Shown here piece by piece: positions 1 through 64,000 of a DNA stretch of 64,000 nt. Origin of the DNA: Cellulosimicrobium sp. Marseille-Q4280 (GTDB lineage: Bacteria > Actinomycetota > Actinomycetes > Actinomycetales > Cellulomonadaceae); NCBI RefSeq assembly GCF_943181405.1, contig NZ_CALPBY010000008.1:1-64000 (forward strand), read 5' to 3'. Within the stretch, counting starts at the first letter, position 1; each line of letters starts with the position of its first letter. Below the pieces are notes generated by a model that made no database searches, had not been told where the DNA came from, and saw only the letters and a program-made list of their open reading frames with translations. The translations under genes and the position numbers were made by a program.

Positions 1-199
1 TAGGGCGGCCGGCCCGACGGAGAGTGGTCGTCCTGGGGGGGGGGGTGGGGGGGGCGCCGCGTCTACCATCCGCCGCTCGTTCCTCGCGGCTCCCGCCAGG
101 CCCACCACGACGCGGCGCCCCACCCACCACTCCCGGCGTCGTCTCGCCCTGGTCCTCGCTCGACCCGCGCGATCAGGCGGCGGACGGGCGGCGGGACGG
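1..199. other. intergenic edge with poly-G runs
   Basis: No convincing gene lies before the stop of the ROK regulator. Bases 35-45 are a run of 11 G, then one T, then 8 more G (47-54). Such runs are unusual even in high-GC DNA and look like a sequencing or assembly weak point. Nothing else is recognised here. Confidence 0.5.
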
Positions 200-1453
200 T
201 CAGTCGGCGTCGACCCAGGCGCTCGGGTTCTCCACGACGCCGCGCAGCACCTCGCGCGCGCCGCCCGTGAGGGCCGCGTGGTCGCCCACGGGCGCGGCCG
301 CGACGTGCAGGTCTGCCGACGGCGCGGCCAGGACGCGCGTCTGCAGCTCCGCCTCGACGGGCGCGCGCAGGTGCGGCAGGAGCGCCGGGTAGATCCCGCC
401 GAGCAGCACGGTGTCGATGTCGACGAGGTTCACGTAGTCCGCGAGCGCGCTGCCCAGCGCCGTGCCGGCCCGCGCGACGGACTCGCGGGCGCCGGGCGCG
501 CCCGCGTCGAGCGCGGCGACGAGCTCGTCGGTGGTGGCGCCCGGGTCGAGCCCCGCGCCGCGCAGGAGTGCGTCCTTGCCCGCGTACTGCTCGAGACAGC
601 CCGTCGCGCCGCACCGGCAGCGCGGGCCGCGCGGGTCGACGACGACGTGCCCGATCTCTCCCGCCCAGCCGTGCCGGCCGTGGAACAGCCTGCGGTCGAC
701 GACGATCGCGGAGCCGATCCCGACGTCGCCCGAGACGTAGAGGTACGTGGTCGGGACCGGCTGGGGCGTGCCGTCCTGATCGCGGGGACCCGCGCCGTCG
801 GGCACGACGCCGCGGCTCGACTGGGCGAGCGCGGCGAGCTTCGCCTCGTTGCCGATCTCGACGGGCAGGTCCGGGTCGAGGTCGAGGAGCGGCGCCGGGT
901 CGAGGCGGGACCAGCCGAGGTTCGGGGCGACCTCGAGGCGGCCGGCACGGGAGTCGACGAGTCCGGGCAGTGCGAGGCGCGCCCCGGCGACCGTCATGCC
1001 GTCGGCGCGCACGCTCTCCACGAGGTCGCGCGCGATACGGCCCAGGCGGGCCAGCACCTCGGTCGGGTCGCTGTCGTGGAGGTCGTCGGGGTCCACGTGC
1101 TCGGCGACGACGGCGCCCGTGAGGTCCAGCACCCGCCCGCCCAGGTAGTCGACGTTGACCTCGAGGCCGAGCCCGACGATCGTGCGTGGCGCGGGGGCGA
1201 GGGGCACGGCGGGCCGCCCGGCGCGCTGCGGGGTCGCGGGCGGGAGCTCCGCGACGATGCGCGAGGCGACCAGGCGGTCGACGAGCGTCGAGACGGTCGC
1301 GCGGGTGAGCCCGCTGGCCGCGGCGATGTCCGCGCGAGAGCATGGCACGGGCGCCTCGAAGACGGCGCGGGCGACGAGGGCGAGGTTGTGCTCGCGCAGC
1401 GTGGCCTGCCGGGCTGCTGGGGGACCCGGGCGGGTCGCGGCGCTGCGGTTCAC
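200..1453 (-). CDS. xylR: ROK-family transcriptional repressor of xylose genes (XylR type)
   Basis: A 417-aa ROK (repressor, ORF, kinase) regulator. The N-terminus (about residues 15-75) carries a MarR-like winged helix ([21 protein letters not shown]). The rest is an ROK sugar-kinase-like domain with the zinc/cysteine cluster [11 protein letters not shown] near residue 260 and the glycine-rich [10 protein letters not shown] segment. I chose the GTG at 1453, giving the start [10 protein letters not shown]. The longer frame to 1555 would run through the xylA promoter. The gene is divergent from xylA-xylB with only 103 bp between start codons, the usual arrangement for an XylR repressor that releases xylAB when xylose binds. 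The xylose ligand is inferred from that context. Family certain; start moderately certain. Confidence 0.9.
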
Positions 1454-1556
1454 GGTCTTGACCTTACCGACTCCGGCGCATAAGTTCAGCCATACGACAA
1501 AAATGCGTCGTCGGCGTGCCGAGCATGCCGGCGGCTCTCTCGACGAGGAGACCATC
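1454..1556 (+). promoter_or_regulatory. xylR-xylA divergent control region with candidate promoter and operator
   Basis: A sigma70-like promoter for xylA is visible: TTGACC at 1458-1463, 17-bp spacer, TAAGTT at 1481-1486. Just downstream is an interrupted inverted repeat, ACGAC (1494-1498) and GTCGT (1507-1511) around an A-rich centre, in the right place for an operator of the neighbouring ROK repressor. A GAGGAG ribosome-binding site (1545-1550) precedes the xylA GTG. The operator is a prediction by position and symmetry only. Confidence 0.45.
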
Positions 1557-2747
1557 GTGGCCGACCAGCGCGCCCATCAGGACAACGACATCAACTTCTC
1601 CTTCGGTCTGTGGACCGTGGGCTGGACCGCGCAGGACCAGTTCGGGAGCGCGAGCCGCCCCGAGCTCGACCCCGCCGACTCGGTCCGCAAGCTGGCCGAG
1701 CTCGGCGCGTGGGGCTTCACGTTCCACGACGACGACGTCGTGCCGTTCGGGTCCGACGACGCCGAGCGCACGCGGCGCCTCGACTCCGTGCGGAAGGCGG
1801 CCGACGAGACCGGCCTCGTCATCGAGATGGTGACGACCAACCTCTTCAGCCACCCCGTCTTCAAGGACGGCGGCGTCACGTCGAACGACCGCGGCGTGCG
1901 TCGCTACGCGCTGCGCAAGGTGCTGCGCAACGTCGACCTGACCGCCGAGCTCGGCGCGAAGACGTTCGTCATGTGGGGCGGCCGCGAGGGCACCGAGTAC
2001 GACGGCGCCAAGGACCTGCACTCGGCCCACGAGCGCTACGCCGAGGGCATCGACACCGTCGCCGGCTACATCAAGGACCAGGGCTACGACCTCAAGATCG
2101 CGCTCGAGCCCAAGCCCAACGAGCCCCGCGGCGACATCTTCCTGCCGACGATCGGCCACGCGCTCGCGCTCATCGCGAGGCTCGAGCACGGCGACATCGT
2201 CGGGCTCAACCCCGAGACGGGCCACGAGCAGATGGCGGGCCTCAACTACACGCACGGGATCGCGCAGGCCCTGTGGGCGGGCAAGCTCTTCCACATCGAC
2301 CTCAACGGCCAGCGGTCGATCAAGTTCGACCAGGACCTCGTGTTCGGCCACGGCGACCTGCTGTCCGCGTTCTTCACGGTCGACCTGCTCGAGAACGGCT
2401 TCCCGAACGGCGGCCCGACGTACACCGGTCCGCGCCACTTCGACTACAAGCCGTCACGCACCGAGAACGAGGTCGGCGTGTGGGACTCCGCGCGCGCCAA
2501 CATGGACACCTACCGCCTGCTCGCGCGCAAGGCCGCGGCGTACCGCGCCGACAGCCGCGTCCAGGAGGCGTTCGCGCACTCCGGCGTCTTCGAGCTGGGC
2601 GAGCCCACCCTCGCCGAGGGCGAGACCGTGGCGGACATCCTCGCGGACCGCAGCGCGTACGAGGACTTCGACGTCGACGCCGCGGCGAACCGCGACTTCG
2701 GCTTCGTGCGCCTCAACCAGCTCGCGCTCGAGCACCTCATCGGCTGA
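1557..2747 (+). CDS. xylA: xylose isomerase
   Basis: A 396-aa cytoplasmic TIM-barrel enzyme that interconverts D-xylose and D-xylulose. The length and sequence match the compact actinobacterial (class I) xylose isomerases. Visible active-site elements are the catalytic FHDDD (His57, Asp60), [20 protein letters not shown], and the metal-ligand segments FHIDLNGQ and IKFDQDL, with FDYKPSR further on. The GTG at 1557 is chosen because GAGGAG lies 6 bp upstream and the product starts at the normal family position; an in-frame extension to 1155 is antisense to xylR. The stop at 2745-2747 is one base from the xylB start, so the two genes are co-transcribed and probably translationally coupled. Confidence 0.97.
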
Positions 2748-2748
2748 C

Positions 2749-4386
2749 GTGGCGAGCAGCTCTCAGACGTCCGGCACCGGCGGCGGGCGCACGCTGGTCG
2801 CCGGCGTCGACACGTCGACGCAGTCCTGCAAGGTCGTCGTCCGCGACGCCGAGACCGGGGCGCTCCGGCGCTTCGGCGCGGCGAAGCACCCCGACGGCAC
2901 CGAGGTCGACCCCGCCGCGTGGTGGGACGCCCTCGGTGCCGCGGTGGCGGCCGCAGGCGGTCTGGACGACGTCGCGGCGCTCGCCGTCGGTGGCCAGCAG
3001 CACGGCATGGTCGTGCTCGACGCGGAGGGCCGGGTGATCCGCCCGGCGCTGCTGTGGAACGACACGCGGTCCGCACCCGCGGCGCGGGACCTGATCCGCG
3101 AGCTCGGGGAGGCGCGTCTCGCCGAGGGGGTCCCGGACGCGCGCGTCCGGGTCGAGTCGGCCGAGGAGGCCGGGGCCCAGGCCTGGGCGGACGCGATCGG
3201 GTCCGTCCCGGTCGCGTCGCTCACCGTCACGAAGCTCCGCTGGCTGCGCGACGCGGAGCCGGAGAACGCGGCCCGCGTGGCGGCCGTCGCGCTGCCGCAC
3301 GACTGGCTCACGTGGCGCATCGCCGGGTACGGGCCTGCGGGCGACCCGACGGCGCCGCTCGGCCCGGACCTGGACGCGCTCGTGACCGACGCGTCCGACG
3401 CGTCGGGGACGGGCTACTGGGATGCGACCCGGGCCGGCTCGTCCGCGGGCGAGACCGGTCCGGGCGACGGCCGGGAGGGCTACCGCCTCGACCTGCTCGA
3501 GCTCGCGCTCGGCCGGACCGACGTCGTGCTGCCGCGCGTGCTCGCGCCGTCCGCGGCCGCGGGGGTCGCGCACCCGTCCGTGGCCGGGGCAGGAGTCGAG
3601 GGTGGTGCGCTGCTCGGCCCGGGCGCCGGCGACAACGCCGGTGCCGCACTGGGCCTCGGCATGACGGCGGGCGATGTCGCGGTGTCGATCGGGACGTCGG
3701 GCGTCGTGTCCGCCGTCGCGGACGACCGCACCGCCGACGGCTCGGGGCTCGTCAACGGGTTCTCGGACGCGACGGGGCGGTACCTCCTGCTCGCCGTGAC
3801 GCTCAACGCGAGCCGGGTGCTCGACGCGGCGCGCGAGGTGCTCGGGGTCGACCACACGGAGCTGTCCCGGCTCGCGCTCGAGGCGCCGCCCGGCGTGGAC
3901 GGGCTCGTCCTCGTGCCCTACCTCGAGGGCGAGCGCATGCCGAACCGGCCGGACGCGTCGGGCACGCTGCACGGGATCCGGCTCGGCACCGCGACGCGGC
4001 AGCACCTCGCGCGCGCGTTCGTCGAGGGCATGCTGTGCGGCCTCGCCGACGGGCTCGACGCGCTGCGCGCGCTCGGGGTCCCGGTCGAGCGGGTCCAGCT
4101 CATCGGGGGTGGCGCGCAGTCGGAGGCCGTGCGGCGCATCGCCCCGCAGGTGCTCGGCCTGCCCGTCGCGGTCCCGGAGCCGGGCGAGTACGTGGCCGAC
4201 GGCGCGGCGCGCCAGGCCGCGTGGGTGCTCGCCGCGCACCGGGCCGCCCAGGGTGCTGCCGAGGGTTCCGCCGGACCGGGCGACGTCGACCCGCCGACCT
4301 GGGCGGCGTCGTCGGGCACGGTGTTCGAGGCGGACCCGGAGCCCGCGATCCGTGAGCGCTACGCGGAGGTCCGCGACCTCACCTGA
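2749..4386 (+). CDS. xylB: xylulokinase
   Basis: A 545-aa FGGY-family kinase that phosphorylates D-xylulose to D-xylulose 5-phosphate, feeding the pentose phosphate pathway. The N-terminal phosphate loop reads [14 protein letters not shown]. The xylulokinase signature [12 protein letters not shown] and LLWNDTRS follow, and the C-terminal adenosine motif is [14 protein letters not shown]. It has a short low-complexity N-terminal extension of about 15 residues and two acidic, alanine-rich insertions, so it is somewhat longer than the usual 480-500 aa. The GTG start at 2749 follows the xylA stop directly; no separate promoter is seen. Together xylAB form the complete isomerase pathway for xylose. 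Confidence 0.95.
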
Positions 4387-4410
4387 CCCGGCCGGCCGTG
4401 GGCATGAGAC

Positions 4411-4440
4411 GGGCTCGGTCCTGACCCCAGGACCGGGCCC
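4411..4440 (+). terminator. strong hairpin terminator between xylB and trmL
   Basis: Stem arms 4411-4423 and 4428-4440 pair over 13 bp with one G-T wobble and a 4-base loop (ACCC). TTCTC follows on the plus strand and GAGAC precedes it, so it can extend and serve both convergent genes. Confidence 0.8.
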
Positions 4441-4468
4441 TTCTCGTGCCCGCAGCGGGGACGACGGG

Positions 4469-5005
4469 TCAGGCGCCGCCCGCGAAGCCGGTCTGGCGCC
4501 ATGTCTCGTAGACCGCGATCGACGCCGCGTTCGTGAGGTTGAGCGAGCGCCGACCCGGCTGCATCGGGATCTTCAGCTGGTCGGTCATCCGCGGGTGCGT
4601 GAGCACGTCGTCGGGCAGGCCGGTGGGCTCCGGGCCGAACAGCAGCACGTCGTCGGACCGATAGGTCACGTCGGTGTACGAGGTCGTCGCTCGCGTCGTG
4701 AACGCGAAGACCCGCCCCGGGAGGGTGGCGAGGGCGGCGTCGAGGTCCGCGTGCACCTCGACGGCGGCGAGGTCGTGGTAGTCGAGCCCCGCGCGGCGCA
4801 GCTTCGGCTCGTCGAGGTCGAACCCGAGCGGCTCGACGAGGTGGAGCCGCGCGCCCGTGACCGCCGCGAGCCGGATCGCGTTGCCCGTGTTCCCGGGGAT
4901 GCGCGGCTCGAAGAACACGACGTGCGGGAGGGTCGACGGCGGTCGCGCCGCCGGGTCGGCGACGTGCGGTCGCCAGTCGCTGCCGGGGTCGGGGGAGGGG
5001 CTCAC
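4469..5005 (-). CDS. trmL: tRNA (cytidine(34)-2'-O)-methyltransferase, SPOUT family
   Basis: A 178-aa SpoU-type (SPOUT, knotted fold) RNA 2'-O-methyltransferase. TrmL methylates the wobble base of certain tRNA-Leu isoacceptors using S-adenosylmethionine. Family motifs are visible: FFEPRIPGNTGNAIRLAA near residue 31 (motif 1), LLFGPEPTGLPDDVL (motif 2) and PMQPGRRSLNLTNAASIAVYE (motif 3, the knot). The start is a GTG at 5005. An N-terminal extension of about 25 residues, rich in Pro and Asp, precedes the fold. The gene stands alone, convergent with xylB and divergent from the next gene. Confidence 0.93.
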   Translation of the reverse strand: MSPSPDPGSDWRPHVADPAARPPSTLPHVVFFEPRIPGNTGNAIRLAAVTGARLHLVEPLGFDLDEPKLRRAGLDYHDLAAVEVHADLDAALATLPGRVFAFTTRATTSYTDVTYRSDDVLLFGPEPTGLPDDVLTHPRMTDQLKIPMQPGRRSLNLTNAASIAVYETWRQTGFAGGA

Positions 5006-5055
5006 GGGCTCGATTCTCCCTTACCACCCGGGCCGTGCGTCAGTAGGGTCGACGC

Positions 5056-5676
5056 ATGTCAGGCAGCACGCCGGAAGCCCGTGAGCACTGGGTCACCACG
5101 ACGCACGACTGGACGCTCGGGGTCGACGAGGAGCACCTCGCGCAGGTGCGAGCAGACCCGAGACACGCCGTCGGTGGCGTCGAGCACCTCGTGCTCGAGG
5201 TCCTCGCGTACGCGGACGAGGAGGCCGAGAGCCAGGGGCGGGTGGGCCACGTCGTCGTCACGCGGCACGACGACGGCTCGGTGTCCGTCGCGGACGACGG
5301 CAGGGGGACCGACACGAGGTTCGACGACGCCGGGCGCCCGGTCCGCAAGCCCGTCATGGCGACGAAGGACGTGCGGTTCTTCGACGCGACCGAGCCGCCG
5401 GTCCTGCCCGACGGCCTCGCCCGGCACGGCATGTCGACCGTCGCGGCCCTCAGCACCTGGCTGGAGCACACCAACCGTCGCCGCGACGGGTCGTGGACGC
5501 AGCGGTACGAGCACGGTGTGCCGGCGACGGAGCTGGTCGAGCTCCCGCCGTCCTCGGGGACCGGCACGACCGTCCGCTTCCGCGCCGACCCGGACCTCGT
5601 GGGGCGGTCCGAGGTCGACGGCGGCGCGCTGCACGGGTTCGAGAGGCTCGACGTGGAGCTGCGCGACGAGCGCTGA
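5056..5676 (+). CDS. free-standing GyrB-like GHKL ATPase-domain protein, probably degenerate
   Basis: 206 aa matching only the N-terminal ATPase half of DNA gyrase subunit B. The collinear parts are EHLVLEVLAYADEEAE (GyrB: VFEVVDNAIDEA), SVSVADDGRG (the DxGxG box), GLARHGMSTVAALS (the GyrB lid GLHGVG) and QRYEHGVP...GTTVRFRAD. The transducer, TOPRIM and tail domains are absent. The Asn and Asp of the N box (VDNAxDEA) read LAYADEE here, and the lid glycines are altered, so Mg-ATP binding is doubtful. A role as a binding or regulatory domain is possible; the function is unknown. It sits alone between trmL and the sigma-factor operon. Family resemblance is clear; activity is not. Confidence 0.75.
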   Translation: MSGSTPEAREHWVTTTHDWTLGVDEEHLAQVRADPRHAVGGVEHLVLEVLAYADEEAESQGRVGHVVVTRHDDGSVSVADDGRGTDTRFDDAGRPVRKPVMATKDVRFFDATEPPVLPDGLARHGMSTVAALSTWLEHTNRRRDGSWTQRYEHGVPATELVELPPSSGTGTTVRFRADPDLVGRSEVDGGALHGFERLDVELRDER

Positions 5677-5692
5677 CCGCGCGGGCGGGCGG

Positions 5693-6997
5693 TCACGCGG
5701 GGAGCGCGGCCGCCTTGCGCTCGAGCAGGTCGCGCTCGCGCACGTTGGGGCACAGACGGACCGCGAGCGCGTACTCGGCCCGGGCCTCGTCGACACGACC
5801 GAGTCGTCCGAGCAGCTCGGCGCGCACGCTCGGCACCAGGTGGAACCGGGGCAGCCGGTCCGTCGCGACGAGCTCGTCGACGATCCGCAGCCCTGCCGCC
5901 GGGCCGTGCGCCATCGCGACGGCCGCGGCCCGGTTGAGCTCGACGACGGGCGACGGGGCGACCCGACCGAGCGCCTCGTAGAGGAGCACGACGCGGTCCC
6001 AGTCGGTCTCCTCGACGGACGGCGCGACGGCGTGGCACTCCGCGATCGCGGCCTGCAGCCCGTACGGACCGCGGCCGTGGCCCGTCGGCCCCACCGCGTC
6101 GGCGCGCGCGAGCGCGGCCCGACCGCGCCGGATCGCGGACCGGTCCCACCGCCGCCGGTCCTGGTCGGCGAGGAGGACGGGGTCGCCGTCGGGTGTGGTC
6201 CGGGCGGGGAAGCGTGCCGCGGTGAGCTCGAGCAGGGCGAGGAGGGCGTGGACCTCGTGCTCGTCGGGCACCAGCCCGGCGAGCACCCGCGCGAGCCGGA
6301 CCGCCTCGTGCGCGAGGTCCGGTCGGAGCCACTCGTCGCCCGACGTCGCGGTGGACCCCTCGGTGAAGATCACGTACAGCACGCCCAGGACGGAGCCGAG
6401 GCGTTCGCGACGCTCGACGGCAGGGGGCACCCCGAACGGCACGGCGGCCGCCGCGAGGGTCTTCTTCGCGCGCGTGATCCGGGCCTGGACGGTCGCCGTC
6501 GGCACGAGGAACGCGCGCGCGACCTCCTCGCTCGACAGCCCGCCGACGACCCGCAGGGTGAGCGCGACGCGGGCCTCGGGCGACAGCACGGGGTGGCACG
6601 CGACGAACATCAGGGCCAGCACGTCGTCGTGCACCCGGTCGGGGTCCCACAGGACGCCGTCCTCGTCGCCGGGGCCGGCGTCGCCCGACGGCGGCCCGCC
6701 CGACGTCGCGCCGCCCTCGCCCAGGTGGTGGGCGAGGGCGGCGTACCGCTCGTCGAGGGCCGAGCGGCGGCGGAAGGTGTCGATCGCGCGACGCCGGCCG
6801 ACCGTGAGCAGCCAGCCCGACGGGTTGCGCGGCACACCCTCGCGCGGCCAGGAGACGAGCGCCTCGGCGAGCGCCTCCTGCGCGAGGTCCTCGGCGAGGG
6901 CGAAGTCGCCCGTGTACCGCGCGAGGGCGCCCACGATCCGCGCCGACTCGATGCGCCACACGGCCTCGACGGCACGGCGGCCGTCGGACGAGGTCAC
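5693..6997 (-). CDS. ECF-type RNA polymerase sigma factor with C-terminal helical extension (DUF6596 type)
   Basis: A 434-aa extracytoplasmic-function sigma factor. Region 2 (ARYTGDFALAEDLAQEALAEAL, then PSGWLLTVGRRRAIDTFRR) spans about residues 15-80. Region 4 (LSPEARVALTLRVVGGLSSEEVARAFL, then TVQARITRAKK) spans about 120-165. A long helical C-terminus of the DUF6596/TPR kind follows, ending in TPR-like helices (GRVDEARAEYALAVRL). The GTG start at 6997 overlaps the upstream YCII gene by four bases. Members of this group are regularly encoded beside YCII-domain proteins and lack a classical anti-sigma factor; the C-terminal extension is thought to control activity. Confidence 0.93.
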   Translation of the reverse strand: MTSSDGRRAVEAVWRIESARIVGALARYTGDFALAEDLAQEALAEALVSWPREGVPRNPSGWLLTVGRRRAIDTFRRRSALDERYAALAHHLGEGGATSGGPPSGDAGPGDEDGVLWDPDRVHDDVLALMFVACHPVLSPEARVALTLRVVGGLSSEEVARAFLVPTATVQARITRAKKTLAAAAVPFGVPPAVERRERLGSVLGVLYVIFTEGSTATSGDEWLRPDLAHEAVRLARVLAGLVPDEHEVHALLALLELTAARFPARTTPDGDPVLLADQDRRRWDRSAIRRGRAALARADAVGPTGHGRGPYGLQAAIAECHAVAPSVEETDWDRVVLLYEALGRVAPSPVVELNRAAAVAMAHGPAAGLRIVDELVATDRLPRFHLVPSVRAELLGRLGRVDEARAEYALAVRLCPNVRERDLLERKAAALPA

Positions 6998-7413
6998 AGC
7001 TGACCGGTCGCCTCGCGCCACGCGCGCTCCTTGCGGATCCACTCGTTGTCCTGCGGGAACTCGTCGATCGTCGGGACCCGGCGGATCTCGACCTTCGTCC
7101 CGGGGCCCGAGTAGGGCAGCCGCTTGGCCCACTCGACGGCCTCCTCCTTCGAGGCGACGTCGAGGACGTAGTAGCCGCCGAACAGCTCCTTGGTCTCCCC
7201 GTACGGGCCGTCCGTCACGACGGGCACGTCGGACGAGAGGTCGACGACGACGCCCTGCGCCGGGTCGTCGAGCCCCTCGGCCGCGAGCAGCACGCCCGCG
7301 CGGATGAGCTCGTCGTTGAACCGGCCCATGGTCTCGAGCATCTCGTCGAACGAGACGCTCTCGAACGCGGCCTGGCCCTCGTCGGTGCTGCGCATGATGA
7401 GCATGTACTTCAT
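6994..7413 (-). CDS. YCII-related (DGPF) domain protein
   Basis: A 139-aa single-domain protein beginning MKYMLIMRS, with TDGPYGETKELFGGYYVLDVAS in the middle (the DGPF/YCII signature, here DGPY) and a C-terminal half typical of the family. The domain is a small ferredoxin-like fold of uncertain biochemical role. I chose ATG 7413 because it gives the standard family N-terminus; an upstream in-frame extension exists. It is the first gene of a two-gene operon and overlaps the ECF sigma start by four bases (GTGA), so the two are translationally coupled. Confidence 0.9.
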   Translation of the reverse strand: MKYMLIMRSTDEGQAAFESVSFDEMLETMGRFNDELIRAGVLLAAEGLDDPAQGVVVDLSSDVPVVTDGPYGETKELFGGYYVLDVASKEEAVEWAKRLPYSGPGTKVEIRRVPTIDEFPQDNEWIRKERAWREATGQL

Positions 7414-7484
7414 CGGTGACTCCCGGTGTCGGTGGGCCGGACCTTCCGACCCTCTCACCCACAGGTCGAACGGGACAGTGCGAG

Positions 7485-7538
7485 ATCGACACGACGATCG
7501 ACACGACGATCGATACGACGATCGATACGACGATCGAT
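7485..7538. repeat. 12-bp tandem repeat (4.5 copies) upstream of the YCII-sigma operon
   Basis: The unit ATCGACACGACG occurs twice (7485-7496, 7497-7508), then ATCGATACGACG twice (7509-7520, 7521-7532), then a partial ATCGAT. The C/T change falls at the same position in both later copies. It lies 70-125 bp upstream of the YCII start in a non-coding gap, so it could be a multi-site binding region; this is unproven. Confidence 0.8.
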
Positions 7539-7658
7539 GCGGAGACCGAGCTCGTGGGCCGCACGGTCCGGCGGGCGAGGCCGCGCCGGCTCGGGCAGGC
7601 TGGTCGAGGGTCGGCGGGCCGTGAGGGGTCGCCGAGGCCCGGGAGCGCTGGGGGACAC

Positions 7659-8039
7659 ATGGACCGCGACGCGGTGATGACGTGGGTGGACGAGTACGAG
7701 CAGGCGTGGCGGGCGAGCGACGCCCGGGCCGTCGAGCGGCTGTTCACCGAGGACGCGACCTACCTGAGGTCGCCGTACGACGACGAGCCGCTCCACGGGC
7801 ACGACGCGATCCGCGGCTTCTGGACCGTCGACGAGGGCGCGACGTTCACCGTCGCCGCGGAGCCGGTCGCCGTCGAGGGGGACTCCGCCGTCGTGCGGCT
7901 CGAGGTGCGGTACACGGGGTCGGAGGAGCAGGAGTACCGCGACCTGTGGCTCCTGCGCTTCGCCGCGGACGGGCGCGTCGCGCACTTCGAGGAGTGGGCG
8001 TACTGGCCCGGGAAGCCCTACAGCGCCGCGGCGGAGTAG
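7659..8039 (+). CDS. SnoaL-like / NTF2-fold protein
   Basis: 126 aa with the features of the SnoaL/NTF2-like superfamily. The start MDRDAVMTWVDEYEQAWRASDARAVERLFTEDATYLRSP is the typical helical entry. GHDAIRGFW and a C-terminal strand set ending FEEWAYWPGKPY follow. The fold forms a small conical pocket used for varied enzymes and ligand binding; no catalytic set can be assigned. ATG 7659 has a G-rich stretch just upstream. Its 3' end overlaps the convergent LysR gene by 22 bp, so the two transcripts are antisense at their ends. Confidence 0.85.
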   Translation: MDRDAVMTWVDEYEQAWRASDARAVERLFTEDATYLRSPYDDEPLHGHDAIRGFWTVDEGATFTVAAEPVAVEGDSAVVRLEVRYTGSEEQEYRDLWLLRFAADGRVAHFEEWAYWPGKPYSAAAE

Positions 8040-8971
8040 ACGCGCGACGGCGCCGGGTGGGCAGGCGCGGCCGTCCGCTCGTCGGGCGTGGACGCCGTCC
8101 GGCGCAGCTCGTCGAGCACGGTCCGTGCCGGCGGGGTGAGGGCCACGGCGTCGCGCAGCACGGCGTGGATCGACCGGACCGGCGTGGGCCGGACGACGGC
8201 GACGGCGGCCAGCCCGTCGGGCAGGTGCGCCGCGCCCAGAGCGGGCAGGACGGTGACGCCGATACCGGCCGCGACGAACGCGAGCGCCGTCGGGTAGTCG
8301 TGCGCCTCGACGTGGAACGTCGGGCTGAACCCTGCGGCCGTGCACGCCTCGAGCAGGTTGCGCCGGCACCAGCCCCGCGCGAAGTCGTTGTCCACCCAGC
8401 GCTCGTCGGCGAGCTCGGCGAGCTCGATCTCGCTGCTGCCGGCGCGGTCGTGGTCCTGCGGGAGCACGACGACGTACGGGTCGTCGAGCAGGTGGTACGC
8501 CCGGAACCCGGGGCCGGGGTCGAAGCCCCGCGGCGCGACGACGAGCTGGACGTCCGCGCGGGAGTCCGGGTCGTCAGGGATCGTCTCGCTCAGCGCGAGG
8601 TCGATGCGGACCCCGGGGAACTCGGTGGTGAGACGCCGGACCACGTGCGGCAGCCACGCGGAGCCGACGGACGCGAAGTAGGCGACCGAGAGCGACCCGG
8701 TGCGGCCGGCGCGCAGGTCGGACACCACGGCCTCGACCTCGCCGAGGCGCGCGAGCACGCCGTCGGCCTGGGCGGCGAGCGTCAGCCCGGCGGCCGTCGG
8801 CCGGACGCCGCGTCCCGCGCGCTCCAGCAGGACCAGGCCGGTCTCGCGCTGGAGCGCGGCGACGTGCTGGCTCACGGCGGAGGGCGTGTAGCCGAGGTTC
8901 GTGGCGGCGGCCTGGACGGAGCCGCTCGCGACGACGGAGCGGAAGATGCGGAGCCGGTGCACGTCGAGCAT
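8018..8971 (-). CDS. LysR-family transcriptional regulator
   Basis: A 317-aa LysR regulator. The winged-helix N-terminus is MLDVHRLRIFRSVVASGSVQAAATNLGYTPSAVSQHVAALQRE (residues 1-43, shown in parts here only as a guide: helix-turn-helix around SVQAAATNLGYTPSAVSQHV). A periplasmic-binding-like effector domain (GSLSVAYFASVGSAWLPHV onward) follows, with a C-terminal tail rich in Ala and Pro. It is divergent from an EamA-family transporter with 81 bp between the starts, which makes that transporter its likely target. The effector is unknown. Confidence 0.93.
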   Translation of the reverse strand: MLDVHRLRIFRSVVASGSVQAAATNLGYTPSAVSQHVAALQRETGLVLLERAGRGVRPTAAGLTLAAQADGVLARLGEVEAVVSDLRAGRTGSLSVAYFASVGSAWLPHVVRRLTTEFPGVRIDLALSETIPDDPDSRADVQLVVAPRGFDPGPGFRAYHLLDDPYVVVLPQDHDRAGSSEIELAELADERWVDNDFARGWCRRNLLEACTAAGFSPTFHVEAHDYPTALAFVAAGIGVTVLPALGAAHLPDGLAAVAVVRPTPVRSIHAVLRDAVALTPPARTVLDELRRTASTPDERTAAPAHPAPSRVYSAAAL

Positions 8972-9052
8972 GGTCCGACCGTACAGCGAGACTGAAACGA
9001 ACGGAAGTAATCCGTGCTGGTGCTTCATGATGTCGTCGCCGACGATCGTCGT
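8972..9052. promoter_or_regulatory. LysR-EamA divergent control region with two palindromes
   Basis: Two symmetric sites are visible: ACGGA-AGTAA-TCCGT (9001-9015), a 5-5-5 inverted repeat with LysR-like dimensions, and the perfect 12-bp palindrome CGACGATCGTCG (9040-9051) immediately before the transporter ATG. Binding by the adjacent LysR protein is inferred from position. Confidence 0.4.
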
Positions 9053-10048
9053 ATGGCGGTCACTGAGGAGATCTCGTCGGGTGTCGCGCGACGCACGGGC
9101 GGACTCGTCCTGCTCGCGGCCGCCGTGACGGTGGTGCTGTGGGCGTCGGCGTTCGTCGCCGTCCGCGCCGCGGGTCACGACTACTCGCCCGGCGCTCTCG
9201 CGCTCGGCCGCCAGCTCGCGGGGTCGGTCGGTCTCACGGCGATCGTGCTCGTCCGGGCCGTCCGCGTGGCGGGCCGCGCACCGGCCGAGGGGACCGGCGG
9301 CGTCGCGCGGGTCGTGACCGCGCTTCCCGCCCTGCCGCGCGGACGCACGCTCGCGGGCGTCGTCGCCTGGGGTGTCGCCTGGTTCGCGCTCTACAACGTC
9401 GCGCTCAACGGGGCCGAGCAGCATCTCGACGCCGGGACGACGGCGCTCCTCGTCAACGTCGCTCCCGTGCTCGTCGCGGTGCTCGCCGGGCTGCTCCTCG
9501 GGGAGGGGTTCCCGCGCCGGCTGCTCGCCGGGATGTCCGTCGCGTTCGCCGGCGTCGCCGTCATCGCCGTGACCACGTCGACGGGCGACGCCGACGTGCT
9601 CGGGGTCGCGCTCGGCCTCGCCGCCGCGGCGCTCTACGCCGGTTCCGCTACGGCGCAGAAGCGGCTCCTGGCCCGCGTCGACGCCCTCACCATGACCTGG
9701 CTGGGGTGCCTCGCGGGCACCGTCGCGTGCCTGCCGTTCGCCCCCGCGCTGGTGCGCGAGGCGTCGGTCGCGGCAGGGTCGTCCACGCTCGCGGTCGTCT
9801 ACCTCGGGCTCTTCCCGACGGCGGTCGCCTTCACCACGTGGGGCTACGCCCTCTCGCGGACGAGCGCGGGCCGGCTCGCGGCGTCGACGTACCTCGTGCC
9901 GCCGCTCGTCGTGGTCCTGTCGTGGGCGCTGCTCGCCGAGGTCCCCGCGGGACTGACGCTCGCGGGCGGCGTGCTGAGCCTCGCGGGCGTCGCGCTGGCG
10001 ACGCTGCCGCGGCGCAGGGCGCGGGGCGTGGGCGGTGTGCGGCGCTAA
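9053..10048 (+). CDS. EamA (DMT) family membrane transporter
   Basis: A 331-aa protein with ten predicted hydrophobic helices in two repeated EamA domains (about residues 15-150 and 165-320). Family features include VLWASAFVAVRAAG at helix 1, NVAPVLVAVLAGLLLGE near the end of repeat 1, and PTAVAFTTWGYALSRTSAGRLAASTYLVPP in repeat 2. Drug/metabolite transporters of this type export amino acids or small metabolites; the substrate cannot be read from sequence. ATG 9053 gives a normal N-terminus; a GTG at 9014 in frame is possible. It is divergent from the LysR gene, its likely regulator, and its stop overlaps that of the next, convergent gene. Confidence 0.9.
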   Translation: MAVTEEISSGVARRTGGLVLLAAAVTVVLWASAFVAVRAAGHDYSPGALALGRQLAGSVGLTAIVLVRAVRVAGRAPAEGTGGVARVVTALPALPRGRTLAGVVAWGVAWFALYNVALNGAEQHLDAGTTALLVNVAPVLVAVLAGLLLGEGFPRRLLAGMSVAFAGVAVIAVTTSTGDADVLGVALGLAAAALYAGSATAQKRLLARVDALTMTWLGCLAGTVACLPFAPALVREASVAAGSSTLAVVYLGLFPTAVAFTTWGYALSRTSAGRLAASTYLVPPLVVVLSWALLAEVPAGLTLAGGVLSLAGVALATLPRRRARGVGGVRR

Positions 10049-10917
10049 CCCGCGAAGGGCAGCACCGGCAGCCCCCGCACACCCGCGTCGACGCGGAACA
10101 CCGACCCCGCCTCGCGCTCGCGCGGGTCGTCGGCGTCGAGGTCCTGCCGCGACGTCGTGACGAACAGCGCGTCGAGGTCGTCGCCGCCGAACGTGCACGC
10201 GCTCACCTGGCTCGCGGGGAACCGGACCTCCGCGTCGAGCACCCCGGCGGGGGAGTAGCGCCGCACCGCCGACCCGCCCCAGAGCGCGACCCACACGCCG
10301 CCGTCGGCGTCGACGGTCAGCCCGTCGGGCGTCCCGTCCTCGGGATCGACCGCGACGAACGGCCGACGTCGAACCAGCCCGCGGGGGTCCTCGTCCGCCG
10401 GGACGACGTCGAGCACGTCGACGCGCTGCGTCGCCGAGTCCACGTAGTAGGCGAGCGAGCCGTCGGGGGAGAAGCCGAGCCCGTTCGACGTGCGGATCCC
10501 GTCGAGCACGACGCGCGAGCTGCCGTCGGGCTCCACCCGGTACAGCGCACCCGGCCGCTCGCCCCGCGCCATGCCGCCGGCGTAGAACGCCCCGTCGGGC
10601 GCCGCGGCACCCTCGTTGAGCCGGACCGTCGGGTCGTCCCACAGCGTCGCGAGCGGGCGCACGGGGGCGTCGTCGGCGTCGGCGACCGCGACGGATCGTT
10701 CGAGCCCGACGACGAACCCTCCGCCCGCTCGCGGCCGCACCACGGCCGCGTGGTCGCCGACGTGCAGGCGGTCGACGCCGCCGTCGGGCCGCAGCGTCAG
10801 GAGGTCACCCGCGAGCATGTCCACGTACCGCAGCCCGCCCCAGCCGGGCCACCACACCGGACCCTCCGCGTGGTAGGCGACAGGACCGGTGACGTTCTGG
10901 GCTCTCAGCTCGGGCAT
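10045..10917 (-). CDS. SMP-30/gluconolactonase-like six-bladed propeller protein
   Basis: A 290-aa SMP-30/gluconolactonase/LRE-like protein. Markers are AEGPVWW (metal-ligand Glu) near residue 18, VRLNEGAAAPDGAFYAG, RTSNGLGFSPDGSLAYYVDS (Asn ligand) and GTPDGLTVDADGGVWVALWGG (Asp ligand). The family hydrolyses sugar lactones with a single divalent metal, so a sugar-lactone hydrolase is the best guess. No signal peptide is seen, so it should be cytoplasmic. It is monocistronic, convergent with the EamA transporter. Confidence 0.9.
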   Translation of the reverse strand: MPELRAQNVTGPVAYHAEGPVWWPGWGGLRYVDMLAGDLLTLRPDGGVDRLHVGDHAAVVRPRAGGGFVVGLERSVAVADADDAPVRPLATLWDDPTVRLNEGAAAPDGAFYAGGMARGERPGALYRVEPDGSSRVVLDGIRTSNGLGFSPDGSLAYYVDSATQRVDVLDVVPADEDPRGLVRRRPFVAVDPEDGTPDGLTVDADGGVWVALWGGSAVRRYSPAGVLDAEVRFPASQVSACTFGGDDLDALFVTTSRQDLDADDPREREAGSVFRVDAGVRGLPVLPFAG

Positions 10918-11016
10918 GTGCTCGATCTTGCCCGAGGCGCTCAGGCGCCGCTCGTCTCCCAGTGGTCGAGCGTCGCCTCGCAAGCCCGACCCTCCGACGA
11001 GGCGTAGCCTGGGAGC

Positions 11017-11058
11017 ATGTTCACGCGCGACTGGTGGTGGCTGCCTCCGCAGCCGTGA
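11017..11058 (+). CDS. Trp-rich leader peptide of trpS
   Basis: A 13-codon open frame reading MFTRDWWWLPPQP with three consecutive Trp codons (11032-11040) and a TGA at 11056-11058. GGGAG lies just upstream (11011-11015). It starts 176 bp before the trpS ATG and sits before a set of mutually exclusive hairpins. Three Trp codons in 13 upstream of a tryptophanyl-tRNA synthetase are the hallmark of ribosome-mediated attenuation, where uncharged tRNA-Trp stalls the ribosome and prevents the terminator from forming. Translation itself is unproven, and the SD-start spacing is short. Confidence 0.75.
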   Translation: MFTRDWWWLPPQP

Positions 11059-11149
11059 CCTGTCCTGCCCACGTCCCGAGCTGCGCTCCGCAGCCGGGAC
11101 GTCGTCGTGTGCGGCGCCCCCGCGTCCGACCGGCTGGTGCCGGACCAGC
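11032..11149 (+). promoter_or_regulatory. transcription attenuator of trpS (segments 1-4)
   Basis: Segment 1 GGCTGC (11039-11044) overlaps the last Trp codon and pairs with segment 2 GCAGCC (11049-11054). Segment 3 (11071-11085) pairs with segment 4 (11089-11102) as a 14-bp GC-rich hairpin with one bulged A, the likely terminator. CGCAGC of segment 2 can instead pair with GCTGCG (11080-11085) of segment 3, forming an antiterminator when a ribosome stalls on the Trp codons. A further hairpin, GCTGGT/ACCAGC, lies at 11133-11149. No U-run follows, as is common in high-GC actinobacteria. Confidence 0.65.
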
Positions 11150-11192
11150 GGACCTGCGTCGCGCGGCTCCCCTGCACGCAAGGAGAGCTCCG

Positions 11193-12320
11193 ATGACCGA
11201 CACCCTCACCCCCACCGACGTCACGATCCCCGAGAGCGCACCCGCGCCGTCGTCCACCGCGTCCGTCGCGGCGGCGCGCGCCCGCAGCGCGGAGATCGAG
11301 GCGCAGATCGCCACCGATCCCTCGCGCTTCCGCGTCCTCACCGGAGAGCGCCCGACGGGCGCGCTGCACCTGGGCCACTACGTCGCGACCGTCGCGAACC
11401 GCGTCCGTCTCCAGCGCGCCGGCGTCGAGGTGTTCCTCGTCGTCGCGGACTACCAGGTCATCACCGACCGCGACGACGCCGGTGACCTGCGCGGCACGGT
11501 GCGCGAGATCGTACTCGACTACCTGGCTGCGGGGATCGACCCGGAGCGCACGACGATCTTCACGCACTCGTCCGTGCCCGCGCTGAACCAGCTCCTCCTG
11601 CCGTTCCTCAGCCTCGTCACGACGGCCGAGATCGAGCGCAACCCCACGGTCAAGGCGGAGGCGCTCGCGGCGGCCGCTCGGCAGGGCCGGCCCATGAGCG
11701 GGCTGCTCTTCACCTACCCTGTGCACCAGGCCGCGGACATCCTCTTCTGCCACGGCAACCTCGTCCCGGGCGGGCAGGACCAGCTCCCGCACGTCGAGAT
11801 CACGCGCACGGTCGCGCGGCGCTTCAACCAGCGCTACGCCGCGACGAGCCCGTACTTCCCCGAGCCCGACGTGCTGCTCGCGCCCGCGCCGACGATCCTA
11901 GGCACCGACGGGCGCAAGATGAGCAAGTCCGCGGGCAACGCGCTCGAGCTGCGCGACGACGAGGACACGACCGCGCGCTTCGTGCGCCGCGCGAGGACGG
12001 ACTCGGAGCGCCACATCACCTACGAGCCGGACCGTCGACCGGAGGTCGCGAACCTGCTCACGCTCGGCGCGTTCGCCGCCGGGACGACGCCCGAGGCGCT
12101 CGCGGACGAGATCGGCGCCGGGGGAGCGGGCCGCCTCAAGGAGGTGGTGACCGACGCGCTCGTCGAGCACCTCCGTCCGCTCCGTGCCCGACGTCGCGCG
12201 CTCGCCGCGGGCGACGGACCCGACCCCCTCGACGTGCTCGCCCGGGGGAACGCGCGGGCGAACGAGATCGCCGACCGCACGCTCGCCGACGTCCGCGAGC
12301 TGATGGGCATGCGGTACTGA
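11193..12320 (+). CDS. trpS: tryptophanyl-tRNA synthetase
   Basis: A 375-aa class I aminoacyl-tRNA synthetase that charges tRNA-Trp. The HIGH-type motif is GERPTGALHLGHY at about residues 51-63 and the KMSKS motif is GRKMSKSAGN at about 245. A flexible N-terminal extension of about 40 residues precedes the Rossmann core. ATG 11193 follows AAGGAG by 7 bp, so the start is firm. The gene is monocistronic and appears controlled by the Trp leader/attenuator upstream, so expression should rise when charged tRNA-Trp is scarce. Whether this is the only TrpRS of the organism cannot be told from the window. Confidence 0.96.
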   Translation: MTDTLTPTDVTIPESAPAPSSTASVAAARARSAEIEAQIATDPSRFRVLTGERPTGALHLGHYVATVANRVRLQRAGVEVFLVVADYQVITDRDDAGDLRGTVREIVLDYLAAGIDPERTTIFTHSSVPALNQLLLPFLSLVTTAEIERNPTVKAEALAAAARQGRPMSGLLFTYPVHQAADILFCHGNLVPGGQDQLPHVEITRTVARRFNQRYAATSPYFPEPDVLLAPAPTILGTDGRKMSKSAGNALELRDDEDTTARFVRRARTDSERHITYEPDRRPEVANLLTLGAFAAGTTPEALADEIGAGGAGRLKEVVTDALVEHLRPLRARRRALAAGDGPDPLDVLARGNARANEIADRTLADVRELMGMRY

Positions 12321-12347
12321 GCGGGCCTCGTCGAGGGTGCGGCCCGC
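12321..12347 (+). terminator. hairpin after trpS
   Basis: GCGGGCC (12321-12327) pairs with GGCCCGC (12341-12347) across a 13-base loop directly after the trpS stop; it lies between convergent genes. Confidence 0.5.
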
Positions 12348-12354
12348 GCCGTCA

Positions 12355-12384
12355 CTGCCGTCAGCTGCCGTCGGCTGCCGTCAG
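12355..12384. repeat. three-copy 10-bp tandem repeat
   Basis: CTGCCGTCAG, CTGCCGTCGG and CTGCCGTCAG run head to tail and overlap the stop codon of the GPP34 gene. Probably replication slippage. Confidence 0.8.
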
Positions 12385-13121
12385 CGACCGCTCGTCGCGA
12401 CGCTGACCGCGACGGCTGCGCTGGAGGCGGCGATCGCCGCCGCGGTGCGCGTGACCGCGGTGGCGACGGCCTCGGGACCCCACTGGCCCTGCTCGATCTC
12501 CTTGGCCCGCGTCGCCGTCCGCGTCGTCCAGGGCAGCGGCGGTCGCAGGGACGGGAGGGCGCCGCTGGCGGAGAGCAGCCCGATCACCGCGGCCGTGCGC
12601 GGGTCGGGGGCCTCGCCGTCCTCGAGCACGGCGCGGATCCGCTCGCGCAACCGTGCCTCGTGCTCCTGGTCGGCTGCCGGCCACCGCGTCGTGCGGAACA
12701 GGCCGAGCACGCGCGACTCCTGCCGCTCGACCAGCCCGCGTCGTGCGAGCCGGTCGATCACCTCGCGCCACAGGTCGGCGCCGAGCGCGACGAGCAGCGG
12801 CTGAACGCGCTGCGTCTTCTCCGCGACGGTGTCGTAGGCCTGCTGCAGCAAGGGGTCGGGCAGCGGCCCTGACCCCGCGGGGGTGACGCGCGGGCCGTTG
12901 AGCACCCCGGTGTCGTCGGTCTCCACGCGGCCGAGCAGCGCGAGCTCGGTGAGCACGGCGCCCCCGAGGGTGTAGTACAGGGTCCCGGCGCCCTGGATGG
13001 ACGCGCCGTCGTCATCCAGCAGGAGGAGCATGAGGTCGTCGACCACGAGCAGGTCGTCATGGCGACCGGGGCCGTCCGCCGGGGCGTCCGCGGGGCCGGG
13101 TCCAGGGGTCAGGTCGCTCAT
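12381..13121 (-). CDS. GPP34 (GOLPH3/Vps74-like) family protein
   Basis: A 246-aa protein of the GPP34 family, the bacterial relatives of Golgi phosphoprotein 3. Visible markers are DDLLVVDDLMLLLLDDDGAS (residues about 22-41), GAVLTELALLGRV, the helical EVIDRLARRGLVERQESRVLGLFRTTRWPAAD and a C-terminal helical stretch. In eukaryotes the family binds phosphatidylinositol 4-phosphate; the role in actinobacteria is not established. It is the last gene of a three-gene minus-strand group with an ABC-2 exporter; a 43-bp gap separates it from the permease. That hints at a membrane-associated role alongside the exporter. Confidence 0.88.
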   Translation of the reverse strand: MSDLTPGPGPADAPADGPGRHDDLLVVDDLMLLLLDDDGASIQGAGTLYYTLGGAVLTELALLGRVETDDTGVLNGPRVTPAGSGPLPDPLLQQAYDTVAEKTQRVQPLLVALGADLWREVIDRLARRGLVERQESRVLGLFRTTRWPAADQEHEARLRERIRAVLEDGEAPDPRTAAVIGLLSASGALPSLRPPLPWTTRTATRAKEIEQGQWGPEAVATAVTRTAAAIAASSAAVAVSVATSGR

Positions 13122-13164
13122 CGTGGGTCCTCTCCGAGGTGATGGGTGGGGGTGGGTCCGGCGG

Positions 13165-13884
13165 TCATCGTCGAGGCTCCCAGCGGAACAGTCTCGCCGC
13201 GACCGCGACGGCCACGACGACCCACGCGAGGGTCGGGGCGAGCAGGAGGAGCGAGTCCGTGACGGCGACGCCGCCCTCCCACGCGGTCACGACGAGCTCG
13301 GTGGCCGCGCCCCCGGGCAGCAGCCGCTTGAGCAGCGGCAGGCTGTCGGTCCCGGTGATCCCGACCCAGCTGGCGACCACCACGACGCCCAGGCTCAGCG
13401 GCAGGCTGGTGACCTGGGCGTGCTCGGGGGAGGTGGTGACCCCGGCCGTCGCGATCCCGAACGCCAGCATCATGACGAACGTGGCGAGCACCGCGACGAC
13501 GACGAGCACCGGGTCGGCCGGGCCGCCGCCCACCGCGGCGAACACGCCGAGGATCACGCCCACCTGCACGAGGGCGATCGCGGAGACGGGCAGCACGAGC
13601 CCGGTGAGGATGCTCGCGTCGCGCGCGGCGGTCGAGCGCAGCCGCTTGAGGAACAGGTCCTGACGACGGGCGGCCAGCGTGGTCACGGTCGTCGCGTAGA
13701 GGCTGAAGGCGGCGATCGTGAACACGAGCACGGCCGCGACGTAGCCGACGCTGCCGATCCGGGCGAAGACGTCGCGGAAGCCGATGAAGAACACGGCGGC
13801 GGCGACGGGCATGACGAGGCTGGTGACGAGCACGGCACGGTTCCGGAAGAGCTGGACCAGCTCGCTGTGCGCGATGGGGAGCAT
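13165..13884 (-). CDS. ABC-2 type transporter permease
   Basis: A 239-aa integral membrane protein with six predicted helices and the ABC-2 permease pattern: an N-terminal cytoplasmic start (MLPIAHSELVQLFRNRAVLVTSLVMP), a cytoplasmic loop with RRQDLFLKRLRSTAARDASILTG, and a C-terminal pair of helices. It partners the ATPase encoded 77 bp upstream to form an exporter of drug, lipid or peptide type. ATG 13884 is chosen as the family-standard start. The NarL-type two-component system divergent from the operon is the likely regulator, as is common for this kind of exporter. Confidence 0.9.
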   Translation of the reverse strand: MLPIAHSELVQLFRNRAVLVTSLVMPVAAAVFFIGFRDVFARIGSVGYVAAVLVFTIAAFSLYATTVTTLAARRQDLFLKRLRSTAARDASILTGLVLPVSAIALVQVGVILGVFAAVGGGPADPVLVVVAVLATFVMMLAFGIATAGVTTSPEHAQVTSLPLSLGVVVVASWVGITGTDSLPLLKRLLPGGAATELVVTAWEGGVAVTDSLLLLAPTLAWVVVAVAVAARLFRWEPRR

Positions 13885-13961
13885 GACGGGTTCCTGTCCG
13901 GTGGGTCGGGTCTGCGGGAGGGGCGACGGGATCGGGGGCGGCTCTTCGCGCCCTGCCGGGT

Positions 13962-14873
13962 CTACGGGGCCGGTGCCGGGACGGGCGCGTCGTCGGCGCC
14001 GATGGCGCGGAAGACGTCGTCCAGGCGGGTCGGGGCCGCGGACAGCCCGTGGAGGTCGACGGCGTGCTCGGCGGCCCAGTCGAGGAGCTGCTTGAGGTCG
14101 CGCTGGAGCTCGAACGTCTCGATCGCCCAGGACCGGTCGTCGTGCGGGACGGCCTGGACGGGAGGCACGGGTGCACCCGGCGGGAGCGAGAAGCGGATCG
14201 AGGCCGGCAAGGTACGCGTCAGCTCGTCCACCGTGCCCTCGTGGCGGAGCGTGCCGCGGTGCATCAGGCCGATGCGGTCGGCGCGCTGCTGCGCCTCCTC
14301 CAGGTAGTGGGTGGTGAGGACGACGGTCGTGCCGTCGCCGCGCAGGTCCTCCACGGTCTCCCACAGCGCGTCGCGGGACGCGATGTCGAGACCGGTCGTC
14401 GGCTCGTCGAGGAAGACGAGCTCGGGCCTGCCGTACACCGCCGTCGCGAAGTCGAGCCGCCGCTTCTCGCCCCCCGAGAGCTGGCCGACCCGCGTGCTCT
14501 CCTTGTGCCGGAGGTCGACGAGACCGAGCACCCGGTCCCCGGAGTCCGTGCGCCCCGAGAGGCGGCCGAGGAGCCGGACCGTCTCGGCGACGGTGAGGTC
14601 GGGGGAGAAGCCGCTCTCCTGGAGCATGATCCCGGTCCGGGCGCGCACGGCGGCGCGGTCCTGCGGGCTCCCGCCGAAGACGCGCACGGTGCCGGAGGCA
14701 GCCGCACGGTGGCCCTCGACGACCTCCAGCGCCGACGTCTTGCCGGCGCCGTTGGTGCCGAGGAGGGCGTACAGCTCACCGCGTCCCACCTGGAACGAGA
14801 GGTTCTTCACGGCGTGGAAGTCGCCGTACGTGACGCCGAGGTCGTCGACGTCGATCACGGGGTTCGAGGTCAT
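13962..14873 (-). CDS. ABC transporter ATP-binding protein (drug-exporter type)
   Basis: A 303-aa nucleotide-binding subunit. Walker A is GTNGAGKT (about residues 39-46). The Q-loop is IMLQESGF, the signature is QLSGGEKRR, Walker B is LVFLDEPTTGLD and the H-loop is VVLTTHYLEEA. The C-terminal DUF4162-like extension (VDELTRTLPASIRFSLPPG onward) is typical of exporters of the DrrA/CcmA class. It is the first gene of the exporter operon and is divergent from a sensor kinase gene 161 bp away. The substrate is unknown. Confidence 0.94.
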   Translation of the reverse strand: MTSNPVIDVDDLGVTYGDFHAVKNLSFQVGRGELYALLGTNGAGKTSALEVVEGHRAAASGTVRVFGGSPQDRAAVRARTGIMLQESGFSPDLTVAETVRLLGRLSGRTDSGDRVLGLVDLRHKESTRVGQLSGGEKRRLDFATAVYGRPELVFLDEPTTGLDIASRDALWETVEDLRGDGTTVVLTTHYLEEAQQRADRIGLMHRGTLRHEGTVDELTRTLPASIRFSLPPGAPVPPVQAVPHDDRSWAIETFELQRDLKQLLDWAAEHAVDLHGLSAAPTRLDDVFRAIGADDAPVPAPAP

Positions 14874-15034
14874 GCCCCCATCACAGCCCGGACCGTCGGG
14901 CGCTCCCAGTGCCGTGGCGTCAGGAACCGGGCATGACGTCCGCGGGTGCTCCCGTGTGACGTGGCGTCACTGGTCGGGCGTCGCCCGGCACCGGATACTG
15001 GCTCCGGAACCGTCTCCCACCCAGCGAGCTGCCC

Positions 15035-16276
15035 ATGGACGCACGCCCCTCCGCGCCGGAGGTCCCGACGGCGTCCGGCGAGCGCGCGACGGCGTACCGG
15101 TCGCGCTACAGGTCTCCGTGGGGCTCCCCGGCGTCCCGCACGTCGGTGGCGTCGCGACGGCGGTTCCGGCGGATCAACCTCCTCACCATCCTGCCCCTGC
15201 TCGCGCTCGTCGGCGCGTACCTCGTCGCGGTGCAGGCCCAGGACGCGGTGCAGGCGGTCGTGCTGGGTCTCGGGACCGCCGCGGCCCTGCTGGCCTTCGA
15301 ACGGTGGACGGCGGGCGACCTCGCGCGCGTCCAGGTGCCCTGCCTCGTCGTCGCTGCTGCCGTCTGGCCGTACGGCGTCCTCGTGGTGGACGGCGGCCCG
15401 GAGGCCTCGTACTACGGCCTGGCGCTCGTGGGGAGCCTGGCGGTCCCCGAGCTGCCCCGCCACCGCGCGGCGGCGGCCGTCGGCCTCGCCGGGTACGTCG
15501 CCGCGGTGGGCGTCTGGGGCCTGGTCGCCGTCGGCCCGGTCGACGCCGCCGCGGTCGTCGCGTACGTCCTCGTCCCCACGGGCATCACGGCCGTCCTGAT
15601 CGGCCTGCGGTACCCCCACAAGGGCTTCTACGACGTCATGACCGAGCTCGAGGAGGCACGGGAGCGCGAGGCGGAGCTCGCGGTGGTGCGGGAGCGCATG
15701 CGGTTCGCGAGCGACCTGCACGACATCCAGGGCCACACGCTGCACGTGGTGAAGCTGAAGATCGCGCTCGCGCAGAGGCTGCTCCGGACCGACACGGATG
15801 CCGCCGAGCGGGAGCTGCGCGAGACGTACGCCCTGGTCGGCGACACGATCGCGCAGGCGAAGGAGCTCGCGTACGGGCAGCGTCGGCCGAACCTCTCGGC
15901 CGAGCTGGAGAACGCCCGCCGGCTCCTCGAGGCCGCGGGCATCCGCGTGCGCGTCGACCGCCCGGCCGACCTCGGCGTGCACTCCGGCGACCTCCTCGCG
16001 CAGGTGCTGCGGGAGACCACGACCAACGTCCTGCGCCACTCGCGCGCCACGCTCGTGCACGTCTCGCTCGCCGACGACGGCATCGCCGTCGTGAACGACG
16101 GCGTCACCGCGCCCGGGCGCCCGACCCTGCACGGCCTCGCCGTCCTCGCGCAACGGGTGTCCGAGGCCGGGGGGGTCCTCACGGCGGAGGTGGCCGACGG
16201 TCGCTTCCGCACCGCGGCCACGTTCCCCGGCCCGCGGCGGGTCGCCGGACCGACGAGCGAGGGAGACGCGTCGTGA
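15035..16276 (+). CDS. sensor histidine kinase, NarL/DesK type
   Basis: A 413-aa membrane sensor kinase. A charged N-terminus of about 50 residues is followed by about five hydrophobic helices (residues 50-195) with no large extracellular domain, a HisKA_3 dimerisation/phosphoacceptor helix (RFASDLHDIQGHTLHVV, His near residue 230), and a HATPase_c domain (ETTTNVLRHSRAT N-box; a short G region, VNDGVTAPGRPTLHGLAVLAQRV). Lack of a periplasmic sensor suggests detection of membrane state, as in DesK or the bacitracin-type sensors. The stop overlaps the response-regulator GTG (GTGA). Confidence 0.93.
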   Translation: MDARPSAPEVPTASGERATAYRSRYRSPWGSPASRTSVASRRRFRRINLLTILPLLALVGAYLVAVQAQDAVQAVVLGLGTAAALLAFERWTAGDLARVQVPCLVVAAAVWPYGVLVVDGGPEASYYGLALVGSLAVPELPRHRAAAAVGLAGYVAAVGVWGLVAVGPVDAAAVVAYVLVPTGITAVLIGLRYPHKGFYDVMTELEEAREREAELAVVRERMRFASDLHDIQGHTLHVVKLKIALAQRLLRTDTDAAERELRETYALVGDTIAQAKELAYGQRRPNLSAELENARRLLEAAGIRVRVDRPADLGVHSGDLLAQVLRETTTNVLRHSRATLVHVSLADDGIAVVNDGVTAPGRPTLHGLAVLAQRVSEAGGVLTAEVADGRFRTAATFPGPRRVAGPTSEGDAS

Positions 16277-16875
16277 CCACCGTCGTGCTGGCCGACGACG
16301 AGGCCCTCCTCCGCAGCGCCCTGGCCGCTCTGCTCCCGCTCGAGGGGGACGTCACCGTCGTGGCGGAGGCGGCCGACGGGGCGCAGGCGGTCGAGGCCAC
16401 GCTCGCGCACCGCCCCGACGTGCTCGTCATCGACCTCGAGATGCCGGGCGTCGACGGGCTCGAGGCCGTCGACCGGATCCGGCGGGTCGTGCCCGACCAG
16501 GTGGTGCTCATGCTCACGCGGCACGCCCGGCCGGGCGTCCTGCGCCACGCACTGCGGCTCGGCGTGCAGGGCTTCGTCAGCAAGTCCGCCGAGCCGAGCC
16601 ACATCACCACCGTCATCGCGGCGCTGCACGAGGGTCGGCGGTGGATCGACCAGGACGTGTCCGCGGCCGCGCTCATGGACGACGTGCCGCTGACGGACCG
16701 CGAGCTCGACGTGCTCCGCGTGACGCGGGACGGCTTCTCCGTCGCCGAGATCGCGGCCCGCCTGCACCTCGCGCAGGGCACGGTCCGCAACTACCTCTCG
16801 AGCGCCATGCAGAAGACCCAGACGCGCACGCGGCACGAGGCGGCGCGCTACGCGAGGGAGCACGACTGGCTCTGA
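16273..16875 (+). CDS. NarL/LuxR-type response regulator
   Basis: A 200-aa response regulator. The receiver domain has acidic residues DDE at 8-10, the phosphoacceptor Asp54 in VIDLEMPG and the conserved Lys in SKSAEPS. The C-terminal GerE/LuxR helix-turn-helix reads LTDRELDVLRVTRDGFSVAEIAARLHLAQGTVRNYLSSAM (shown by its ends: LTDRELDVLR and GTVRNYLSSAM). The GTG at 16273 overlaps the kinase stop, so the pair is coupled. The divergent ABC exporter operon is the probable target. Confidence 0.94.
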   Translation: MTTVVLADDEALLRSALAALLPLEGDVTVVAEAADGAQAVEATLAHRPDVLVIDLEMPGVDGLEAVDRIRRVVPDQVVLMLTRHARPGVLRHALRLGVQGFVSKSAEPSHITTVIAALHEGRRWIDQDVSAAALMDDVPLTDRELDVLRVTRDGFSVAEIAARLHLAQGTVRNYLSSAMQKTQTRTRHEAARYAREHDWL

Positions 16876-16888
16876 GGCGCCGTGGTCG

Positions 16889-17557
16889 TCAGGTGCCCAG
16901 ACCGGCCATGTCGACCTTGCGGTGGAAACGCATGCCCGAGAGGCCACCGAGGATCGCGCCGACCAGGCTCACGACCGCGGCCGCGACGAGCGCGATGACA
17001 CCCCCGGTCGTGAGGTCGCTCGCGCTCACCGGGATCTGCGGGAAGGCGTTGAGCTGCGACAGCACGTTGTACTGGCTGCCCGCCACGAGGCCGAGCAGCG
17101 CGAGCACGATCGCGATGACCACGGCCCACAGCCAGACGGCGAGGCCCTGCTTCGCGCCGTCGAACCGTGCCATGCGGCCTGCGACGTAGCCACCGCAGTA
17201 GTAGGCGACGAACAAGATCACGAGCAGGACGATGCCGCCGACGATGCCGATCGTCTCCGCGTTCTCCGTCGCCTGCTCGGCCGCGTCCTGGACGTCTGTC
17301 GTGGTGTTGAGCCCGAAGACGGTGCCGGCGGCCGCGGCCAGCGCGGTGAGCAGGACCGCGGTGCCGGTGGCGGTGAGCCACCCGAAGAACGCCGAGCCGA
17401 TCTTGATGCCGCCGTACTCCTCCTTCTCGCGCGCCACGACGGACTCGCGGTCGCGCGCGACGGGATCGCCGTCGCGCCCGACCGGCGGCCGGGACTCGCC
17501 CGCCCCGCGGGCGGCCGGGTCGTTCTCTGGCGGGGTCGCCCCGTAGCTGGTGCTCAT
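16889..17557 (-). CDS. four-helix membrane protein of unknown function
   Basis: 222 aa: a hydrophilic N-terminus of about 50 residues, then four hydrophobic segments (around 58-82, 101-125, 138-160 and 185-210). Between helices 2 and 3 is YCGGYVAGRMARFDGAKQGLAVWLW, a pattern seen in actinobacterial membrane proteins of the YrzE/TIGR04086-like kind. No catalytic motif is seen. Its ATG overlaps the stop of the PRC-barrel gene by four bases, so the two are translationally coupled and probably act together in envelope or stress functions. I cannot assign a function. Confidence 0.8.
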   Translation of the reverse strand: MSTSYGATPPENDPAARGAGESRPPVGRDGDPVARDRESVVAREKEEYGGIKIGSAFFGWLTATGTAVLLTALAAAAGTVFGLNTTTDVQDAAEQATENAETIGIVGGIVLLVILFVAYYCGGYVAGRMARFDGAKQGLAVWLWAVVIAIVLALLGLVAGSQYNVLSQLNAFPQIPVSASDLTTGGVIALVAAAVVSLVGAILGGLSGMRFHRKVDMAGLGT

Positions 17558-18192
17558 GGCCGGTTCTCCTCTCCGTCGGTCTCGACGATCTCCTCGCGGA
17601 CACGTTCCCTGACCGTCCGCTCCTCGCCGACGCCCTCGCTCCCGGTGCCCGACTGCTCGCCCGGGACGGTCTGCGTGACGTACTCCGTGACGACGTACCG
17701 GCGCAGCCTCACGCGGCCCGCCGCGTCGTCGTCAGGACGCGTCGACGGGTCCTGCTCCGAGCGGGCCGCCGTGTCGTCGGTGGCAGGCCCGGCGGCGTGC
17801 CGCCCGACGACGCCCGCCTCGTCCGTGCGGTCGTCCTGGTCGGACGTTCCGGGGGCGCCCGGCTCGTCGGTCGTCTGCGCACGCCCGTAGTAGCGGTAGA
17901 GCTCTGCTTCCTCGTCCTCGGACAGGTGGCCCTCCGCGTCGTCCACGCGCGGCGCGTCCTTGACCTGGTCCTTGCCGAAGGGGACGCGGATCTCGTCGCC
18001 CTGGACGTCGGCGTCCGTGAGCGGGACGAAGGACTCGGCGGTGCCGAACAGGCCGGTCCTGACGGTCACCCACTCGGGGTTCCCGGTGCGGTCGTCGAGG
18101 AAGACCTGGCCGACCTTGCCGATCTTCTCCCCGGTGCTCGAGACGACGGTTCCCTCGCGGAGAAGCCTCTCGACCTGGTCCGTGCTGATCAT
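17554..18192 (-). CDS. PRC-barrel protein with DUF2382-like C-terminus
   Basis: A 212-aa protein. Residues about 1-85 form a PRC-barrel (GEKIGKVGQVFLDDRTGNPEWVTVRTGLFG). An acidic, disordered linker (about 90-160) follows, then a C-terminal segment VRLRRYVVTEYVTQTVPGE...VREEIVE resembling the end of DUF2382 proteins. This architecture is common in actinobacteria and often linked to stress or desiccation, but the mechanism is unknown. It is the first gene of a two-gene operon with the downstream membrane protein. Confidence 0.88.
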   Translation of the reverse strand: MISTDQVERLLREGTVVSSTGEKIGKVGQVFLDDRTGNPEWVTVRTGLFGTAESFVPLTDADVQGDEIRVPFGKDQVKDAPRVDDAEGHLSEDEEAELYRYYGRAQTTDEPGAPGTSDQDDRTDEAGVVGRHAAGPATDDTAARSEQDPSTRPDDDAAGRVRLRRYVVTEYVTQTVPGEQSGTGSEGVGEERTVRERVREEIVETDGEENRP

Positions 18193-18288
18193 GGTGGGTC
18201 CTCCCGCCTCGCCGCCGCAGCGGCGCTTCTCGGGGGCCCACCTGCTGGAGCCGATGCCACCAGGGTGCGAAGGGTCGCGTCCGCACGC

Positions 18289-18327
18289 ACGTGGGCGGGC
18301 AGCACCGTGCGTGCTGACCGCCCACGT
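18289..18327 (-). terminator. hairpin terminator downstream of pckG
   Basis: ACGTGGGCGG (18289-18298) pairs perfectly with CCGCCCACGT (18318-18327), and the inner CAGCAC/GTGCTG extends the stem to 16 bp with one mismatch and a 5-base loop. It lies 25 bp past the pckG stop. Confidence 0.7.
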
Positions 18328-18351
18328 CCCGCCGGACGACGGGTGCGCCGC

Positions 18352-20289
<1,938 letters not shown>

Positions 20290-20408
20290 GAAGGGCTCCC
20301 GTGGAGTGGGGGAAATTCCTGGCGTCGCCTCCACTCTCCCTCCCATGGGTGCCCGATTTCGTGCCGGACCACTGTGAAGATCGGCCGATCTTGACGTACG
20401 GTGAAGGT
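20290..20408. promoter_or_regulatory. pckG-ScfR divergent control region with 16-bp palindrome
   Basis: AAGATCGGCCGATCTT (20377-20392) is a perfect palindrome, only 17 bp before the regulator ATG and 88 bp from the pckG start. It is well placed for autoregulation and for control of pckG. It differs from the A-rich RamB box described in corynebacteria, so binding is inference. Confidence 0.5.
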
Positions 20409-21908
20409 ATGCCCTCTCCGATCGAGCCCGCCTCGGACGGTGCCGTGGGAACCGACGGGGCGCCACAGGCCGACCTCATCACCCTCGGGCGCCGCGTGCG
20501 CCACTTCCGCACCGCACGCGGGATGACGCTCGACGCCCTCGGTGCCGCCGTCGGCACGGCGCCGAGCCTGCTCTCCATGATCGAGAACGGGCGCCGCGAG
20601 CCGCGGCTGTCCCTCCTGCAGCAGATCGCCCACGCGCTCGAGGTGCCGGTGAGCGACCTGCTCACGGACGAGCCGCCGTCGCGCCGGGCCGCTCTGGAGA
20701 TCGAGCTCGACCGGGCGCAGCGCGGCCCGCTGTTCGCGGCGCTCGGGCTGCCGTCCGTGAAGGCGAGCCAGAAGCTTCCCCAGCCGGTGCTGGAGAACCT
20801 CGTCGGCCTGCACGCCGAGCTGCAGCGTCGCGCGACCGAGGCCATCGCGACGCCCGAGGAGGCACGCCGGGCGAACACCGAGCTCCGGCTCGAGCGCCAG
20901 GCGCGCAACAACTACTACCCGGAGATCGAGGGGCTCGCGGAGGACATGGCCCGCCGGGCCGGGTACACGGTCGGCGCGCTGACCCACCGGACCGTGGCGC
21001 GGATGGCCGAGCAGCTCGGGTTCACGATCTGGCACGTCGACGACCTGCCCCACTCGACCCGTACCGTGACCGACCTGCGCCACGGCCGCATCTACCTCCC
21101 GCCGGCCTCGATCCCCGGCGGTCACGGCCTGCGCTCGCTCGCGCTGCAGGCCCTCGCGCACCGTGTGCTCGGGCACGAGCGGCCGCGGTCGTACGCGGAG
21201 TTCCTGCGCCAGCGCGTCGAGATCACGTACTTCGCGGCGTGCTGCCTCATCCCGCAGTCCGCGGCCGTCGACTTCCTGGAGCGCCGCAAGCGCGAGAAGG
21301 ACCTGGCCGTCGAGGACTTCCGCGACGCGTTCGGGGTAACGCACGAGGCCGCTGCGCAGCGCTTCACCAACCTCGCGACCGAGCACCTGGGCATCCCGCT
21401 GCACTTCCTGCGCGTCGGCGACGACGGCGCCCTGTTCCGCGGCTACGAGAACGACGGGCTGCCGCTGCCGGCGGACGTCACGGGGGCGATCGAAGGACAG
21501 ATGGTGTGCCGGCGCTGGGCCGTGCGCGAGGCGTTCACGCGCCGCGACCGCGCGCAGGAGTCGTACCAGTACACCGACACCCCCGCCGGGACGTTCTGGT
21601 GCTCCACCCAGACCGGGACGACGACGAGCGGCCAGTTCTCCCTGGCCGTCGGGGTCCCGTTCGCCTCGGCCAAGTGGTTCCGCGGCCGGGACACGGCCGT
21701 GCGCCGGCAGTCCACCTGCCCGGACGAGTCGTGCTGCCGCCGTCCGGCCGCCGGCTCCGCGGCGCAGTGGCAGGACGCGTCGTGGCCGAGCGCCCGCATG
21801 CACCAGCACGTGCTGTCCGCGCTGCCCACCGGAGCGTTCCCCGGCGTCGACGCGACGGAGGTCTACGCGTTCCTCGACAAGCACGCGCCGTCGGCCGACG
21901 AGTCCTGA
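20409..21908 (+). CDS. short-chain fatty acyl transcriptional regulator (ScfR/RamB family)
   Basis: A 499-aa regulator. It has an XRE helix-turn-helix ([20 protein letters not shown]...[17 protein letters not shown], about residues 23-75). A middle IrrE/M78-like domain carries [40 protein letters not shown], seen as [10 protein letters not shown] near residue 240. The C-terminal ScfRs domain has Cys-rich [17 protein letters not shown]. In the M78-like domain the zinc HExxH is replaced by HRVLGHE, so peptidase activity is doubtful, as in RamB. Family members sense acyl-CoA or related metabolites and control acetate/propionate metabolism. It is divergent from pckG. Confidence 0.92.
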
Positions 21909-21910
21909 CC

Positions 21911-21972
21911 TGCCGAACCCCGGGTTGCGCGCCGATGAGGGGCCTGATCGGCGCATAACCCGGGGTTCGGCA
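21911..21972. repeat. 62-bp near-perfect palindrome (possible terminator or REP-like element)
   Basis: Left arm 21911-21936 and right arm 21947-21972 are complementary over 26 bp with one wobble and one mismatch, around a 10-base centre. It starts 3 bp after the regulator stop and ends 16 bp before the HEAT-protein ATG. It would be a very stable terminator hairpin, but its length and symmetry on both strands also suit a repetitive palindromic element. Confidence 0.85.
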
Positions 21973-21988
21973 TGCCATCCTGACCGGC

Positions 21989-22801
21989 ATGGACGTGGTG
22001 GCGGCCCTGGTGTCCGGGGAGTACGACGGCGAGGAGCTCGCGACCGCGGTCGAGGCGGCCGGGCCAGAGGTCGTCGTCGGCATGCTCGCGCTCGCGTCCC
22101 ACGAGGACCCGGACGTCCGGGTCCGGGCAGTGGCCACGCTCCCGATCCTCTGCCACGGCGATCCGCCGACCCCGGAGATGGTCGCGGTGGCCGTCCGGCT
22201 CACCACGGACCCGGCGACGACGGTGCGCGACTGGGCGACCTTCGTGCTGGCACAGCAGTTCCGCGAGGTCGGTACGCCCGAGCTCCGGGACGCGCTCGCT
22301 GCTCGGTTCGACGACGTCGACCGCGAGACGCGGCAGGAGGCGCTCGTCGGCCTCGCGTACCGCCGTGACCCGCGCGCGCTGCCCCGCGTGCGCGCCGCTC
22401 TGACGCGACGCAGCGGCGACGTCTGGCAGCTCGAGATCGTCGCGGCCGGTGCGATCGGGGACCCGGAGCTCCACCCGCTGGTCATGACGCACCGCTCCGG
22501 CTGGGACGACCCTGCGGCAGCGCTGCAGGCCGACGCGGCGTGCCGGCTGACCGACTCGCGCGGACCGGGCGACGACCTGCTCGACGGCGTGGCCGACCTG
22601 TACCGCCGTCGCGCGTCCGGGATGCGGGACGGCGACGGCATCCGTGCCTGGTCGCTCATGGACGTGCTGCTCGACGTCGCCCCGCACCGCGCGCCGGAGC
22701 TCTACGACGCCGTCGCCGCACGGCTCGCGGGGGACGAGCCCGCGCTGGCGGAGCTGCGGCAGGCCTCGGCGCTCGCCCAGCTCGCCGACGAGGCCCGCTG
22801 A
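21989..22801 (+). CDS. HEAT-repeat protein
   Basis: A 270-aa all-helical protein of HEAT/armadillo type. Repeats of about 30-35 residues can be seen: [70 protein letters not shown] and VAAGAIGDPELHPLVM. Such proteins are protein-interaction scaffolds or phycobilin-lyase-like helpers; no partner can be named. It is preceded immediately by a 62-bp palindrome, so its promoter must lie within or upstream of that structure. It is convergent with the DUF1761 gene. Confidence 0.82.
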   Translation: MDVVAALVSGEYDGEELATAVEAAGPEVVVGMLALASHEDPDVRVRAVATLPILCHGDPPTPEMVAVAVRLTTDPATTVRDWATFVLAQQFREVGTPELRDALAARFDDVDRETRQEALVGLAYRRDPRALPRVRAALTRRSGDVWQLEIVAAGAIGDPELHPLVMTHRSGWDDPAAALQADAACRLTDSRGPGDDLLDGVADLYRRRASGMRDGDGIRAWSLMDVLLDVAPHRAPELYDAVAARLAGDEPALAELRQASALAQLADEAR

Positions 22802-22813
22802 CCGTGGCGGAGC

Positions 22814-23236
22814 TCAGCCGCTCAGCGCGGCGAGGACGAGCGCGCCGACGACGATGCTGACGACGTGGTACGACCCTGTGACCACGCTGAAGAGGACCGG
22901 CCGGGGCGTGCGCGGGTTGACGGCGTTCGTGAACGTGACGGCCGCGGCGTAGCAGGTCCCGACGAGGACGCCGAGCAGCGCTGCCCCGCCCAGGGCGCGC
23001 GTCCCGGTCACCTCCAGGAGCACCGCCGTGGCGAACGACGTGAGGATGCTCGAGACCAGGGGCGCGACGTAGTACAGCGGACCGAACGCCTGGCCACGCA
23101 CACGCTCGTGGTCGATCGAGGCGTCCCAGGCGCGGCCGAACAGCGGCGTGAACCACAGCGCGCCGAGGACGTACGACGCCAGCGCGGCCAGGAGGACGCC
23201 GATCCAGCTCACGTCACCCAGCGTGTCGATCGTCAT
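22814..23236 (-). CDS. DUF1761 membrane protein
   Basis: A 140-aa protein with four hydrophobic segments. The DUF1761 signature is ASYVLGALWFTPLFGRAW near residue 20, followed by a second motif, GPLYYVAPLVSSILTSFATAVLL, and TCYAAAVTFTNAVNPRTP. The function of the family is unknown. ATG 23236 was chosen because it gives the canonical N-terminus. It is divergent from an AraC-family gene with 93 bp between the starts, which suggests that regulator controls it. Confidence 0.88.
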   Translation of the reverse strand: MTIDTLGDVSWIGVLLAALASYVLGALWFTPLFGRAWDASIDHERVRGQAFGPLYYVAPLVSSILTSFATAVLLEVTGTRALGGAALLGVLVGTCYAAAVTFTNAVNPRTPRPVLFSVVTGSYHVVSIVVGALVLAALSG

Positions 23237-23329
23237 GCCGCGCACCTCCGTGTCGTCGTGCCTCGTCGTCCGATGCTCGCTCCGGCCCGTCCGCGCGTCT
23301 TGAAGAATCCCGACGGGCAGACTGGTCCC

Positions 23330-24187
23330 ATGGCAGGCGGCGGGACGGACCCGATCACCGCGGACGAGCGCACCGGGGTCCTGCACCCCGACAACCTCGA
23401 GACGTTCCGTGCCGGCTGGGTGCGGCCGGGCCCCGGTCTCGAGCCCGTGGTGGAGAGCTACTGGCACGTCCGCTGGTCCCTCCCGCCAGGAGCGGGCCTC
23501 CGCCAGCGGGTCGTCGACCTTCCGGCGGTGACGCTGACGATCGAGGTGGGCGACGTCGTCGCGCCCCTCGTCGTGACGGGCGTGCACCGCCGGGCGTGGG
23601 AGCGCACGATCCGTGGCACCGGCGAGGTGTTCGGGGTGCGTCTGCGCCCAGCGGGCCTCGCCGTCGTGAGCGATCTCGACCCTGTCGCGCTCCTGGACGC
23701 GACCGTCCCCGTCACCGTCGGTCTCGACGCCGGTCTGCACCGGCTGCTCGCGACCGCCGCCGGCACGGGATCGCCCGTCGAGCGGGCGGCTGTGCTGGAC
23801 GCGGCGTTCGCCGACAGGCTGGAGGAGAGGCCGCTCCGGCCGGACCAGGCTCTCGCCAACGCCGTCGTCGCGGACCTCGTCGAGCGGGTGCGGTCGCGCG
23901 CCGGGCCGACGCTCGCGGCGCGGTTCGGTGCGAGCGAGCGAGCGGTGCAGCGCGCGCTGCGGGCGACGCTCGGCCTCGGCCCGAAGGCGGTGAGCCGACG
24001 GATCCGGCTCCAGGAGGTCGCGCGACAGCTCGCGGCGGACGACAGCCCGGACCTCGCGGCGCTCGCGGCCGAGCTCGGGTACGCGGACCAGGCACACCTG
24101 GTCCGGGACTTCCGCGCCGTGTCCGGTGTCCCGCCGGGCGCCTATCGAGCCGAGGTCCGTGGGCGCCGCGCGCTCTCAGCCGGGTAG
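23330..24187 (+). CDS. AraC-family transcriptional regulator
   Basis: A 285-aa protein. The N-terminal sensory half (VVESYWHVRWSLPPG...VTGVHRRAWERTIRGTGEVFGVRLRPAGL) is of the DUF6597 type found in many actinobacterial AraC regulators. The C-terminal two-helix-turn-helix domain spans about 195-275 (GASERAVQRALRATLGLGPKAVSRRIRLQEVARQL and LAALAAELGYADQAHLVRDFRAVSGVPPGAYR, each given in part). The second helix-turn-helix is well conserved. Its 3' end overlaps the convergent peptidase gene by 12 bp. The likely target is the divergent DUF1761 gene. Confidence 0.9.
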   Translation: MAGGGTDPITADERTGVLHPDNLETFRAGWVRPGPGLEPVVESYWHVRWSLPPGAGLRQRVVDLPAVTLTIEVGDVVAPLVVTGVHRRAWERTIRGTGEVFGVRLRPAGLAVVSDLDPVALLDATVPVTVGLDAGLHRLLATAAGTGSPVERAAVLDAAFADRLEERPLRPDQALANAVVADLVERVRSRAGPTLAARFGASERAVQRALRATLGLGPKAVSRRIRLQEVARQLAADDSPDLAALAAELGYADQAHLVRDFRAVSGVPPGAYRAEVRGRRALSAG

Positions 24188-25486
24188 CGCGCCACCCCGC
24201 GCGGCGAGGCGCTCCGCGAGCCGCTGGAAGACGTCGCCGGTGCGCAGCCCGTCGTGCTCGAACTCGTTGGTCACCCAGGCGTCGAGGTTCCCGACGTGCG
24301 CGGCCGTCTCGAGCGACAGCCCGGCGTCGACGAACATGTCGTCGTGGTAGACCGCCGCCTCGACAGGGACGTCGTTGCGGGCGAGCGCGTCGAGGTCGTA
24401 GAGGTCGGTCCAGTCCTCCCACGCCGCCAGCGCCTCGGCCGCTGCGCGGAACGGTCGCAGCGCCGCCACCTCGTCGAGCATCCAGGGGTAGATCATCTCG
24501 CCGGTCAGCAGCAGCGGCCGCGCGTCAGGCGTGAAGGCGGGGTCGTCGTCGCGCACCGCCTGGGCCGCCCACGCGGTGGGTCCGGTGTGCGGCTGCGCGT
24601 AGATCGACTCGTGCAGCACCGCGTAGAGGGGGTTCGTGCGGAAGGACGTCGCGGCGGCGACCTCGGCGAGGAACGTGTCGGTGAGCTCGTCCGGTGCACC
24701 CGGGTCGAACGCCTCGTCGACGACCCAGTGGATGCGCTCGGCGCCGGGCTTCATGCCCAGGTCCGTCCCGAGCGTCTGGAAGCGGCGCACGGAGAGCGCG
24801 TCGCCGTCGGGCAGTCGGACGTCGCCGACGGCGACCCGGTCGGCGATGCGCGCGAGACGCGCCTCGTCGTCGGGGTAGCGGGCTCGGTAGTGCGCGTTCT
24901 TCCCGACGACGCGTGGCTGCGTCCTCCGGTAGACCTCGCGCGCGTCGGCGCGCAGCCCGGGCAGGCCGCCAGTGACGAGGCACGCGGCGAGACCCTCGGG
25001 CGCCCGCGACAGGTAGGTCATGGTGAGGAACCCGCCGTACGACTGGCCGAGCGACGTCCAGCGCCGCCCATCGTAGACGGTCCGGCGCACGTGCTCGGCG
25101 TCGGCGACGATCGCGTCCGCGCGGAAGTGCGTGAGGAAGTCCGCCTGGGCACCGGCCGTGCCGCGCGCCACGAGCGCGGCCCCGCGCACCGCGGACGACC
25201 GCCCGGTGCCGCGCTGGTCGAGCAGGACGACGCGGTACGTCGTCAACGCCTCGCCGAGCCAGCCGTCGGGGCCGGTGGGTCGAGGCCCCTTCCCGCCGGG
25301 CCCGCCCTGGAGGAACACGAGGAGCGGGAGGTCGTCGCGGCGTCGGGCCGGGTCCACGACCTCCCGCACGAAGACGGTGAGCCGCCGGGGGTCGCCGTCG
25401 TCCCACCAGTCGAGCGGCACCTCGACCTCGCGGTCGGTGACGTGCATCCCGGGCACGGTGTAGCTGGTCTCGCGCGTGGTGCTCAC
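24176..25486 (-). CDS. S33-family alpha/beta hydrolase (prolyl aminopeptidase-like)
   Basis: A 436-aa alpha/beta hydrolase of peptidase family S33. The oxyanion segment is LQGGPGGKGPRP, followed by LLDQRGTGRSS. The nucleophile elbow is GQSYGG (Ser near residue 150), typical of proline iminopeptidases, and the C-terminal catalytic His is probably in EFEHDGLR. It likely removes N-terminal proline from peptides in the cytoplasm; related enzymes are sometimes esterases. I chose the GTG at 25486 (VSTTRETSYT) because a G-rich RBS precedes it; an ATG at 25534 would add 16 residues. Confidence 0.88.
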   Translation of the reverse strand: MSTTRETSYTVPGMHVTDREVEVPLDWWDDGDPRRLTVFVREVVDPARRRDDLPLLVFLQGGPGGKGPRPTGPDGWLGEALTTYRVVLLDQRGTGRSSAVRGAALVARGTAGAQADFLTHFRADAIVADAEHVRRTVYDGRRWTSLGQSYGGFLTMTYLSRAPEGLAACLVTGGLPGLRADAREVYRRTQPRVVGKNAHYRARYPDDEARLARIADRVAVGDVRLPDGDALSVRRFQTLGTDLGMKPGAERIHWVVDEAFDPGAPDELTDTFLAEVAAATSFRTNPLYAVLHESIYAQPHTGPTAWAAQAVRDDDPAFTPDARPLLLTGEMIYPWMLDEVAALRPFRAAAEALAAWEDWTDLYDLDALARNDVPVEAAVYHDDMFVDAGLSLETAAHVGNLDAWVTNEFEHDGLRTGDVFQRLAERLAARGGALPG

Positions 25487-25535
25487 GCCCGCCACCCTAG
25501 CGACGGCATGGTCGTGGGCGAGGACACGCGTCACC

Positions 25536-26045
25536 TCAGAGCCGGACCGTCTCGTTCTCGCCGCCCTCGTACGGCTTGCCGGTCACCTTCGTGGTCACGA
25601 GGCGGAAGAGGGTGGCGACCCGGCCGCCGGGGGAGTCCCAGTACTCGGCGGACTCGGCGTGCAGGCGGATGAGCACGACGCCCGGGGAGTCCGGCCCGTC
25701 CGGGAACCACGCGTCCGCGACGGCGTTCCACAGCTCGCGGATCTTGTCCGGGTCGTGCACCAGGCTCGCGCGCCCCGAGAGCGACACCCACGAGCTCTTC
25801 CCGGAGAACGCGGCGTTCGCCGCCGAGTCGCGCGCGATCTCCGCCACCTTGTGGGAGTCCTCGGCGGCGAAGAACCAGAGGTCGCCGTCGAAGTCGACGG
25901 CCTGGACGCCCATCGGCCGGCTGACGAGGCTGCCGTCCTCGGCGACCGTCGTGAGCATCGCGATGTTCTCGTCCTCGATGAGCTGACGGACCTTGGCGAC
26001 CTCGTCGGACCCCGCGTGCGGCAGCTCGTGGTGCGTGTCGGTCAT
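25536..26045 (-). CDS. pyridoxamine 5'-phosphate oxidase-like (general stress protein 26 type)
   Basis: A 169-aa split-barrel FMN-binding protein of the pyridoxamine-phosphate-oxidase-like superfamily. Markers are IAMLTTVAEDGSLVSRPMGVQAVDFDGDLWFFA near residue 28, HKVAEIARD, and the C-terminal half with DSPGGRVATLFRL. Short homologues of the general stress protein 26 type bind flavin but often lack a known reaction. ATG 26045 is the standard start. It stands alone on the minus strand. Confidence 0.9.
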   Translation of the reverse strand: MTDTHHELPHAGSDEVAKVRQLIEDENIAMLTTVAEDGSLVSRPMGVQAVDFDGDLWFFAAEDSHKVAEIARDSAANAAFSGKSSWVSLSGRASLVHDPDKIRELWNAVADAWFPDGPDSPGVVLIRLHAESAEYWDSPGGRVATLFRLVTTKVTGKPYEGGENETVRL

Positions 26046-26151
26046 GACGCCTCCCGTGGATGACGGGCCGCCGTCGTGCGGCCCGTCCTCGACGCTAGGC
26101 AGCCCTCGCCCCGCTCGCGCGCCGGGGTACGAGGCCAGGTCGGGCATGCGG

Positions 26152-27111
26152 TCAGACGTCGCGCACGACGACGACTACCTTGCCCCGGGCCCTCCCCGTG
26201 CCGTGGACCGTGAGTGCCGCGGGGACCTCCGCGAGGCGGAACGTGCGGTCCACGTGGATCGCGACCTCGCCGGCGGCGCACAGGTCGGCCAGCGGCCCGA
26301 AGCGGCGCGGACCCGACCGCACGAGGAGGACGCCGAGCCGCGCCCCGGTCAACGCCCCCACGACGGGCCCGACGGTCACCATGCGGAGCAGCGCCCGCAA
26401 CGTGCCCCCGACCATCAGGCACCGACCACGGCGGGCGAGCGCGCGCCGGTAGGCGAACACGGAGCGGTACGCGACCAGGTCGACGACGAGGTCGTACGGG
26501 CCGGTGCGCGTGAAGTCGGTCCGCCGGTAGTCGATCACGTCCTGCGCACCCAGTCGACGGACGAAGTCGAGCTTGTCCTCGGCGTCGACGCCCGTGACGT
26601 GCATCCCCCGTGCCACCGCCAGCTGGACGAGGAAGCTCCCCGTGCCGCCGCCGGCGCCGTTGACGAGCAGCCGCTGCCCGGGTGCGCCGGACGCGACGGC
26701 CTGCAGGGCGATCGCGCCCGACTGCGGGATCGTGGACGCCTCGGCGAAGGTCAAGGTCGCCGGCTTGTGCGCGAGCGCCTTCTCCGGCATCACCACGTAC
26801 TCCGCGAAACCGCCCCGGCGCGGAAGGTTGTCGCCGTAGACGTCGTCACCCGGGCGGAAGCGCGCGACGTCGTCGCCGACCGCGACGACCCGCCCGGCGA
26901 CGTCGGACCCCAGGACCTTCGTGCGCGGAGCGAAGAGGCCGTCGAGGCGGGCGTAGCCCGGGCTGCCCCGCAGCGCCTCCCAGTCCGACAGGTTCACCGA
27001 CGTCGCGACGACCTCGACGAGCACCTCGCCCCGCGCCGGCGCAGGCGTCGGCACCTCTCGGAGCCGCAGCTCGTCGACCGACCCGTACCGCTCGTACACC
27101 CACGCGCGCAC
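26152..27111 (-). CDS. zinc-free medium-chain NAD(P)-dependent reductase (quinone-reductase type)
   Basis: A 319-aa MDR-superfamily protein. The N-terminal GroES-like domain shows VNLSDWEALRG and VLGSDVAGRVVAVGDDVARFRPGDDVYGD. The Rossmann domain follows with LLVNGAGGGTGSFLVQLAVARG (near residue 147). The catalytic and structural zinc cysteines of alcohol dehydrogenases are missing, which points to a quinone-reductase or enoyl-reductase type. Start GTG 27111 gives the normal N-terminus VRAWVYERYGS. A long perfect inverted repeat upstream separates it from glpK, so it probably has its own promoter. Confidence 0.9.
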   Translation of the reverse strand: MRAWVYERYGSVDELRLREVPTPAPARGEVLVEVVATSVNLSDWEALRGSPGYARLDGLFAPRTKVLGSDVAGRVVAVGDDVARFRPGDDVYGDNLPRRGGFAEYVVMPEKALAHKPATLTFAEASTIPQSGAIALQAVASGAPGQRLLVNGAGGGTGSFLVQLAVARGMHVTGVDAEDKLDFVRRLGAQDVIDYRRTDFTRTGPYDLVVDLVAYRSVFAYRRALARRGRCLMVGGTLRALLRMVTVGPVVGALTGARLGVLLVRSGPRRFGPLADLCAAGEVAIHVDRTFRLAEVPAALTVHGTGRARGKVVVVVRDV

Positions 27112-27168
27112 CCGACCACCGTAGGCACTCCCGAGCCCCGGGGCGAGCGCGCAGAGGTGACACGAAAA

Positions 27169-27267
27169 GGAGGGGTGGGACGGGGTCGCCGGTCGTGGCG
27201 GGTCTGGCGGGAGCGCGCGAGGAACGAGCGCGCGGATGGTAGACCGGCGACCCCGTCCCACCCCTCC
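27169..27267 (-). terminator. 26-bp perfect inverted repeat downstream of glpK
   Basis: Arms 27169-27194 and 27242-27267 are perfectly complementary over 26 bp. The 47-base interior holds GCGCGC (27213-27218 and 27229-27234) that can form a second stem. On the minus strand the structure ends in TTTTCGTG, the U-run expected of an intrinsic terminator of the glpDFK operon. The size is exceptional. Confidence 0.8.
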
Positions 27268-27301
27268 GGACGAGAAGGCGGGACCTACGTCGTGAGCGGG
27301 A

Positions 27302-28819
27302 CTACTGCTCCACGTCCTCGTCCACCCACTCGAACGTCTTCGTCACGGCCTTCTTCCAGTTGCGGTACAGCCGCTCGCGCTCGCCCTCCTCGACGGCGGG
27401 CGTCCAGCGCTTGTCCTCGGCCCAGTTGTCGATGACGTCCTGCTCGCCCTTCCAGAACCCGACCGCGATGCCCGCCGCGTAGGCGGCGCCGAGCGCCGTG
27501 GTCTCGGCGACCCTGGGCCGTACGACGTCGACGCCGAGCTGGTCGGCCTGGAACTGCATGAGCAGCTCGTTGGCGACCATGCCGCCGTCGACGCGCAGCT
27601 CGGTGAGGTCGACGCCGGAGTCGGCGTTCATGGCGTCGAGCACCTCGCGCGTCTGGAAGGCGGTGGCCTCGAGCGCGGCGCGCGCGATGTGGTTGCGGTT
27701 GACGTAGCGCGTGAGGCCGACGAGCGCGCCGCGCGCGTCGGGACGCCAGTAGGGCGCGAAGAGACCGGAGAACGCGGGCACGAAGTAGGCGCCACCGTTG
27801 TCCTCGACCTTGCCGGCGAGCCACTCGACGTCGGGCGAGTCCTCGAACATGCCGAGGTTGTCGCGCAGCCACTGGATGAGCGACCCGGTGACGGCGATCG
27901 ACCCCTCGAGCGCGTAGCGCTGCGGCTGGTCGCCGATCTTGTAGCAGACGGTCGTGAGGAGGCCGTTCTCGCTCATGACCTTCTCGGTGCCCGTGTTGAG
28001 CAGCATGAAGTTGCCGGTGCCGTACGTGTTCTTGGCCTGCCCGACCTCGAAGCACGCCTGGCCGAACGTCGCGGCCTGCTGGTCGCCGAGGATGCCGGCG
28101 ATCGGGACGCCGGGCAGGAGGCCCTGCTGGCGGCCCTCGCCGTAGACCTCGGACGACGACCGGATCTCGGGGAGCATCGACATCGGGATGCCCATGTCGG
28201 CGGCGATGTCCTCGCGCCACGACAGGGTGTCGAGGTCCATGAGCATGGTGCGCGACGCGTTGGTCACGTCGGTGACGTGCACGCCGCCGTTGACGCCGCC
28301 CGTGAGGTTCCACAGGGTCCACGTGTCGGTGTTGCCGAAGACCAGGTCGCCGGCCTCGGCCTTCTCGCGCGCGCCCTCGACGTTGTCGAGGATCCACTTG
28401 ACCTTCGGGCCGGAGAAGTAGGTGGCGAGCGGCAGTCCCACGATCGACTTGTACTTCTCGGGGCCGTCCGAGCCGCCGAGCTCGTCGACGATCTTCTGCG
28501 TGCGGGTGTCCTGCCAGACGATCGCGTTGTACACGGGCTTGCCGGTCGTCTTGTCCCACACGACGGCGGTCTCGCGCTGGTTGGTGATGCCGACGGCTGC
28601 GATGTCCTTGTGGGTGACGTTCGCGCGGGTGAGCGCCAGGCCGACGGCCTCGCGCACGTTGTTCCAGATCTGCTCCGGGTTGTGCTCCACCCACCCGGCG
28701 CGGGGGAAGATCTGGTCGTGCTCGAGCTGGCCCGTGGAGACGATCTCCCCGGAGTGGTTGAAGACGATGGCCCGGGAGCTGGTGGTTCCCTGGTCGATGG
28801 CGAGAACGTAGTCGGCCAT
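27302..28819 (-). CDS. glpK: glycerol kinase
   Basis: A 505-aa FGGY-family kinase making sn-glycerol 3-phosphate from glycerol and ATP. Motifs visible are [16 protein letters not shown] at the N-terminus, [60 protein letters not shown] and the C-terminal [19 protein letters not shown]. The site that carries the PTS-phosphorylated His in Firmicutes (YHFYG) reads SSEVYG here, so HPr control is not expected. It is the third gene of the glpD-glpF-glpK operon. Confidence 0.97.
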
Positions 28820-28885
28820 GGTGTGCTCAGTCCTTCACGTCGGTGTGTACGGGTGGTCGTTCGCTCGGATGGTCCGGACGGTCGC

Positions 28886-28919
28886 GTGGCCGGGGCGGGG
28901 CCCCCGACGCCCCGGTCAC
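28886..28919 (-). promoter_or_regulatory. hairpin in the glpF-glpK gap
   Basis: CCGGGGCG (28890-28897) pairs with CGCCCCGG (28908-28915), and GTGG/TCAC extends the stem to 12 bp with one wobble. It lies 17 bp past the glpF stop and 67 bp before the glpK start, a place where it could attenuate read-through or stabilise the upstream message. Confidence 0.5.
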
Positions 28920-28935
28920 GCGGTGGTGCTCGGGA

Positions 28936-29697
28936 TCAGACCCACGCCGCCCCGAGCAGGCCGGCGAGGACGCCGCCGACCAGCGGGCCGGCGACGGGCA
29001 CCCAGGAGTACGCCCAGTCGCTCGACCCCTTGCCCCGGATGGGCAGGAGGGCGTGCGCGATGCGCGGGCCGAGGTCACGGGCAGGGTTGATGGCGTACCC
29101 GGTGGGGCCACCGATGCTCGCGCCGATCCCGACGACGACGAGCGCGACGGCGAGCGGGCCGAGACCCGACGGCGTCTGGCCGGACGCGACGACGAAGAAG
29201 ACCAGCACGAACGTCGCGATGGCCTCGGTGACGAAGTTCCACGCGTAGGAGCGGATCTCCGGACCGGTGGAGAAGACCGCGAGCTTCGTCGCGCCGGGTG
29301 CGTCCTCGTCGAAGTGCTTCTTGTAGGCGAGGAACGCGAGCACGGCACCGATGAACGCGCCGATCATCTGGGCGCCCCAGTACATGAGCATGTTGCCCAC
29401 GGTCGGCTCGATGGTCGCCGTGACCATCCCCTCCGGTCCGGTGACCGAGTAGAACGGCTCCTGGGCCGTGAAGAGGCCGATCGTCACCGCCGGGTTGAGG
29501 TGCGCGCCCGACTTGTACGCGACGTACACACCCGTGAAGACGGCGAGACCCCATCCGAAGTTGATGAGGAGCCAACCGCCGTTGAAGCCCTTGGTCCTCG
29601 GCAGGACGACGTTGGCGACCACCCCGGCACCGAGGAGGATGAGGGTCGCCGTACCGAGGATCTCGGACCAGAAGGCGTTCATGAGGAGTTGATCCAT
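28936..29697 (-). CDS. glpF: glycerol uptake facilitator (aquaglyceroporin)
   Basis: A 253-aa MIP-family channel with six helices. The two half-helix NPA motifs are GAHLNPAVTIG (near residue 66) and AINPARDLGPR (near 206). The Asp after the second NPA (NPARD) is characteristic of glycerol facilitators rather than water-only aquaporins. It lets glycerol equilibrate across the membrane for trapping by GlpK. It sits between glpD and glpK in the operon. Confidence 0.96.
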   Translation of the reverse strand: MDQLLMNAFWSEILGTATLILLGAGVVANVVLPRTKGFNGGWLLINFGWGLAVFTGVYVAYKSGAHLNPAVTIGLFTAQEPFYSVTGPEGMVTATIEPTVGNMLMYWGAQMIGAFIGAVLAFLAYKKHFDEDAPGATKLAVFSTGPEIRSYAWNFVTEAIATFVLVFFVVASGQTPSGLGPLAVALVVVGIGASIGGPTGYAINPARDLGPRIAHALLPIRGKGSSDWAYSWVPVAGPLVGGVLAGLLGAAWV

Positions 29698-29777
29698 GGT
29701 GCGCTCTCTTTCGTGGTGGACTGCTCTGTCTCAACCGGCCCGGCCGCGGTGCGCCCGGGATGCTTCGCTCGCCGTGC

Positions 29778-31526
29778 TCAGCTGTCCCGCAGCGGCTGCA
29801 GCGGGGAGACGTCCTGGGCGGCGAGGCGCGTGCGCTCTGCCGCGTCGTCGTCCGGCTCCTGCTCGGCGGCCGCCTCGGCGTTCGCGCGATCGGTGTAGCT
29901 GCGCACCTCGGCGTCCCGGGTTGCGTCGTCCCAGCCGAGGAGACCTGCGGCGATCCCGGCGATCTCCGGCAGGGCGGCGAGACCGCGGTCGGCGATCTCG
30001 TAGTTGAGGCGTGTGCGGTGCAGGAGCAGGTCCTCGAGGTGCAGGGCGCCCTCGTGCGACACGCCGTACGCGATCTCCGCGCGCAGGTAGGCGGGTGCGT
30101 GCTCGAGCGGCTTCGCGAGGTCCGGCTGCTCCTCGCAGAGCTCGACGATCTCGCGCAGGTTCGAGCCGTACCGGTGCAGCAGGTGGTCGACCATCGCGGG
30201 CGTCCAGCGGTAGCGGGACGCCCAGGGCCGCGCCTGGCGGCGCACGGCGTCGAGACCGACGGCCCCGAGGAGGGGGATCTTGTGCGTGATGGACCCGAGG
30301 GCGCTCGCGCGCTGCCCGATCGCGAAGTCCACGGCGTCCTTGGCCATGACGCGGTAGGTCGTGAGTTTGCCGCCCGCGATGACGGTGAGGCCCGGCGTCG
30401 GGGAGGCGACGGTGTGCTCGCGCGACACCTTGGCGGAGCTCGTGCCCTCCTTGGTGCCGGGCTGCAGGAGCGGGCGCAGGCCGGCCCAGGTGCCGATGAT
30501 GTCGTCGCGCGTGAGCGGGTGCGCGAGCACGGCGTTCGCGTGCTCGAGCACGTAGTCGATGTCGGCGGAGGTCGCGACGGGGTGCTGCAGCTCCTGCTCC
30601 CACGGGGTGTCGGTGGTGCCGACGACCCAGTAGCGCGACCACGGGATGACGAACAGCACCGACTTCTCGGTCTGGAGGATCAGCCCGACCTGCCCCTTGA
30701 TGCGCTCGCGCGGGACGACGATGTGGATGCCCTTGGACGCGAGCACGCGCAGCCCGCCCTCGGAGCCGGCGAGCGCCTCGGTGTCCTCGGTCCAGACGCC
30801 GGTGGCGTTGATGACCGAGCGTGCGCGGACGGTGAGCTCGTGGCCCGTCTCGAGGTCGACGAGGACCGCGCCGTTGACCGCGCCGGTCGCCCCCTTGGTC
30901 AGGGAGACCACCTGGGTGCGCGACGCCGCGTGGGCGCCGTACGAGGCCGCGGTGCGCACGAGCGTGCTCACGAGGCGGGCGTCGTCGACGGACGCGTCCC
31001 AGTACTGCACGGCGCCGACGGCGGCGTCGTGCGCGAGGTCGGGGAACTTCTTCTCCATCCGGCTCCGGCTGAGGTGCCGGTGGAACGGCAGGGCACGCTT
31101 GCCGGGCGCGACGCTCGCGAGCGTGTCGTAGAGCGCGATGCCGGCGCCGACGTAGGCGCGCTCCCACACGCGGTGCTCGAGGGGGTAGAGGAACGGGACG
31201 GGCCGGACGAGATGGGGCGCGATCTCCTTGAGGAGCAGGTCGCGCTCGGTGAGCGCCTCGTGCACGAGGTGGAAGTCGAGCATCTGGAGGTACCGCAGGC
31301 CGCCGTGGACGAGCTTGCTCGACCGGCTCGACGTCCCGGCGGACCAGTCCTGGGCCTCGACGATCGCGGTCGACAGTCCGCGGGTCACCGCGTCGAGCGC
31401 GATGCCGGCACCGGTCACTCCTCCGCCGATGACGAGGACGTCGAGCTCGGCGTCGGCGCTCGTGCTCGCCTCCAGGGCGGTGAGCGCCTGTCGACGTGAC
31501 TCCGCGGTCAGTCGCGTGGATGCCAT
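29778..31526 (-). CDS. glpD: aerobic glycerol-3-phosphate dehydrogenase
   Basis: A 582-aa FAD enzyme that oxidises sn-glycerol 3-phosphate to dihydroxyacetone phosphate and passes electrons to quinone at the inner face of the membrane. The FAD-binding motif is LDVLVIGGGVTGAGIALDA (about residues 28-46). Next come SSRSSKLVHGGLRYLQ and the C-terminal DAO_C domain with KIPLLGAVGLDAVRRQ. ATG 31526 is preceded by AGAGGGA. It is the first gene of glpDFK and is divergent from a SorC-family regulator with 218 bp between starts. Confidence 0.96.
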   Translation of the reverse strand: MASTRLTAESRRQALTALEASTSADAELDVLVIGGGVTGAGIALDAVTRGLSTAIVEAQDWSAGTSSRSSKLVHGGLRYLQMLDFHLVHEALTERDLLLKEIAPHLVRPVPFLYPLEHRVWERAYVGAGIALYDTLASVAPGKRALPFHRHLSRSRMEKKFPDLAHDAAVGAVQYWDASVDDARLVSTLVRTAASYGAHAASRTQVVSLTKGATGAVNGAVLVDLETGHELTVRARSVINATGVWTEDTEALAGSEGGLRVLASKGIHIVVPRERIKGQVGLILQTEKSVLFVIPWSRYWVVGTTDTPWEQELQHPVATSADIDYVLEHANAVLAHPLTRDDIIGTWAGLRPLLQPGTKEGTSSAKVSREHTVASPTPGLTVIAGGKLTTYRVMAKDAVDFAIGQRASALGSITHKIPLLGAVGLDAVRRQARPWASRYRWTPAMVDHLLHRYGSNLREIVELCEEQPDLAKPLEHAPAYLRAEIAYGVSHEGALHLEDLLLHRTRLNYEIADRGLAALPEIAGIAAGLLGWDDATRDAEVRSYTDRANAEAAAEQEPDDDAAERTRLAAQDVSPLQPLRDS

Positions 31527-31744
31527 CCGTGTCCCTCTCTCGTCCGGCACCGCGGCACGGTCGCGCCCACGGTGCGCTCACAGCGACGGTCCCACGGCGC
31601 ACCAGGGAGCGCTACCGCAAGACCGTCGTGCGCGCACCGGGTCTCGGCGCGCACGCACCTCCTCACATCACCACGGAGCGAACGGGCGCGCAACCGGTGT
31701 GCACGAACGTGCAGAATGGAGGTTCCCGACGGACGGAGCCCCTG
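31527..31744. promoter_or_regulatory. glpD-SorC divergent control region with candidate operator
   Basis: TGCACG-AA-CGTGCA (31700-31713) is a clean 6-2-6 inverted repeat, 32 bp upstream of the regulator ATG; CAGAAT just beyond could be a -10 element. It is the best operator candidate for the adjacent SorC-type protein, as an autoregulatory or shared glp site. Confidence 0.45.
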
Positions 31745-32695
31745 ATGGTCGACCGAGAGCAGGACGTGCTGCGCGCGGCGTCGATGTACTACCTGCAGGA
31801 CATGAAGATGGAGGCGATCGCGAAGCACCTGCGCACGTCGCGGTCGACGGTGTCGCGCCTCGTCAAGCGGGCCCGGGAGACGGGCCTGGTCGAGATCTCG
31901 CTGCGGCCGACGCACAGCCGCGCGCCCGGTCTCGGCCAGCACGTCGCGAGCACGTGGGGCGTCGACGCGTACGTCGTCCCTGTTCCGGACCAGGCGCCGC
32001 AGGTCGACCGGCTCGAGCAGGTCGCGATGACGACGGCGCGCCTGCTGTCGACGTGGTTCGACTCCGACATGGTCCTCGGCATCGCGTGGGGGACGACGCT
32101 GTCGGCGATCTCCCGGCACCTGCCGCGCAAGCCGACGCGGGGGAGCGCCGTCGTGCAGCTCAACGGTGCGGCGAACACCCGCACGTCGGGCGTCCACTAC
32201 GCGGGCGATCTCATCGCCGGGTTCGGGACGGCGTTCGACGCGCACGTGCACCATTTCCCGGTGCCGGCGTTCTTCGACTACGCGGAGACGAAGCAGGCGA
32301 TGTGGCGCGAGCGGTCGGTGCGGCGCGTGCTGGACGTCCAGCGGCGCGCGGACATCGCGCTGTTCTCCGTGGGCGCCGTCGCCGGAGGCGTCCCGTCGCA
32401 CGTCTACTCCGCGGGCTACCTCGAGCGGGAGGACATCGCGGTGCTGGAGGGCGAGGGCGTGGTCGGGGACGTGTGCACCGTCTTCCTGCGGCCGGACGGG
32501 ACCTATCGCGACATCGCGCTCAACGCGCGCGCCACCGGTCCGGCTCCGGACGAGCTGCGCCGCGTCCCGCGGCGTGTCTGCGCCGTCGCGGGGGACAACA
32601 AGGTCGCGCCGCTGCGGGCCGCGCTGCGTGCCGGGGTGGTGACGGACCTGGTGATCGACGAGGTCACGGCGTCGCGGCTCGTCGCCAGCGCGTGA
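31745..32695 (+). CDS. SorC/DeoR-family sugar-binding transcriptional regulator
   Basis: A 316-aa regulator. The N-terminal helix-turn-helix is MYYLQDMKMEAIAKHLRTSRSTVSRLVKRARETG, seen around AIAKHLRTSRSTVSRLV (residues about 24-40). The C-terminal sugar-binding domain (PF04198 type) shows VLGIAWGTTLSAISRHL, VVQLNGAANT, FSVGAVAGG and VCAVAGDNKVAPLRAALRAG. SorC proteins bind phosphorylated sugars. Its divergence from glpDFK suggests it regulates glycerol use with glycerol 3-phosphate or a related effector; that is inference. Confidence 0.9.
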   Translation: MVDREQDVLRAASMYYLQDMKMEAIAKHLRTSRSTVSRLVKRARETGLVEISLRPTHSRAPGLGQHVASTWGVDAYVVPVPDQAPQVDRLEQVAMTTARLLSTWFDSDMVLGIAWGTTLSAISRHLPRKPTRGSAVVQLNGAANTRTSGVHYAGDLIAGFGTAFDAHVHHFPVPAFFDYAETKQAMWRERSVRRVLDVQRRADIALFSVGAVAGGVPSHVYSAGYLEREDIAVLEGEGVVGDVCTVFLRPDGTYRDIALNARATGPAPDELRRVPRRVCAVAGDNKVAPLRAALRAGVVTDLVIDEVTASRLVASA

Positions 32696-32700
32696 GCAAC

Positions 32701-32726
32701 TATGCACTCGCCTGCGTGAGTATGCA
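32701..32726 (+). promoter_or_regulatory. candidate ArgR boxes before argA
   Basis: TATGCA occurs at 32701-32706 and again, as TATGCAT, at 32721-32727, exactly 20 bp (two helical turns) apart and 28-53 bp before the argA start. TATGCA-type half-sites resemble actinobacterial ARG boxes, and arginine control of N-acetylglutamate synthase is expected. The match is partial. Confidence 0.4.
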
Positions 32727-32753
32727 TCCGAGGCTGGATCGTCGTACAGTGTC

Positions 32754-33323
32754 GTGGTGCTGACGCCCCCCGCCGACGACGCGCGCCCCGACCCCACGGG
32801 GGTCCGCGTGCGCCCGGCGCTCCCCGCGGACGTCCGGGCGATCCGGTCGCTCGTCCAGCCCTACGCCGAGGCCCGGATCCTCCTCGCGAAGGAGATGGTC
32901 GGCTACTACGAGGCCGTGCAGGAGTTCGTCGTGGCCGACGCCGTCCGCCCGGCCTCGCAGCCGGGCGCGGCCCCCGAGGTGGTCGGCTGCGGGGCGCTCC
33001 ACGTCATGTGGGACGACCTCGCCGAGATCCGCACCCTCGCCGTGGACCCGGGCTGGCGCGGGCACCGGGTGGGGCACGCGCTCGTCGTGGAGCTCCTCGC
33101 CCGCGCCCGGGCGCTCGGCCTGCGCCGCGTCTTCTGCCTGACCTTCGAGGTCGACTTCTTCGTGCGGCACGGGTTCCGGCCGATCGACGGGACGCCTGTC
33201 ACGCACGACGTCTACGCCGAGCTGCTGCGCTCCCACGACGACGGCGTCGCGGAGTTCCTCGACCTCGCGCGCGTGAAGCCCAACACGCTCGGCAACACGC
33301 GCATGCTCCTCGAGCTCGACTGA
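32754..33323 (+). CDS. argA: amino-acid N-acetyltransferase (N-acetylglutamate synthase, Rv2747 type)
   Basis: A 189-aa GNAT acetyltransferase, the short actinobacterial form of N-acetylglutamate synthase that starts arginine biosynthesis from glutamate and acetyl-CoA. Characteristic segments are LVQPYAEARILLAKEMVGYYEAVQEF (in part), VGCGALHVMWDDLAEIRTLAVDPGWRGHRVG with the acetyl-CoA loop RGHRVGHAL, FCLTFEVDFFVRHGF and VAEFLDLARVKPNTLGNTRM. The amino-acid kinase domain of classical ArgA is absent, as in mycobacteria. GTG at 32754 or the next GTG may start it. Regulation by ArgR is suggested by upstream repeats. Confidence 0.92.
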   Translation: MVLTPPADDARPDPTGVRVRPALPADVRAIRSLVQPYAEARILLAKEMVGYYEAVQEFVVADAVRPASQPGAAPEVVGCGALHVMWDDLAEIRTLAVDPGWRGHRVGHALVVELLARARALGLRRVFCLTFEVDFFVRHGFRPIDGTPVTHDVYAELLRSHDDGVAEFLDLARVKPNTLGNTRMLLELD

Positions 33324-34355
33324 TCAGGCGATGGGCGCGGTCGACGCCCGGGTCACCACGCGGCACGGGAGCTCCTCGATGCCCGGCCGCACCGTGCCGT
33401 CGATCGCGGCGAAGAGCCGCTGGGCGGCCACGCGTCCGAGCCGCTCGAGGTTCATGTCGACGCTCGTCAGCTGCGGGCGCGCATTGGTCGTCAGCACCTC
33501 CCAGTTGTCGAAACCGATGACGGACACCTCGCCGGGGACGTCGCGCCCGAGCTCTCGCAGCGCGTCGAGGACACCGCGCGCGATCTGGTCGCTGCCGCAG
33601 AAGAACCCGTCGACGTCGGGGTGCTGCTCGACGACCATGCGCGCGGCGCCGCGACCCCAGCCCTCGCTCCACGACCCGAAGTAGGTGTGGCCGCCGACGA
33701 GCTCCAGCCCGGCGGTGGTGAGCGCCGCCTGCGCGCCGGCGGCGCGGTCCTGGGCGGCCTGGTACCCCGGGTCGCCCGACACGTGCGCGACGCGGCGCCG
33801 TCCGCACGCGAGGAGGTGCTCGACGGCGAGCCGCCCGGCGCCCACGTTGTCTGCGGTGATCGACACGTCCCCGGGCTCCTCCGACGGCGCGTACGCGTAG
33901 ACCACCGGGACCGGGATGTCGGCGCTCAGCGGGGGGCGCGGGTCGGTGCGCGAGCCCACGACGATGAGGCCGTCCACGCGCCGCGACAGCAGGGCGCGGA
34001 CGTGGTGCTGCTCGCGGATGGCGTCGCCGCGCGCGTCGCAGAGGAAGACCGAGACGCGGCCGGCGCCGAACGCGTCCTCGGCTCCCATGAGGACGGGGAT
34101 CGAGAAGCGTCCCTCGAGGTCGCTCGTGAGCAGCCCGACGGTGCCCGTGCGGCCCTTGAGGAGCCCGCGGGCGAGCGCGTTCGGCGCGAACGAGAGGCGT
34201 TCCGCTGCCTCGAGGACGCGCAGGCGCGTCTCCGCCTTCACCTGGTCGCGACCGTTGATCGCCTTGGACGCCGTGGCGATCGAGACGCCCGCGAGGCGTG
34301 CCACGTCGGTCAGGGTCGCGGCACGCGGTGTCGCGCTGCCGTTCTGGGTGGTCAT
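33324..34355 (-). CDS. LacI-family transcriptional repressor of the adjacent sugar importer
   Basis: A 343-aa LacI/GalR regulator. The helix-turn-helix and hinge are LTDVARLAGVSIATASKAING and ALARGLLKGRTGTVGLL (about residues 15-70). The periplasmic-binding-like effector domain shows VDGLIVVGSRTD, DNVGAGRLAVEHLLACGRRRVAHVSGD, GFFCGSDQIARGVLDAL and SVIGFDNWE. It is divergent from the ABC importer operon ending in a GH127 gene, with candidate operators between them. The inducer is probably an arabinose-containing oligosaccharide or arabinose; this is inferred from context. Confidence 0.93.
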   Translation of the reverse strand: MTTQNGSATPRAATLTDVARLAGVSIATASKAINGRDQVKAETRLRVLEAAERLSFAPNALARGLLKGRTGTVGLLTSDLEGRFSIPVLMGAEDAFGAGRVSVFLCDARGDAIREQHHVRALLSRRVDGLIVVGSRTDPRPPLSADIPVPVVYAYAPSEEPGDVSITADNVGAGRLAVEHLLACGRRRVAHVSGDPGYQAAQDRAAGAQAALTTAGLELVGGHTYFGSWSEGWGRGAARMVVEQHPDVDGFFCGSDQIARGVLDALRELGRDVPGEVSVIGFDNWEVLTTNARPQLTSVDMNLERLGRVAAQRLFAAIDGTVRPGIEELPCRVVTRASTAPIA

Positions 34356-34706
34356 GAGGCCGTGCCCCCTCCTGGTCCGGCGGCGCCGTCGCCGTCGACC
34401 GAGTCGCCGTGTGCTGCCGTGTCCCGTCGTGTGCCGCCGTGATCGAACTGTAACCCTGCGCACCGCTTGACGGCTCCGTGCGCCTGTCCTAGATTCAGAA
34501 AACCTTTTCGGGTTCTTTCGGTCAAGTGGTGATCGTGAAGAAGCGGCCCGGTGGGCCCCTGGAGCATCGAAGACTAGCCGTCAGCAGGGCGGGACGGCCA
34601 GGCGGCGGCGACGGGCGGTGACACCCGGACCGAAAAGGCGTTCGGACGTCCGGCGGTCCTGCCGGGCGAGCGCATCGGGCTCGACGACGAGTACAGGAGA
34701 CGCGAG
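34356..34706 (+). promoter_or_regulatory. control region of the sugar-importer operon: promoter and LacI-type operators
   Basis: This 351-bp gap has no gene. It holds a sigma70-like promoter (TTGACG 34467-34472, 17-bp spacer, TAGATT 34490-34495). Right behind it is the inverted repeat GAAAA-CC-TTTTC (34498-34509), overlapping the expected start of transcription, an ideal repressor position. A second symmetric site, CCGAA-N6-TTCGG, lies further downstream at about 34631-34646. The 5' leader is long, about 200 bases. Binding by the adjacent LacI protein is predicted, not shown. Confidence 0.55.
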
Positions 34707-36017
34707 ATGACGAACCACCGCAGGACGTCGGCGACGAAGGCCGTGGCCTCGACGCTGGTGATCGGCCTGACCGCTCTCGGCCTCGCCGCGTGCGGCGGCT
34801 CCGACGGGGACGACGACGCCCCCGCGACCGCCGGCGCGGGGGGTGCCGAGGGCGTCGACGACGGCAGCACGCTCACGCTGTGGACGCGAGCGCCCCTCGA
34901 GAAGCAGGCGAACCTGCTCGTGGACGCGTACAACGAGAGCCACGAGAACCAGGTCGAGCTGACCATCGTCCCCAACGACGACTACGTCGCGAAGGTCGGC
35001 GCGGCCGCCGGCAGCGACGGTCTGCCGGACCTGTTCGCCGCGGACATCGTGTACGTGCCGAACTGGGTCGAGCAGGGGCTCTTCCAGGACGTCACGAGCC
35101 GCATCGACCAGCTCGACTTCGCGGACGAGATCAACCCGGGCCACCTCGAGGCGGGCACGTACGAGGACGCCGAGCACGTGCTGCCGTTCGTCCTCGACGT
35201 GTCCGTGATGTTCTACAACAAGGACCTCTACGAGCAGGCCGGCCTCGACCCCGAGGCCGGGCCGACGTCGCTCGAGGAGTTCGCCGAGCAGGCCAAGGCG
35301 GTCGACGAGCTCGGCGGCGGGGTCGACGGCACGTTCTTCGGCGGCAACTGCGGCGGGTGCCTCGTCTTCACGTGGTTCCCGATGATCTGGGCCGCCGACG
35401 AGGACGTCATGAACGCCGAGGGCACGGAGTCGCTCCTCGCGAGCGACACCGCGCAGGAGGTGTACGCCACCTACAAGGACCTCGTCGACTCGGACGCGGT
35501 CGGCGCCGGCTCGCGCGACGAGACCGGTGCGACGTGGGTCGCCCCGTTCCAGGAGGGCAAGATCGGCGTCATGCCGTACCCGGCGACGCTCCTGTCGACG
35601 GCGGACGAGACCGTGGACGTCGGCGTCGCGCCGATCCCCGGCCCCGACGGCGGCGGCTCGACCTTCGTCGGCGGCGACGGCGTCGGCATCTCCAAGGACA
35701 GCGAGAAGGCCGACCAGGCCTGGAACTTCCTGTCCTGGCTGATGTCCGAGGAGGCGCAGGTCGAGGTCCTCGCGCAGAACGGCGACGTCGTCTCGCGCGC
35801 CGACCTGGTCGACAACGAGTACTCCTCGGCCGACCCCCGCGTCGTGACGATCAACGAGGTCGCCGCCGCCGGTCGCACGCCGGTCGCGCGCAACTTCCAG
35901 CAGGCGTTCAACGCGCCGAACAGCCCGTGGATGACCCTGGTCCGCAACGCCGTGTTCGAGGACGCCTCGAGCATCGAGGAGGACAACGAGGAGATCACCG
36001 CGGTGCTCTCCCAGTAG
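34707..36017 (+). CDS. sugar ABC transporter substrate-binding lipoprotein
   Basis: A 436-aa extracellular solute-binding protein of family 1. The lipoprotein signal peptide ends in LAACGG, with the lipid-attached Cys at about residue 30. An acidic Gly-rich linker follows, then the family-1 fold (LTLWTRAPLEKQANLLVDAYN, DGLPDLFAADIVYVPNWVEQG, LPFVLDVSVMFYNKDLYEQAG, KIGVMPYPATLL, WNFLSWLMSEEAQVEV). It captures an oligosaccharide outside the membrane for the two permeases that follow. The ATPase is not encoded here, as usual where a shared MsiK-type ATPase serves many importers. Confidence 0.94.
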   Translation: MTNHRRTSATKAVASTLVIGLTALGLAACGGSDGDDDAPATAGAGGAEGVDDGSTLTLWTRAPLEKQANLLVDAYNESHENQVELTIVPNDDYVAKVGAAAGSDGLPDLFAADIVYVPNWVEQGLFQDVTSRIDQLDFADEINPGHLEAGTYEDAEHVLPFVLDVSVMFYNKDLYEQAGLDPEAGPTSLEEFAEQAKAVDELGGGVDGTFFGGNCGGCLVFTWFPMIWAADEDVMNAEGTESLLASDTAQEVYATYKDLVDSDAVGAGSRDETGATWVAPFQEGKIGVMPYPATLLSTADETVDVGVAPIPGPDGGGSTFVGGDGVGISKDSEKADQAWNFLSWLMSEEAQVEVLAQNGDVVSRADLVDNEYSSADPRVVTINEVAAAGRTPVARNFQQAFNAPNSPWMTLVRNAVFEDASSIEEDNEEITAVLSQ

Positions 36018-36104
36018 CAGGACCGCGCCGCCGCCGACCGGCCCTCCGCCGTCCGGCGGCGGCGCGACCCTCGAGCGTCCCTCCGCCCGAACCTGGAGAC
36101 CGTC

Positions 36105-37094
36105 ATGTCCGTGCAGTCCGCCCCGTCGTCCTCGCGACGCCAGGGCCAGCAGCTCCCGCCGACCGGAGACACCGGGTCGCGCACCCGGTCCGGCGCGCCG
36201 CCGAGACGCCGGCGGCCCGGCCGCTCGCAGTCCGCGCGCGGCTGGGCCTACGCCGCCCCGACCGCGATCTTCGTCCTCGTCTTCTTCGTCCTGCCGGTGC
36301 TCCTCGTCGGCCAGATGTCCGCCTCCGACTGGCCTCTCCTGTCCGGGAACCAGGGGCCGAACTTCCCGGAGAACTTCCAGGACGCGGTCGACAACCGCTT
36401 CTTCTGGGACTCGGTCGTCTTCACGCTGAAGTACACCGTCATCGCGACCGTCCTCCTCATCGGCCTCGGCCTCGGGCTCGCCCTGCTGGTCCAGGAGTCG
36501 ACGCACTGGAAGAGCTTCCTGCGCACCGCGGTCCTCGTGCCGAGCGCGCTCGGCCTCGCGTCGGCGTCCCTGCTCTTCTACGCGCTGTACTCGCCGCAGG
36601 TCGGGCCGATCTCGCCCCTGCTGGAGTCGCTCGGCATCGTCGACGAGCCCGTGTCGTTCCTCGGCACGCCCGACGGCGCGCTGTGGTCGACGGTGTTCCT
36701 CGTCGTCTGGCGCTTCGCGGGCTTCTACATGCTCCTGCTCATGGTGGGGCTCCAGGGCATCCCGCACGAGGTGTACGAGGCCGCCCGCATGGACGGCGCG
36801 AGCCGCTGGCAGACCTTCTCCCGCGTGACGCTCCCGCTGCTGCGCCCGTCGCTCGCGCTGTGCACGATCCTGTGCGTCACCGGGTCCCTGCTGGCCTTCG
36901 ACCAGTTCTACATCCTCACGAAGGGCGGGCCGGACAACAGCACGATCACCGTGGTCCAGCTCATCTACAACGTGGCCTTCCAGGGGCAGAACGACCTGGG
37001 CGTCGCGGCCGCGCTGTCGATCATCGTGCTCGCCGCCCTCGTGCTCATCAACCTCGCGCAGATCCGTGCGATGCGCGCCCCCCAGGAGAAGTGA
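36105..37094 (+). CDS. sugar ABC transporter permease (MalF type)
   Basis: A 329-aa permease. A basic, disordered N-terminus of about 45 residues is followed by six helices. The EAA loop that contacts the ATPase reads YEAARMDGASRWQTFSRVTLPLLRP near residue 225. It is the first permease of a carbohydrate-uptake (CUT1) system. ATG 36105 lies 88 bp after the binding-protein stop, and the gene is followed after one base by the second permease. The substrate is inferred from the GH127 gene in the operon. Confidence 0.94.
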   Translation: MSVQSAPSSSRRQGQQLPPTGDTGSRTRSGAPPRRRRPGRSQSARGWAYAAPTAIFVLVFFVLPVLLVGQMSASDWPLLSGNQGPNFPENFQDAVDNRFFWDSVVFTLKYTVIATVLLIGLGLGLALLVQESTHWKSFLRTAVLVPSALGLASASLLFYALYSPQVGPISPLLESLGIVDEPVSFLGTPDGALWSTVFLVVWRFAGFYMLLLMVGLQGIPHEVYEAARMDGASRWQTFSRVTLPLLRPSLALCTILCVTGSLLAFDQFYILTKGGPDNSTITVVQLIYNVAFQGQNDLGVAAALSIIVLAALVLINLAQIRAMRAPQEK

Positions 37095-37095
37095 C

Positions 37096-37983
37096 ATGAC
37101 CGGAACCGCCACCGCACCGGCCCCCGCGCGGCCCACGCCGCGCGGGCAGGCACCGCGCGCCCGCATCGCCGGGATCGTCACGCGCACCCCCTACTGGGTG
37201 CTCACCGGCGGGCTCGCGCTCGTCTTCCTCTTCCCGCTCGTGTGGGCGGGCGTCGCCTCGGTCTCGCCGCAGCCCGGCTCCAACCAGGTCGACGGGTGGG
37301 GCTTCGGGAACTACGTGACGCTCGCGGGCTACCAGGCCGGGATCGTCCAGTACCTGTGGAACTCGGTCGTCGTGTCGGGGCTCACCGTGCTCTTCACGCT
37401 CGGCGTCTCCCTGCTCGGCGGCTATGCGTTCGCGCGCTTCCGCTTCCCCGGGCGCGACGTGCTGTTCCTCGTGACGCTCGCGATCCTCATGGTCCCGTAC
37501 GCGACGCTGCTCATCCCGCTGTACGTGCTGCTCAACGAGATCGGCCTGCAGAACTCGCTGGTCGGGCTGTCGCTCGTGCTCGCGATGTTCCAGCTGCCGT
37601 TCGCGACGTTCATGATGCGCATCTCGTTCGAGTCGGTGCCGCGCGAGCTCGACGAGGCCGCGCTCGTGGACGGCTGCTCGTCGTTCGGCGCCTTGTGGCG
37701 CGTGCTGCTGCCCGCGGTCAAGCCGGGGCTCATCACGGTCGGGCTGTTCGCGTTCCTCGCCGCGTGGAACGACTTCGTCGCACCCCTCATCCTCATCACC
37801 GACTCCACGAAGGCCCCCTTGCCGCTCGCCGTCGCGAACATGCGCCAGCAGGTCATGGGCATCGTCGACTACGGCGCGACCCAGGCGGGCGTCGTCGTGC
37901 TCGCGGTCCCGTGCATCGTCCTGTTCCTGCTGCTCCAGCGCCACTACGTGCGGGGCTTCATGTCCGGCGCGCTCAAGGGATGA
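37096..37983 (+). CDS. sugar ABC transporter permease (MalG type)
   Basis: A 295-aa permease with six helices. The EAA loop is ELDEAALVDGCSSFGALWRVLLPAVKPG near residue 190, and the C-terminus HYVRGFMSGALKG is the standard MalG ending. ATG 37096 follows the first permease stop by one base. It completes the membrane part of the CUT1 importer. Its stop overlaps an in-frame ATG (37980) of the GH127 reading frame, so uptake and hydrolysis are encoded as one unit. Confidence 0.95.
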   Translation: MTGTATAPAPARPTPRGQAPRARIAGIVTRTPYWVLTGGLALVFLFPLVWAGVASVSPQPGSNQVDGWGFGNYVTLAGYQAGIVQYLWNSVVVSGLTVLFTLGVSLLGGYAFARFRFPGRDVLFLVTLAILMVPYATLLIPLYVLLNEIGLQNSLVGLSLVLAMFQLPFATFMMRISFESVPRELDEAALVDGCSSFGALWRVLLPAVKPGLITVGLFAFLAAWNDFVAPLILITDSTKAPLPLAVANMRQQVMGIVDYGATQAGVVVLAVPCIVLFLLLQRHYVRGFMSGALKG

Positions 37984-38081
37984 CCGACGACCGGGCGTCC
38001 ACGACGCCGTCCCCGAACCCGCCGCCCCCGGGCGGCCTCCCCGACGACCCGGGCGGTCGCGCCGCCCCCGGAGGTTCTCCC

Positions 38082-40052
38082 ATGACCATGACCCCGTCGC
38101 GCCCGGCCGCGACCCCGACCACCGGCGACGCTCCCGCGGGCGACGGCGGGCGTCCGGTCGTCCCCGCCTCCGGGCGCCTGCAGCCGCTCGGCCTCGCCGA
38201 GGTGCGCATCACCGACGGCTTCTGGGCGCGGCGCCAGGACGTGAACCGCACCGCGACGCTCGGCCACATCGAGCACTGGCTCGAGCGAGAGGGCTGGCTG
38301 CCGAACTTCGACCTGGCGGTCCAGGGCGGGCTGCCGGATGGGCGCCGAGGCCGCGAGTTCAGCGACTCCGAGGTGTACAAGCTGCTCGAGGCGATGGCGT
38401 GGGAGCTCGGTCGGCGCCACGACCCGGCGCTCGAGGAGCGGTTCGACGCGATCGTGCGCCGCGTCGCGGCCGCGCAGGAGCCGGACGGGTACGTCAGCAC
38501 GATGTTCGGCCGGCCCGGCCAGGGCGCCCGGTACTCCGACCTCGAGTGGGGGCACGAGCTGTACTGCCAGGGCCACCTCCTGCAGGCTGCCGTGGCGCGG
38601 GTCCGCACGGGTCACCCGGACGACCTCCTGGTGCAGGTCGCGCGCCGGTCCGCGGACCACGTGTGCGAGACGTTCGGTCCCGGGGGGAACCCGGGCGTCT
38701 GCGGCCACGCAGAGGTCGAGGTCGCGCTCGCCGAGCTCGGGCGCGCCCTGGACGAGCCGCGCTACCTCCGCCAGGCCGCGCTCTTCGTCGAGCGTCGCGG
38801 TCACGGGACGCTCGCCGACATCGAGTGGGGCCGCTCCTACTACCAGGACGACGTGCCCGTGCGCGACGCCGAGGTCTTCCGCGGGCACGCGGTGCGCGCG
38901 AACTACCTCGCGGCGGGCGCGCTCGACGTCGGGGTCGACTCGCGCGACGACGCCCTCGTCGACGCGGTCGCCCGGCAGTGGGACCGGACGACCGCCGCCC
39001 GGACGTACATCACCGGCGGGCAGGGCTCGCACCACCAGGACGAGGCGTTCGGCGAGGACTTCGTCCTCCCGCCCGACCGCGCCTACTCCGAGACGTGCGC
39101 CGCCGTGGGGTCGGTCATGGTCGCCTGGCGGCTGCTGCTCGCGCGGGGCGACGCGCGGTACGCGGACGCGGTCGAGCGCGCGCTCTTCAACGTCGTCGCG
39201 ACGTCGCCCGCCGACGACGGGCGGGCGTTCTACTACGCGAACACGCTCCACCAGCGCGTCCCCGGGGAGCCCGCCGCGACCGACGTCGCGAGCGCGCGCG
39301 CCGAGTCGTCGCTGCGCGCTCCGTGGTTCCACGTCTCGTGCTGCCCGCCGAACGTCGCGCGCACGTTCGCGAGCCTCGCCGCGTACGTCGCGACCGTCGA
39401 CCACGGAGGCCTGCAGATCCACCAGTACGCGACGGGCGAGGTCCGCGCGTCGCTCCCCTCCGGGGCGCCGGTCGCCGTGGACGTCGAGACCGCCTACCCC
39501 GCGGACGGGCGCGTGCGCGTGCGGGTCGTCGAGGCGCCCGCGGGCCGCTGGGCCCTGACGCTGCGCGTCCCCGCCTGGTCGCCGACCGCGACCCTCACGG
39601 TGGACGACGGGACGCCGCGCACGGTGCCCGCGGGGTCGGTGGCCGTCCCGGACCTGCGGGCGGGCAGCGTCGTCGTGCTCGACCTCGACACGTCGCCGAG
39701 GTTCCTGCGGCCGGACGACCGGATCGACGCGGTCCGGGGCTGCGTCGCGGTGCAGCGCGGCCCCGAGGTCCTGTGCGTCGAGTCGGTCGACCTGCCCGGC
39801 GGTCGTGACGTCGCCGACCTGCGCGTCGACCCCTCGGTCCCGCCGCGCGAGGTCGACGGGCGCGTCGTCGTGCGGGGCGTCGTCGTGGACCACGGTCGTG
39901 CCGCCCCGTGGCCGTACGCGCCGGGCGCCGCGTCCCGCGGCGCTCGCGGTGCCGCCGAGGACGAGGCGGGGGTCGACGTCCCGCTCGTCGCCTACCACGA
40001 CTGGGCGAGCCGGGGGCCGTCGACGATGCGGGTCTGGCTCCCGACGACCTGA
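38082..40052 (+). CDS. GH127 beta-L-arabinofuranosidase
   Basis: A 656-aa glycoside hydrolase of family 127, retaining beta-L-arabinofuranosidases that use a zinc-bound cysteine nucleophile. With this start the key residues are Glu321 (DEAF; acid/base position), Glu337 and Cys339 (SETC), and Cys420-Cys421 (SCCPPN). These are within a few residues of the Bifidobacterium HypBA1 set (Glu322, Glu338, Cys340, Cys417, Cys418). No signal peptide is present, so it acts inside the cell on imported arabinosides. I chose ATG 38082 because GGAGG lies 7 bp upstream; ATG 37980 would add 34 Pro/Gly-rich residues. It is the last gene of the importer operon. Confidence 0.93.
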   Translation: MTMTPSRPAATPTTGDAPAGDGGRPVVPASGRLQPLGLAEVRITDGFWARRQDVNRTATLGHIEHWLEREGWLPNFDLAVQGGLPDGRRGREFSDSEVYKLLEAMAWELGRRHDPALEERFDAIVRRVAAAQEPDGYVSTMFGRPGQGARYSDLEWGHELYCQGHLLQAAVARVRTGHPDDLLVQVARRSADHVCETFGPGGNPGVCGHAEVEVALAELGRALDEPRYLRQAALFVERRGHGTLADIEWGRSYYQDDVPVRDAEVFRGHAVRANYLAAGALDVGVDSRDDALVDAVARQWDRTTAARTYITGGQGSHHQDEAFGEDFVLPPDRAYSETCAAVGSVMVAWRLLLARGDARYADAVERALFNVVATSPADDGRAFYYANTLHQRVPGEPAATDVASARAESSLRAPWFHVSCCPPNVARTFASLAAYVATVDHGGLQIHQYATGEVRASLPSGAPVAVDVETAYPADGRVRVRVVEAPAGRWALTLRVPAWSPTATLTVDDGTPRTVPAGSVAVPDLRAGSVVVLDLDTSPRFLRPDDRIDAVRGCVAVQRGPEVLCVESVDLPGGRDVADLRVDPSVPPREVDGRVVVRGVVVDHGRAAPWPYAPGAASRGARGAAEDEAGVDVPLVAYHDWASRGPSTMRVWLPTT

Positions 40053-40068
40053 GCCGGTCGGGGCGCGC

Positions 40069-41001
40069 TCAGGCAGGGAGCCGGTACGCCTCGCCGTCCT
40101 GCTCGACCAGGCCGTCCTCGACGAGGCTCGCGACGCACCGGTCGAGCTGGGCTGCGTCGGGCCACGACCCCGCGACGACGTCCCGGAGGACCGGCCCCGG
40201 AGCCTCGCGCAGCAGGCCCATGACCCGGCCCCGCACCTGGCGGTCGGTGCCTGCCCAGGCCTGGGTCCGGCGTCGGCCCGCGTGCGCGTCGACCGGGCGT
40301 CCCGCGCGGCGCCACGCGCACAGGTCCGCGACGGGGCACGCTCCGCACCGCGGCGCGCGGGCGGTGCACACCAGTGCGCCGAGCTCCATCGACGCGGCGG
40401 CCCACAGCGTCGCCGCGTCGTCGTCGGCAGGCGCGGTCGCGTGGGCGAGGCGCCGCTCCGCCGCCGTGTACGACGGCGCGGGGAGCGCGACGCCCTCGAC
40501 GGCGCGCGCGAGCACGCGCCGGACGTTGGTGTCGACGACGACGGCGCGACGACCGTGCGCGAACGCGGTGACGGCGGCGGCCGTGTACTCGCCGACACCC
40601 GGCAGCGCGCGCAGGGCCTCCTCGCCCGTGGGCACCTCACCACCGTGGCGCTCGACGACGGCCCGCGCGCAGTCCTGGAGCCGCAGCGCCCGGCGGGGGT
40701 AGCCGAGGCGCCCCCACGCGCGCAGGACGTCCGCCGTCGGTGCGGCCGCGAGATCGGCCGGGGCGGGCCAGCGACCCATCCACTCCCGCCACACCGGCTC
40801 GACCCGGACGACGGGTGTCTGCTGGAGCATGACCTCGCTCACGAGCACGCCCCATGCGGTCCGGTCGTCGGCGCGCCACGGCAGGTCGCGGGCGGTGCGC
40901 CGGAACCACCGGCCGACGGCGGTGCGCAGCGCGGCGTGAGCGTCGACGGTCGGCGTGCCGCGGTGCTCGTCGGGCACCTGGTCGGTGGGGGTCCCGGTCA
41001 C
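40069..41001 (-). CDS. mutY: A/G-specific adenine glycosylase
   Basis: A 310-aa HhH-GPD DNA glycosylase that removes adenine mispaired with 8-oxoguanine. The catalytic Glu lies in VSEVMLQQTPV. The helix-hairpin-helix and catalytic Asp are ALPGVGEYTAAAVTAFAHG and AVVVDTNVRRVLAR. The iron-sulfur loop is CTARAPRCGACPVADLC (C-x6-C-x2-C-x5-C). A short C-terminal winged-helix-like tail replaces the NUDIX-like domain of E. coli MutY, as in many actinobacteria. The GTG at 41001 gives the normal start; upstream in-frame starts exist. Convergent with the GH127 gene. Confidence 0.94.
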   Translation of the reverse strand: MTGTPTDQVPDEHRGTPTVDAHAALRTAVGRWFRRTARDLPWRADDRTAWGVLVSEVMLQQTPVVRVEPVWREWMGRWPAPADLAAAPTADVLRAWGRLGYPRRALRLQDCARAVVERHGGEVPTGEEALRALPGVGEYTAAAVTAFAHGRRAVVVDTNVRRVLARAVEGVALPAPSYTAAERRLAHATAPADDDAATLWAAASMELGALVCTARAPRCGACPVADLCAWRRAGRPVDAHAGRRRTQAWAGTDRQVRGRVMGLLREAPGPVLRDVVAGSWPDAAQLDRCVASLVEDGLVEQDGEAYRLPA

Positions 41002-41143
41002 GGGCCCATTCTGCCCCGAGGACAGGGCGCCTCGGCGCGGCTCGGTCGGCATCGGCGCGCACGGAACTAGCGTGGGCCCGAGCGGGACGAGCGGCAGCGC
41101 CGACCCCTGACGACCATCGACAGCCGGTGACCTGGAGGACCCG

Positions 41144-41950
41144 TTGAGCACGTCGCGGACGAGCAGCGCCCCGCGAGGCACGGACCTGCGTCCTCGGCGC
41201 GGCGTCCTCTGGCGCCGACGCCTCGTCGCGCTCGTCCTCCTCGCGGCGCTCGTGGTGGCCCTGGTCCTGCTCGGGCAGGTCGTCGTCCGGGCCGTGCAGC
41301 CGATGCTCGCGGGCGACGGCGCGCCGCAGGAGGGCCGCTCGGCGCCGCCCACCCCCGAGGCGGCGGGACCGCCGCAGGACTGCGACGCCGCGTCGCTCGA
41401 GCTCTCCGTCGCTCCGGCGAAGGCGGAGTTCACCGAGAACGAGGCGGTCGTCCTCGCGGTGACGATGCGCCACGTCGGGGCGCGCCCGTGCCTCGTCGAC
41501 GGTTCCGACGCGGTGCGCCAGGTGCTCGTCCGGTCCGGCGACGAGCTCGTGTGGTCGTCGGCGCACTGCGCGCCGGGCGACAACCTCCTGCTCATGAGCC
41601 GCGGCGACGAGGTCTCCACGACCGTGCGGTGGGACATGCACCGCTCCGTCGAGGGCTGCGCGCCCGACCAGCCTGTCGTCTCCCCGGGGACGTTCACGGC
41701 CCTCGTGAGCGTCGCGGACGTCGAGGGTGCGACGAGCGACCCCGCCACGTTCACGATCCGGGGCCCGGCTCCCGCGGAGCCGGAGCAGCCCGGCGACGAC
41801 CCGACCGGGCAGCCCACCGACCCGGCGGCCGAGCAGCCGGCGACCGAGGGCGAGGCCCCTGCCGAGCCGCCGGCCGAGCAGCCGGCCGCCGACGGGGCGG
41901 CCGAGCCGCCCGTCGACGCTCCCTCGGCGGACGTCCCGCCGACGCCGTGA
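41144..41950 (+). CDS. membrane-anchored Pro/Glu-rich protein of unknown function
   Basis: A 268-aa protein: a basic N-terminus, one hydrophobic helix (about residues 27-50), an extracytoplasmic domain of about 120 residues, and a Pro/Ala/Glu-rich tail of about 80 residues suited to spanning cell wall. The folded part has four cysteines (DCDAASLELSV, RPCLVDG, AHCAPGDN, EGCAPDQP) and beta-strand-like spacing, resembling DUF4232-type or Ig-like extracellular domains. The start is an unusual TTG (41144), supported by TGGAGG 7 bp upstream. I cannot name a function. Confidence 0.8.
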   Translation: MSTSRTSSAPRGTDLRPRRGVLWRRRLVALVLLAALVVALVLLGQVVVRAVQPMLAGDGAPQEGRSAPPTPEAAGPPQDCDAASLELSVAPAKAEFTENEAVVLAVTMRHVGARPCLVDGSDAVRQVLVRSGDELVWSSAHCAPGDNLLLMSRGDEVSTTVRWDMHRSVEGCAPDQPVVSPGTFTALVSVADVEGATSDPATFTIRGPAPAEPEQPGDDPTGQPTDPAAEQPATEGEAPAEPPAEQPAADGAAEPPVDAPSADVPPTP

Positions 41951-42435
41951 CCACCCGCGGTCGTCGCGCGCGCCCTGGGCGAGCGACGCACCGAAAAGTT
42001 CTCCTGACCGTTTCGAGGAGGGGTGACGAGTTTCGTCGACCGCGCGCCGCCCGTCGTCTGGTCTGAGTGGCGGAATGGCGCGGATCCGCGAGAAGTCGCC
42101 GATCTGCGGGGCGGAGCGGGCGGGAAGGTGATCTGCTCGACTCACCGAAAACCATTGCGGTCCTGTAGTCAGGCTGGTTGACTGGCCAGCGGCTGGCGAT
42201 CTCGTCGTCGAGACGGCCCAGGTGCTCACGGGGCGGTGGCACGGGGTGGCGCGCTGATGCGCTCACCCCCGCTGCGCCGTCGTCCCTGGCGGGGACGTCT
42301 GGACGACGGGACGCGAGCGGGGTGCGTGGTCGTCGCGGGTGCGACGGGGCGCGGCACGGGACGTCGTCGTCCCGCGCCGGCGCGTCGGCGACGGTGCCCT
42401 GTCCCGTTCCGGTTCCCGATGGAGAGGACACAGTG
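41951..42435 (+). promoter_or_regulatory. 485-bp upstream region of the MGH1-type gene with a shared 16-bp motif
   Basis: No gene is seen. CCGAAAACCATTGCGG (42145-42160) matches, in 15 of 16 bases, a sequence at 56550-56565 upstream of the GH43 gene. Its end TTGCGG resembles a -35 hexamer. The remainder is GC-rich leader, and GGAGAGGA (42421-42428) is the ribosome-binding site. CGAAAAG and GTTTCGAGG near 41990-42020 form a loose inverted repeat. Confidence 0.5.
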
Positions 42436-45400
42436 ATGTCGGGAAGAACGTTGAGAAGGGTCGTCGCCTCGGCGATGACGGGCGCGCTCGCCGTCACGGG
42501 CGTCGCGCTGGTTCCGGCGAGCGCGCACGCAGACGTGCTGCCGGGCAACGAGAGCGACGTGGGGGTGTACACGAACGGCGAGACCGACTCGATGGACATC
42601 GGCGACCCGACGTACACCGGGGTCGACGCGGTCAGCGCGGCGCTCGCTCCGGGGGTCCCGTGGACCGCGGGCTCCATGCACGGGTCGATCTTCGAGAAGG
42701 ACCTGGCCGCCGGCGGCACGGACTACTACCTGGACCGCGTCCTGGGCGTGACGGGGACGTCGGGGAACGGCGTGCTCCAGACGCGCGGGCGCTCGCTGTA
42801 CCTGCGCGGTGGCAGCAACTGGAACGTCATGGGCTTCGCCGGGTCCGCCTTCGCCGGTGGGCCGAACAACCTCGGCAACCTCTACACCGTGACGGTCCCG
42901 GGGCAGACGGTGACCGAGGTCGGGGCGCAGCGGTTCAACGCGCCGAGCCACGCCAAGGCGCGGTACACGGTCGGCACCACGGGCGTCACGGCCGACCTCA
43001 GGAAGCTCATCACGTACGACAACGTGGCGCTCACGACGATCACGTTCTCCAACCCGGGTGCGGCCGACGCGTCGTTCACGGTCCGCGCGGCGTCGCCGCT
43101 CGCGACGACGTCGACCGACGCGGCCGACGAGCTCACGGGGACGCGCACCCTGACGAGCGGTGCGAACAACGGCCTCGTCGACACGCCGTGGTCGACGGTG
43201 ACCGTCGGCCTCAAGGCCGAGGGCTTCGAGCGGTCGGGCACGAACCTGGACCGCGCCGTGACGGTGCCGGCGGGCGGCTCGGTCGAGCTGTCGGTCGTGG
43301 GCGTCCTCGGCTCCGACGCGCTGCCGCAGTCGTTCGAGCAGTTCGAACAGTACGCGGCGATGGCGCCGGCCGAGGCGTTCCGTGACGGCGTCACGGCGTT
43401 CAACCGGCAGTGGGCGCAGGACATCCCGTACATCGACGTGCCGAGCGACGCCATCGAGAAGGCGATCGTCTACCGCTGGTGGGGAGAGCGCTACAACAGC
43501 CTCGACACCAACGAGCCCGGCTACGTCTACCAGTACCCGACGACGATCGAGGGCGTGAACCTGTACCAGAACTCGGTCGCCCTCACGCAGCCGATGCACC
43601 TGCAGGACACGAAGTGGATCCGCAACCCGTACCTCGGGTACGGGCAGATCCTCAACATCGGCGAGCTCTCCGGCTCGTCGGCGTTCCTCGACAGCCCGGG
43701 GCACACGAGCTGGAACAACCACTACTCGCAGTACCTCGGCACCGCGGGCCTCGAGGCGTACAACGTGCACGGCGGCGGTCCGGCGGTCGCCGAGCGCTTC
43801 GCGACGTACTTCGAGGGCGACGGCGAGGGCCAGCTCGAGCACTACGACGGCAACGACGACAACCTCATCGCCTACGACACGAACTACATGCCCGGCAACG
43901 ACTCGGACGCCATCTCGTTCGGGTTCCCCAAGGTGAACGCGGGCGCACCGGGCGCGCGGACGATCGAGCGGCCCGAGTCGGCCTATGTCTGGGGCGACTT
44001 CGACGCGGCCGGCCAGCTGTACGAGATGGCCGGTGCCGACGACGCCAAGGTCGCCGAGATGCAGGCACAGGCGGACGAGATCCGCACGGCGGTCCTCGAC
44101 CGGCTGTGGAGCGAGTCGGCGCGCATGTTCCTCGCGGGCACGTCGCACGGCGCCCAGTCGGCCCCGACCTCGAACAACGGCGCGGTGAACCCGCTCCCGG
44201 AGTCCGAGCGCGACCTCATCCCGGCGCGCGAGTCCAACCTCTACGACGTCTACGCCCAGGACCTCATCCCGGTCGAGGACGCCGACCAGTACGTCGACGG
44301 GTTCCGCTTCCTGCGGTACGGGGACAACTTCCCGATCTTCCCGTTCTACACGGCGAACCAGTACGACAAGACGAAGTACAACATCGGCGGGTCGAACAAC
44401 TTCTCCAACATCAACTTCACCGTCCAGTACCGGGCCGTGCGGTCCGCGCTGCGGCACTACGACCCCGAGCAGAAGTACGTCACGCCCGAGTACGCCGCGC
44501 GGCTGCTCGACTGGATGGCGTGGAGCGTCTACCCGGGCGGCGACCTGCGTGCCCCGAACCAGGCCGAGTACTACTCGAACTGGAACCCGGCCACGCAGAC
44601 GTACAACCGCAACAACCCGAACCACGTGATGCTCGGCAACATGAACTACATCTACGTCGAGGACATGGGCGGCATCCAGCCGCGGTCCGACGACAAGATC
44701 GAGCTCTGGCCGATCGACCTCGGGTACGACCACTTCATGGTCAACAACCTGCGGTACCACGGCCAGGACGTCACGATCGTGTGGGACGAGGACGGCTCGC
44801 ACTACGGTCTGGGCGAGGGCTACTCGCTGTTCGTCGACGGCGAGCGCAAGGCGACCGCCGACGCGCTCGGCCGGTTCGTGTACGACCCGGCGGCCAACGC
44901 GGTCGTCGAGTCCGACGAAGGGCTCGCGGTGGAGGTCGTCGACGACACGGGCGCGGACGTGCCCACCGCGGTCGACACGCCGATCGACGACGAGCGCGTC
45001 GTGTCCTACCTGAAGACGGCCGGCATCGACCTCACCGAGGACGCGGAGAACCTCGCGCTCGGCGCCGAGCTCTCGTCGTCCGCGACGCAGGAGGGCCCGC
45101 GGCCGACGCCGTGGCGCCAGTTCCACACGCCGGGCTGGAGCACGGGGTCGATGAACTACACCCCGGGTGCCATCAGCACGACCGAGCAGCCCGTGTCGCT
45201 GGCCGCCGTCACCGACGGCACGACCGTCAACGAGCCCTACTGGGGCAACTACGGCACCGAGGGCGACACCGGGTACGTCGAGCTCGACCTCGGCGAGCCG
45301 ACGTCGTTCGACAACGTCAAGGTGTGGTTCGTCAGCGACCGGCAGGCGGGCGGCTACCGCGAGCCGTCGCGGTACTCGATCCAGGTGCCCGACGGCTCCG

Positions 45401-47301
45401 GCGGCTGGACCACGGTCCCCGACGCGTTCAAGGCGCCGAAGATCCCCGGTCCGAAGCTCAACGAGGCGCTCTTCGAGACGGTCACGACCGACCGCGTGCG
45501 GGTGGCCTTCACGAACACGCCGTCGTTCTGGACGGCGATCTCGGAGATCCAGGTCTTCGACTCCGGCCGTGACGTCCCCGAGGTGGTCAACGACGCGCCG
45601 ACCGTCTCGGTGAACGTCGACCGCTCCACGGACGGCAACCTCTCCACGAGCCTCGTCGCCACGGTGACGGACGACGGCATCCCCGACGACGGAGAGCTCA
45701 CCTACGGGTGGTCGACCGTCTCCGCGCCGGAGGGCGCGGGCGTCATCTACGGCGACGCAGGAGCGCTGCGCACGACGGTCACCGGCACCGAGCCGGGGAC
45801 GTACGTCTTCCGGCTCACCGCGAGCGACGGCGAGCTGACGACCGAGCGCGACGTCGAGGTCGAGCTCACCGAGAAGGCCACGTCGGCCGAGTTCGGTGCG
45901 CTCGCGACGATCACGACGAGCGGCTCGGCGTCGTGGGAGAACCCGCTGCGCGTCAACGAGGCGACCACCCCGGCGAGCTCGAACCCCGGCGCAGGAAACG
46001 GCTGGGGGACGTGGGGACAGCCCGCGAACGGGACGAGCCCGGCGACCGCCGCGTGGATCCGGTACGCGTGGGAGTCCCCGGTGCTCCTCGCGTCGACCGA
46101 CATCTACTGGTACGACGACAACGGCGGCACGCGTATGCCGCGCGCCGACACCTACGTCGTGGAGCACTCGCAGAACGGCACCGACTGGACGCCCGTCACG
46201 CTGACCGGTGGCTCGACGTACGCGGGCGCGCTCCAGCGCAACGCGTACAACCACCTCGAGTTCGAGGCGGTCGAGGCGCAGTTCCTGCGGGTCCGCATCA
46301 CGGGCGTGCAGACCGGCGGCGCGGGGACGGGTGTGCTGCGCTGGCGCGTCAACGGCGACACCGTGGACACCGTGGCCAGCCCGGTCGTCGTGCGCACGGT
46401 CACCGGCGAGGTGCCGACGCTCCCGACGGCGCTCGACGTCGTCTTCTCGAGCGGTCGGCGCGGCACGGTCGACTTCACGTGGCAGCCGATCACGCCGGCC
46501 ATGGTGGCGGAGACCAACGTCGAGCCGTTCACGGTCTACGGGACGAACACGACGTACGGCCTGATCGCGGAGGCGCAGGTCTACGTCCGTCCGGAGGACT
46601 CGCAGGGCGGGATCTCGATCCAGGGCGCCGAGCAGTTCGAGCAGAGCGTCGACGTCGGCGAGCAGCCCTGGCTGCCCACGAAGGTCGCGGTGTCGTACAA
46701 CGACGGGTCGCGCGACAACCAGGCGATCGGCGTCGAGTGGGACTACGACGAGTCGGTCGTCGAGCAGCCGGGCGTCTATGTCATCCAGGGCGACCTGATC
46801 CTGCCCGACTACGTGAGCACCGCCGGCACGACGACGACGACGCTCACCCTCACGGTGGGTGACGGCGTGCCGGTCGGGCCCGAGGTCTCGGTCACGGTCG
46901 AGACGCGGTGCCTCGCGCGCAAGGCCTACGTGGCGGTCCGCGCGACGAACGACGACGACGTGCCGCTCACGGTGCGCCTCGACACGGCGTTCGGTACCCG
47001 GACGGTGAACGACGTGGCGGCGGGCAAGAACGCGGGGAGGGAGAACGGGGGGGAGGAAAGCAAGCACAACGGGGCGCAAGAGACGAGGGGGGCAGGGGCC
47101 GCCCCCGCCCCCGCGGCGACGACCGCCGAGGGGGACGGCGCCGGGGGCGGGGGCGGGGTGGCCGGCGAGGGGGGGGGGGCGGGGGCTCCCCCCCCCCCCC
47201 CGCCGTGGCGCGCGCGGCCGAGGTGGCTCGCGCGTAGGGTTGCTCGCGACGCAGGGCGTCCCGACGCGGGATGGGGTGGCGTGATGGTGGCGGAGCCGTG
47301 A
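42436..47301 (+). CDS. secreted multidomain MGH1-type glycoside hydrolase, 3' end corrupted
   Basis: The open frame is 1621 codons. It has a signal peptide (cleavage after ASAHA, residue 32), an N-terminal beta domain to about residue 325, then an (alpha/alpha)6 MGH1-type glycosidase domain (about 328-860; landmarks VYRWWGERYNS, YVWGDFDAAGQLYEMAG, MAWSVYPGGDLRAPNQAEYYSNWNP). After it come a discoidin-like domain (872-1050), an Ig-like domain (1056-1150), a second discoidin-like domain (1152-1315), group-4 Ig-like repeats (1317-1480) and a C-terminal RCLA module (from 1484). That module stops making sense after GKNA (about 47033). The last 90 codons are Gly/Pro-rich and T-free, most likely sequence error. 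Substrate unknown; arabinan or another plant glycan is the contextual guess. Confidence 0.8.
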   Translation: MSGRTLRRVVASAMTGALAVTGVALVPASAHADVLPGNESDVGVYTNGETDSMDIGDPTYTGVDAVSAALAPGVPWTAGSMHGSIFEKDLAAGGTDYYLDRVLGVTGTSGNGVLQTRGRSLYLRGGSNWNVMGFAGSAFAGGPNNLGNLYTVTVPGQTVTEVGAQRFNAPSHAKARYTVGTTGVTADLRKLITYDNVALTTITFSNPGAADASFTVRAASPLATTSTDAADELTGTRTLTSGANNGLVDTPWSTVTVGLKAEGFERSGTNLDRAVTVPAGGSVELSVVGVLGSDALPQSFEQFEQYAAMAPAEAFRDGVTAFNRQWAQDIPYIDVPSDAIEKAIVYRWWGERYNSLDTNEPGYVYQYPTTIEGVNLYQNSVALTQPMHLQDTKWIRNPYLGYGQILNIGELSGSSAFLDSPGHTSWNNHYSQYLGTAGLEAYNVHGGGPAVAERFATYFEGDGEGQLEHYDGNDDNLIAYDTNYMPGNDSDAISFGFPKVNAGAPGARTIERPESAYVWGDFDAAGQLYEMAGADDAKVAEMQAQADEIRTAVLDRLWSESARMFLAGTSHGAQSAPTSNNGAVNPLPESERDLIPARESNLYDVYAQDLIPVEDADQYVDGFRFLRYGDNFPIFPFYTANQYDKTKYNIGGSNNFSNINFTVQYRAVRSALRHYDPEQKYVTPEYAARLLDWMAWSVYPGGDLRAPNQAEYYSNWNPATQTYNRNNPNHVMLGNMNYIYVEDMGGIQPRSDDKIELWPIDLGYDHFMVNNLRYHGQDVTIVWDEDGSHYGLGEGYSLFVDGERKATADALGRFVYDPAANAVVESDEGLAVEVVDDTGADVPTAVDTPIDDERVVSYLKTAGIDLTEDAENLALGAELSSSATQEGPRPTPWRQFHTPGWSTGSMNYTPGAISTTEQPVSLAAVTDGTTVNEPYWGNYGTEGDTGYVELDLGEPTSFDNVKVWFVSDRQAGGYREPSRYSIQVPDGSGGWTTVPDAFKAPKIPGPKLNEALFETVTTDRVRVAFTNTPSFWTAISEIQVFDSGRDVPEVVNDAPTVSVNVDRSTDGNLSTSLVATVTDDGIPDDGELTYGWSTVSAPEGAGVIYGDAGALRTTVTGTEPGTYVFRLTASDGELTTERDVEVELTEKATSAEFGALATITTSGSASWENPLRVNEATTPASSNPGAGNGWGTWGQPANGTSPATAAWIRYAWESPVLLASTDIYWYDDNGGTRMPRADTYVVEHSQNGTDWTPVTLTGGSTYAGALQRNAYNHLEFEAVEAQFLRVRITGVQTGGAGTGVLRWRVNGDTVDTVASPVVVRTVTGEVPTLPTALDVVFSSGRRGTVDFTWQPITPAMVAETNVEPFTVYGTNTTYGLIAEAQVYVRPEDSQGGISIQGAEQFEQSVDVGEQPWLPTKVAVSYNDGSRDNQAIGVEWDYDESVVEQPGVYVIQGDLILPDYVSTAGTTTTTLTLTVGDGVPVGPEVSVTVETRCLARKAYVAVRATNDDDVPLTVRLDTAFGTRTVNDVAAGKNAGRENGGEESKHNGAQETRGAGAAPAPAATTAEGDGAGGGGGVAGEGGGAGAPPPPPPWRARPRWLARRVARDAGRPDAGWGGVMVAEP
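47034..47201. other. low-confidence sequence: T-free stretch ending in poly-G and poly-C
   Basis: From 47034 to about 47158 there is no T on the plus strand. G runs follow (11 at 47169-47179, 5 at 47181-47185), then 14 C at 47188-47201. The sister C-terminal modules read AYQSF at this point. The pattern fits dark-base G calls or a poorly resolved hairpin/terminator rather than real coding DNA. Confidence 0.65.
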
Positions 47302-48143
47302 GCATCCTGGTCGGCGCGGTCGTCACGGCGGCCGTGACGACCCTGGCGGTCGTCGCGATGCTGCTCGCGCGTCGTCGCGCGCCGGCCGGCAGCCGGTTCG
47401 CCGACGGCGACCGGGCGGCCGGGGTCTTCGGGGTCGTGGCCACCGGCTTCTCCGTCCTCCTCGGCTTCATCGTCTTCCTCGCCTTCGAGGCGTACGACGA
47501 GGCGCGCACCGGCGCCCAGGACGAGGCGCGGGTCGTGGTGCAGCAGCTCGAGACGGCGCAGTTCTTCGCGGACGCCGACGCGGCGGAGCTCTCCGGCGAG
47601 CTCGTGTGCTACGCGCGGTCGGTGGTCTCGGTCGAGTGGGAGCAGATGGCCGACGGCGACCTCGGGGACGCCGTGAACCCGTGGGGCGTCGAGCTCTTCG
47701 AGACGATCCGTGGCGTCGTGCCGTCGTCCGACACGGAGCAGTCGGCGTACGACCGGTGGATGGCTCAGGCGGCGGACCGCGAGGAGGCGCGCCAGTCGCG
47801 GGTGCACGGCGCCGAGGGACTCATCCCGCTGCCGCTCTGGCTCGTGCTCTACGTGGTCTCCGGCACGATCTTCGTCTTCCTGCTGTTCTTCGCCGACTCG
47901 ACGGAGAGCGCGGCGACCCAGGGCGTCCTCATGGGCAGCGTCACCCTGGTCATCACCCTCCTGCTGTGCCTCCTCGCCTTCTTCGACCATCCGCACGGGC
48001 ACGAGGTCGGCAAGCTCAGACCGACGGCGATGGAGCGCACGCTGGTCCTGCTCCAGAACGAGGCGGACGCGGCCGGAGTCGTCGTCGAGCCGCCGTGCGA
48101 CGAGCGGGGCGGGCCTCGCACCGCCGCGCGGGGCGAGCCCTGA
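47298..48143 (+). CDS. DUF4239 (bestrophin-like) membrane protein
   Basis: A 281-aa protein. Hydrophobic helices lie at about residues 2-24, 45-65, 178-200 and 207-228, with a long soluble loop between helices 2 and 3. Family landmarks are GDRAAGVFGVVATGFSVLLGFIVFLAFEAYDEAR (in part GVFGVVATGFSVLLGF), YARSVVSVEWEQM and NPWGVELFETIRG. DUF4239 members are proposed bestrophin-like membrane proteins without proven function. I place the start at GTG 47298 (VSILVGAVV), which matches the family; ATG 47271 in frame lies in suspect sequence. Confidence 0.85.
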   Translation: MSILVGAVVTAAVTTLAVVAMLLARRRAPAGSRFADGDRAAGVFGVVATGFSVLLGFIVFLAFEAYDEARTGAQDEARVVVQQLETAQFFADADAAELSGELVCYARSVVSVEWEQMADGDLGDAVNPWGVELFETIRGVVPSSDTEQSAYDRWMAQAADREEARQSRVHGAEGLIPLPLWLVLYVVSGTIFVFLLFFADSTESAATQGVLMGSVTLVITLLLCLLAFFDHPHGHEVGKLRPTAMERTLVLLQNEADAAGVVVEPPCDERGGPRTAARGEP

Positions 48144-48477
48144 CAGCTCCGACGCGGGGGCCGTCCTCCGGGTCCCGTCCCTGTGCGCACCGGCCCGCGT
48201 CGAGCCGGAAAGCGCTCCCTACTTCAGACATCGCAACTACGCAACTTGGGGAATACCTACCGGCTTTGGTATTGGCATCGGCAAAAGTGCCGGGTAGGGT
48301 CGGTCGCGTGGCGCGGGAGAACTCTCTCCCGTCCGTCGCGCAGGGAGCACCCGAGGCAGAGAGCTCCCAGCCTGTCTGGAGGTCCACCGATCCGTGCGGG
48401 GCGGCACGACGAACGGTCACGACGCCTTGCTGACGATCCGGGCCACCGGCTCCTCGATCCACGTCAAGGAGGACGTT
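48144..48477 (+). promoter_or_regulatory. 334-bp upstream region of the sugar-dehydrogenase/isomerase fusion gene
   Basis: No gene. A relatively AT-rich island at 48220-48290 stands out and is the likely promoter. It contains the inverted repeat AATACC (48252-48257) / GGTATT (48268-48273). AAGGAGG (48466-48472) is a near-consensus ribosome-binding site 5 bp before the GTG start. The 16-bp motif of the other two secreted-protein genes is not present here. Confidence 0.45.
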
Positions 48478-51400
48478 GTGCACAGACCAACCAAGGGCCG
48501 CCGCTGGCTGTCCCGAACCATCGCGGCGGCGCTGTCCGCCGCGGTGGTCGTCCCACTCTCGATCAGCGCCGCGAGCGCGCACCCCGGCCATGAGGAACAA
48601 CCGTCTGCCGAAGACCCGGCGACGGACTGGAACCAGTACGAGAAGACCCTGATCTCGAAGAACACCGGCGAGCCGATCGACCTGGCCGTCCTGCCCGACT
48701 CGCGGATCCTGCACACCGCACGCGACGGCGTCGTGCGGCTCTCCGACCCGGCGACCGGGCAGACCACCCAGGTCGCGGACCTCGACGTCTACGCGAACTC
48801 CGAGGACGGGCTCCAGGGCATCTCCCTCGACCCGAACTTCGAGGAGAACAACTGGGTCTACATGGTCTACGCGCCCCGCGTGATGGAGGGCACGTCGCCG
48901 ACGGGGGTGGAGTACCCCGAGACGACACCGCAGGGCAGCGCGCCGAACTCGCTGCCCGCAGGCGCGGACGCGAGCTACTGGGACCAGTGGCTCGGCTACA
49001 ACCAGCTCTCCCGGTTCACGTGGGACCCGGAGACCAGCACGCTCGACCTGTCCACCGAGCGCGAGATCATCAAGGTCGACGCCCAGCGCGGCCAGTGCTG
49101 CCACGTGGGTGCGGACATGGCGTGGGACGCCGAGGGCAACCTCTTCCTGTCCACCGGTGACAACACCCCCGCCGGCACCCCGGGCGCGAACGGCTACACG
49201 CCGATCAACAACGCACCCGGCATGAACCCCGGCTTCGACGCCCGGCGCGGGGCCGGCAACACCAACGACCTCCGCGGGAAGATCCTGCGGATCAACCCGA
49301 TCGAGGACCTCGCGGCCGACACCGAGGTCGGCCCGGACAGCACGTACACGATCCCCGAGGGCAACCTCTTCGACGGTGCCGAGCAGGCCGAACTGGTGCG
49401 CGACGAGATCTACGTGATGGGCGTGCGCAACCCCTTCCGGATCGACTACGACCTCGAGTCCGGCTCGCTCTTCTGGGGCGACTACGGGCCGGACGCCGGC
49501 GCCGCGCAGCCCGACCGCGGCCCGATGGGCTACGTCGAGTGGCAGCTCACGACCGAGCCCATGAACGGCGGATGGCCGTACTGCCACGGCCCGAACGCCG
49601 CGTACAACGAGTGGGACTACGCGACCGGTACGCCGGGTGCGCAGTTCTTCGACTGCGAGGCCGGACCCGAGAACAACTCGACGTGGAACACCGGCCTGGA
49701 CCAGGTCCCGCCGGTCGTCGCGCCGCAGGTGTACTACGGCGACAACCCGGGCGACCAGCCCGAGCTGCTCGACCCGCTGGTCGAGCTGGGCGGTGGCGGC
49801 CAGGCCCCCATGGGCGGTCCGATCTACCGCTTCGACGAGACCCTCGAGTCGGACGTCAAGTTCCCGGAGTACTGGGACGGGCACCCGCTCATGGCCGAGT
49901 TCTCGCAGGACTACGTGGTCGCGTTCACGATGGACGAGCTCTCGTCCGCCGGCGTGGTCACGCAGGTGGAGGACTTCCTGCCGAACAGCCACCTCGAGAC
50001 CGTGAACCAGCCCATCTGGGACAACGTCATGGACATGGAGTTCGGCCCTGACGGCGCCCTCTACGTCCTCGAGTACGGCGACGGCTTCTTCCGCCAGAAC
50101 CCCGACGCGGGCCTGTACAAGATCACGTACGGCTCGGAGAACCGCACTCCGCGCGCGTCCATCTCGGCGGACCCGGTCTCCGGAAGCACCGCGCCGCTCG
50201 AGGTGACGTTCGACGCGTCGGCGACCACGGACGCGGAGACCCCCAACTCGGAGCTCACGTTCGAGTGGGACTTCGACGCCGACGGTGAGTACGACGCCGA
50301 GGGCGAGACGGTGACGCACACGTTCACCGAGCTCGGTCAGTACAACGTGCAGCTGCGCGTCACCGACCCGGGCGGCAACTTCGGTCTGGCGATCCAGCGG
50401 ATCACGGTCGGCAACACGGCCCCCGAGATCACGCTCGACCAGCCGGACGGCGCCATCTTCACCTGGGGTGACGCGGTCCCGTACACGGTCTCGGTGAACG
50501 ACGCCGAGGACGGCGACCAGCCGACGTGCCGCAACATCCAGTACACGTTCGGCCTCGGTCACAACACGCACGCCCACCCGGAGGTGAGCGGTCGGGCCGC
50601 GGACACGGAGGCTGGCTGCGGCTTCACGATCCAGACGAGCCCGGACGCCGTCGAGCACGGTGAGGGTGAGAAGATCTTCGGCACCCTCGTCGTGACGTAC
50701 GCGGACCAGGCGCAGGGTGAGGTGCCCGCCATCACCGGCGAGGCCACCCACATCCTCAAGCCCGACGTGCAGCAGGCCGAGTGGTACGACGCGGCCGAGG
50801 GCATCGAGGTCGTGGACGACGCCGCGGCCGGTGCGGGGAGCTACGTGACCTCGCTCGACGAGGGCGACTCGTTCTCCTACGCGCCGATCGCCCTGCACCA
50901 CGCCCCGACCGGTGAGGCGATCAACGAGATCACCGTCCGCGGCAGCGGCGAGGGCACCGTCTCGCTCGGCTGGACCGGCGAGGGTTCCGAGGACACCGCG
51001 GCGCTCGCCGAGTTCGAGTTCACGGGCGAGGGCTGGCAGGACGTCACGCAGTCGCTGAGCGACGTGCCCGAGGGCTCGGGCTCGATCGTCGTGACGGGCA
51101 CCGGCGGCGTCGACGTCGACCAGCTCACCTTCGCCGTCGGCGAGGGCCCGGTCGAGCCGGTCACGATCCCTGTGGACCAGGTGTCGATCCAGATGTTCTC
51201 GCTCATCCCCTGGGTGAACGAGGTCGGTCTGGAGGCGGTGCTCGAGCGTCTGGGTGAGATCGGCTTCGAGAACATCGAGCCGTTCGGTGGGAACTTCGAG
51301 GGCTACACGGCCGAGGAGTTCCGGGCGCTGGCCGACTCGTACGGGCTGAGCGTGAAGTCGTCGCACTACAACGTGAACGAGGACACGTTCGACGAGACCC

Positions 51401-53040
51401 TGGAGTACGTCACGACGCTGGGCCAGGAGTACGTGGGCTCTGGCGGGTTCCCCCAGCCGGGGATCGGTACGTACGAGAACACGCTGGCCACGGCCGAGGC
51501 GATGAACCGTCTCGGTGAGCGGACCGTGGACGCGGGGCTGGAGAAGTTCTTCGGCCACAACCACGACCAGGAGTTCCGCACGACGTACGAGCACGAGGGC
51601 GAGACCCTCTCCGCGTGGGAGATCCTGGTCCGCGAGACGAACCCCGAGTACGTGACGTTCCAGCTGGACGTGGCGTGGGCGGCTCACGCGGGTGTCGACG
51701 TGCCGGCGCTGATCGAGGAGTACGGCGACCGGATCGAGCTCCTGCACGTCAAGGACGCCGTCAACCTGAACGGTGAGGGTCGTCCGACGTTCACCAACCT
51801 CGGTGAGGGCGACGTCCCGCTGCAGGAGATCCTGGCCGCCGGTCAGGAGGCCGGTGTCGCGTACTACGTCATGGAGTACGACGTGGCCCCCGAGGGCGAG
51901 GACTTCGCCACGACCGGGTACGAGTACCTCACCGGCCTGGATGCCGGCGAGCCCTCCGACCCGATCACGGTCCCCGTCGACCAGGTCTCGGTCCAGATGT
52001 TCTCGCTGACCCCGTGGGTCAGCGAGGTCGGCCTTCCGGCTGTGCTCGAGCGTCTGGGCGAGATCGGCTTCGTCAACATCGAGCCGTTCGGTGGGAACTT
52101 CGCGGGCTACACGGCCGAGGAGTTCCGGGCGCTGGCCGACTCGTACGGGCTGAGCGTGAAGTCGTCGCACTACAACGTGAACGAGGACACGTTCGACGAG
52201 ACCCTGGAGTACGTCACGACGCTGGGCCAGGAGTACGTGGGCTCTGGCGGGTTCCCCCAGCCGGGGATCGGTACGTACGAGAACACGCTGGCCACGGCCG
52301 AGGCGATGAACCGTCTCGGTGAGCGGACCGTGGACGCGGGGCTGGAGAAGTTCTTCGGCCACAACCACGACCAGGAGTTCCGCACGACGTACGAGCACGA
52401 GGGCGAGACCCTCTCCGCGTGGGAGATCCTGGTCCGCGAGACGAACCCCGAGTACGTGACGTTCCAGCTGGACGTGGCGTGGGCGGCTCACGCGGGTGTC
52501 GACGTGCCGGCGCTGATCGAGGAGTACGGCGACCGGATCGAGCTCCTGCACGTCAAGGACGCCGTCAACCTGAACGGTGAGGGTCGTCCGACGTTCACCA
52601 ACCTCGGTGAGGGCGACGTCCCGCTGCAGGAGATCCTGGCCGCCGGTCAGGAGGCCGGTGTCGCGTACTACGTCATGGAGTACGACCGGGCTCCCGACGG
52701 CGAGGACTTCGTCACGACCGGGTTCGAGTACCTCACCGGCCTGGAGGCCGGCGATAACGAGCGCACGGTCGCGGTGACGGCGCAGGCGCGGTGCCTCGCC
52801 GGCAACGCCTACCTCGCGGTCCGCGCGCTCAACGACGAGGACGTCCCGCTCACGATCACGATCGAGACGCCCTACGGCAGCAAGACGTTCGAGAACGTGG
52901 CGCCGGGCAAGAACGCCTACCAGTCGTTCAACACCCGGGGTGAGGCGCTCGACGGCGGGACGACCACCGTCGTCGCGACGGATGCCGAAGGGGGGACGGC
53001 CACGGTCGAGACCGAGTACGCCGCGCACAGCTGCGGCTGA
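48478..53040 (+). CDS. secreted fusion: PQQ-type sugar dehydrogenase propeller, PKD, CBM and two isomerase-like TIM barrels
   Basis: 1520 aa. A signal peptide cleaves near residue 34 (ISAASA). A six-bladed GSDH/PQQ-dependent sugar dehydrogenase-like propeller follows (about 45-555; DGLQGISLDPNF, NTNDLRGKILRIN, VMGVRNPFRIDYD). Then come a PKD domain (555-647), a cysteine-containing beta domain (648-765), a CBM6-like domain (765-893), two sugar-phosphate isomerase/epimerase-type TIM barrels (897-1148, 1165-1421) and the C-terminal RCLA module (1431-1520). Each barrel keeps metal-ligand-like residues (HNHDQEF, FQLDVAWAAHAG, LHVKDAV, VMEYD). GTG 48478 is fixed by AAGGAGG. It probably acts outside the cell on free sugars; the combination is unusual. 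Confidence 0.85.
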   Translation: MHRPTKGRRWLSRTIAAALSAAVVVPLSISAASAHPGHEEQPSAEDPATDWNQYEKTLISKNTGEPIDLAVLPDSRILHTARDGVVRLSDPATGQTTQVADLDVYANSEDGLQGISLDPNFEENNWVYMVYAPRVMEGTSPTGVEYPETTPQGSAPNSLPAGADASYWDQWLGYNQLSRFTWDPETSTLDLSTEREIIKVDAQRGQCCHVGADMAWDAEGNLFLSTGDNTPAGTPGANGYTPINNAPGMNPGFDARRGAGNTNDLRGKILRINPIEDLAADTEVGPDSTYTIPEGNLFDGAEQAELVRDEIYVMGVRNPFRIDYDLESGSLFWGDYGPDAGAAQPDRGPMGYVEWQLTTEPMNGGWPYCHGPNAAYNEWDYATGTPGAQFFDCEAGPENNSTWNTGLDQVPPVVAPQVYYGDNPGDQPELLDPLVELGGGGQAPMGGPIYRFDETLESDVKFPEYWDGHPLMAEFSQDYVVAFTMDELSSAGVVTQVEDFLPNSHLETVNQPIWDNVMDMEFGPDGALYVLEYGDGFFRQNPDAGLYKITYGSENRTPRASISADPVSGSTAPLEVTFDASATTDAETPNSELTFEWDFDADGEYDAEGETVTHTFTELGQYNVQLRVTDPGGNFGLAIQRITVGNTAPEITLDQPDGAIFTWGDAVPYTVSVNDAEDGDQPTCRNIQYTFGLGHNTHAHPEVSGRAADTEAGCGFTIQTSPDAVEHGEGEKIFGTLVVTYADQAQGEVPAITGEATHILKPDVQQAEWYDAAEGIEVVDDAAAGAGSYVTSLDEGDSFSYAPIALHHAPTGEAINEITVRGSGEGTVSLGWTGEGSEDTAALAEFEFTGEGWQDVTQSLSDVPEGSGSIVVTGTGGVDVDQLTFAVGEGPVEPVTIPVDQVSIQMFSLIPWVNEVGLEAVLERLGEIGFENIEPFGGNFEGYTAEEFRALADSYGLSVKSSHYNVNEDTFDETLEYVTTLGQEYVGSGGFPQPGIGTYENTLATAEAMNRLGERTVDAGLEKFFGHNHDQEFRTTYEHEGETLSAWEILVRETNPEYVTFQLDVAWAAHAGVDVPALIEEYGDRIELLHVKDAVNLNGEGRPTFTNLGEGDVPLQEILAAGQEAGVAYYVMEYDVAPEGEDFATTGYEYLTGLDAGEPSDPITVPVDQVSVQMFSLTPWVSEVGLPAVLERLGEIGFVNIEPFGGNFAGYTAEEFRALADSYGLSVKSSHYNVNEDTFDETLEYVTTLGQEYVGSGGFPQPGIGTYENTLATAEAMNRLGERTVDAGLEKFFGHNHDQEFRTTYEHEGETLSAWEILVRETNPEYVTFQLDVAWAAHAGVDVPALIEEYGDRIELLHVKDAVNLNGEGRPTFTNLGEGDVPLQEILAAGQEAGVAYYVMEYDRAPDGEDFVTTGFEYLTGLEAGDNERTVAVTAQARCLAGNAYLAVRALNDEDVPLTITIETPYGSKTFENVAPGKNAYQSFNTRGEALDGGTTTVVATDAEGGTATVETEYAAHSCG
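51301..51882 (+). repeat. 582-bp direct repeat, copy 1 (first TIM barrel)
   Basis: By eye this stretch is identical, base for base, to 52105-52686. The period is 804 bp (268 codons), the spacing of the two TIM-barrel domains. Flanking sequence diverges on both sides, so it is an internal gene duplication kept uniform by conversion or very recent. Confidence 0.85.
52105..52686 (+). repeat. 582-bp direct repeat, copy 2 (second TIM barrel)
   Basis: Second copy of the 51301-51882 sequence inside the same reading frame. The linker sequences before and after (for example EGYTAEE versus AGYTAEE, and the tail after VMEYD) differ, which argues against a simple assembly duplication. Confidence 0.85.
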
Positions 53041-53051
53041 CGCACCCTGAC

Positions 53052-53129
53052 GACGGGTGAGGCGGGGTCCGACTCCGCCTCACCCGTCCGGGACGACGTG
53101 CCCGCCGCGGTCCGACCGCGGCGGGCACG
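53052..53129. terminator. twin hairpins between the fusion gene and disA
   Basis: Hairpin 1 has arms 53052-53065 and 53075-53088 (14 bp perfect, 9-base loop). Hairpin 2 has arms 53097-53111 and 53115-53129 (15 bp perfect, 3-base loop). They lie between convergent genes and can terminate both. Confidence 0.85.
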
Positions 53130-53162
53130 CCGCTGTCACGGCCCGGGCGCCAGCGGCTCGGG

Positions 53163-54248
53163 TCAGACGTAGCGCTCGAGGATGCTCGACTCGGCGAGGC
53201 GTGAGAGGCCCTCGCGCACGGCCCGTGCACGCTGCTCGCCGACGCCGTCGACGGCCATGAGGTCGTCGATGCTCGCGGCGAGGAGCTTCTGCAGGCCGCC
53301 GAAGTGGGCGACGAGCCGGTCGATGATCGTGCCGGGCAGGCGCGGCACCTTGGACAGGAGCCGGAAGCCGTGGGGTGCGACCGCGGCGTCGAGCGCGTCG
53401 CCACCGCCCGGGAGGTCGAGCACGCGGCCGATCTGCCCGAGGTCGAGCAGCTGGGTCGAGTCGAGGCCGCCGAGCGACTTCTGCACGTCGGCGAGGGAAC
53501 GGTCCTTGCGGCCCAGGTCGACGTAGTCGCGGATGACGAACTCGCGGTCGGAGCCGATGCCGCCCATGAGCTCGTCGAGCTGGAGGGCGAGGAGGCGGCC
53601 GTCGGTGCCGAGCTCGATGACGTAGCCGGCGATCTCCTCCGAGATCCGTGCCACCATCTCGAGGCGCTGCACGACGGCGCACACGTCGCGGACCGTGACG
53701 AGGTCCTCGATCTCGAGCGCCGAGAGCGTGCCCGAGACCTCGTCGAGGCGGGCGCGGTAGCGCTCGAGGGTCGCGAGGGCCTGGTTCGCGCGCGACAGGA
53801 TCGTGTCGGAGTCCTCGAGCACGTGCCGCTGACCGCCGACGTAGAGCGCGACGATCCGCATCGACTGGCTCACGGAGATGACGGGGAACCCGCTCTGCTT
53901 CGCGACGCGCTCCGCCGTGCGGTGCCGCGTCCCGGACTCGGTGGTCTCGATGGTCGGGTCGGGGAGGAGCTGGACCGCGGCGCGCAGGATGCGGTTCGCC
54001 TCCCGGTCCAGGACCACGGAGCCGTCCATCTTCGACAGCTCGCGCAGCCGGGTCGCGGAGAACCCGACGTCGAGCACGAACCCGCCCGAGCACATCTCCT
54101 CGACGACGCGGTCGAGACCGAGGACGATCAGTGCTCCCGTGCGGCCCCGCAGGATGCGTTCGAGGCCGTCGCGCAGCTCCGTGCCGGGTGCCACGGCGGC
54201 AAGGGTTTCCCGGAGCAGCTCGTCGGGGTGCGCGGGGGAGTTGGCCAC
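53163..54248 (-). CDS. disA: DNA integrity scanning protein, diadenylate cyclase
   Basis: A 361-aa DisA. The N-terminal DAC domain makes c-di-AMP from two ATP; its motifs are MDGSVVLD (Asp75-Gly76-Ser77) and GTRHRTAER (Arg108-His109-Arg110). The usual first motif is DGA, so this protein has a conservative Ala-to-Ser change. A helical linker and a RuvA-like helix-hairpin-helix DNA-binding tail follow ([26 protein letters not shown]). DisA forms an octamer that scans branched DNA. It is downstream of radA, its common genetic and physical partner, with a 76-bp gap. Confidence 0.95.
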
Positions 54249-54324
54249 GACGAAATCCTACGCTGCGGCGTCCTGCGAGGCCCCGGATGGCGCGGCGGCG
54301 AGCGGGAAACCGGTCACGATCCGG

Positions 54325-55794
54325 TCACGGCCGCGGGGGTGCGGCCGCGCCGGAGCGGGCGAGCTCGAACGCCTCGCTGACGTGCCGGGCGGCGTGCACG
54401 GTCAACCCGTCGATCGGCCGGGGGAACGACCCGCGCGGTACGACGGCGCGCGTGAAGCCGAGCCGAGCCGCCTCCGCGAGCCGCCGGTCGAGACCCGTGA
54501 CGGGGCGGATGTCGCCCGCGAGGCCGACCTCGCCGAACGCGACCGTCCCGGGCGGCAGGGCCTCGTCCTCGCGCGCCGACAGCACGGAGAGCGCGATCGC
54601 GAGGTCGGCCGCCGGCTCCGAGACCTTGGCACCACCGACGGTCGAGACGTAGACGTCCTGGTCGACGAGCCGCACCCCGGCGTGCCGGTGCATGACGGCG
54701 AGGATCATCGCGAGGCGGCTCGAGTCGACCCCGCTCGTGGTGCGCCGCGGGTTGTTGAGCGAGCTCGGCACGGCGAGCGCCTGGATCTCCAGCGCGAGGG
54801 GCCGGCGCCCCTCGACGGTCACGGAGATGCACGTACCGGGCACGCCCGCGCCCGTGTGGGAGAGGAACAGGCCGCTCGGGTCGGCCAGCCCGACGATGCC
54901 GTCCTCGGTGAGGTCGAAGCACCCGACCTCGTCCGTCGGGCCGTAGCGGTTCTTCACCGCACGCACGAGGCGCAGGCGTGAGTGCCGGTCGCCCTCGAAC
55001 TGGCACACGACGTCGACGAGGTGCTCGAGCGTTCGAGGACCCGCGACCGAGCCGTCCTTCGTCACGTGCCCGACGAGGATGACGGGGAGGTCCCGTGCCT
55101 TCGCGACACCGATGAGGGCCGCGGCGACCTCGCGCACCTGGCTCACGCCGCCCGGCGACCCGTCGACCTCCGCCGATGCGATCGTCTGCACCGAGTCGAC
55201 GACGAGCAGGTCCGGATCGGTGGCCTCGATGTGCCCGAGGACCGTCGCGAGGTCCGTCTCGGCCGCGAGCAGCAGACCGGGCGCGAGCGCGCCGACGCGT
55301 TCGGCGCGCAGACGCACCTGCCCCGCCGACTCCTCGCCCGTGACGTACAGGACCCGGCGCGGCGGCGTCGTCGGCCCGGGGGACGCCCCGCGCGTGGCGG
55401 TGGGCAGGTCGGAGCCACCGGACGCGACGTTGCTCGCGACGGAGAGCAGGAGCGTGGACTTGCCGACGCCGGGCTCTCCCGCGAGCAGCACGACCGCGCC
55501 CGGGACGATGCCGCCGCCCAGCACGCGGTCGAACTCGGCGACGCCGGTCGGCGTCGCGCGCGCGGCCTCGACGTCGATCTCGCCGATCGGCCGGGCGGGC
55601 GACCGCGTGGGGTTCACCGCCGTGGTGCGCGGACCGGACGCCGCGGGGGAGTCCTCCGTGACCGTGCCCCACTCCTGGCACTCCCCGCAGCGCCCCACCC
55701 ACTTCGCGGTCGTCCACCCGCACTCGGCGCAGCGGTAGGCGGGGCGGGTGCGCTTGGCGGAGCCGCGCGCGGGGGCGCTCGTCGGTGACGTCAC
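54325..55794 (-). CDS. radA: DNA repair protein RadA (Sms)
   Basis: A 489-aa RadA/Sms recombination helicase. The N-terminal zinc finger is YRCAECGWTTAKWVGRCGECQEWG (C-x2-C-x11-C-x2-C). The RecA-like ATPase shows Walker A AGEPGVGKSTLLL. The RadA-specific KNRYG motif lies in VRAVKNRYGPTDEVGCF. The C-terminal Lon-protease-like domain (VDQDVYVSTVGGAKVSEPAADLA) is present. It drives branch migration during recombination. The start is a GTG at 55794. It is the first gene of the radA-disA pair and divergent from a K+ channel gene. Confidence 0.96.
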   Translation of the reverse strand: MTSPTSAPARGSAKRTRPAYRCAECGWTTAKWVGRCGECQEWGTVTEDSPAASGPRTTAVNPTRSPARPIGEIDVEAARATPTGVAEFDRVLGGGIVPGAVVLLAGEPGVGKSTLLLSVASNVASGGSDLPTATRGASPGPTTPPRRVLYVTGEESAGQVRLRAERVGALAPGLLLAAETDLATVLGHIEATDPDLLVVDSVQTIASAEVDGSPGGVSQVREVAAALIGVAKARDLPVILVGHVTKDGSVAGPRTLEHLVDVVCQFEGDRHSRLRLVRAVKNRYGPTDEVGCFDLTEDGIVGLADPSGLFLSHTGAGVPGTCISVTVEGRRPLALEIQALAVPSSLNNPRRTTSGVDSSRLAMILAVMHRHAGVRLVDQDVYVSTVGGAKVSEPAADLAIALSVLSAREDEALPPGTVAFGEVGLAGDIRPVTGLDRRLAEAARLGFTRAVVPRGSFPRPIDGLTVHAARHVSEAFELARSGAAAPPRP

Positions 55795-55892
55795 GCGCCC
55801 AACCTAGCCATGACCGCCGACACGAACCCTTCGCTACCCGTCGTCGCGCGTCGTCGCGCGACGCGGGGCCGTGGACGCGGGATGCTGGGCGC

Positions 55893-56426
55893 ATGCGCAG
55901 GCTCCCGCACGACAGCCCGTGGTGGACGCTGATCCTCACGCTCGTCTCGACCACGGCCTGTCTCGTCGTGTTCTACGGCGTGCCGCTGCCGCGCGACGAG
56001 GAGTCGCCCGCCGCGCTCCAGGTCGTCGTCTTCGCCGGGGGGCTCGTTCTGCTGTGCGGGGTGCTCGCCGTGCAGGTACGGCGCCAGCTGCGCGCCGGCG
56101 AGGAGGCCAGCGTGCGCGTCCAGTCGGTCGTCGGGCTGCTGCTGCCCGTCATCGTCTTCTTCGCGCTCGCCTACTACGAGATGGCCGACCAGTTCGTGGG
56201 GATCGAGAACCGCACCGACGCTCTGTACTTCGCCGTCGTCACGCTCGGCACCGTCGGGTACGGCGACGTGCACCCCGTCGGCGAGGGCGCACGGATGGTG
56301 ACCATGGTGCAGATCGTGCTCGACCTCGTCGTGGTCGGGCTGCTCGTCTCCGTCGCGACGAGCCGCGCCCGAGCGCGGGCGGCGCGCCGCGAGCACGCGT
56401 CCCGCACCGAAAACAAGCAGGGCTGA
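55893..56426 (+). CDS. potassium/ion channel family protein
   Basis: A 177-aa protein. Hydrophobic helices lie at about residues 10-30, 43-61 and 79-96. After them come a pore loop with the selectivity filter TLGTVGYGDVHP (near 120) and a last helix (about 135-158). The TVGYGD filter identifies a K+-selective pore of the Ion_trans_2 class; a regulatory RCK domain is absent. The C-terminus is short and basic. ATG 55893 is the family-like start. It stands alone between radA and the GH43 upstream region. Confidence 0.9.
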   Translation: MRRLPHDSPWWTLILTLVSTTACLVVFYGVPLPRDEESPAALQVVVFAGGLVLLCGVLAVQVRRQLRAGEEASVRVQSVVGLLLPVIVFFALAYYEMADQFVGIENRTDALYFAVVTLGTVGYGDVHPVGEGARMVTMVQIVLDLVVVGLLVSVATSRARARAARREHASRTENKQG

Positions 56427-56891
56427 TTTCGGGAGAGGTTCTCCGGCGGTACGTCGACCGACCACGCTGGATCGGTGCTGTCCCAACGATTCTCAGCATT
56501 CCAACGACTGTGCGCGACACGGCTCCTGAGACCCTTGTCGACCCGTCGGCCGAAACCCATTGCGGGCACGTTTCTGTGTGTGGCATGTTTGCCCTGCAAG
56601 CCCATCTCGACGAGGAGAGGTGCACGCCCGTGACGACGCGAGCGCGACGCAGCACCGCACCACACGTCCCGCCGAGCACCACGACGGTGCCGCTCCGGCG
56701 GCGGTGACGTGTCCGACCCCCGCGCCGCGGCGCGGGGACGTCACCGCCACGAGCCGGTCGAGCACCGGACAGCGCCCGCCGGCACGGGCGACCCAGACCG
56801 TGCGTCCCGGGGGCCGAGGGAACTCCCGGGGCGCACGACCCTCTCCGCGCGAGCAGACGACGACGTCTCGCGCCGACCGTCAGGAGACCAG
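56427..56891 (+). promoter_or_regulatory. 465-bp upstream region of the GH43 gene with the shared 16-bp motif
   Basis: No gene is seen. CCGAAACCCATTGCGG (56550-56565) matches the site at 42145-42160 in 15 of 16 bases and lies 326 bp before the GH43 ATG. The surrounding 60 bp are less GC-rich than average (TTTCTGTGTGTGG follows), consistent with a promoter. CAGGAGA (56881-56887) is the ribosome-binding site. Small open frames in between look incidental. Confidence 0.5.
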
Positions 56892-59800
56892 ATGACCATC
56901 CATCACCGGGAAGGCCGCTCGCGGACGCGAGGACGGGCGCGCGGCGTGGCCGCACCCCTCGCCGTTCCTCTCGCACTGACCCTCGCCCTCGGTGCCGTCG
57001 CGGTGTCGGCGGGCCCGGCGTCGGCGGCCGACCCGTACACGTTCACGAGCACCGAGAACCCGATCCTCGACGACGGGAGCTACTACTCGGCCGACCCGGC
57101 CCCGCTCGTGGTCCCGGCCGGTGCGCCCGGCAACGACACGGCCGAGGACCAGCTGTACGTCTACACCGGTCACGACGAGGCCGGGCCCCGCCAGAACGAC
57201 TTCATCATGAACGAGTGGGGCGCGTTCGTCACGAGCGACGTCGACGCGGGGGAGTGGACCCACCACCCGTCGCTCATGCGCCCCGAGGAGGTCTTCGACT
57301 GGGCCACGCCGGGCCGCGCCTACGCGGGCCAGGTCGTGGCGGGCGTCGACGGCCGCTACTACTGGTACGTCCCGGTCAACGAGGAGGCGAGCACGGCGTC
57401 CGACAGGTTCGGCATCGGTGTCGCTGTCTCCGACAGCCCGACGGGTCCCTGGACGGACCACGTCGGCGCGCCGATCATCTCCCAGCGCGTCCCGACGGCG
57501 AACACGATCCACAACATCGACCCGACGGTGCTCGTGGACGGTGAGGGGGACGACGCGCGCGTCTACGTGTGGTGGGGCAGCTTCGGCAACCTCCGCATGC
57601 TCGAGCTCGGCCAGGACATGAAGACGCCGGTCGGCAGCGTCCGGACCGTCACCGGTCTCACGGGCTTCTTCGAGGCGGCGTGGGCGTTCGAGCGGAACGG
57701 CACCTACTACCTGGCGTACGCCGGGAACAACGCCGGCCCGACCTCGCAGTGCACCCCGGCGAACTACCACGCGTGCATCGCGTACGGCACCGCGTCGTCG
57801 CCGCAGGGCCCGTGGACGTACCGCGGGACGATCCTCGCGCCCGTCTCCTCGACGACGAGCCACCCCGGCATCGTCGAGCTCGACGGCGAGTGGTGGATCG
57901 CGTACCACACGGCCGACGCCGAGGGCGGGAACCACTTCCGGCGCTCGGTCGCGATCGACCGCGTCGAGTGGGACGACACGCAGACGCCGCCGCGCATGAA
58001 GCAGGTCGTGACGACGCCGGCGACGACGCAGGACACGACGCCGCGCGCGAACGTCGCGCAGGAGGCGACGGTCACGGTCTCCAACGAGCCCGTGCCGACG
58101 CAGTACTGGAAGAAGGCGCTCAACGACGAGATCGTCCGCCCCAACCCGCTGCCGCCGGACATGTGGGGCACGTGGACGGGCAACAACCCGCCGCAGCAGT
58201 GGGTGCAGTACACGTGGGACCAGCCGATGCGTCTGGCCGGCTCGCAGATCGAGTTCTGGAACGACCAGCCCCAGGGCACCGGCGTCGGCGTCGCGGCTCC
58301 CGCGTCCTGGCGGATCCAGTACTGGGACGCGTCCGGCGGCGGCTCGTGGGTCGACGTCGCGAACCCGAGCGGGTACGGCACCGCGACGGCCGGCTTCCAG
58401 GACACGACGTTCGACCCGGTCACCACGACCCAGGTCCGCGCGGTCTTCGACGCCTCCACCAACGGCAGCACGTACTCGGCCGTCGCGGTCGAGGAGTGGA
58501 AGGTCCTCGCGGAGCAGCCCGACGCCGTCGCGCCGCCGGCGATGACCGTCGAGGTCGGCGAGACCGAGCTCCCCGCCGCCGTCCCGGTCAGCTTCCCGGG
58601 CGGCGAGACGCTGCAGGTCCCGGCGTTCTGGGACGCGGTCACGCCCGACGACATCGCGGCGCCCGGCACGTTCGCCGTCGAGGGGTCCGTGCTCGGGTAC
58701 GCGGGCGGTCGCGTGAGCGCCGAGGTCACCGTGATCCCGGCGGAGGCCGCCGAGGGTGACGAGACGGCCCCGGAGGTGGCGCTCACCGCGCTCGGGTCCG
58801 CGGGGTCGGACGGCTGGTTCCGGTCCGACGTGCGCGTGCGTGCCGACGGCTCGGACGACTCGGGTGGTCGCGTGGTGCTGTCCACGCAGGTGGACGACGG
58901 CGCGCCCGTCGTCACGGAACCGACCCGCGCGACCGAGGTCACGGTCACGGGCGACGGCGAGCACCGCGTCGTCGCGACCGCGACGGACCGCGCGGGCAAC
59001 GTGTCCGCCCAGGAGTCGCTCGACGTCCGGATCGACCGCGTGGCGCCCGTGAGCACGGGCACGCTCGACGCCGAGACCCGGACCGTGACGGTCACGGCGA
59101 CGGACGCGACGTCGGGCGTCGTGCGGGTCGAGTACGCGATCGGCACGGGACCATGGACCGCCTACGAGGGGCCGGTGGCCGCGCCCGACACGAGCCAGCA
59201 CCGCGTGTCGTTCCGCGCGGTCGACGCGGCGGGCAACGTCGAGACGCCGAAGAGCGTGACGGTGCCGGCGGACATCTCGGGGCCGCTCACGGGCAACGTG
59301 GCGCCCATCGCGACGGTGACCGCGTCGTACACGGCGGGCTGGAACAGCGTCGGCGCGCTCAACGACGGCGCCGACCCGGCGAACCCGAGCCAGGCGCAGA
59401 TCTGGGGCACCTGGTCCGGCAACCGCCCGGCGAGCCTGTGGACCCGCTACGACTGGTCCCGCCCGATCCGGCTCACCGGGGCCGAGCTGAAGTTCTGGCG
59501 CGACTCCGCCCCGGGCAGCGGCGACGGCGTCAACGCGCCGGACTCGTGGGGCCTCGAGTACTGGGACGAGACCGCGCAGGCCTGGGCGCCGGTCACGAAC
59601 CCGTCGGCGTACGGGACGAGCACGACGGCGTTCAACACCGTCACGTTCGACCCGGTCACGACGTCGCGCCTGCGTGCGACGTTCCAGGCGAACGGCAACG
59701 GCACGACGTACTCGGCGGTCGCGGTCACGGAGTGGCGCGCGTTCGCGGACGACCCGGGTACGGGCGGCCCCGACCCCGAGGTGCCTGTCACCGTCTCGGC

Positions 59801-60068
59801 CGAGGCGCGCTGCCTCGCGGGGAAGGCGTACGTCGCGGTCCGCGCGACGAACGACCACGACGGCCCCGTCGACGTGGTCCTGGAGACGCCGTACGGGACG
59901 CGGTCGTTCGACGACGTCGCGCCGGGCAAGAACGCCTACCAGTCGTTCGCGGTGCGGGCGACGCAGGTCGGCGCGGGATCCGTGACCGTCCGCGCGACGG
60001 GCACCGTCGACGGCGAGACGGTGACGACGGAGGAGGTGGCCCAGGTCGCGGCGACCGACTGCGCCTGA
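56892..60068 (+). CDS. secreted multidomain GH43 glycosidase
   Basis: 1058 aa. A signal peptide (cleavage near ASA-AD, residue 45) precedes a five-bladed GH43 propeller (about 47-380). The catalytic set is visible: Asp68 (SADPAP, base), Asp210 (NIDPTV, pKa modulator) and Glu261 (GFFEAAW, acid). GH43 enzymes are arabinofuranosidases, arabinanases or beta-xylosidases. Accessory parts are a discoidin-like CBM (387-540), a group-4 bacterial Ig domain (549-625), two chitobiase/OmpL47-like beta domains (626-800), a second discoidin-like CBM (800-957) and the C-terminal RCLA module (966-1058). The two CBMs are clear duplicates. ATG 56892 follows CAGGAGA. Confidence 0.92.
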   Translation: MTIHHREGRSRTRGRARGVAAPLAVPLALTLALGAVAVSAGPASAADPYTFTSTENPILDDGSYYSADPAPLVVPAGAPGNDTAEDQLYVYTGHDEAGPRQNDFIMNEWGAFVTSDVDAGEWTHHPSLMRPEEVFDWATPGRAYAGQVVAGVDGRYYWYVPVNEEASTASDRFGIGVAVSDSPTGPWTDHVGAPIISQRVPTANTIHNIDPTVLVDGEGDDARVYVWWGSFGNLRMLELGQDMKTPVGSVRTVTGLTGFFEAAWAFERNGTYYLAYAGNNAGPTSQCTPANYHACIAYGTASSPQGPWTYRGTILAPVSSTTSHPGIVELDGEWWIAYHTADAEGGNHFRRSVAIDRVEWDDTQTPPRMKQVVTTPATTQDTTPRANVAQEATVTVSNEPVPTQYWKKALNDEIVRPNPLPPDMWGTWTGNNPPQQWVQYTWDQPMRLAGSQIEFWNDQPQGTGVGVAAPASWRIQYWDASGGGSWVDVANPSGYGTATAGFQDTTFDPVTTTQVRAVFDASTNGSTYSAVAVEEWKVLAEQPDAVAPPAMTVEVGETELPAAVPVSFPGGETLQVPAFWDAVTPDDIAAPGTFAVEGSVLGYAGGRVSAEVTVIPAEAAEGDETAPEVALTALGSAGSDGWFRSDVRVRADGSDDSGGRVVLSTQVDDGAPVVTEPTRATEVTVTGDGEHRVVATATDRAGNVSAQESLDVRIDRVAPVSTGTLDAETRTVTVTATDATSGVVRVEYAIGTGPWTAYEGPVAAPDTSQHRVSFRAVDAAGNVETPKSVTVPADISGPLTGNVAPIATVTASYTAGWNSVGALNDGADPANPSQAQIWGTWSGNRPASLWTRYDWSRPIRLTGAELKFWRDSAPGSGDGVNAPDSWGLEYWDETAQAWAPVTNPSAYGTSTTAFNTVTFDPVTTSRLRATFQANGNGTTYSAVAVTEWRAFADDPGTGGPDPEVPVTVSAEARCLAGKAYVAVRATNDHDGPVDVVLETPYGTRSFDDVAPGKNAYQSFAVRATQVGAGSVTVRATGTVDGETVTTEEVAQVAATDCA

Positions 60069-60072
60069 CCGG

Positions 60073-60109
60073 CGGCGGGCGGGGCGCGCTCGACGCGCCC
60101 CGCCCGCCG
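60073..60109 (+). terminator. hairpin terminator after the GH43 gene
   Basis: Arms 60073-60088 and 60094-60109 pair over 16 bp with a 5-base loop, 4 bp after the stop. All-GC stem, no U-run. Confidence 0.8.
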
Positions 60110-60241
60110 GGGTGCGCGCCCGCGCCGCCGGTCCGGTCCGCGACTTTCCGACACCCGGGGACGCCGCGCGGGACAGGGGCTCGCGGCGTCCTACGCTGAC
60201 CCCACGAGTCCCCGGGAGTCGAGGGCGGACGCAGGAAGAGG

Positions 60242-61030
60242 GTGAGGGTGGTGGGTCAGCCGACGAGCAGCCGACCGGCCGGTGGTCCGCGGGCGCAGGG
60301 CGGAGCTGCACGGCCCGGCGCTGCTCCTGGTGCAGTGCCCGGTTCCGCACCCGGCTCAGCGCCCGGCCCCGCTGTCGGCCCGCCCCGCCGCCCGTCCGAC
60401 GCCGTCGGGGCCTCCGACCGCCGGCACCGCAGGTCGACCTCTCGGCAGGTCTACCGCCGGCGGCGGCTCGTCGTCCTGGTCGGTCTCCTGCTCCTCGTGG
60501 CGCTCCTGGTCGCGCTCCTCGCGTTCGTGTGGCCCGGCTTCGCGCGCTCGGACGCTACCGCTGAGCCGGCTCCGACGGTGACCGTGACGGAGGCGTCCCC
60601 GACGCCCACGCTCGAGCCCGTCGAGCGCACGTCGACCACGGCCTTCGCCCAGGCGCTCCCCGCCACGGTGCTCGGCCTCGCGCTGCGCAGCGACGCGGCC
60701 ACCGACGCGTGGACGCCGGCGGGAGCGCTCGAGGCCTACGAGCTCGTCTACGCCGACGCCGAGGGGGAGGGGGCGACCACCGTGACGGTCGTCGCGGGCC
60801 AGTGGGCCACCGACGCGGAGGCGGAGGTCGCGGCGACGGACCTCGAGGGCGACGCGACCCCGACCGTCGAGGGTGACGTCACCGTGGAGGACGCGGTCGT
60901 CGGGCACTACGCCGTGGTCCCCGGAGCCGACGGCGCCGCGACCGTCACGTGGCGCAACGGGACCGCCGTCCTCCAGGCCACCGGGCCCGCCGACCTCGTC
61001 CAGGACGTGTACGAGGCCTACTCGATGTGA
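60242..61030 (+). CDS. membrane-anchored protein of unknown function
   Basis: 262 aa: a Pro/Gly/Ala-rich basic cytoplasmic part of about 75 residues, one hydrophobic helix (about 76-98), and an extracytoplasmic domain of about 145 residues with Thr/Pro-rich start and acidic beta-strand-like sequence (TTVTVVAGQWATDAEAEVAATDLEG). No known domain is recognised. GTGs at 60242, 60248 and 60251 are all possible starts; a purine-rich stretch precedes them. The layout resembles the TTG-start protein at 41144 (single helix and extracellular domain), but no homology is evident by eye. Confidence 0.72.
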   Translation: MRVVGQPTSSRPAGGPRAQGGAARPGAAPGAVPGSAPGSAPGPAVGPPRRPSDAVGASDRRHRRSTSRQVYRRRRLVVLVGLLLLVALLVALLAFVWPGFARSDATAEPAPTVTVTEASPTPTLEPVERTSTTAFAQALPATVLGLALRSDAATDAWTPAGALEAYELVYADAEGEGATTVTVVAGQWATDAEAEVAATDLEGDATPTVEGDVTVEDAVVGHYAVVPGADGAATVTWRNGTAVLQATGPADLVQDVYEAYSM

Positions 61031-61138
61031 CGACCAGGGCGGCGAGCCCTGATCGCCCTGACGTATAGCGCCGCAGGGACAGGAACGATGCACGATCGTG
61101 CGACGCCTGGTAAGAACGAGGCGGTGCCGGAGGTGGGA

Positions 61139-61357
61139 ATGCGCGACGACGAGATCCACGACGCGTGGGCGCATGCGCACGATGGCACGCGGCCCAAGGA
61201 GTATGTCGGCATCATCTGGATCCACGACGCCCCGGGCGTGCGCATTCGGGTGACCGCGCACGATGCCAAGGAGGCCGGAGCCATGGTGGTCCGAGAGTAC
61301 GGCGAGGGGCACGTGTACACGATCTGGAACGAGGACGACAGGAACCGACCGCGATAG
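61139..61357 (+). CDS. small hypothetical protein
   Basis: 72 aa. ATG 61139 follows GGAGG by 5 bp, a strong translation signal, so I prefer it to the in-frame ATG 61088. The sequence EYVGIIWIHDAPGVRIRVTA and VVREYGEGHVYTIWNEDD suggests a small beta-rich domain. Local GC is somewhat lower than in the neighbours. No family recognised; function unknown. It is followed by about 215 bp without a gene before proC. Confidence 0.55.
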   Translation: MRDDEIHDAWAHAHDGTRPKEYVGIIWIHDAPGVRIRVTAHDAKEAGAMVVREYGEGHVYTIWNEDDRNRPR

Positions 61358-61572
61358 GCGCTCCCCACGCGGCCTGAAGGCGCGACAACGAGCCTCGCGG
61401 CGTGCAGGCCGCTCCGACGTCGAGGCTTCACCATGACCCGACCGTGAGCCGGCGGCTATGCGATGCGATCTGCGAGGCGACGACGCGGGGCTGCGTCTCA
61501 GTGCCGAGGGGTGATCGTCTCCGGCGCAACGTGCGCAAGAATGCCCTCACCGACCACGGGAGCTGACCGCAC

Positions 61573-62415
61573 ATGACCGAACTGCCTTCGCCGCCCCGCC
61601 TCGCCGTCCTCGGGACGGGCGTCATGGGCGAGACCGTCCTGTCCGGAGCGCTCGCGGGCGGGTGGGAGCCCGCCGACGTCGTCGCGACGGTCCGCCGGCC
61701 CGAGCGTGGCGCGGAGCTCGCCGCGCAGCACGGCGTGGAGGTCACGCAGGACAACGTCGCCGCGGTGCGTGGCGCCGGTGTCGTGGTCGTCGCGGTGAAG
61801 CCGAAGGACGTCGCCGGTCTCCTCGCCCAGGTGCGCGACGACGTCCCGACGGGCGCGGTCGTGGTGAGCGTCGTCGTCGGGCTCCCGACGTCGTTCTACG
61901 AGGAGCGGCTGCCCGCGGGGACCGCCGTCGTGCGGGTCATGCCGAACACGCCGTCGGTCGTCGGCGCGGGGGTCAGCGCGGTGAGCGGCGGGAGCGCCGC
62001 GACGGACGACGACGTCGCGCTCGTCGAGCGGCTCCTCGCCTCGACCGGTCTCGTGGTGCGCGTCGCGGAGAAGGACCAGGACGCTGTCGGTGCGCTCTCG
62101 GGGTCGGGACCCGCCTACGTGTTCTACGTCGTCGACGCGCTCGCCGAGGCGGGCGTGCTGCTCGGCCTGACGCGCGCGACCGCGCTCGAGCTGGCGACCG
62201 CGACCGTGCACGGCGCGGCGACCATGCTGCGCGAGACGGGCGAGCACCCCGCGATCCTGCGCGAGCGCGTGTCGTCGCCCGGCGGGACGACCGTCGCGGC
62301 GCTGCGGCAGCTCGACGCCGGGGGAGTGCGCGCCGCGTTCCTCGACGCGCTGGAGGCCGCGCGCGACCGCTCGGCCGAGCTCGCGGCGAGCCTCGCCGGG
62401 GAGGCCGCGAAGTGA
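61573..62415 (+). CDS. proC: pyrroline-5-carboxylate reductase
   Basis: A 280-aa enzyme that performs the last step of proline synthesis, reducing 1-pyrroline-5-carboxylate with NADPH. The Rossmann motif is VLGTGVMGETVLSGAL (about residues 11-26). Family segments are VVVAVKPKDV, VRVMPNTPSVVG and the signature ALSGSGPAYVFYVVDALAEAGVLLGL, with ERVSSPGGTT near the C-terminus. ATG 61573 is standard. Its stop overlaps the GTG of a LacI regulator gene (GTGA), so a biosynthetic gene is coupled to a sugar regulator. Confidence 0.96.
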   Translation: MTELPSPPRLAVLGTGVMGETVLSGALAGGWEPADVVATVRRPERGAELAAQHGVEVTQDNVAAVRGAGVVVVAVKPKDVAGLLAQVRDDVPTGAVVVSVVVGLPTSFYEERLPAGTAVVRVMPNTPSVVGAGVSAVSGGSAATDDDVALVERLLASTGLVVRVAEKDQDAVGALSGSGPAYVFYVVDALAEAGVLLGLTRATALELATATVHGAATMLRETGEHPAILRERVSSPGGTTVAALRQLDAGGVRAAFLDALEAARDRSAELAASLAGEAAK

Positions 62416-63527
62416 CCGACACCGGGCCCTCCCCGCGCACGCGCCCGCCGGCGATGGCCGACGTCGCGCGCCTCGCGGGCGTGTCACACCAGACGGTCTC
62501 GCGCGTCCTCAACGAGCACCCCAGCGTGCGGCCCGAGACGCGGGACCGCGTGCTCGACGCGATCGCGACGCTCGGCTACCGGCGCAACAGCGCGGCGCGC
62601 GCGCTCGTGACGATGCGCTCGGGCACGGTCGGCGTGGTGACGACGGGATCGGCGCTGTACGGGCCGACGTCGACCCTCATCGCGGTCGAGGAGGCCGCGC
62701 GCGAGCAGGGGTACTTCGTGAGCGTCGCGACGATCCGCCGCTACGACGCCGACACGATGCACCGCGTGCTCGAGCACTTCATGGACCAGGGCGTCGAGGG
62801 CATCGTCGTCATCGCACCGCAGTCGGACGTCGCGGACGCGGTCGACTCGTTCCGCGCGCCGGTGCCCGTGATCATGATCGCGGCGCGCGACCACCCGGGC
62901 GTCGAGGACGAGGCCCCGAGCGGCGAGAGCGGGACCCCCGCGGCACAGGACGCGCGGCGTCGTCCCGGTGCCGCGGGCCTCGTCCTGCCCATCGCGGTCG
63001 ACCAGCGGCTCGGGGCCCGCCTCGCGACGGAGCACCTGCTGGGCCTCGGCCACGCGACCGTCGTGCACCTGTCCGGACCGCTCGACTGGTTCGACGCGCG
63101 CGAGCGCGAGACCGGGTGGCGGCGTGCCCTCGAGGACCGCGGCGCGCCGGTCACCGAGCCGATCCGTGGCGACTGGTCCTCGGACCGCGGGTACGCCGTC
63201 GGGCGCGAGCTCGCGGCCGACCTGCGCGCGGGCAGGGGGCCGACGGCGGTCTTCGCCGGCAACGACCAGCTCGCGCTCGGCCTGCTGCGCGCGTTCTGGG
63301 AGTCGGGCGTGCGCGTGCCGCGGGACGTGTCGGTCGTGGGGTTCGACGACGTCGCGGGCGCCGGGCACTTCATCCCGCCCCTGACGACGGTGCGCCAGCC
63401 GTTCGCGGCGCTGGGGCGCCGCTGCATGGCGCTCATGCTCGACGCGTTCGCGGGCGCGCAGGTGCGCCCCGTCTCCATCCCGCCCGAGCTGGTCGTGCGC
63501 GAGAGCACCACGAGCCCTCGCGGCTGA
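62412..63527 (+). CDS. LacI-family regulator, probably of the downstream pentose genes
   Basis: A 371-aa LacI/GalR regulator. The helix-turn-helix/hinge is MADVARLAGVSHQTVSRVLNEHP (in part) and YRRNSAARALVTMRSGTVGVV. The effector domain shows VEGIVVIAPQSDVA, LVLPIAVDQRLGARLATEHLLGLGHATVVHLSG, FAGNDQLALGLLRAFWESG and VSVVGFDDVAGAGHF. An acidic/Gly-rich insertion of about 30 residues sits after MIAARDHP. It overlaps the proC stop and is followed 44 bp later by a near-perfect LacI palindrome and a FGGY kinase gene, its likely target. Confidence 0.92.
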   Translation: MTDTGPSPRTRPPAMADVARLAGVSHQTVSRVLNEHPSVRPETRDRVLDAIATLGYRRNSAARALVTMRSGTVGVVTTGSALYGPTSTLIAVEEAAREQGYFVSVATIRRYDADTMHRVLEHFMDQGVEGIVVIAPQSDVADAVDSFRAPVPVIMIAARDHPGVEDEAPSGESGTPAAQDARRRPGAAGLVLPIAVDQRLGARLATEHLLGLGHATVVHLSGPLDWFDARERETGWRRALEDRGAPVTEPIRGDWSSDRGYAVGRELAADLRAGRGPTAVFAGNDQLALGLLRAFWESGVRVPRDVSVVGFDDVAGAGHFIPPLTTVRQPFAALGRRCMALMLDAFAGAQVRPVSIPPELVVRESTTSPRG

Positions 63528-63571
63528 GGAGCCGGTCGCCCCGTTTCGGCGAGGAGGTTGGCCTCTCGCCG

Positions 63572-63585
63572 TGTGAGCGCTAACA
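63572..63585. promoter_or_regulatory. LacI-type operator before the FGGY kinase gene
   Basis: TGTGAGCGCTAACA is a 14-bp palindrome with one mismatched pair (TGTNAGCGCTNACA) and the central CG expected of LacI/GalR sites. It lies 57 bp upstream of the kinase ATG and 44 bp after the LacI stop. Confidence 0.7.
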
Positions 63586-63641
63586 TTCACGACAACATGC
63601 ACGACGACCGAGGCGCGCCGCAGCGACGAGGAGCAGCAGCA

Positions 63642-64000
63642 ATGAGGCAGCAGGACGACGTCAGCGACCTTCGGGCCGCGGTCATCGCGGGGGAGACCGC
63701 GCTCGGCATCGAGCTCGGCTCGACGCGGATCAAGGCGTGCCTCGTGGCCGCCGACGGCACGCCGCTCGCGAGCGGGAGCCACGCGTGGGAGAACCAGCTC
63801 GAGGGGCGCACGTGGACGTACTCGCTCGACGCCGTCGAGGCGGGGATGCGCGAGTGCTACGCGCAGCTCGTCGCCGACGTCGAGGAGCGGTACGGCGTGC
63901 GGCCCACGACGTTCGGGGCGCTCGGGGTCTCGGCGATGATGCACGGCTACCTCGCGTTCGACGCGGACGACGCGCTCCTCGTCCCGTTCCGCACGTGGCG
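63642..64000 (+). CDS. FGGY-family carbohydrate kinase, probably ribulokinase type (runs off the window)
   Basis: Only the first 119 codons are present. The N-terminal phosphate loop is ALGIELGSTRIKACLV, followed by WENQLEGRTWTYSLDAVEAGM and the substrate-side segment LGVSAMMHGYLAFD and LLVPFRTWR. The GSTRIKA and FRTWR features belong to the non-classical FGGY group that replaces AraB as L-ribulokinase in several actinobacteria and Bacteroidetes. ATG 63642 has GGAG 9 bp upstream. With an upstream LacI gene and operator, araD and araA would be expected beyond the window. Confidence 0.8.
   Translation, partial: MRQQDDVSDLRAAVIAGETALGIELGSTRIKACLVAADGTPLASGSHAWENQLEGRTWTYSLDAVEAGMRECYAQLVADVEERYGVRPTTFGALGVSAMMHGYLAFDADDALLVPFRTW

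Follow-up and report, generated by a model that had tools for sequence, protein, structure and literature searches.

We found that the gene for a second tryptophanyl-tRNA synthetase (TrpRS) in Cellulosimicrobium sp. Marseille-Q4280 is preceded by a short open reading frame (ORF) with a run of tryptophan codons and by RNA segments that can pair in mutually exclusive ways. We conclude, with a probability of roughly 0.85, that this leader and attenuator control transcription into the gene, trpS2, in response to charged tRNA-Trp, and that trpS2 encodes a backup TrpRS. An initial annotation of the window, by which we mean the whole 64,000-nt stretch of DNA analyzed, had described a 13-codon frame with three successive Trp codons in front of trpS. 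The observation is confirmed here: the frame (MFTRDWWWLPPQP) is present with its three TGG codons side by side, and it lies upstream of trpS as described (Table 1). The annotation's reading of the region as an attenuator is supported by our analysis, and charged tRNA-Trp would be the signal to which it responds.

The Trp codons of the leader are unusual for this DNA. The triple TGG (TGGTGGTGG) occurs only once in the 64-kb window on both strands, within the leader ORF. Among 100 dinucleotide-shuffled windows, there were two that contained an ORF of at most 30 codons starting with ATG or GTG and carrying three consecutive TGG codons. The region from position 11011 to 11192 also folded more stably than its shuffled versions (z = -2.63), with only 3 of 200 shuffles being equally stable.

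Table 1. Features at and around trpS2, in window positions.
Feature	Position	Strand	Details
SMP-30/gluconolactonase-like gene	10048-10917	-	Divergent neighbor
-10 box TAGCCT	11005-11010	+	TANNNT in register before leader ATG
Leader peptide ORF MFTRDWWWLPPQP	11017-11058	+	13 codons; ATG at 11017, three Trp codons (TGG) at 11032-11040, TGA at 11056-11058
Segment 1 GUGGCUGC	11037-11044	+	Pairs with segment 2; RNAalifold consensus; 98.5% of helix cells paired
Segment 2 CGCAGCCGUGAC	11048-11059	+	Contains leader stop codon; partner is segment 1 or 3
Segment 3 ACGUCCCGAGCUGCG	11071-11085	+	A bulge at 11079; partner is segment 2 (antiterminator) or 4
Segment 4 CGCAGCCGGGACGU	11089-11102	+	With segment 3, presumed terminator hairpin
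Hairpin at Shine-Dalgarno sequence	11165-11185	+	GGCTCC (11165-11170) opposite AAGGAG (11180-11185); local hairpin able to mask the Shine-Dalgarno sequence
trpS2, auxiliary tryptophanyl-tRNA synthetase	11193-12320	+	ATG at 11193; TIGR00233 trpS; second TrpRS of genome
GPP34-domain gene	12384-13121	-	Convergent neighbor

The product of trpS2 scored 223.7 bits against TIGR00233 (cut-off, 176.75). The 4.86-Mb genome has three PF00579 genes: trpS2, a primary TrpRS gene on contig C7 (the window lies on C8) whose product is 36 to 37% identical to that of trpS2, and a third gene, which we take to encode TyrRS because it gave no tblastn match to the trpS2-encoded TrpRS. The 450 nt upstream of the primary trpS (L002) contained no short ORF with at least two Trp codons. 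Nor was a short ORF with WW or WxW found at the trpE locus of this genome, where 3.4 kb was examined and the operon promoter may be farther off. Since its two neighbors are divergent and convergent, trpS2 is probably transcribed alone.

Among solved proteins in the PDB, the best sequence relatives of the trpS2 product were 1yi8 and 2a4m, the second of which is named "Tryptophanyl-tRNA synthetase II"; both chains are presumably from Deinococcus. Of the solved TrpRS proteins, the product is thus closest to TrpRS II, as judged from sequence matches. According to an excerpt of a review (PMC9437257), radiation damage induces TrpRS II of Deinococcus, which has nitric oxide synthase as its partner. 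We rejected such a partnership for trpS2 because the genome of the window gave no match to nitric oxide synthase (PF02898). A role as a backup synthetase, made when charging of tRNA-Trp fails, would fit better. We also considered whether the leader belongs to the T-box or another curated RNA family. This was rejected, as an Rfam search over the window returned no match at gathering scores, and the two matches between positions 10950 and 11260 were far below them (E = 1.3 and 3).

To characterize the distribution of the leader, we searched 150 genomes of the Cellulomonas/Cellulosimicrobium/Promicromonospora family. After setting aside matches that were not clearly better than that of the primary TrpRS, we identified 66 copies of trpS2 in 65 genomes (L004 to L069), with 60 to 100% identity. 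The initial annotation had named conservation of the Trp codons and stems in close relatives as a check on its reading, and the relatives bore it out, with a Trp-codon leader upstream of 63 of the 66 copies. The upstream scan returned a WW or WRW leader for 61 copies (34 WWW, 22 WWR, 4 WW, and 1 WRW). In one other copy (L064), the leader (MTTTTTWRPLHP) has a single Trp codon, and a hairpin with a T-rich tail can be seen by eye downstream of it, while L068 (genome G037; reread as L129) has an intact WWW leader in front of a trpS2 gene that is frameshifted and split between two frames. The three copies lacking a leader ORF (L062, L063, and L069) come from one genus (g10). By eye, each has TANNNT 6 to 7 nt before the GTG start of trpS, as if trpS2 itself were leaderless, and in L069 the gene is in two pieces. 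The alignment used below includes 60 of the 66 loci. It leaves out L062, L063, and L069, which have no leader; L064, with its one Trp codon; L068, where the frameshift misplaced the gene start; and L044, where a leader is present but no trpS start was assigned. Counts based on 61 leaders (folding, -10 box, and U-rich tails) refer to the aligned loci plus L044.

The leader is not only common upstream of trpS2 but also largely restricted to it. A pattern describing the Trp codons and helix 1:2 (TGGTGGYGGCTGC-N3-9-GCAGCC) had 56 matches in 55 of the 150 family genomes, compared with 19 matches in 17 genomes for a reversed control pattern. When the 56 matches were compared by eye with the trpS2 loci, 55 fell immediately before a trpS2 copy and 1 before a trpS2 remnant in G145. 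We also extended the pattern to include segment 3 and applied it to a wider collection of genome contigs, which may omit the window's own genome. The extended pattern had 43 matches, 42 of which were before trpS2 (40 by same-strand tblastn; L147 and L167 by eye, where the stretch ends at a gene start showing a Shine-Dalgarno sequence and ATG). The remaining match, on an Aurantimonas contig, has no in-frame start within 45 nt upstream. Outside the family, Nakamurella silvestris (L160) carries the leader MSTPTPIRNWWRLPLAAV in front of a trpS2 with 60% identity. In two Sanguibacter-type genomes, G075 (L055) and G096 (L054), the leader precedes what is apparently the sole TrpRS, each genome having one further PF00579 gene and a single match in the TrpRS search. 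The apparently sole TrpRS of G010 (L063) is likewise of the trpS2 type and has no leader.

The position of the promoter is also conserved. When spacings from 5 to 8 nt were tried, TANNNT was found exactly 6 nt (33 leaders) or 7 nt (28 leaders) before the leader start in all 61 leaders, against a background of 0.0015 per position over 5,490 positions. This register suggests that the leader transcript is probably leaderless, starting at or beside the A of the leader ATG. A scan for a simple sigma-70 consensus between positions 10900 and 11260 returned no promoter.

Downstream of the start, the RNA is organized into four segments. The initial annotation had claimed that pairing of 1:2 and 3:4 is mutually exclusive with pairing of 2:3. 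This holds, with segment limits refined here, since the alternative helices share bases. The 3:4 hairpin has an energy of -24.1 kcal/mol in the window and a mean of -21.5 kcal/mol across the 61 leaders. On its own, RNAalifold recovered only helix 1:2 and the top of 3:4 from the 60 aligned leaders. In these two elements 99.0% of cells were paired (slid controls, 10 to 69%), and 97.9% were paired for helix 2:3 (slid controls, 18 to 40%). The outer stem of 3:4 is out of register in the alignment, so we counted its paired cases in the individual fold of each sequence. Among 49 distinct hairpins, this stem varies with pairing kept, and positions -8, -7, and -4 each hold at least three pair types. 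Covariation within the family was weak and not above slid controls. There were three double-change cells in 1:2 plus the top of 3:4 (versus three at slide +3) and two in 2:3 (versus two at slides +2 and +3), and the covariation score of 2:3 (0.023) was exceeded at slide +1 (0.038). With so little variation in the core, covariation is not very informative. Some leaders stop early (L057, L060, L061, and L065 to L067), which moves the stop codon into the loop of helix 1:2. The helix is nevertheless kept, which argues for selection on the RNA and not on the end of the peptide.

We then folded the leaders with a ribosome in place, assuming that it covers the RNA up to 12 nt past the first base of the A-site codon. 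For RNA ending after segment 3, a ribosome at Trp codon 1 or 2 left the segment 3 core paired with upstream sequence in all 61 leaders. The mean energy of this RNA was -15.4 kcal/mol in the stalled state versus -1.5 kcal/mol with the ribosome at the stop codon, and the stalled structures of seven leaders were inspected individually. A stall at the third Trp codon was less effective (mean pairing, 0.58; >0.5 in 34 of 35), in keeping with how often that codon has been lost. These results come with caveats. Upstream pairing of segment 3 was also seen in 72% of trials with shuffled linkers, weakly in 20 of 61 leaders with the ribosome at the stop codon, and in 24 of 61 without any ribosome, while the z-score of the starved-state fold was modest (mean, -1.06; below -1 in 34 of 61). 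Once segment 4 was present, 3:4 formed in all 61 leaders when the ribosome was at the stop codon and in 60 of 61 without a ribosome. Even under a stall, 3:4 was favored over 2:3 at equilibrium in every one of the 61 leaders. We therefore rejected equilibrium as a description of the switch and used the shortened RNA; as in the classical model, switching must be kinetic. In masked folding, the classical behavior was seen in 61 of 61 leaders for each state: a stall favored 2:3 in RNA ending after segment 3, and arrival at the stop codon favored 3:4 once segment 4 was included.

Based on these patterns, we propose that the leader ATG, or a base next to it, is where transcription begins and that a ribosome starts on the leaderless end. 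When charged tRNA-Trp is scarce, either because Trp is short or because the primary TrpRS is failing, the ribosome would stall on the first Trp codons and cover segment 1. Segments 2 and 3 would then pair before segment 4 is made, allowing the polymerase to continue into trpS2. When charged tRNA-Trp is plentiful, the ribosome would reach the stop codon inside segment 2 and cover that segment, so that 3:4 would form and stop transcription. If the leader were not translated, 1:2 and 3:4 would form together, leaving the gene off.

Similar leaders, written in different letters, also occur outside the family. We sampled 296 genomes of the phylum, requesting matches only at E values up to 1e-60, and 28 genomes had one, our own included. 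Among 21 other loci with 53 to 60% identity (L070 to L090), an adjacent-Trp leader was found only in the Streptomyces-like L070; the other 20, which belong to other classes, had at most short single-Trp ORFs without the box in register. In the genus of L070, taken as Streptomyces, 23 of 121 genomes contain the trpS2 type. When the annotation's check was extended to these relatives, the same logic was found in 20 of the 23, with leaders such as MTSVPCRNWWRSS; 18 have two adjacent Trp codons and 2 have one. The 20 leaders had energies of -9.0 to -14.9 kcal/mol when stalled and -1.0 to -7.0 kcal/mol with the ribosome at the stop codon. With segment 4, the range was -16.7 to -23.7 kcal/mol, and a 3:4 hairpin of different sequence was present (structures inspected individually for 4 of the 20). 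The Streptomyces trpS2-type loci without a Trp leader (L111, L114, and L116) form one small branch of the tree. The same switch logic is seen in the leaders (MTTHALVQQWWLA and MHTRALVQQWWPA) of two further Streptomyces loci, L120 and L125, which belong to a separate supported TrpRS clade and are 36 to 38% identical to the TrpRS of the window. Other loci on that side of the tree (L121 to L124 and L126) had no such leader. The presence of leaders in both the trpS2 type and the L120/L125 clade suggests that Trp-codon attenuation may act on two TrpRS lineages, in a tree of 41 chosen loci where the long branches joining clades may be misplaced.

Despite the conservation of the helices, it is possible that transcription ends by other means than an intrinsic terminator at 3:4. 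The initial annotation had ascribed the full logic of ribosome-mediated attenuation to this synthetase gene; the mutually exclusive helices are conserved as that logic demands, but the canonical U-run is absent after 3:4. The tail in the window (UCGUCGUGUG) has at best 3 U in 8, so that a classical attenuator defined by the U-run of its intrinsic terminator was rejected for the window, and a terminator scan of the region found none. Across the 61 leaders, the best count of U in 8 after 3:4 was 1 in 8 leaders, 2 in 13, 3 in 22, 4 in 7, 5 in 6, and 6 in 5. If Rho were responsible, sensing by Trp codons would be unchanged, but release of the ribosome at the leader stop codon would expose the untranslated RNA to Rho and 3:4 would only pause the polymerase. 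The scarcity of U, with no more than 3 in 8 in 43 of 61 leaders, favors this alternative, and mycobacterial polymerase reportedly needs a U-tract (title of Czyz 2014). Rho does not require a hairpin, however, and 3:4 is strongly kept. At least 5 U in 8 were found in 11 of 61 leaders, with the most U-rich tails mostly in Promicromonospora-type loci (UUUUCUGUG), and several Streptomyces homologs also have U-rich tails (e.g., CUUUUCG). We consider Rho a serious rival though an unlikely one, and favor termination at 3:4 as the probable outcome when tRNA-Trp is charged.

Control could instead be translational, with the leader ribosome governing access to the Shine-Dalgarno sequence of trpS2. Local pairing of that sequence exceeded upstream-shuffled controls in 54 of 60 loci, and we expected that the antiterminator state would free it. 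This was rejected. Pairing was coupled to the choice between 2:3 and 3:4 in 0 of 60 loci (shift of >0.3), with nearly equal means in the two states (0.729 and 0.731, respectively), making translational attenuation improbable. It is more improbable still that the product of the ORF is a functional small protein, with hairpins that are by-products of GC-rich sequence. An LxxQP ending is widespread in the family, as might be expected of a functional peptide, but the ends vary where the helix is kept (MFRTTSWWLR, MNFNRLGWWLR, and MTSTCTRVAWWRLL), and the Streptomyces leaders share the Trp codons and architecture but not the ending. GC-rich DNA folds easily and shuffled linkers pair too, yet a chance ORF next to chance hairpins is hard to credit when the leader accompanies nearly all family copies of trpS2, the sequence patterns are tied to that gene, and the -10 box is in register throughout.

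There are precedents for attenuation of synthetase genes, and attenuation of trpS is already in print for Streptomyces. Vecchione and Sello (J. Bacteriol., 2010) reportedly described ribosome-mediated transcriptional attenuation of an auxiliary antibiotic-resistant TrpRS gene, which we take to be trpRS1 of S. coelicolor. That system, compared by its title, involves an auxiliary TrpRS gene as ours does. The classical attenuator of Trp biosynthesis in E. coli shares tandem Trp codons and the 1:2, 2:3, and 3:4 logic with the window, but it controls Trp synthesis and has a U-run, whereas the leader described here precedes trpS2 and lacks a canonical one. In mycobacteria, polycysteine ORFs are said to act as leaderless attenuators (title of Canestrari 2020). 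Like our leader, which is predicted to be leaderless, these are short ORFs with a run of the sensed codon, but they act on cysteine operons, unlike the leader of trpS2. In an excerpt of a paper citing that work (PMC13236596), the mycobacterial case is called translation attenuation.

Further parallels come from Streptomyces. Excerpts of a comparative study (PMC1262725) report trp biosynthesis attenuators of Corynebacterium and Streptomyces as well as a candidate attenuator before trpS2 of S. avermitilis. The latter, a prediction for one species of that study, likewise precedes a second trpS, while the trp-operon attenuators described there have poly-U tracts that the window lacks. In S. lividans TK24, trpL2 (MMTRTCTQLWRAA) precedes trpS (PMC8079986, in part). 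As excerpted, trpL2 resembles our leader in having 13 residues and two hairpins with no uridine-enriched stretch downstream, but it differs in its peptide and has one Trp codon instead of three. Its leaderless start was identified by RNA-seq, whereas ours is predicted from the -10 box. Part of another study (PMC7157823) places S. coelicolor SCO3334 under a WhiB7/WblC-type activator. Among the titles listed for trpS attenuation in one literature collection, we found none on the family of the window.

More broadly, the leader could represent a trpS2-specific cassette of high-GC Actinomycetota that combines a leaderless peptide, an antiterminator without a canonical U-run, and a separate hairpin masking the Shine-Dalgarno sequence. 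Such a cassette would bring in the backup synthetase automatically whenever the primary TrpRS fails, would serve two TrpRS lineages, and would control the apparently sole TrpRS in G075 and G096. We offer this wider view tentatively, as one that may well prove wrong. If it is true, an essential TrpRS in those two genomes would be under feedback by its own product. Our findings add the Cellulomonas/Cellulosimicrobium/Promicromonospora family, and a TrpRS II-like synthetase, to the trpS attenuation described in Streptomyces, and they suggest how actinobacteria may use spare synthetases only when charging of tRNA-Trp has failed. The leader is well bounded and conserved, making it a testbed for leaderless initiation and for termination without a U-run.

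Two loci merit separate mention. The record QAPD01000033.1 (L134), titled Sphaerisporangium cinnabarinum ATCC 31213, has a Cellulosimicrobium-type leader, and the name looks wrong. At L128 (G145:C1:566700-568600), a leader near position 391 and a 3:4 hairpin are followed by a trpS2 remnant without its N-terminal part; here, the attenuator has been kept while the gene behind it has degraded.
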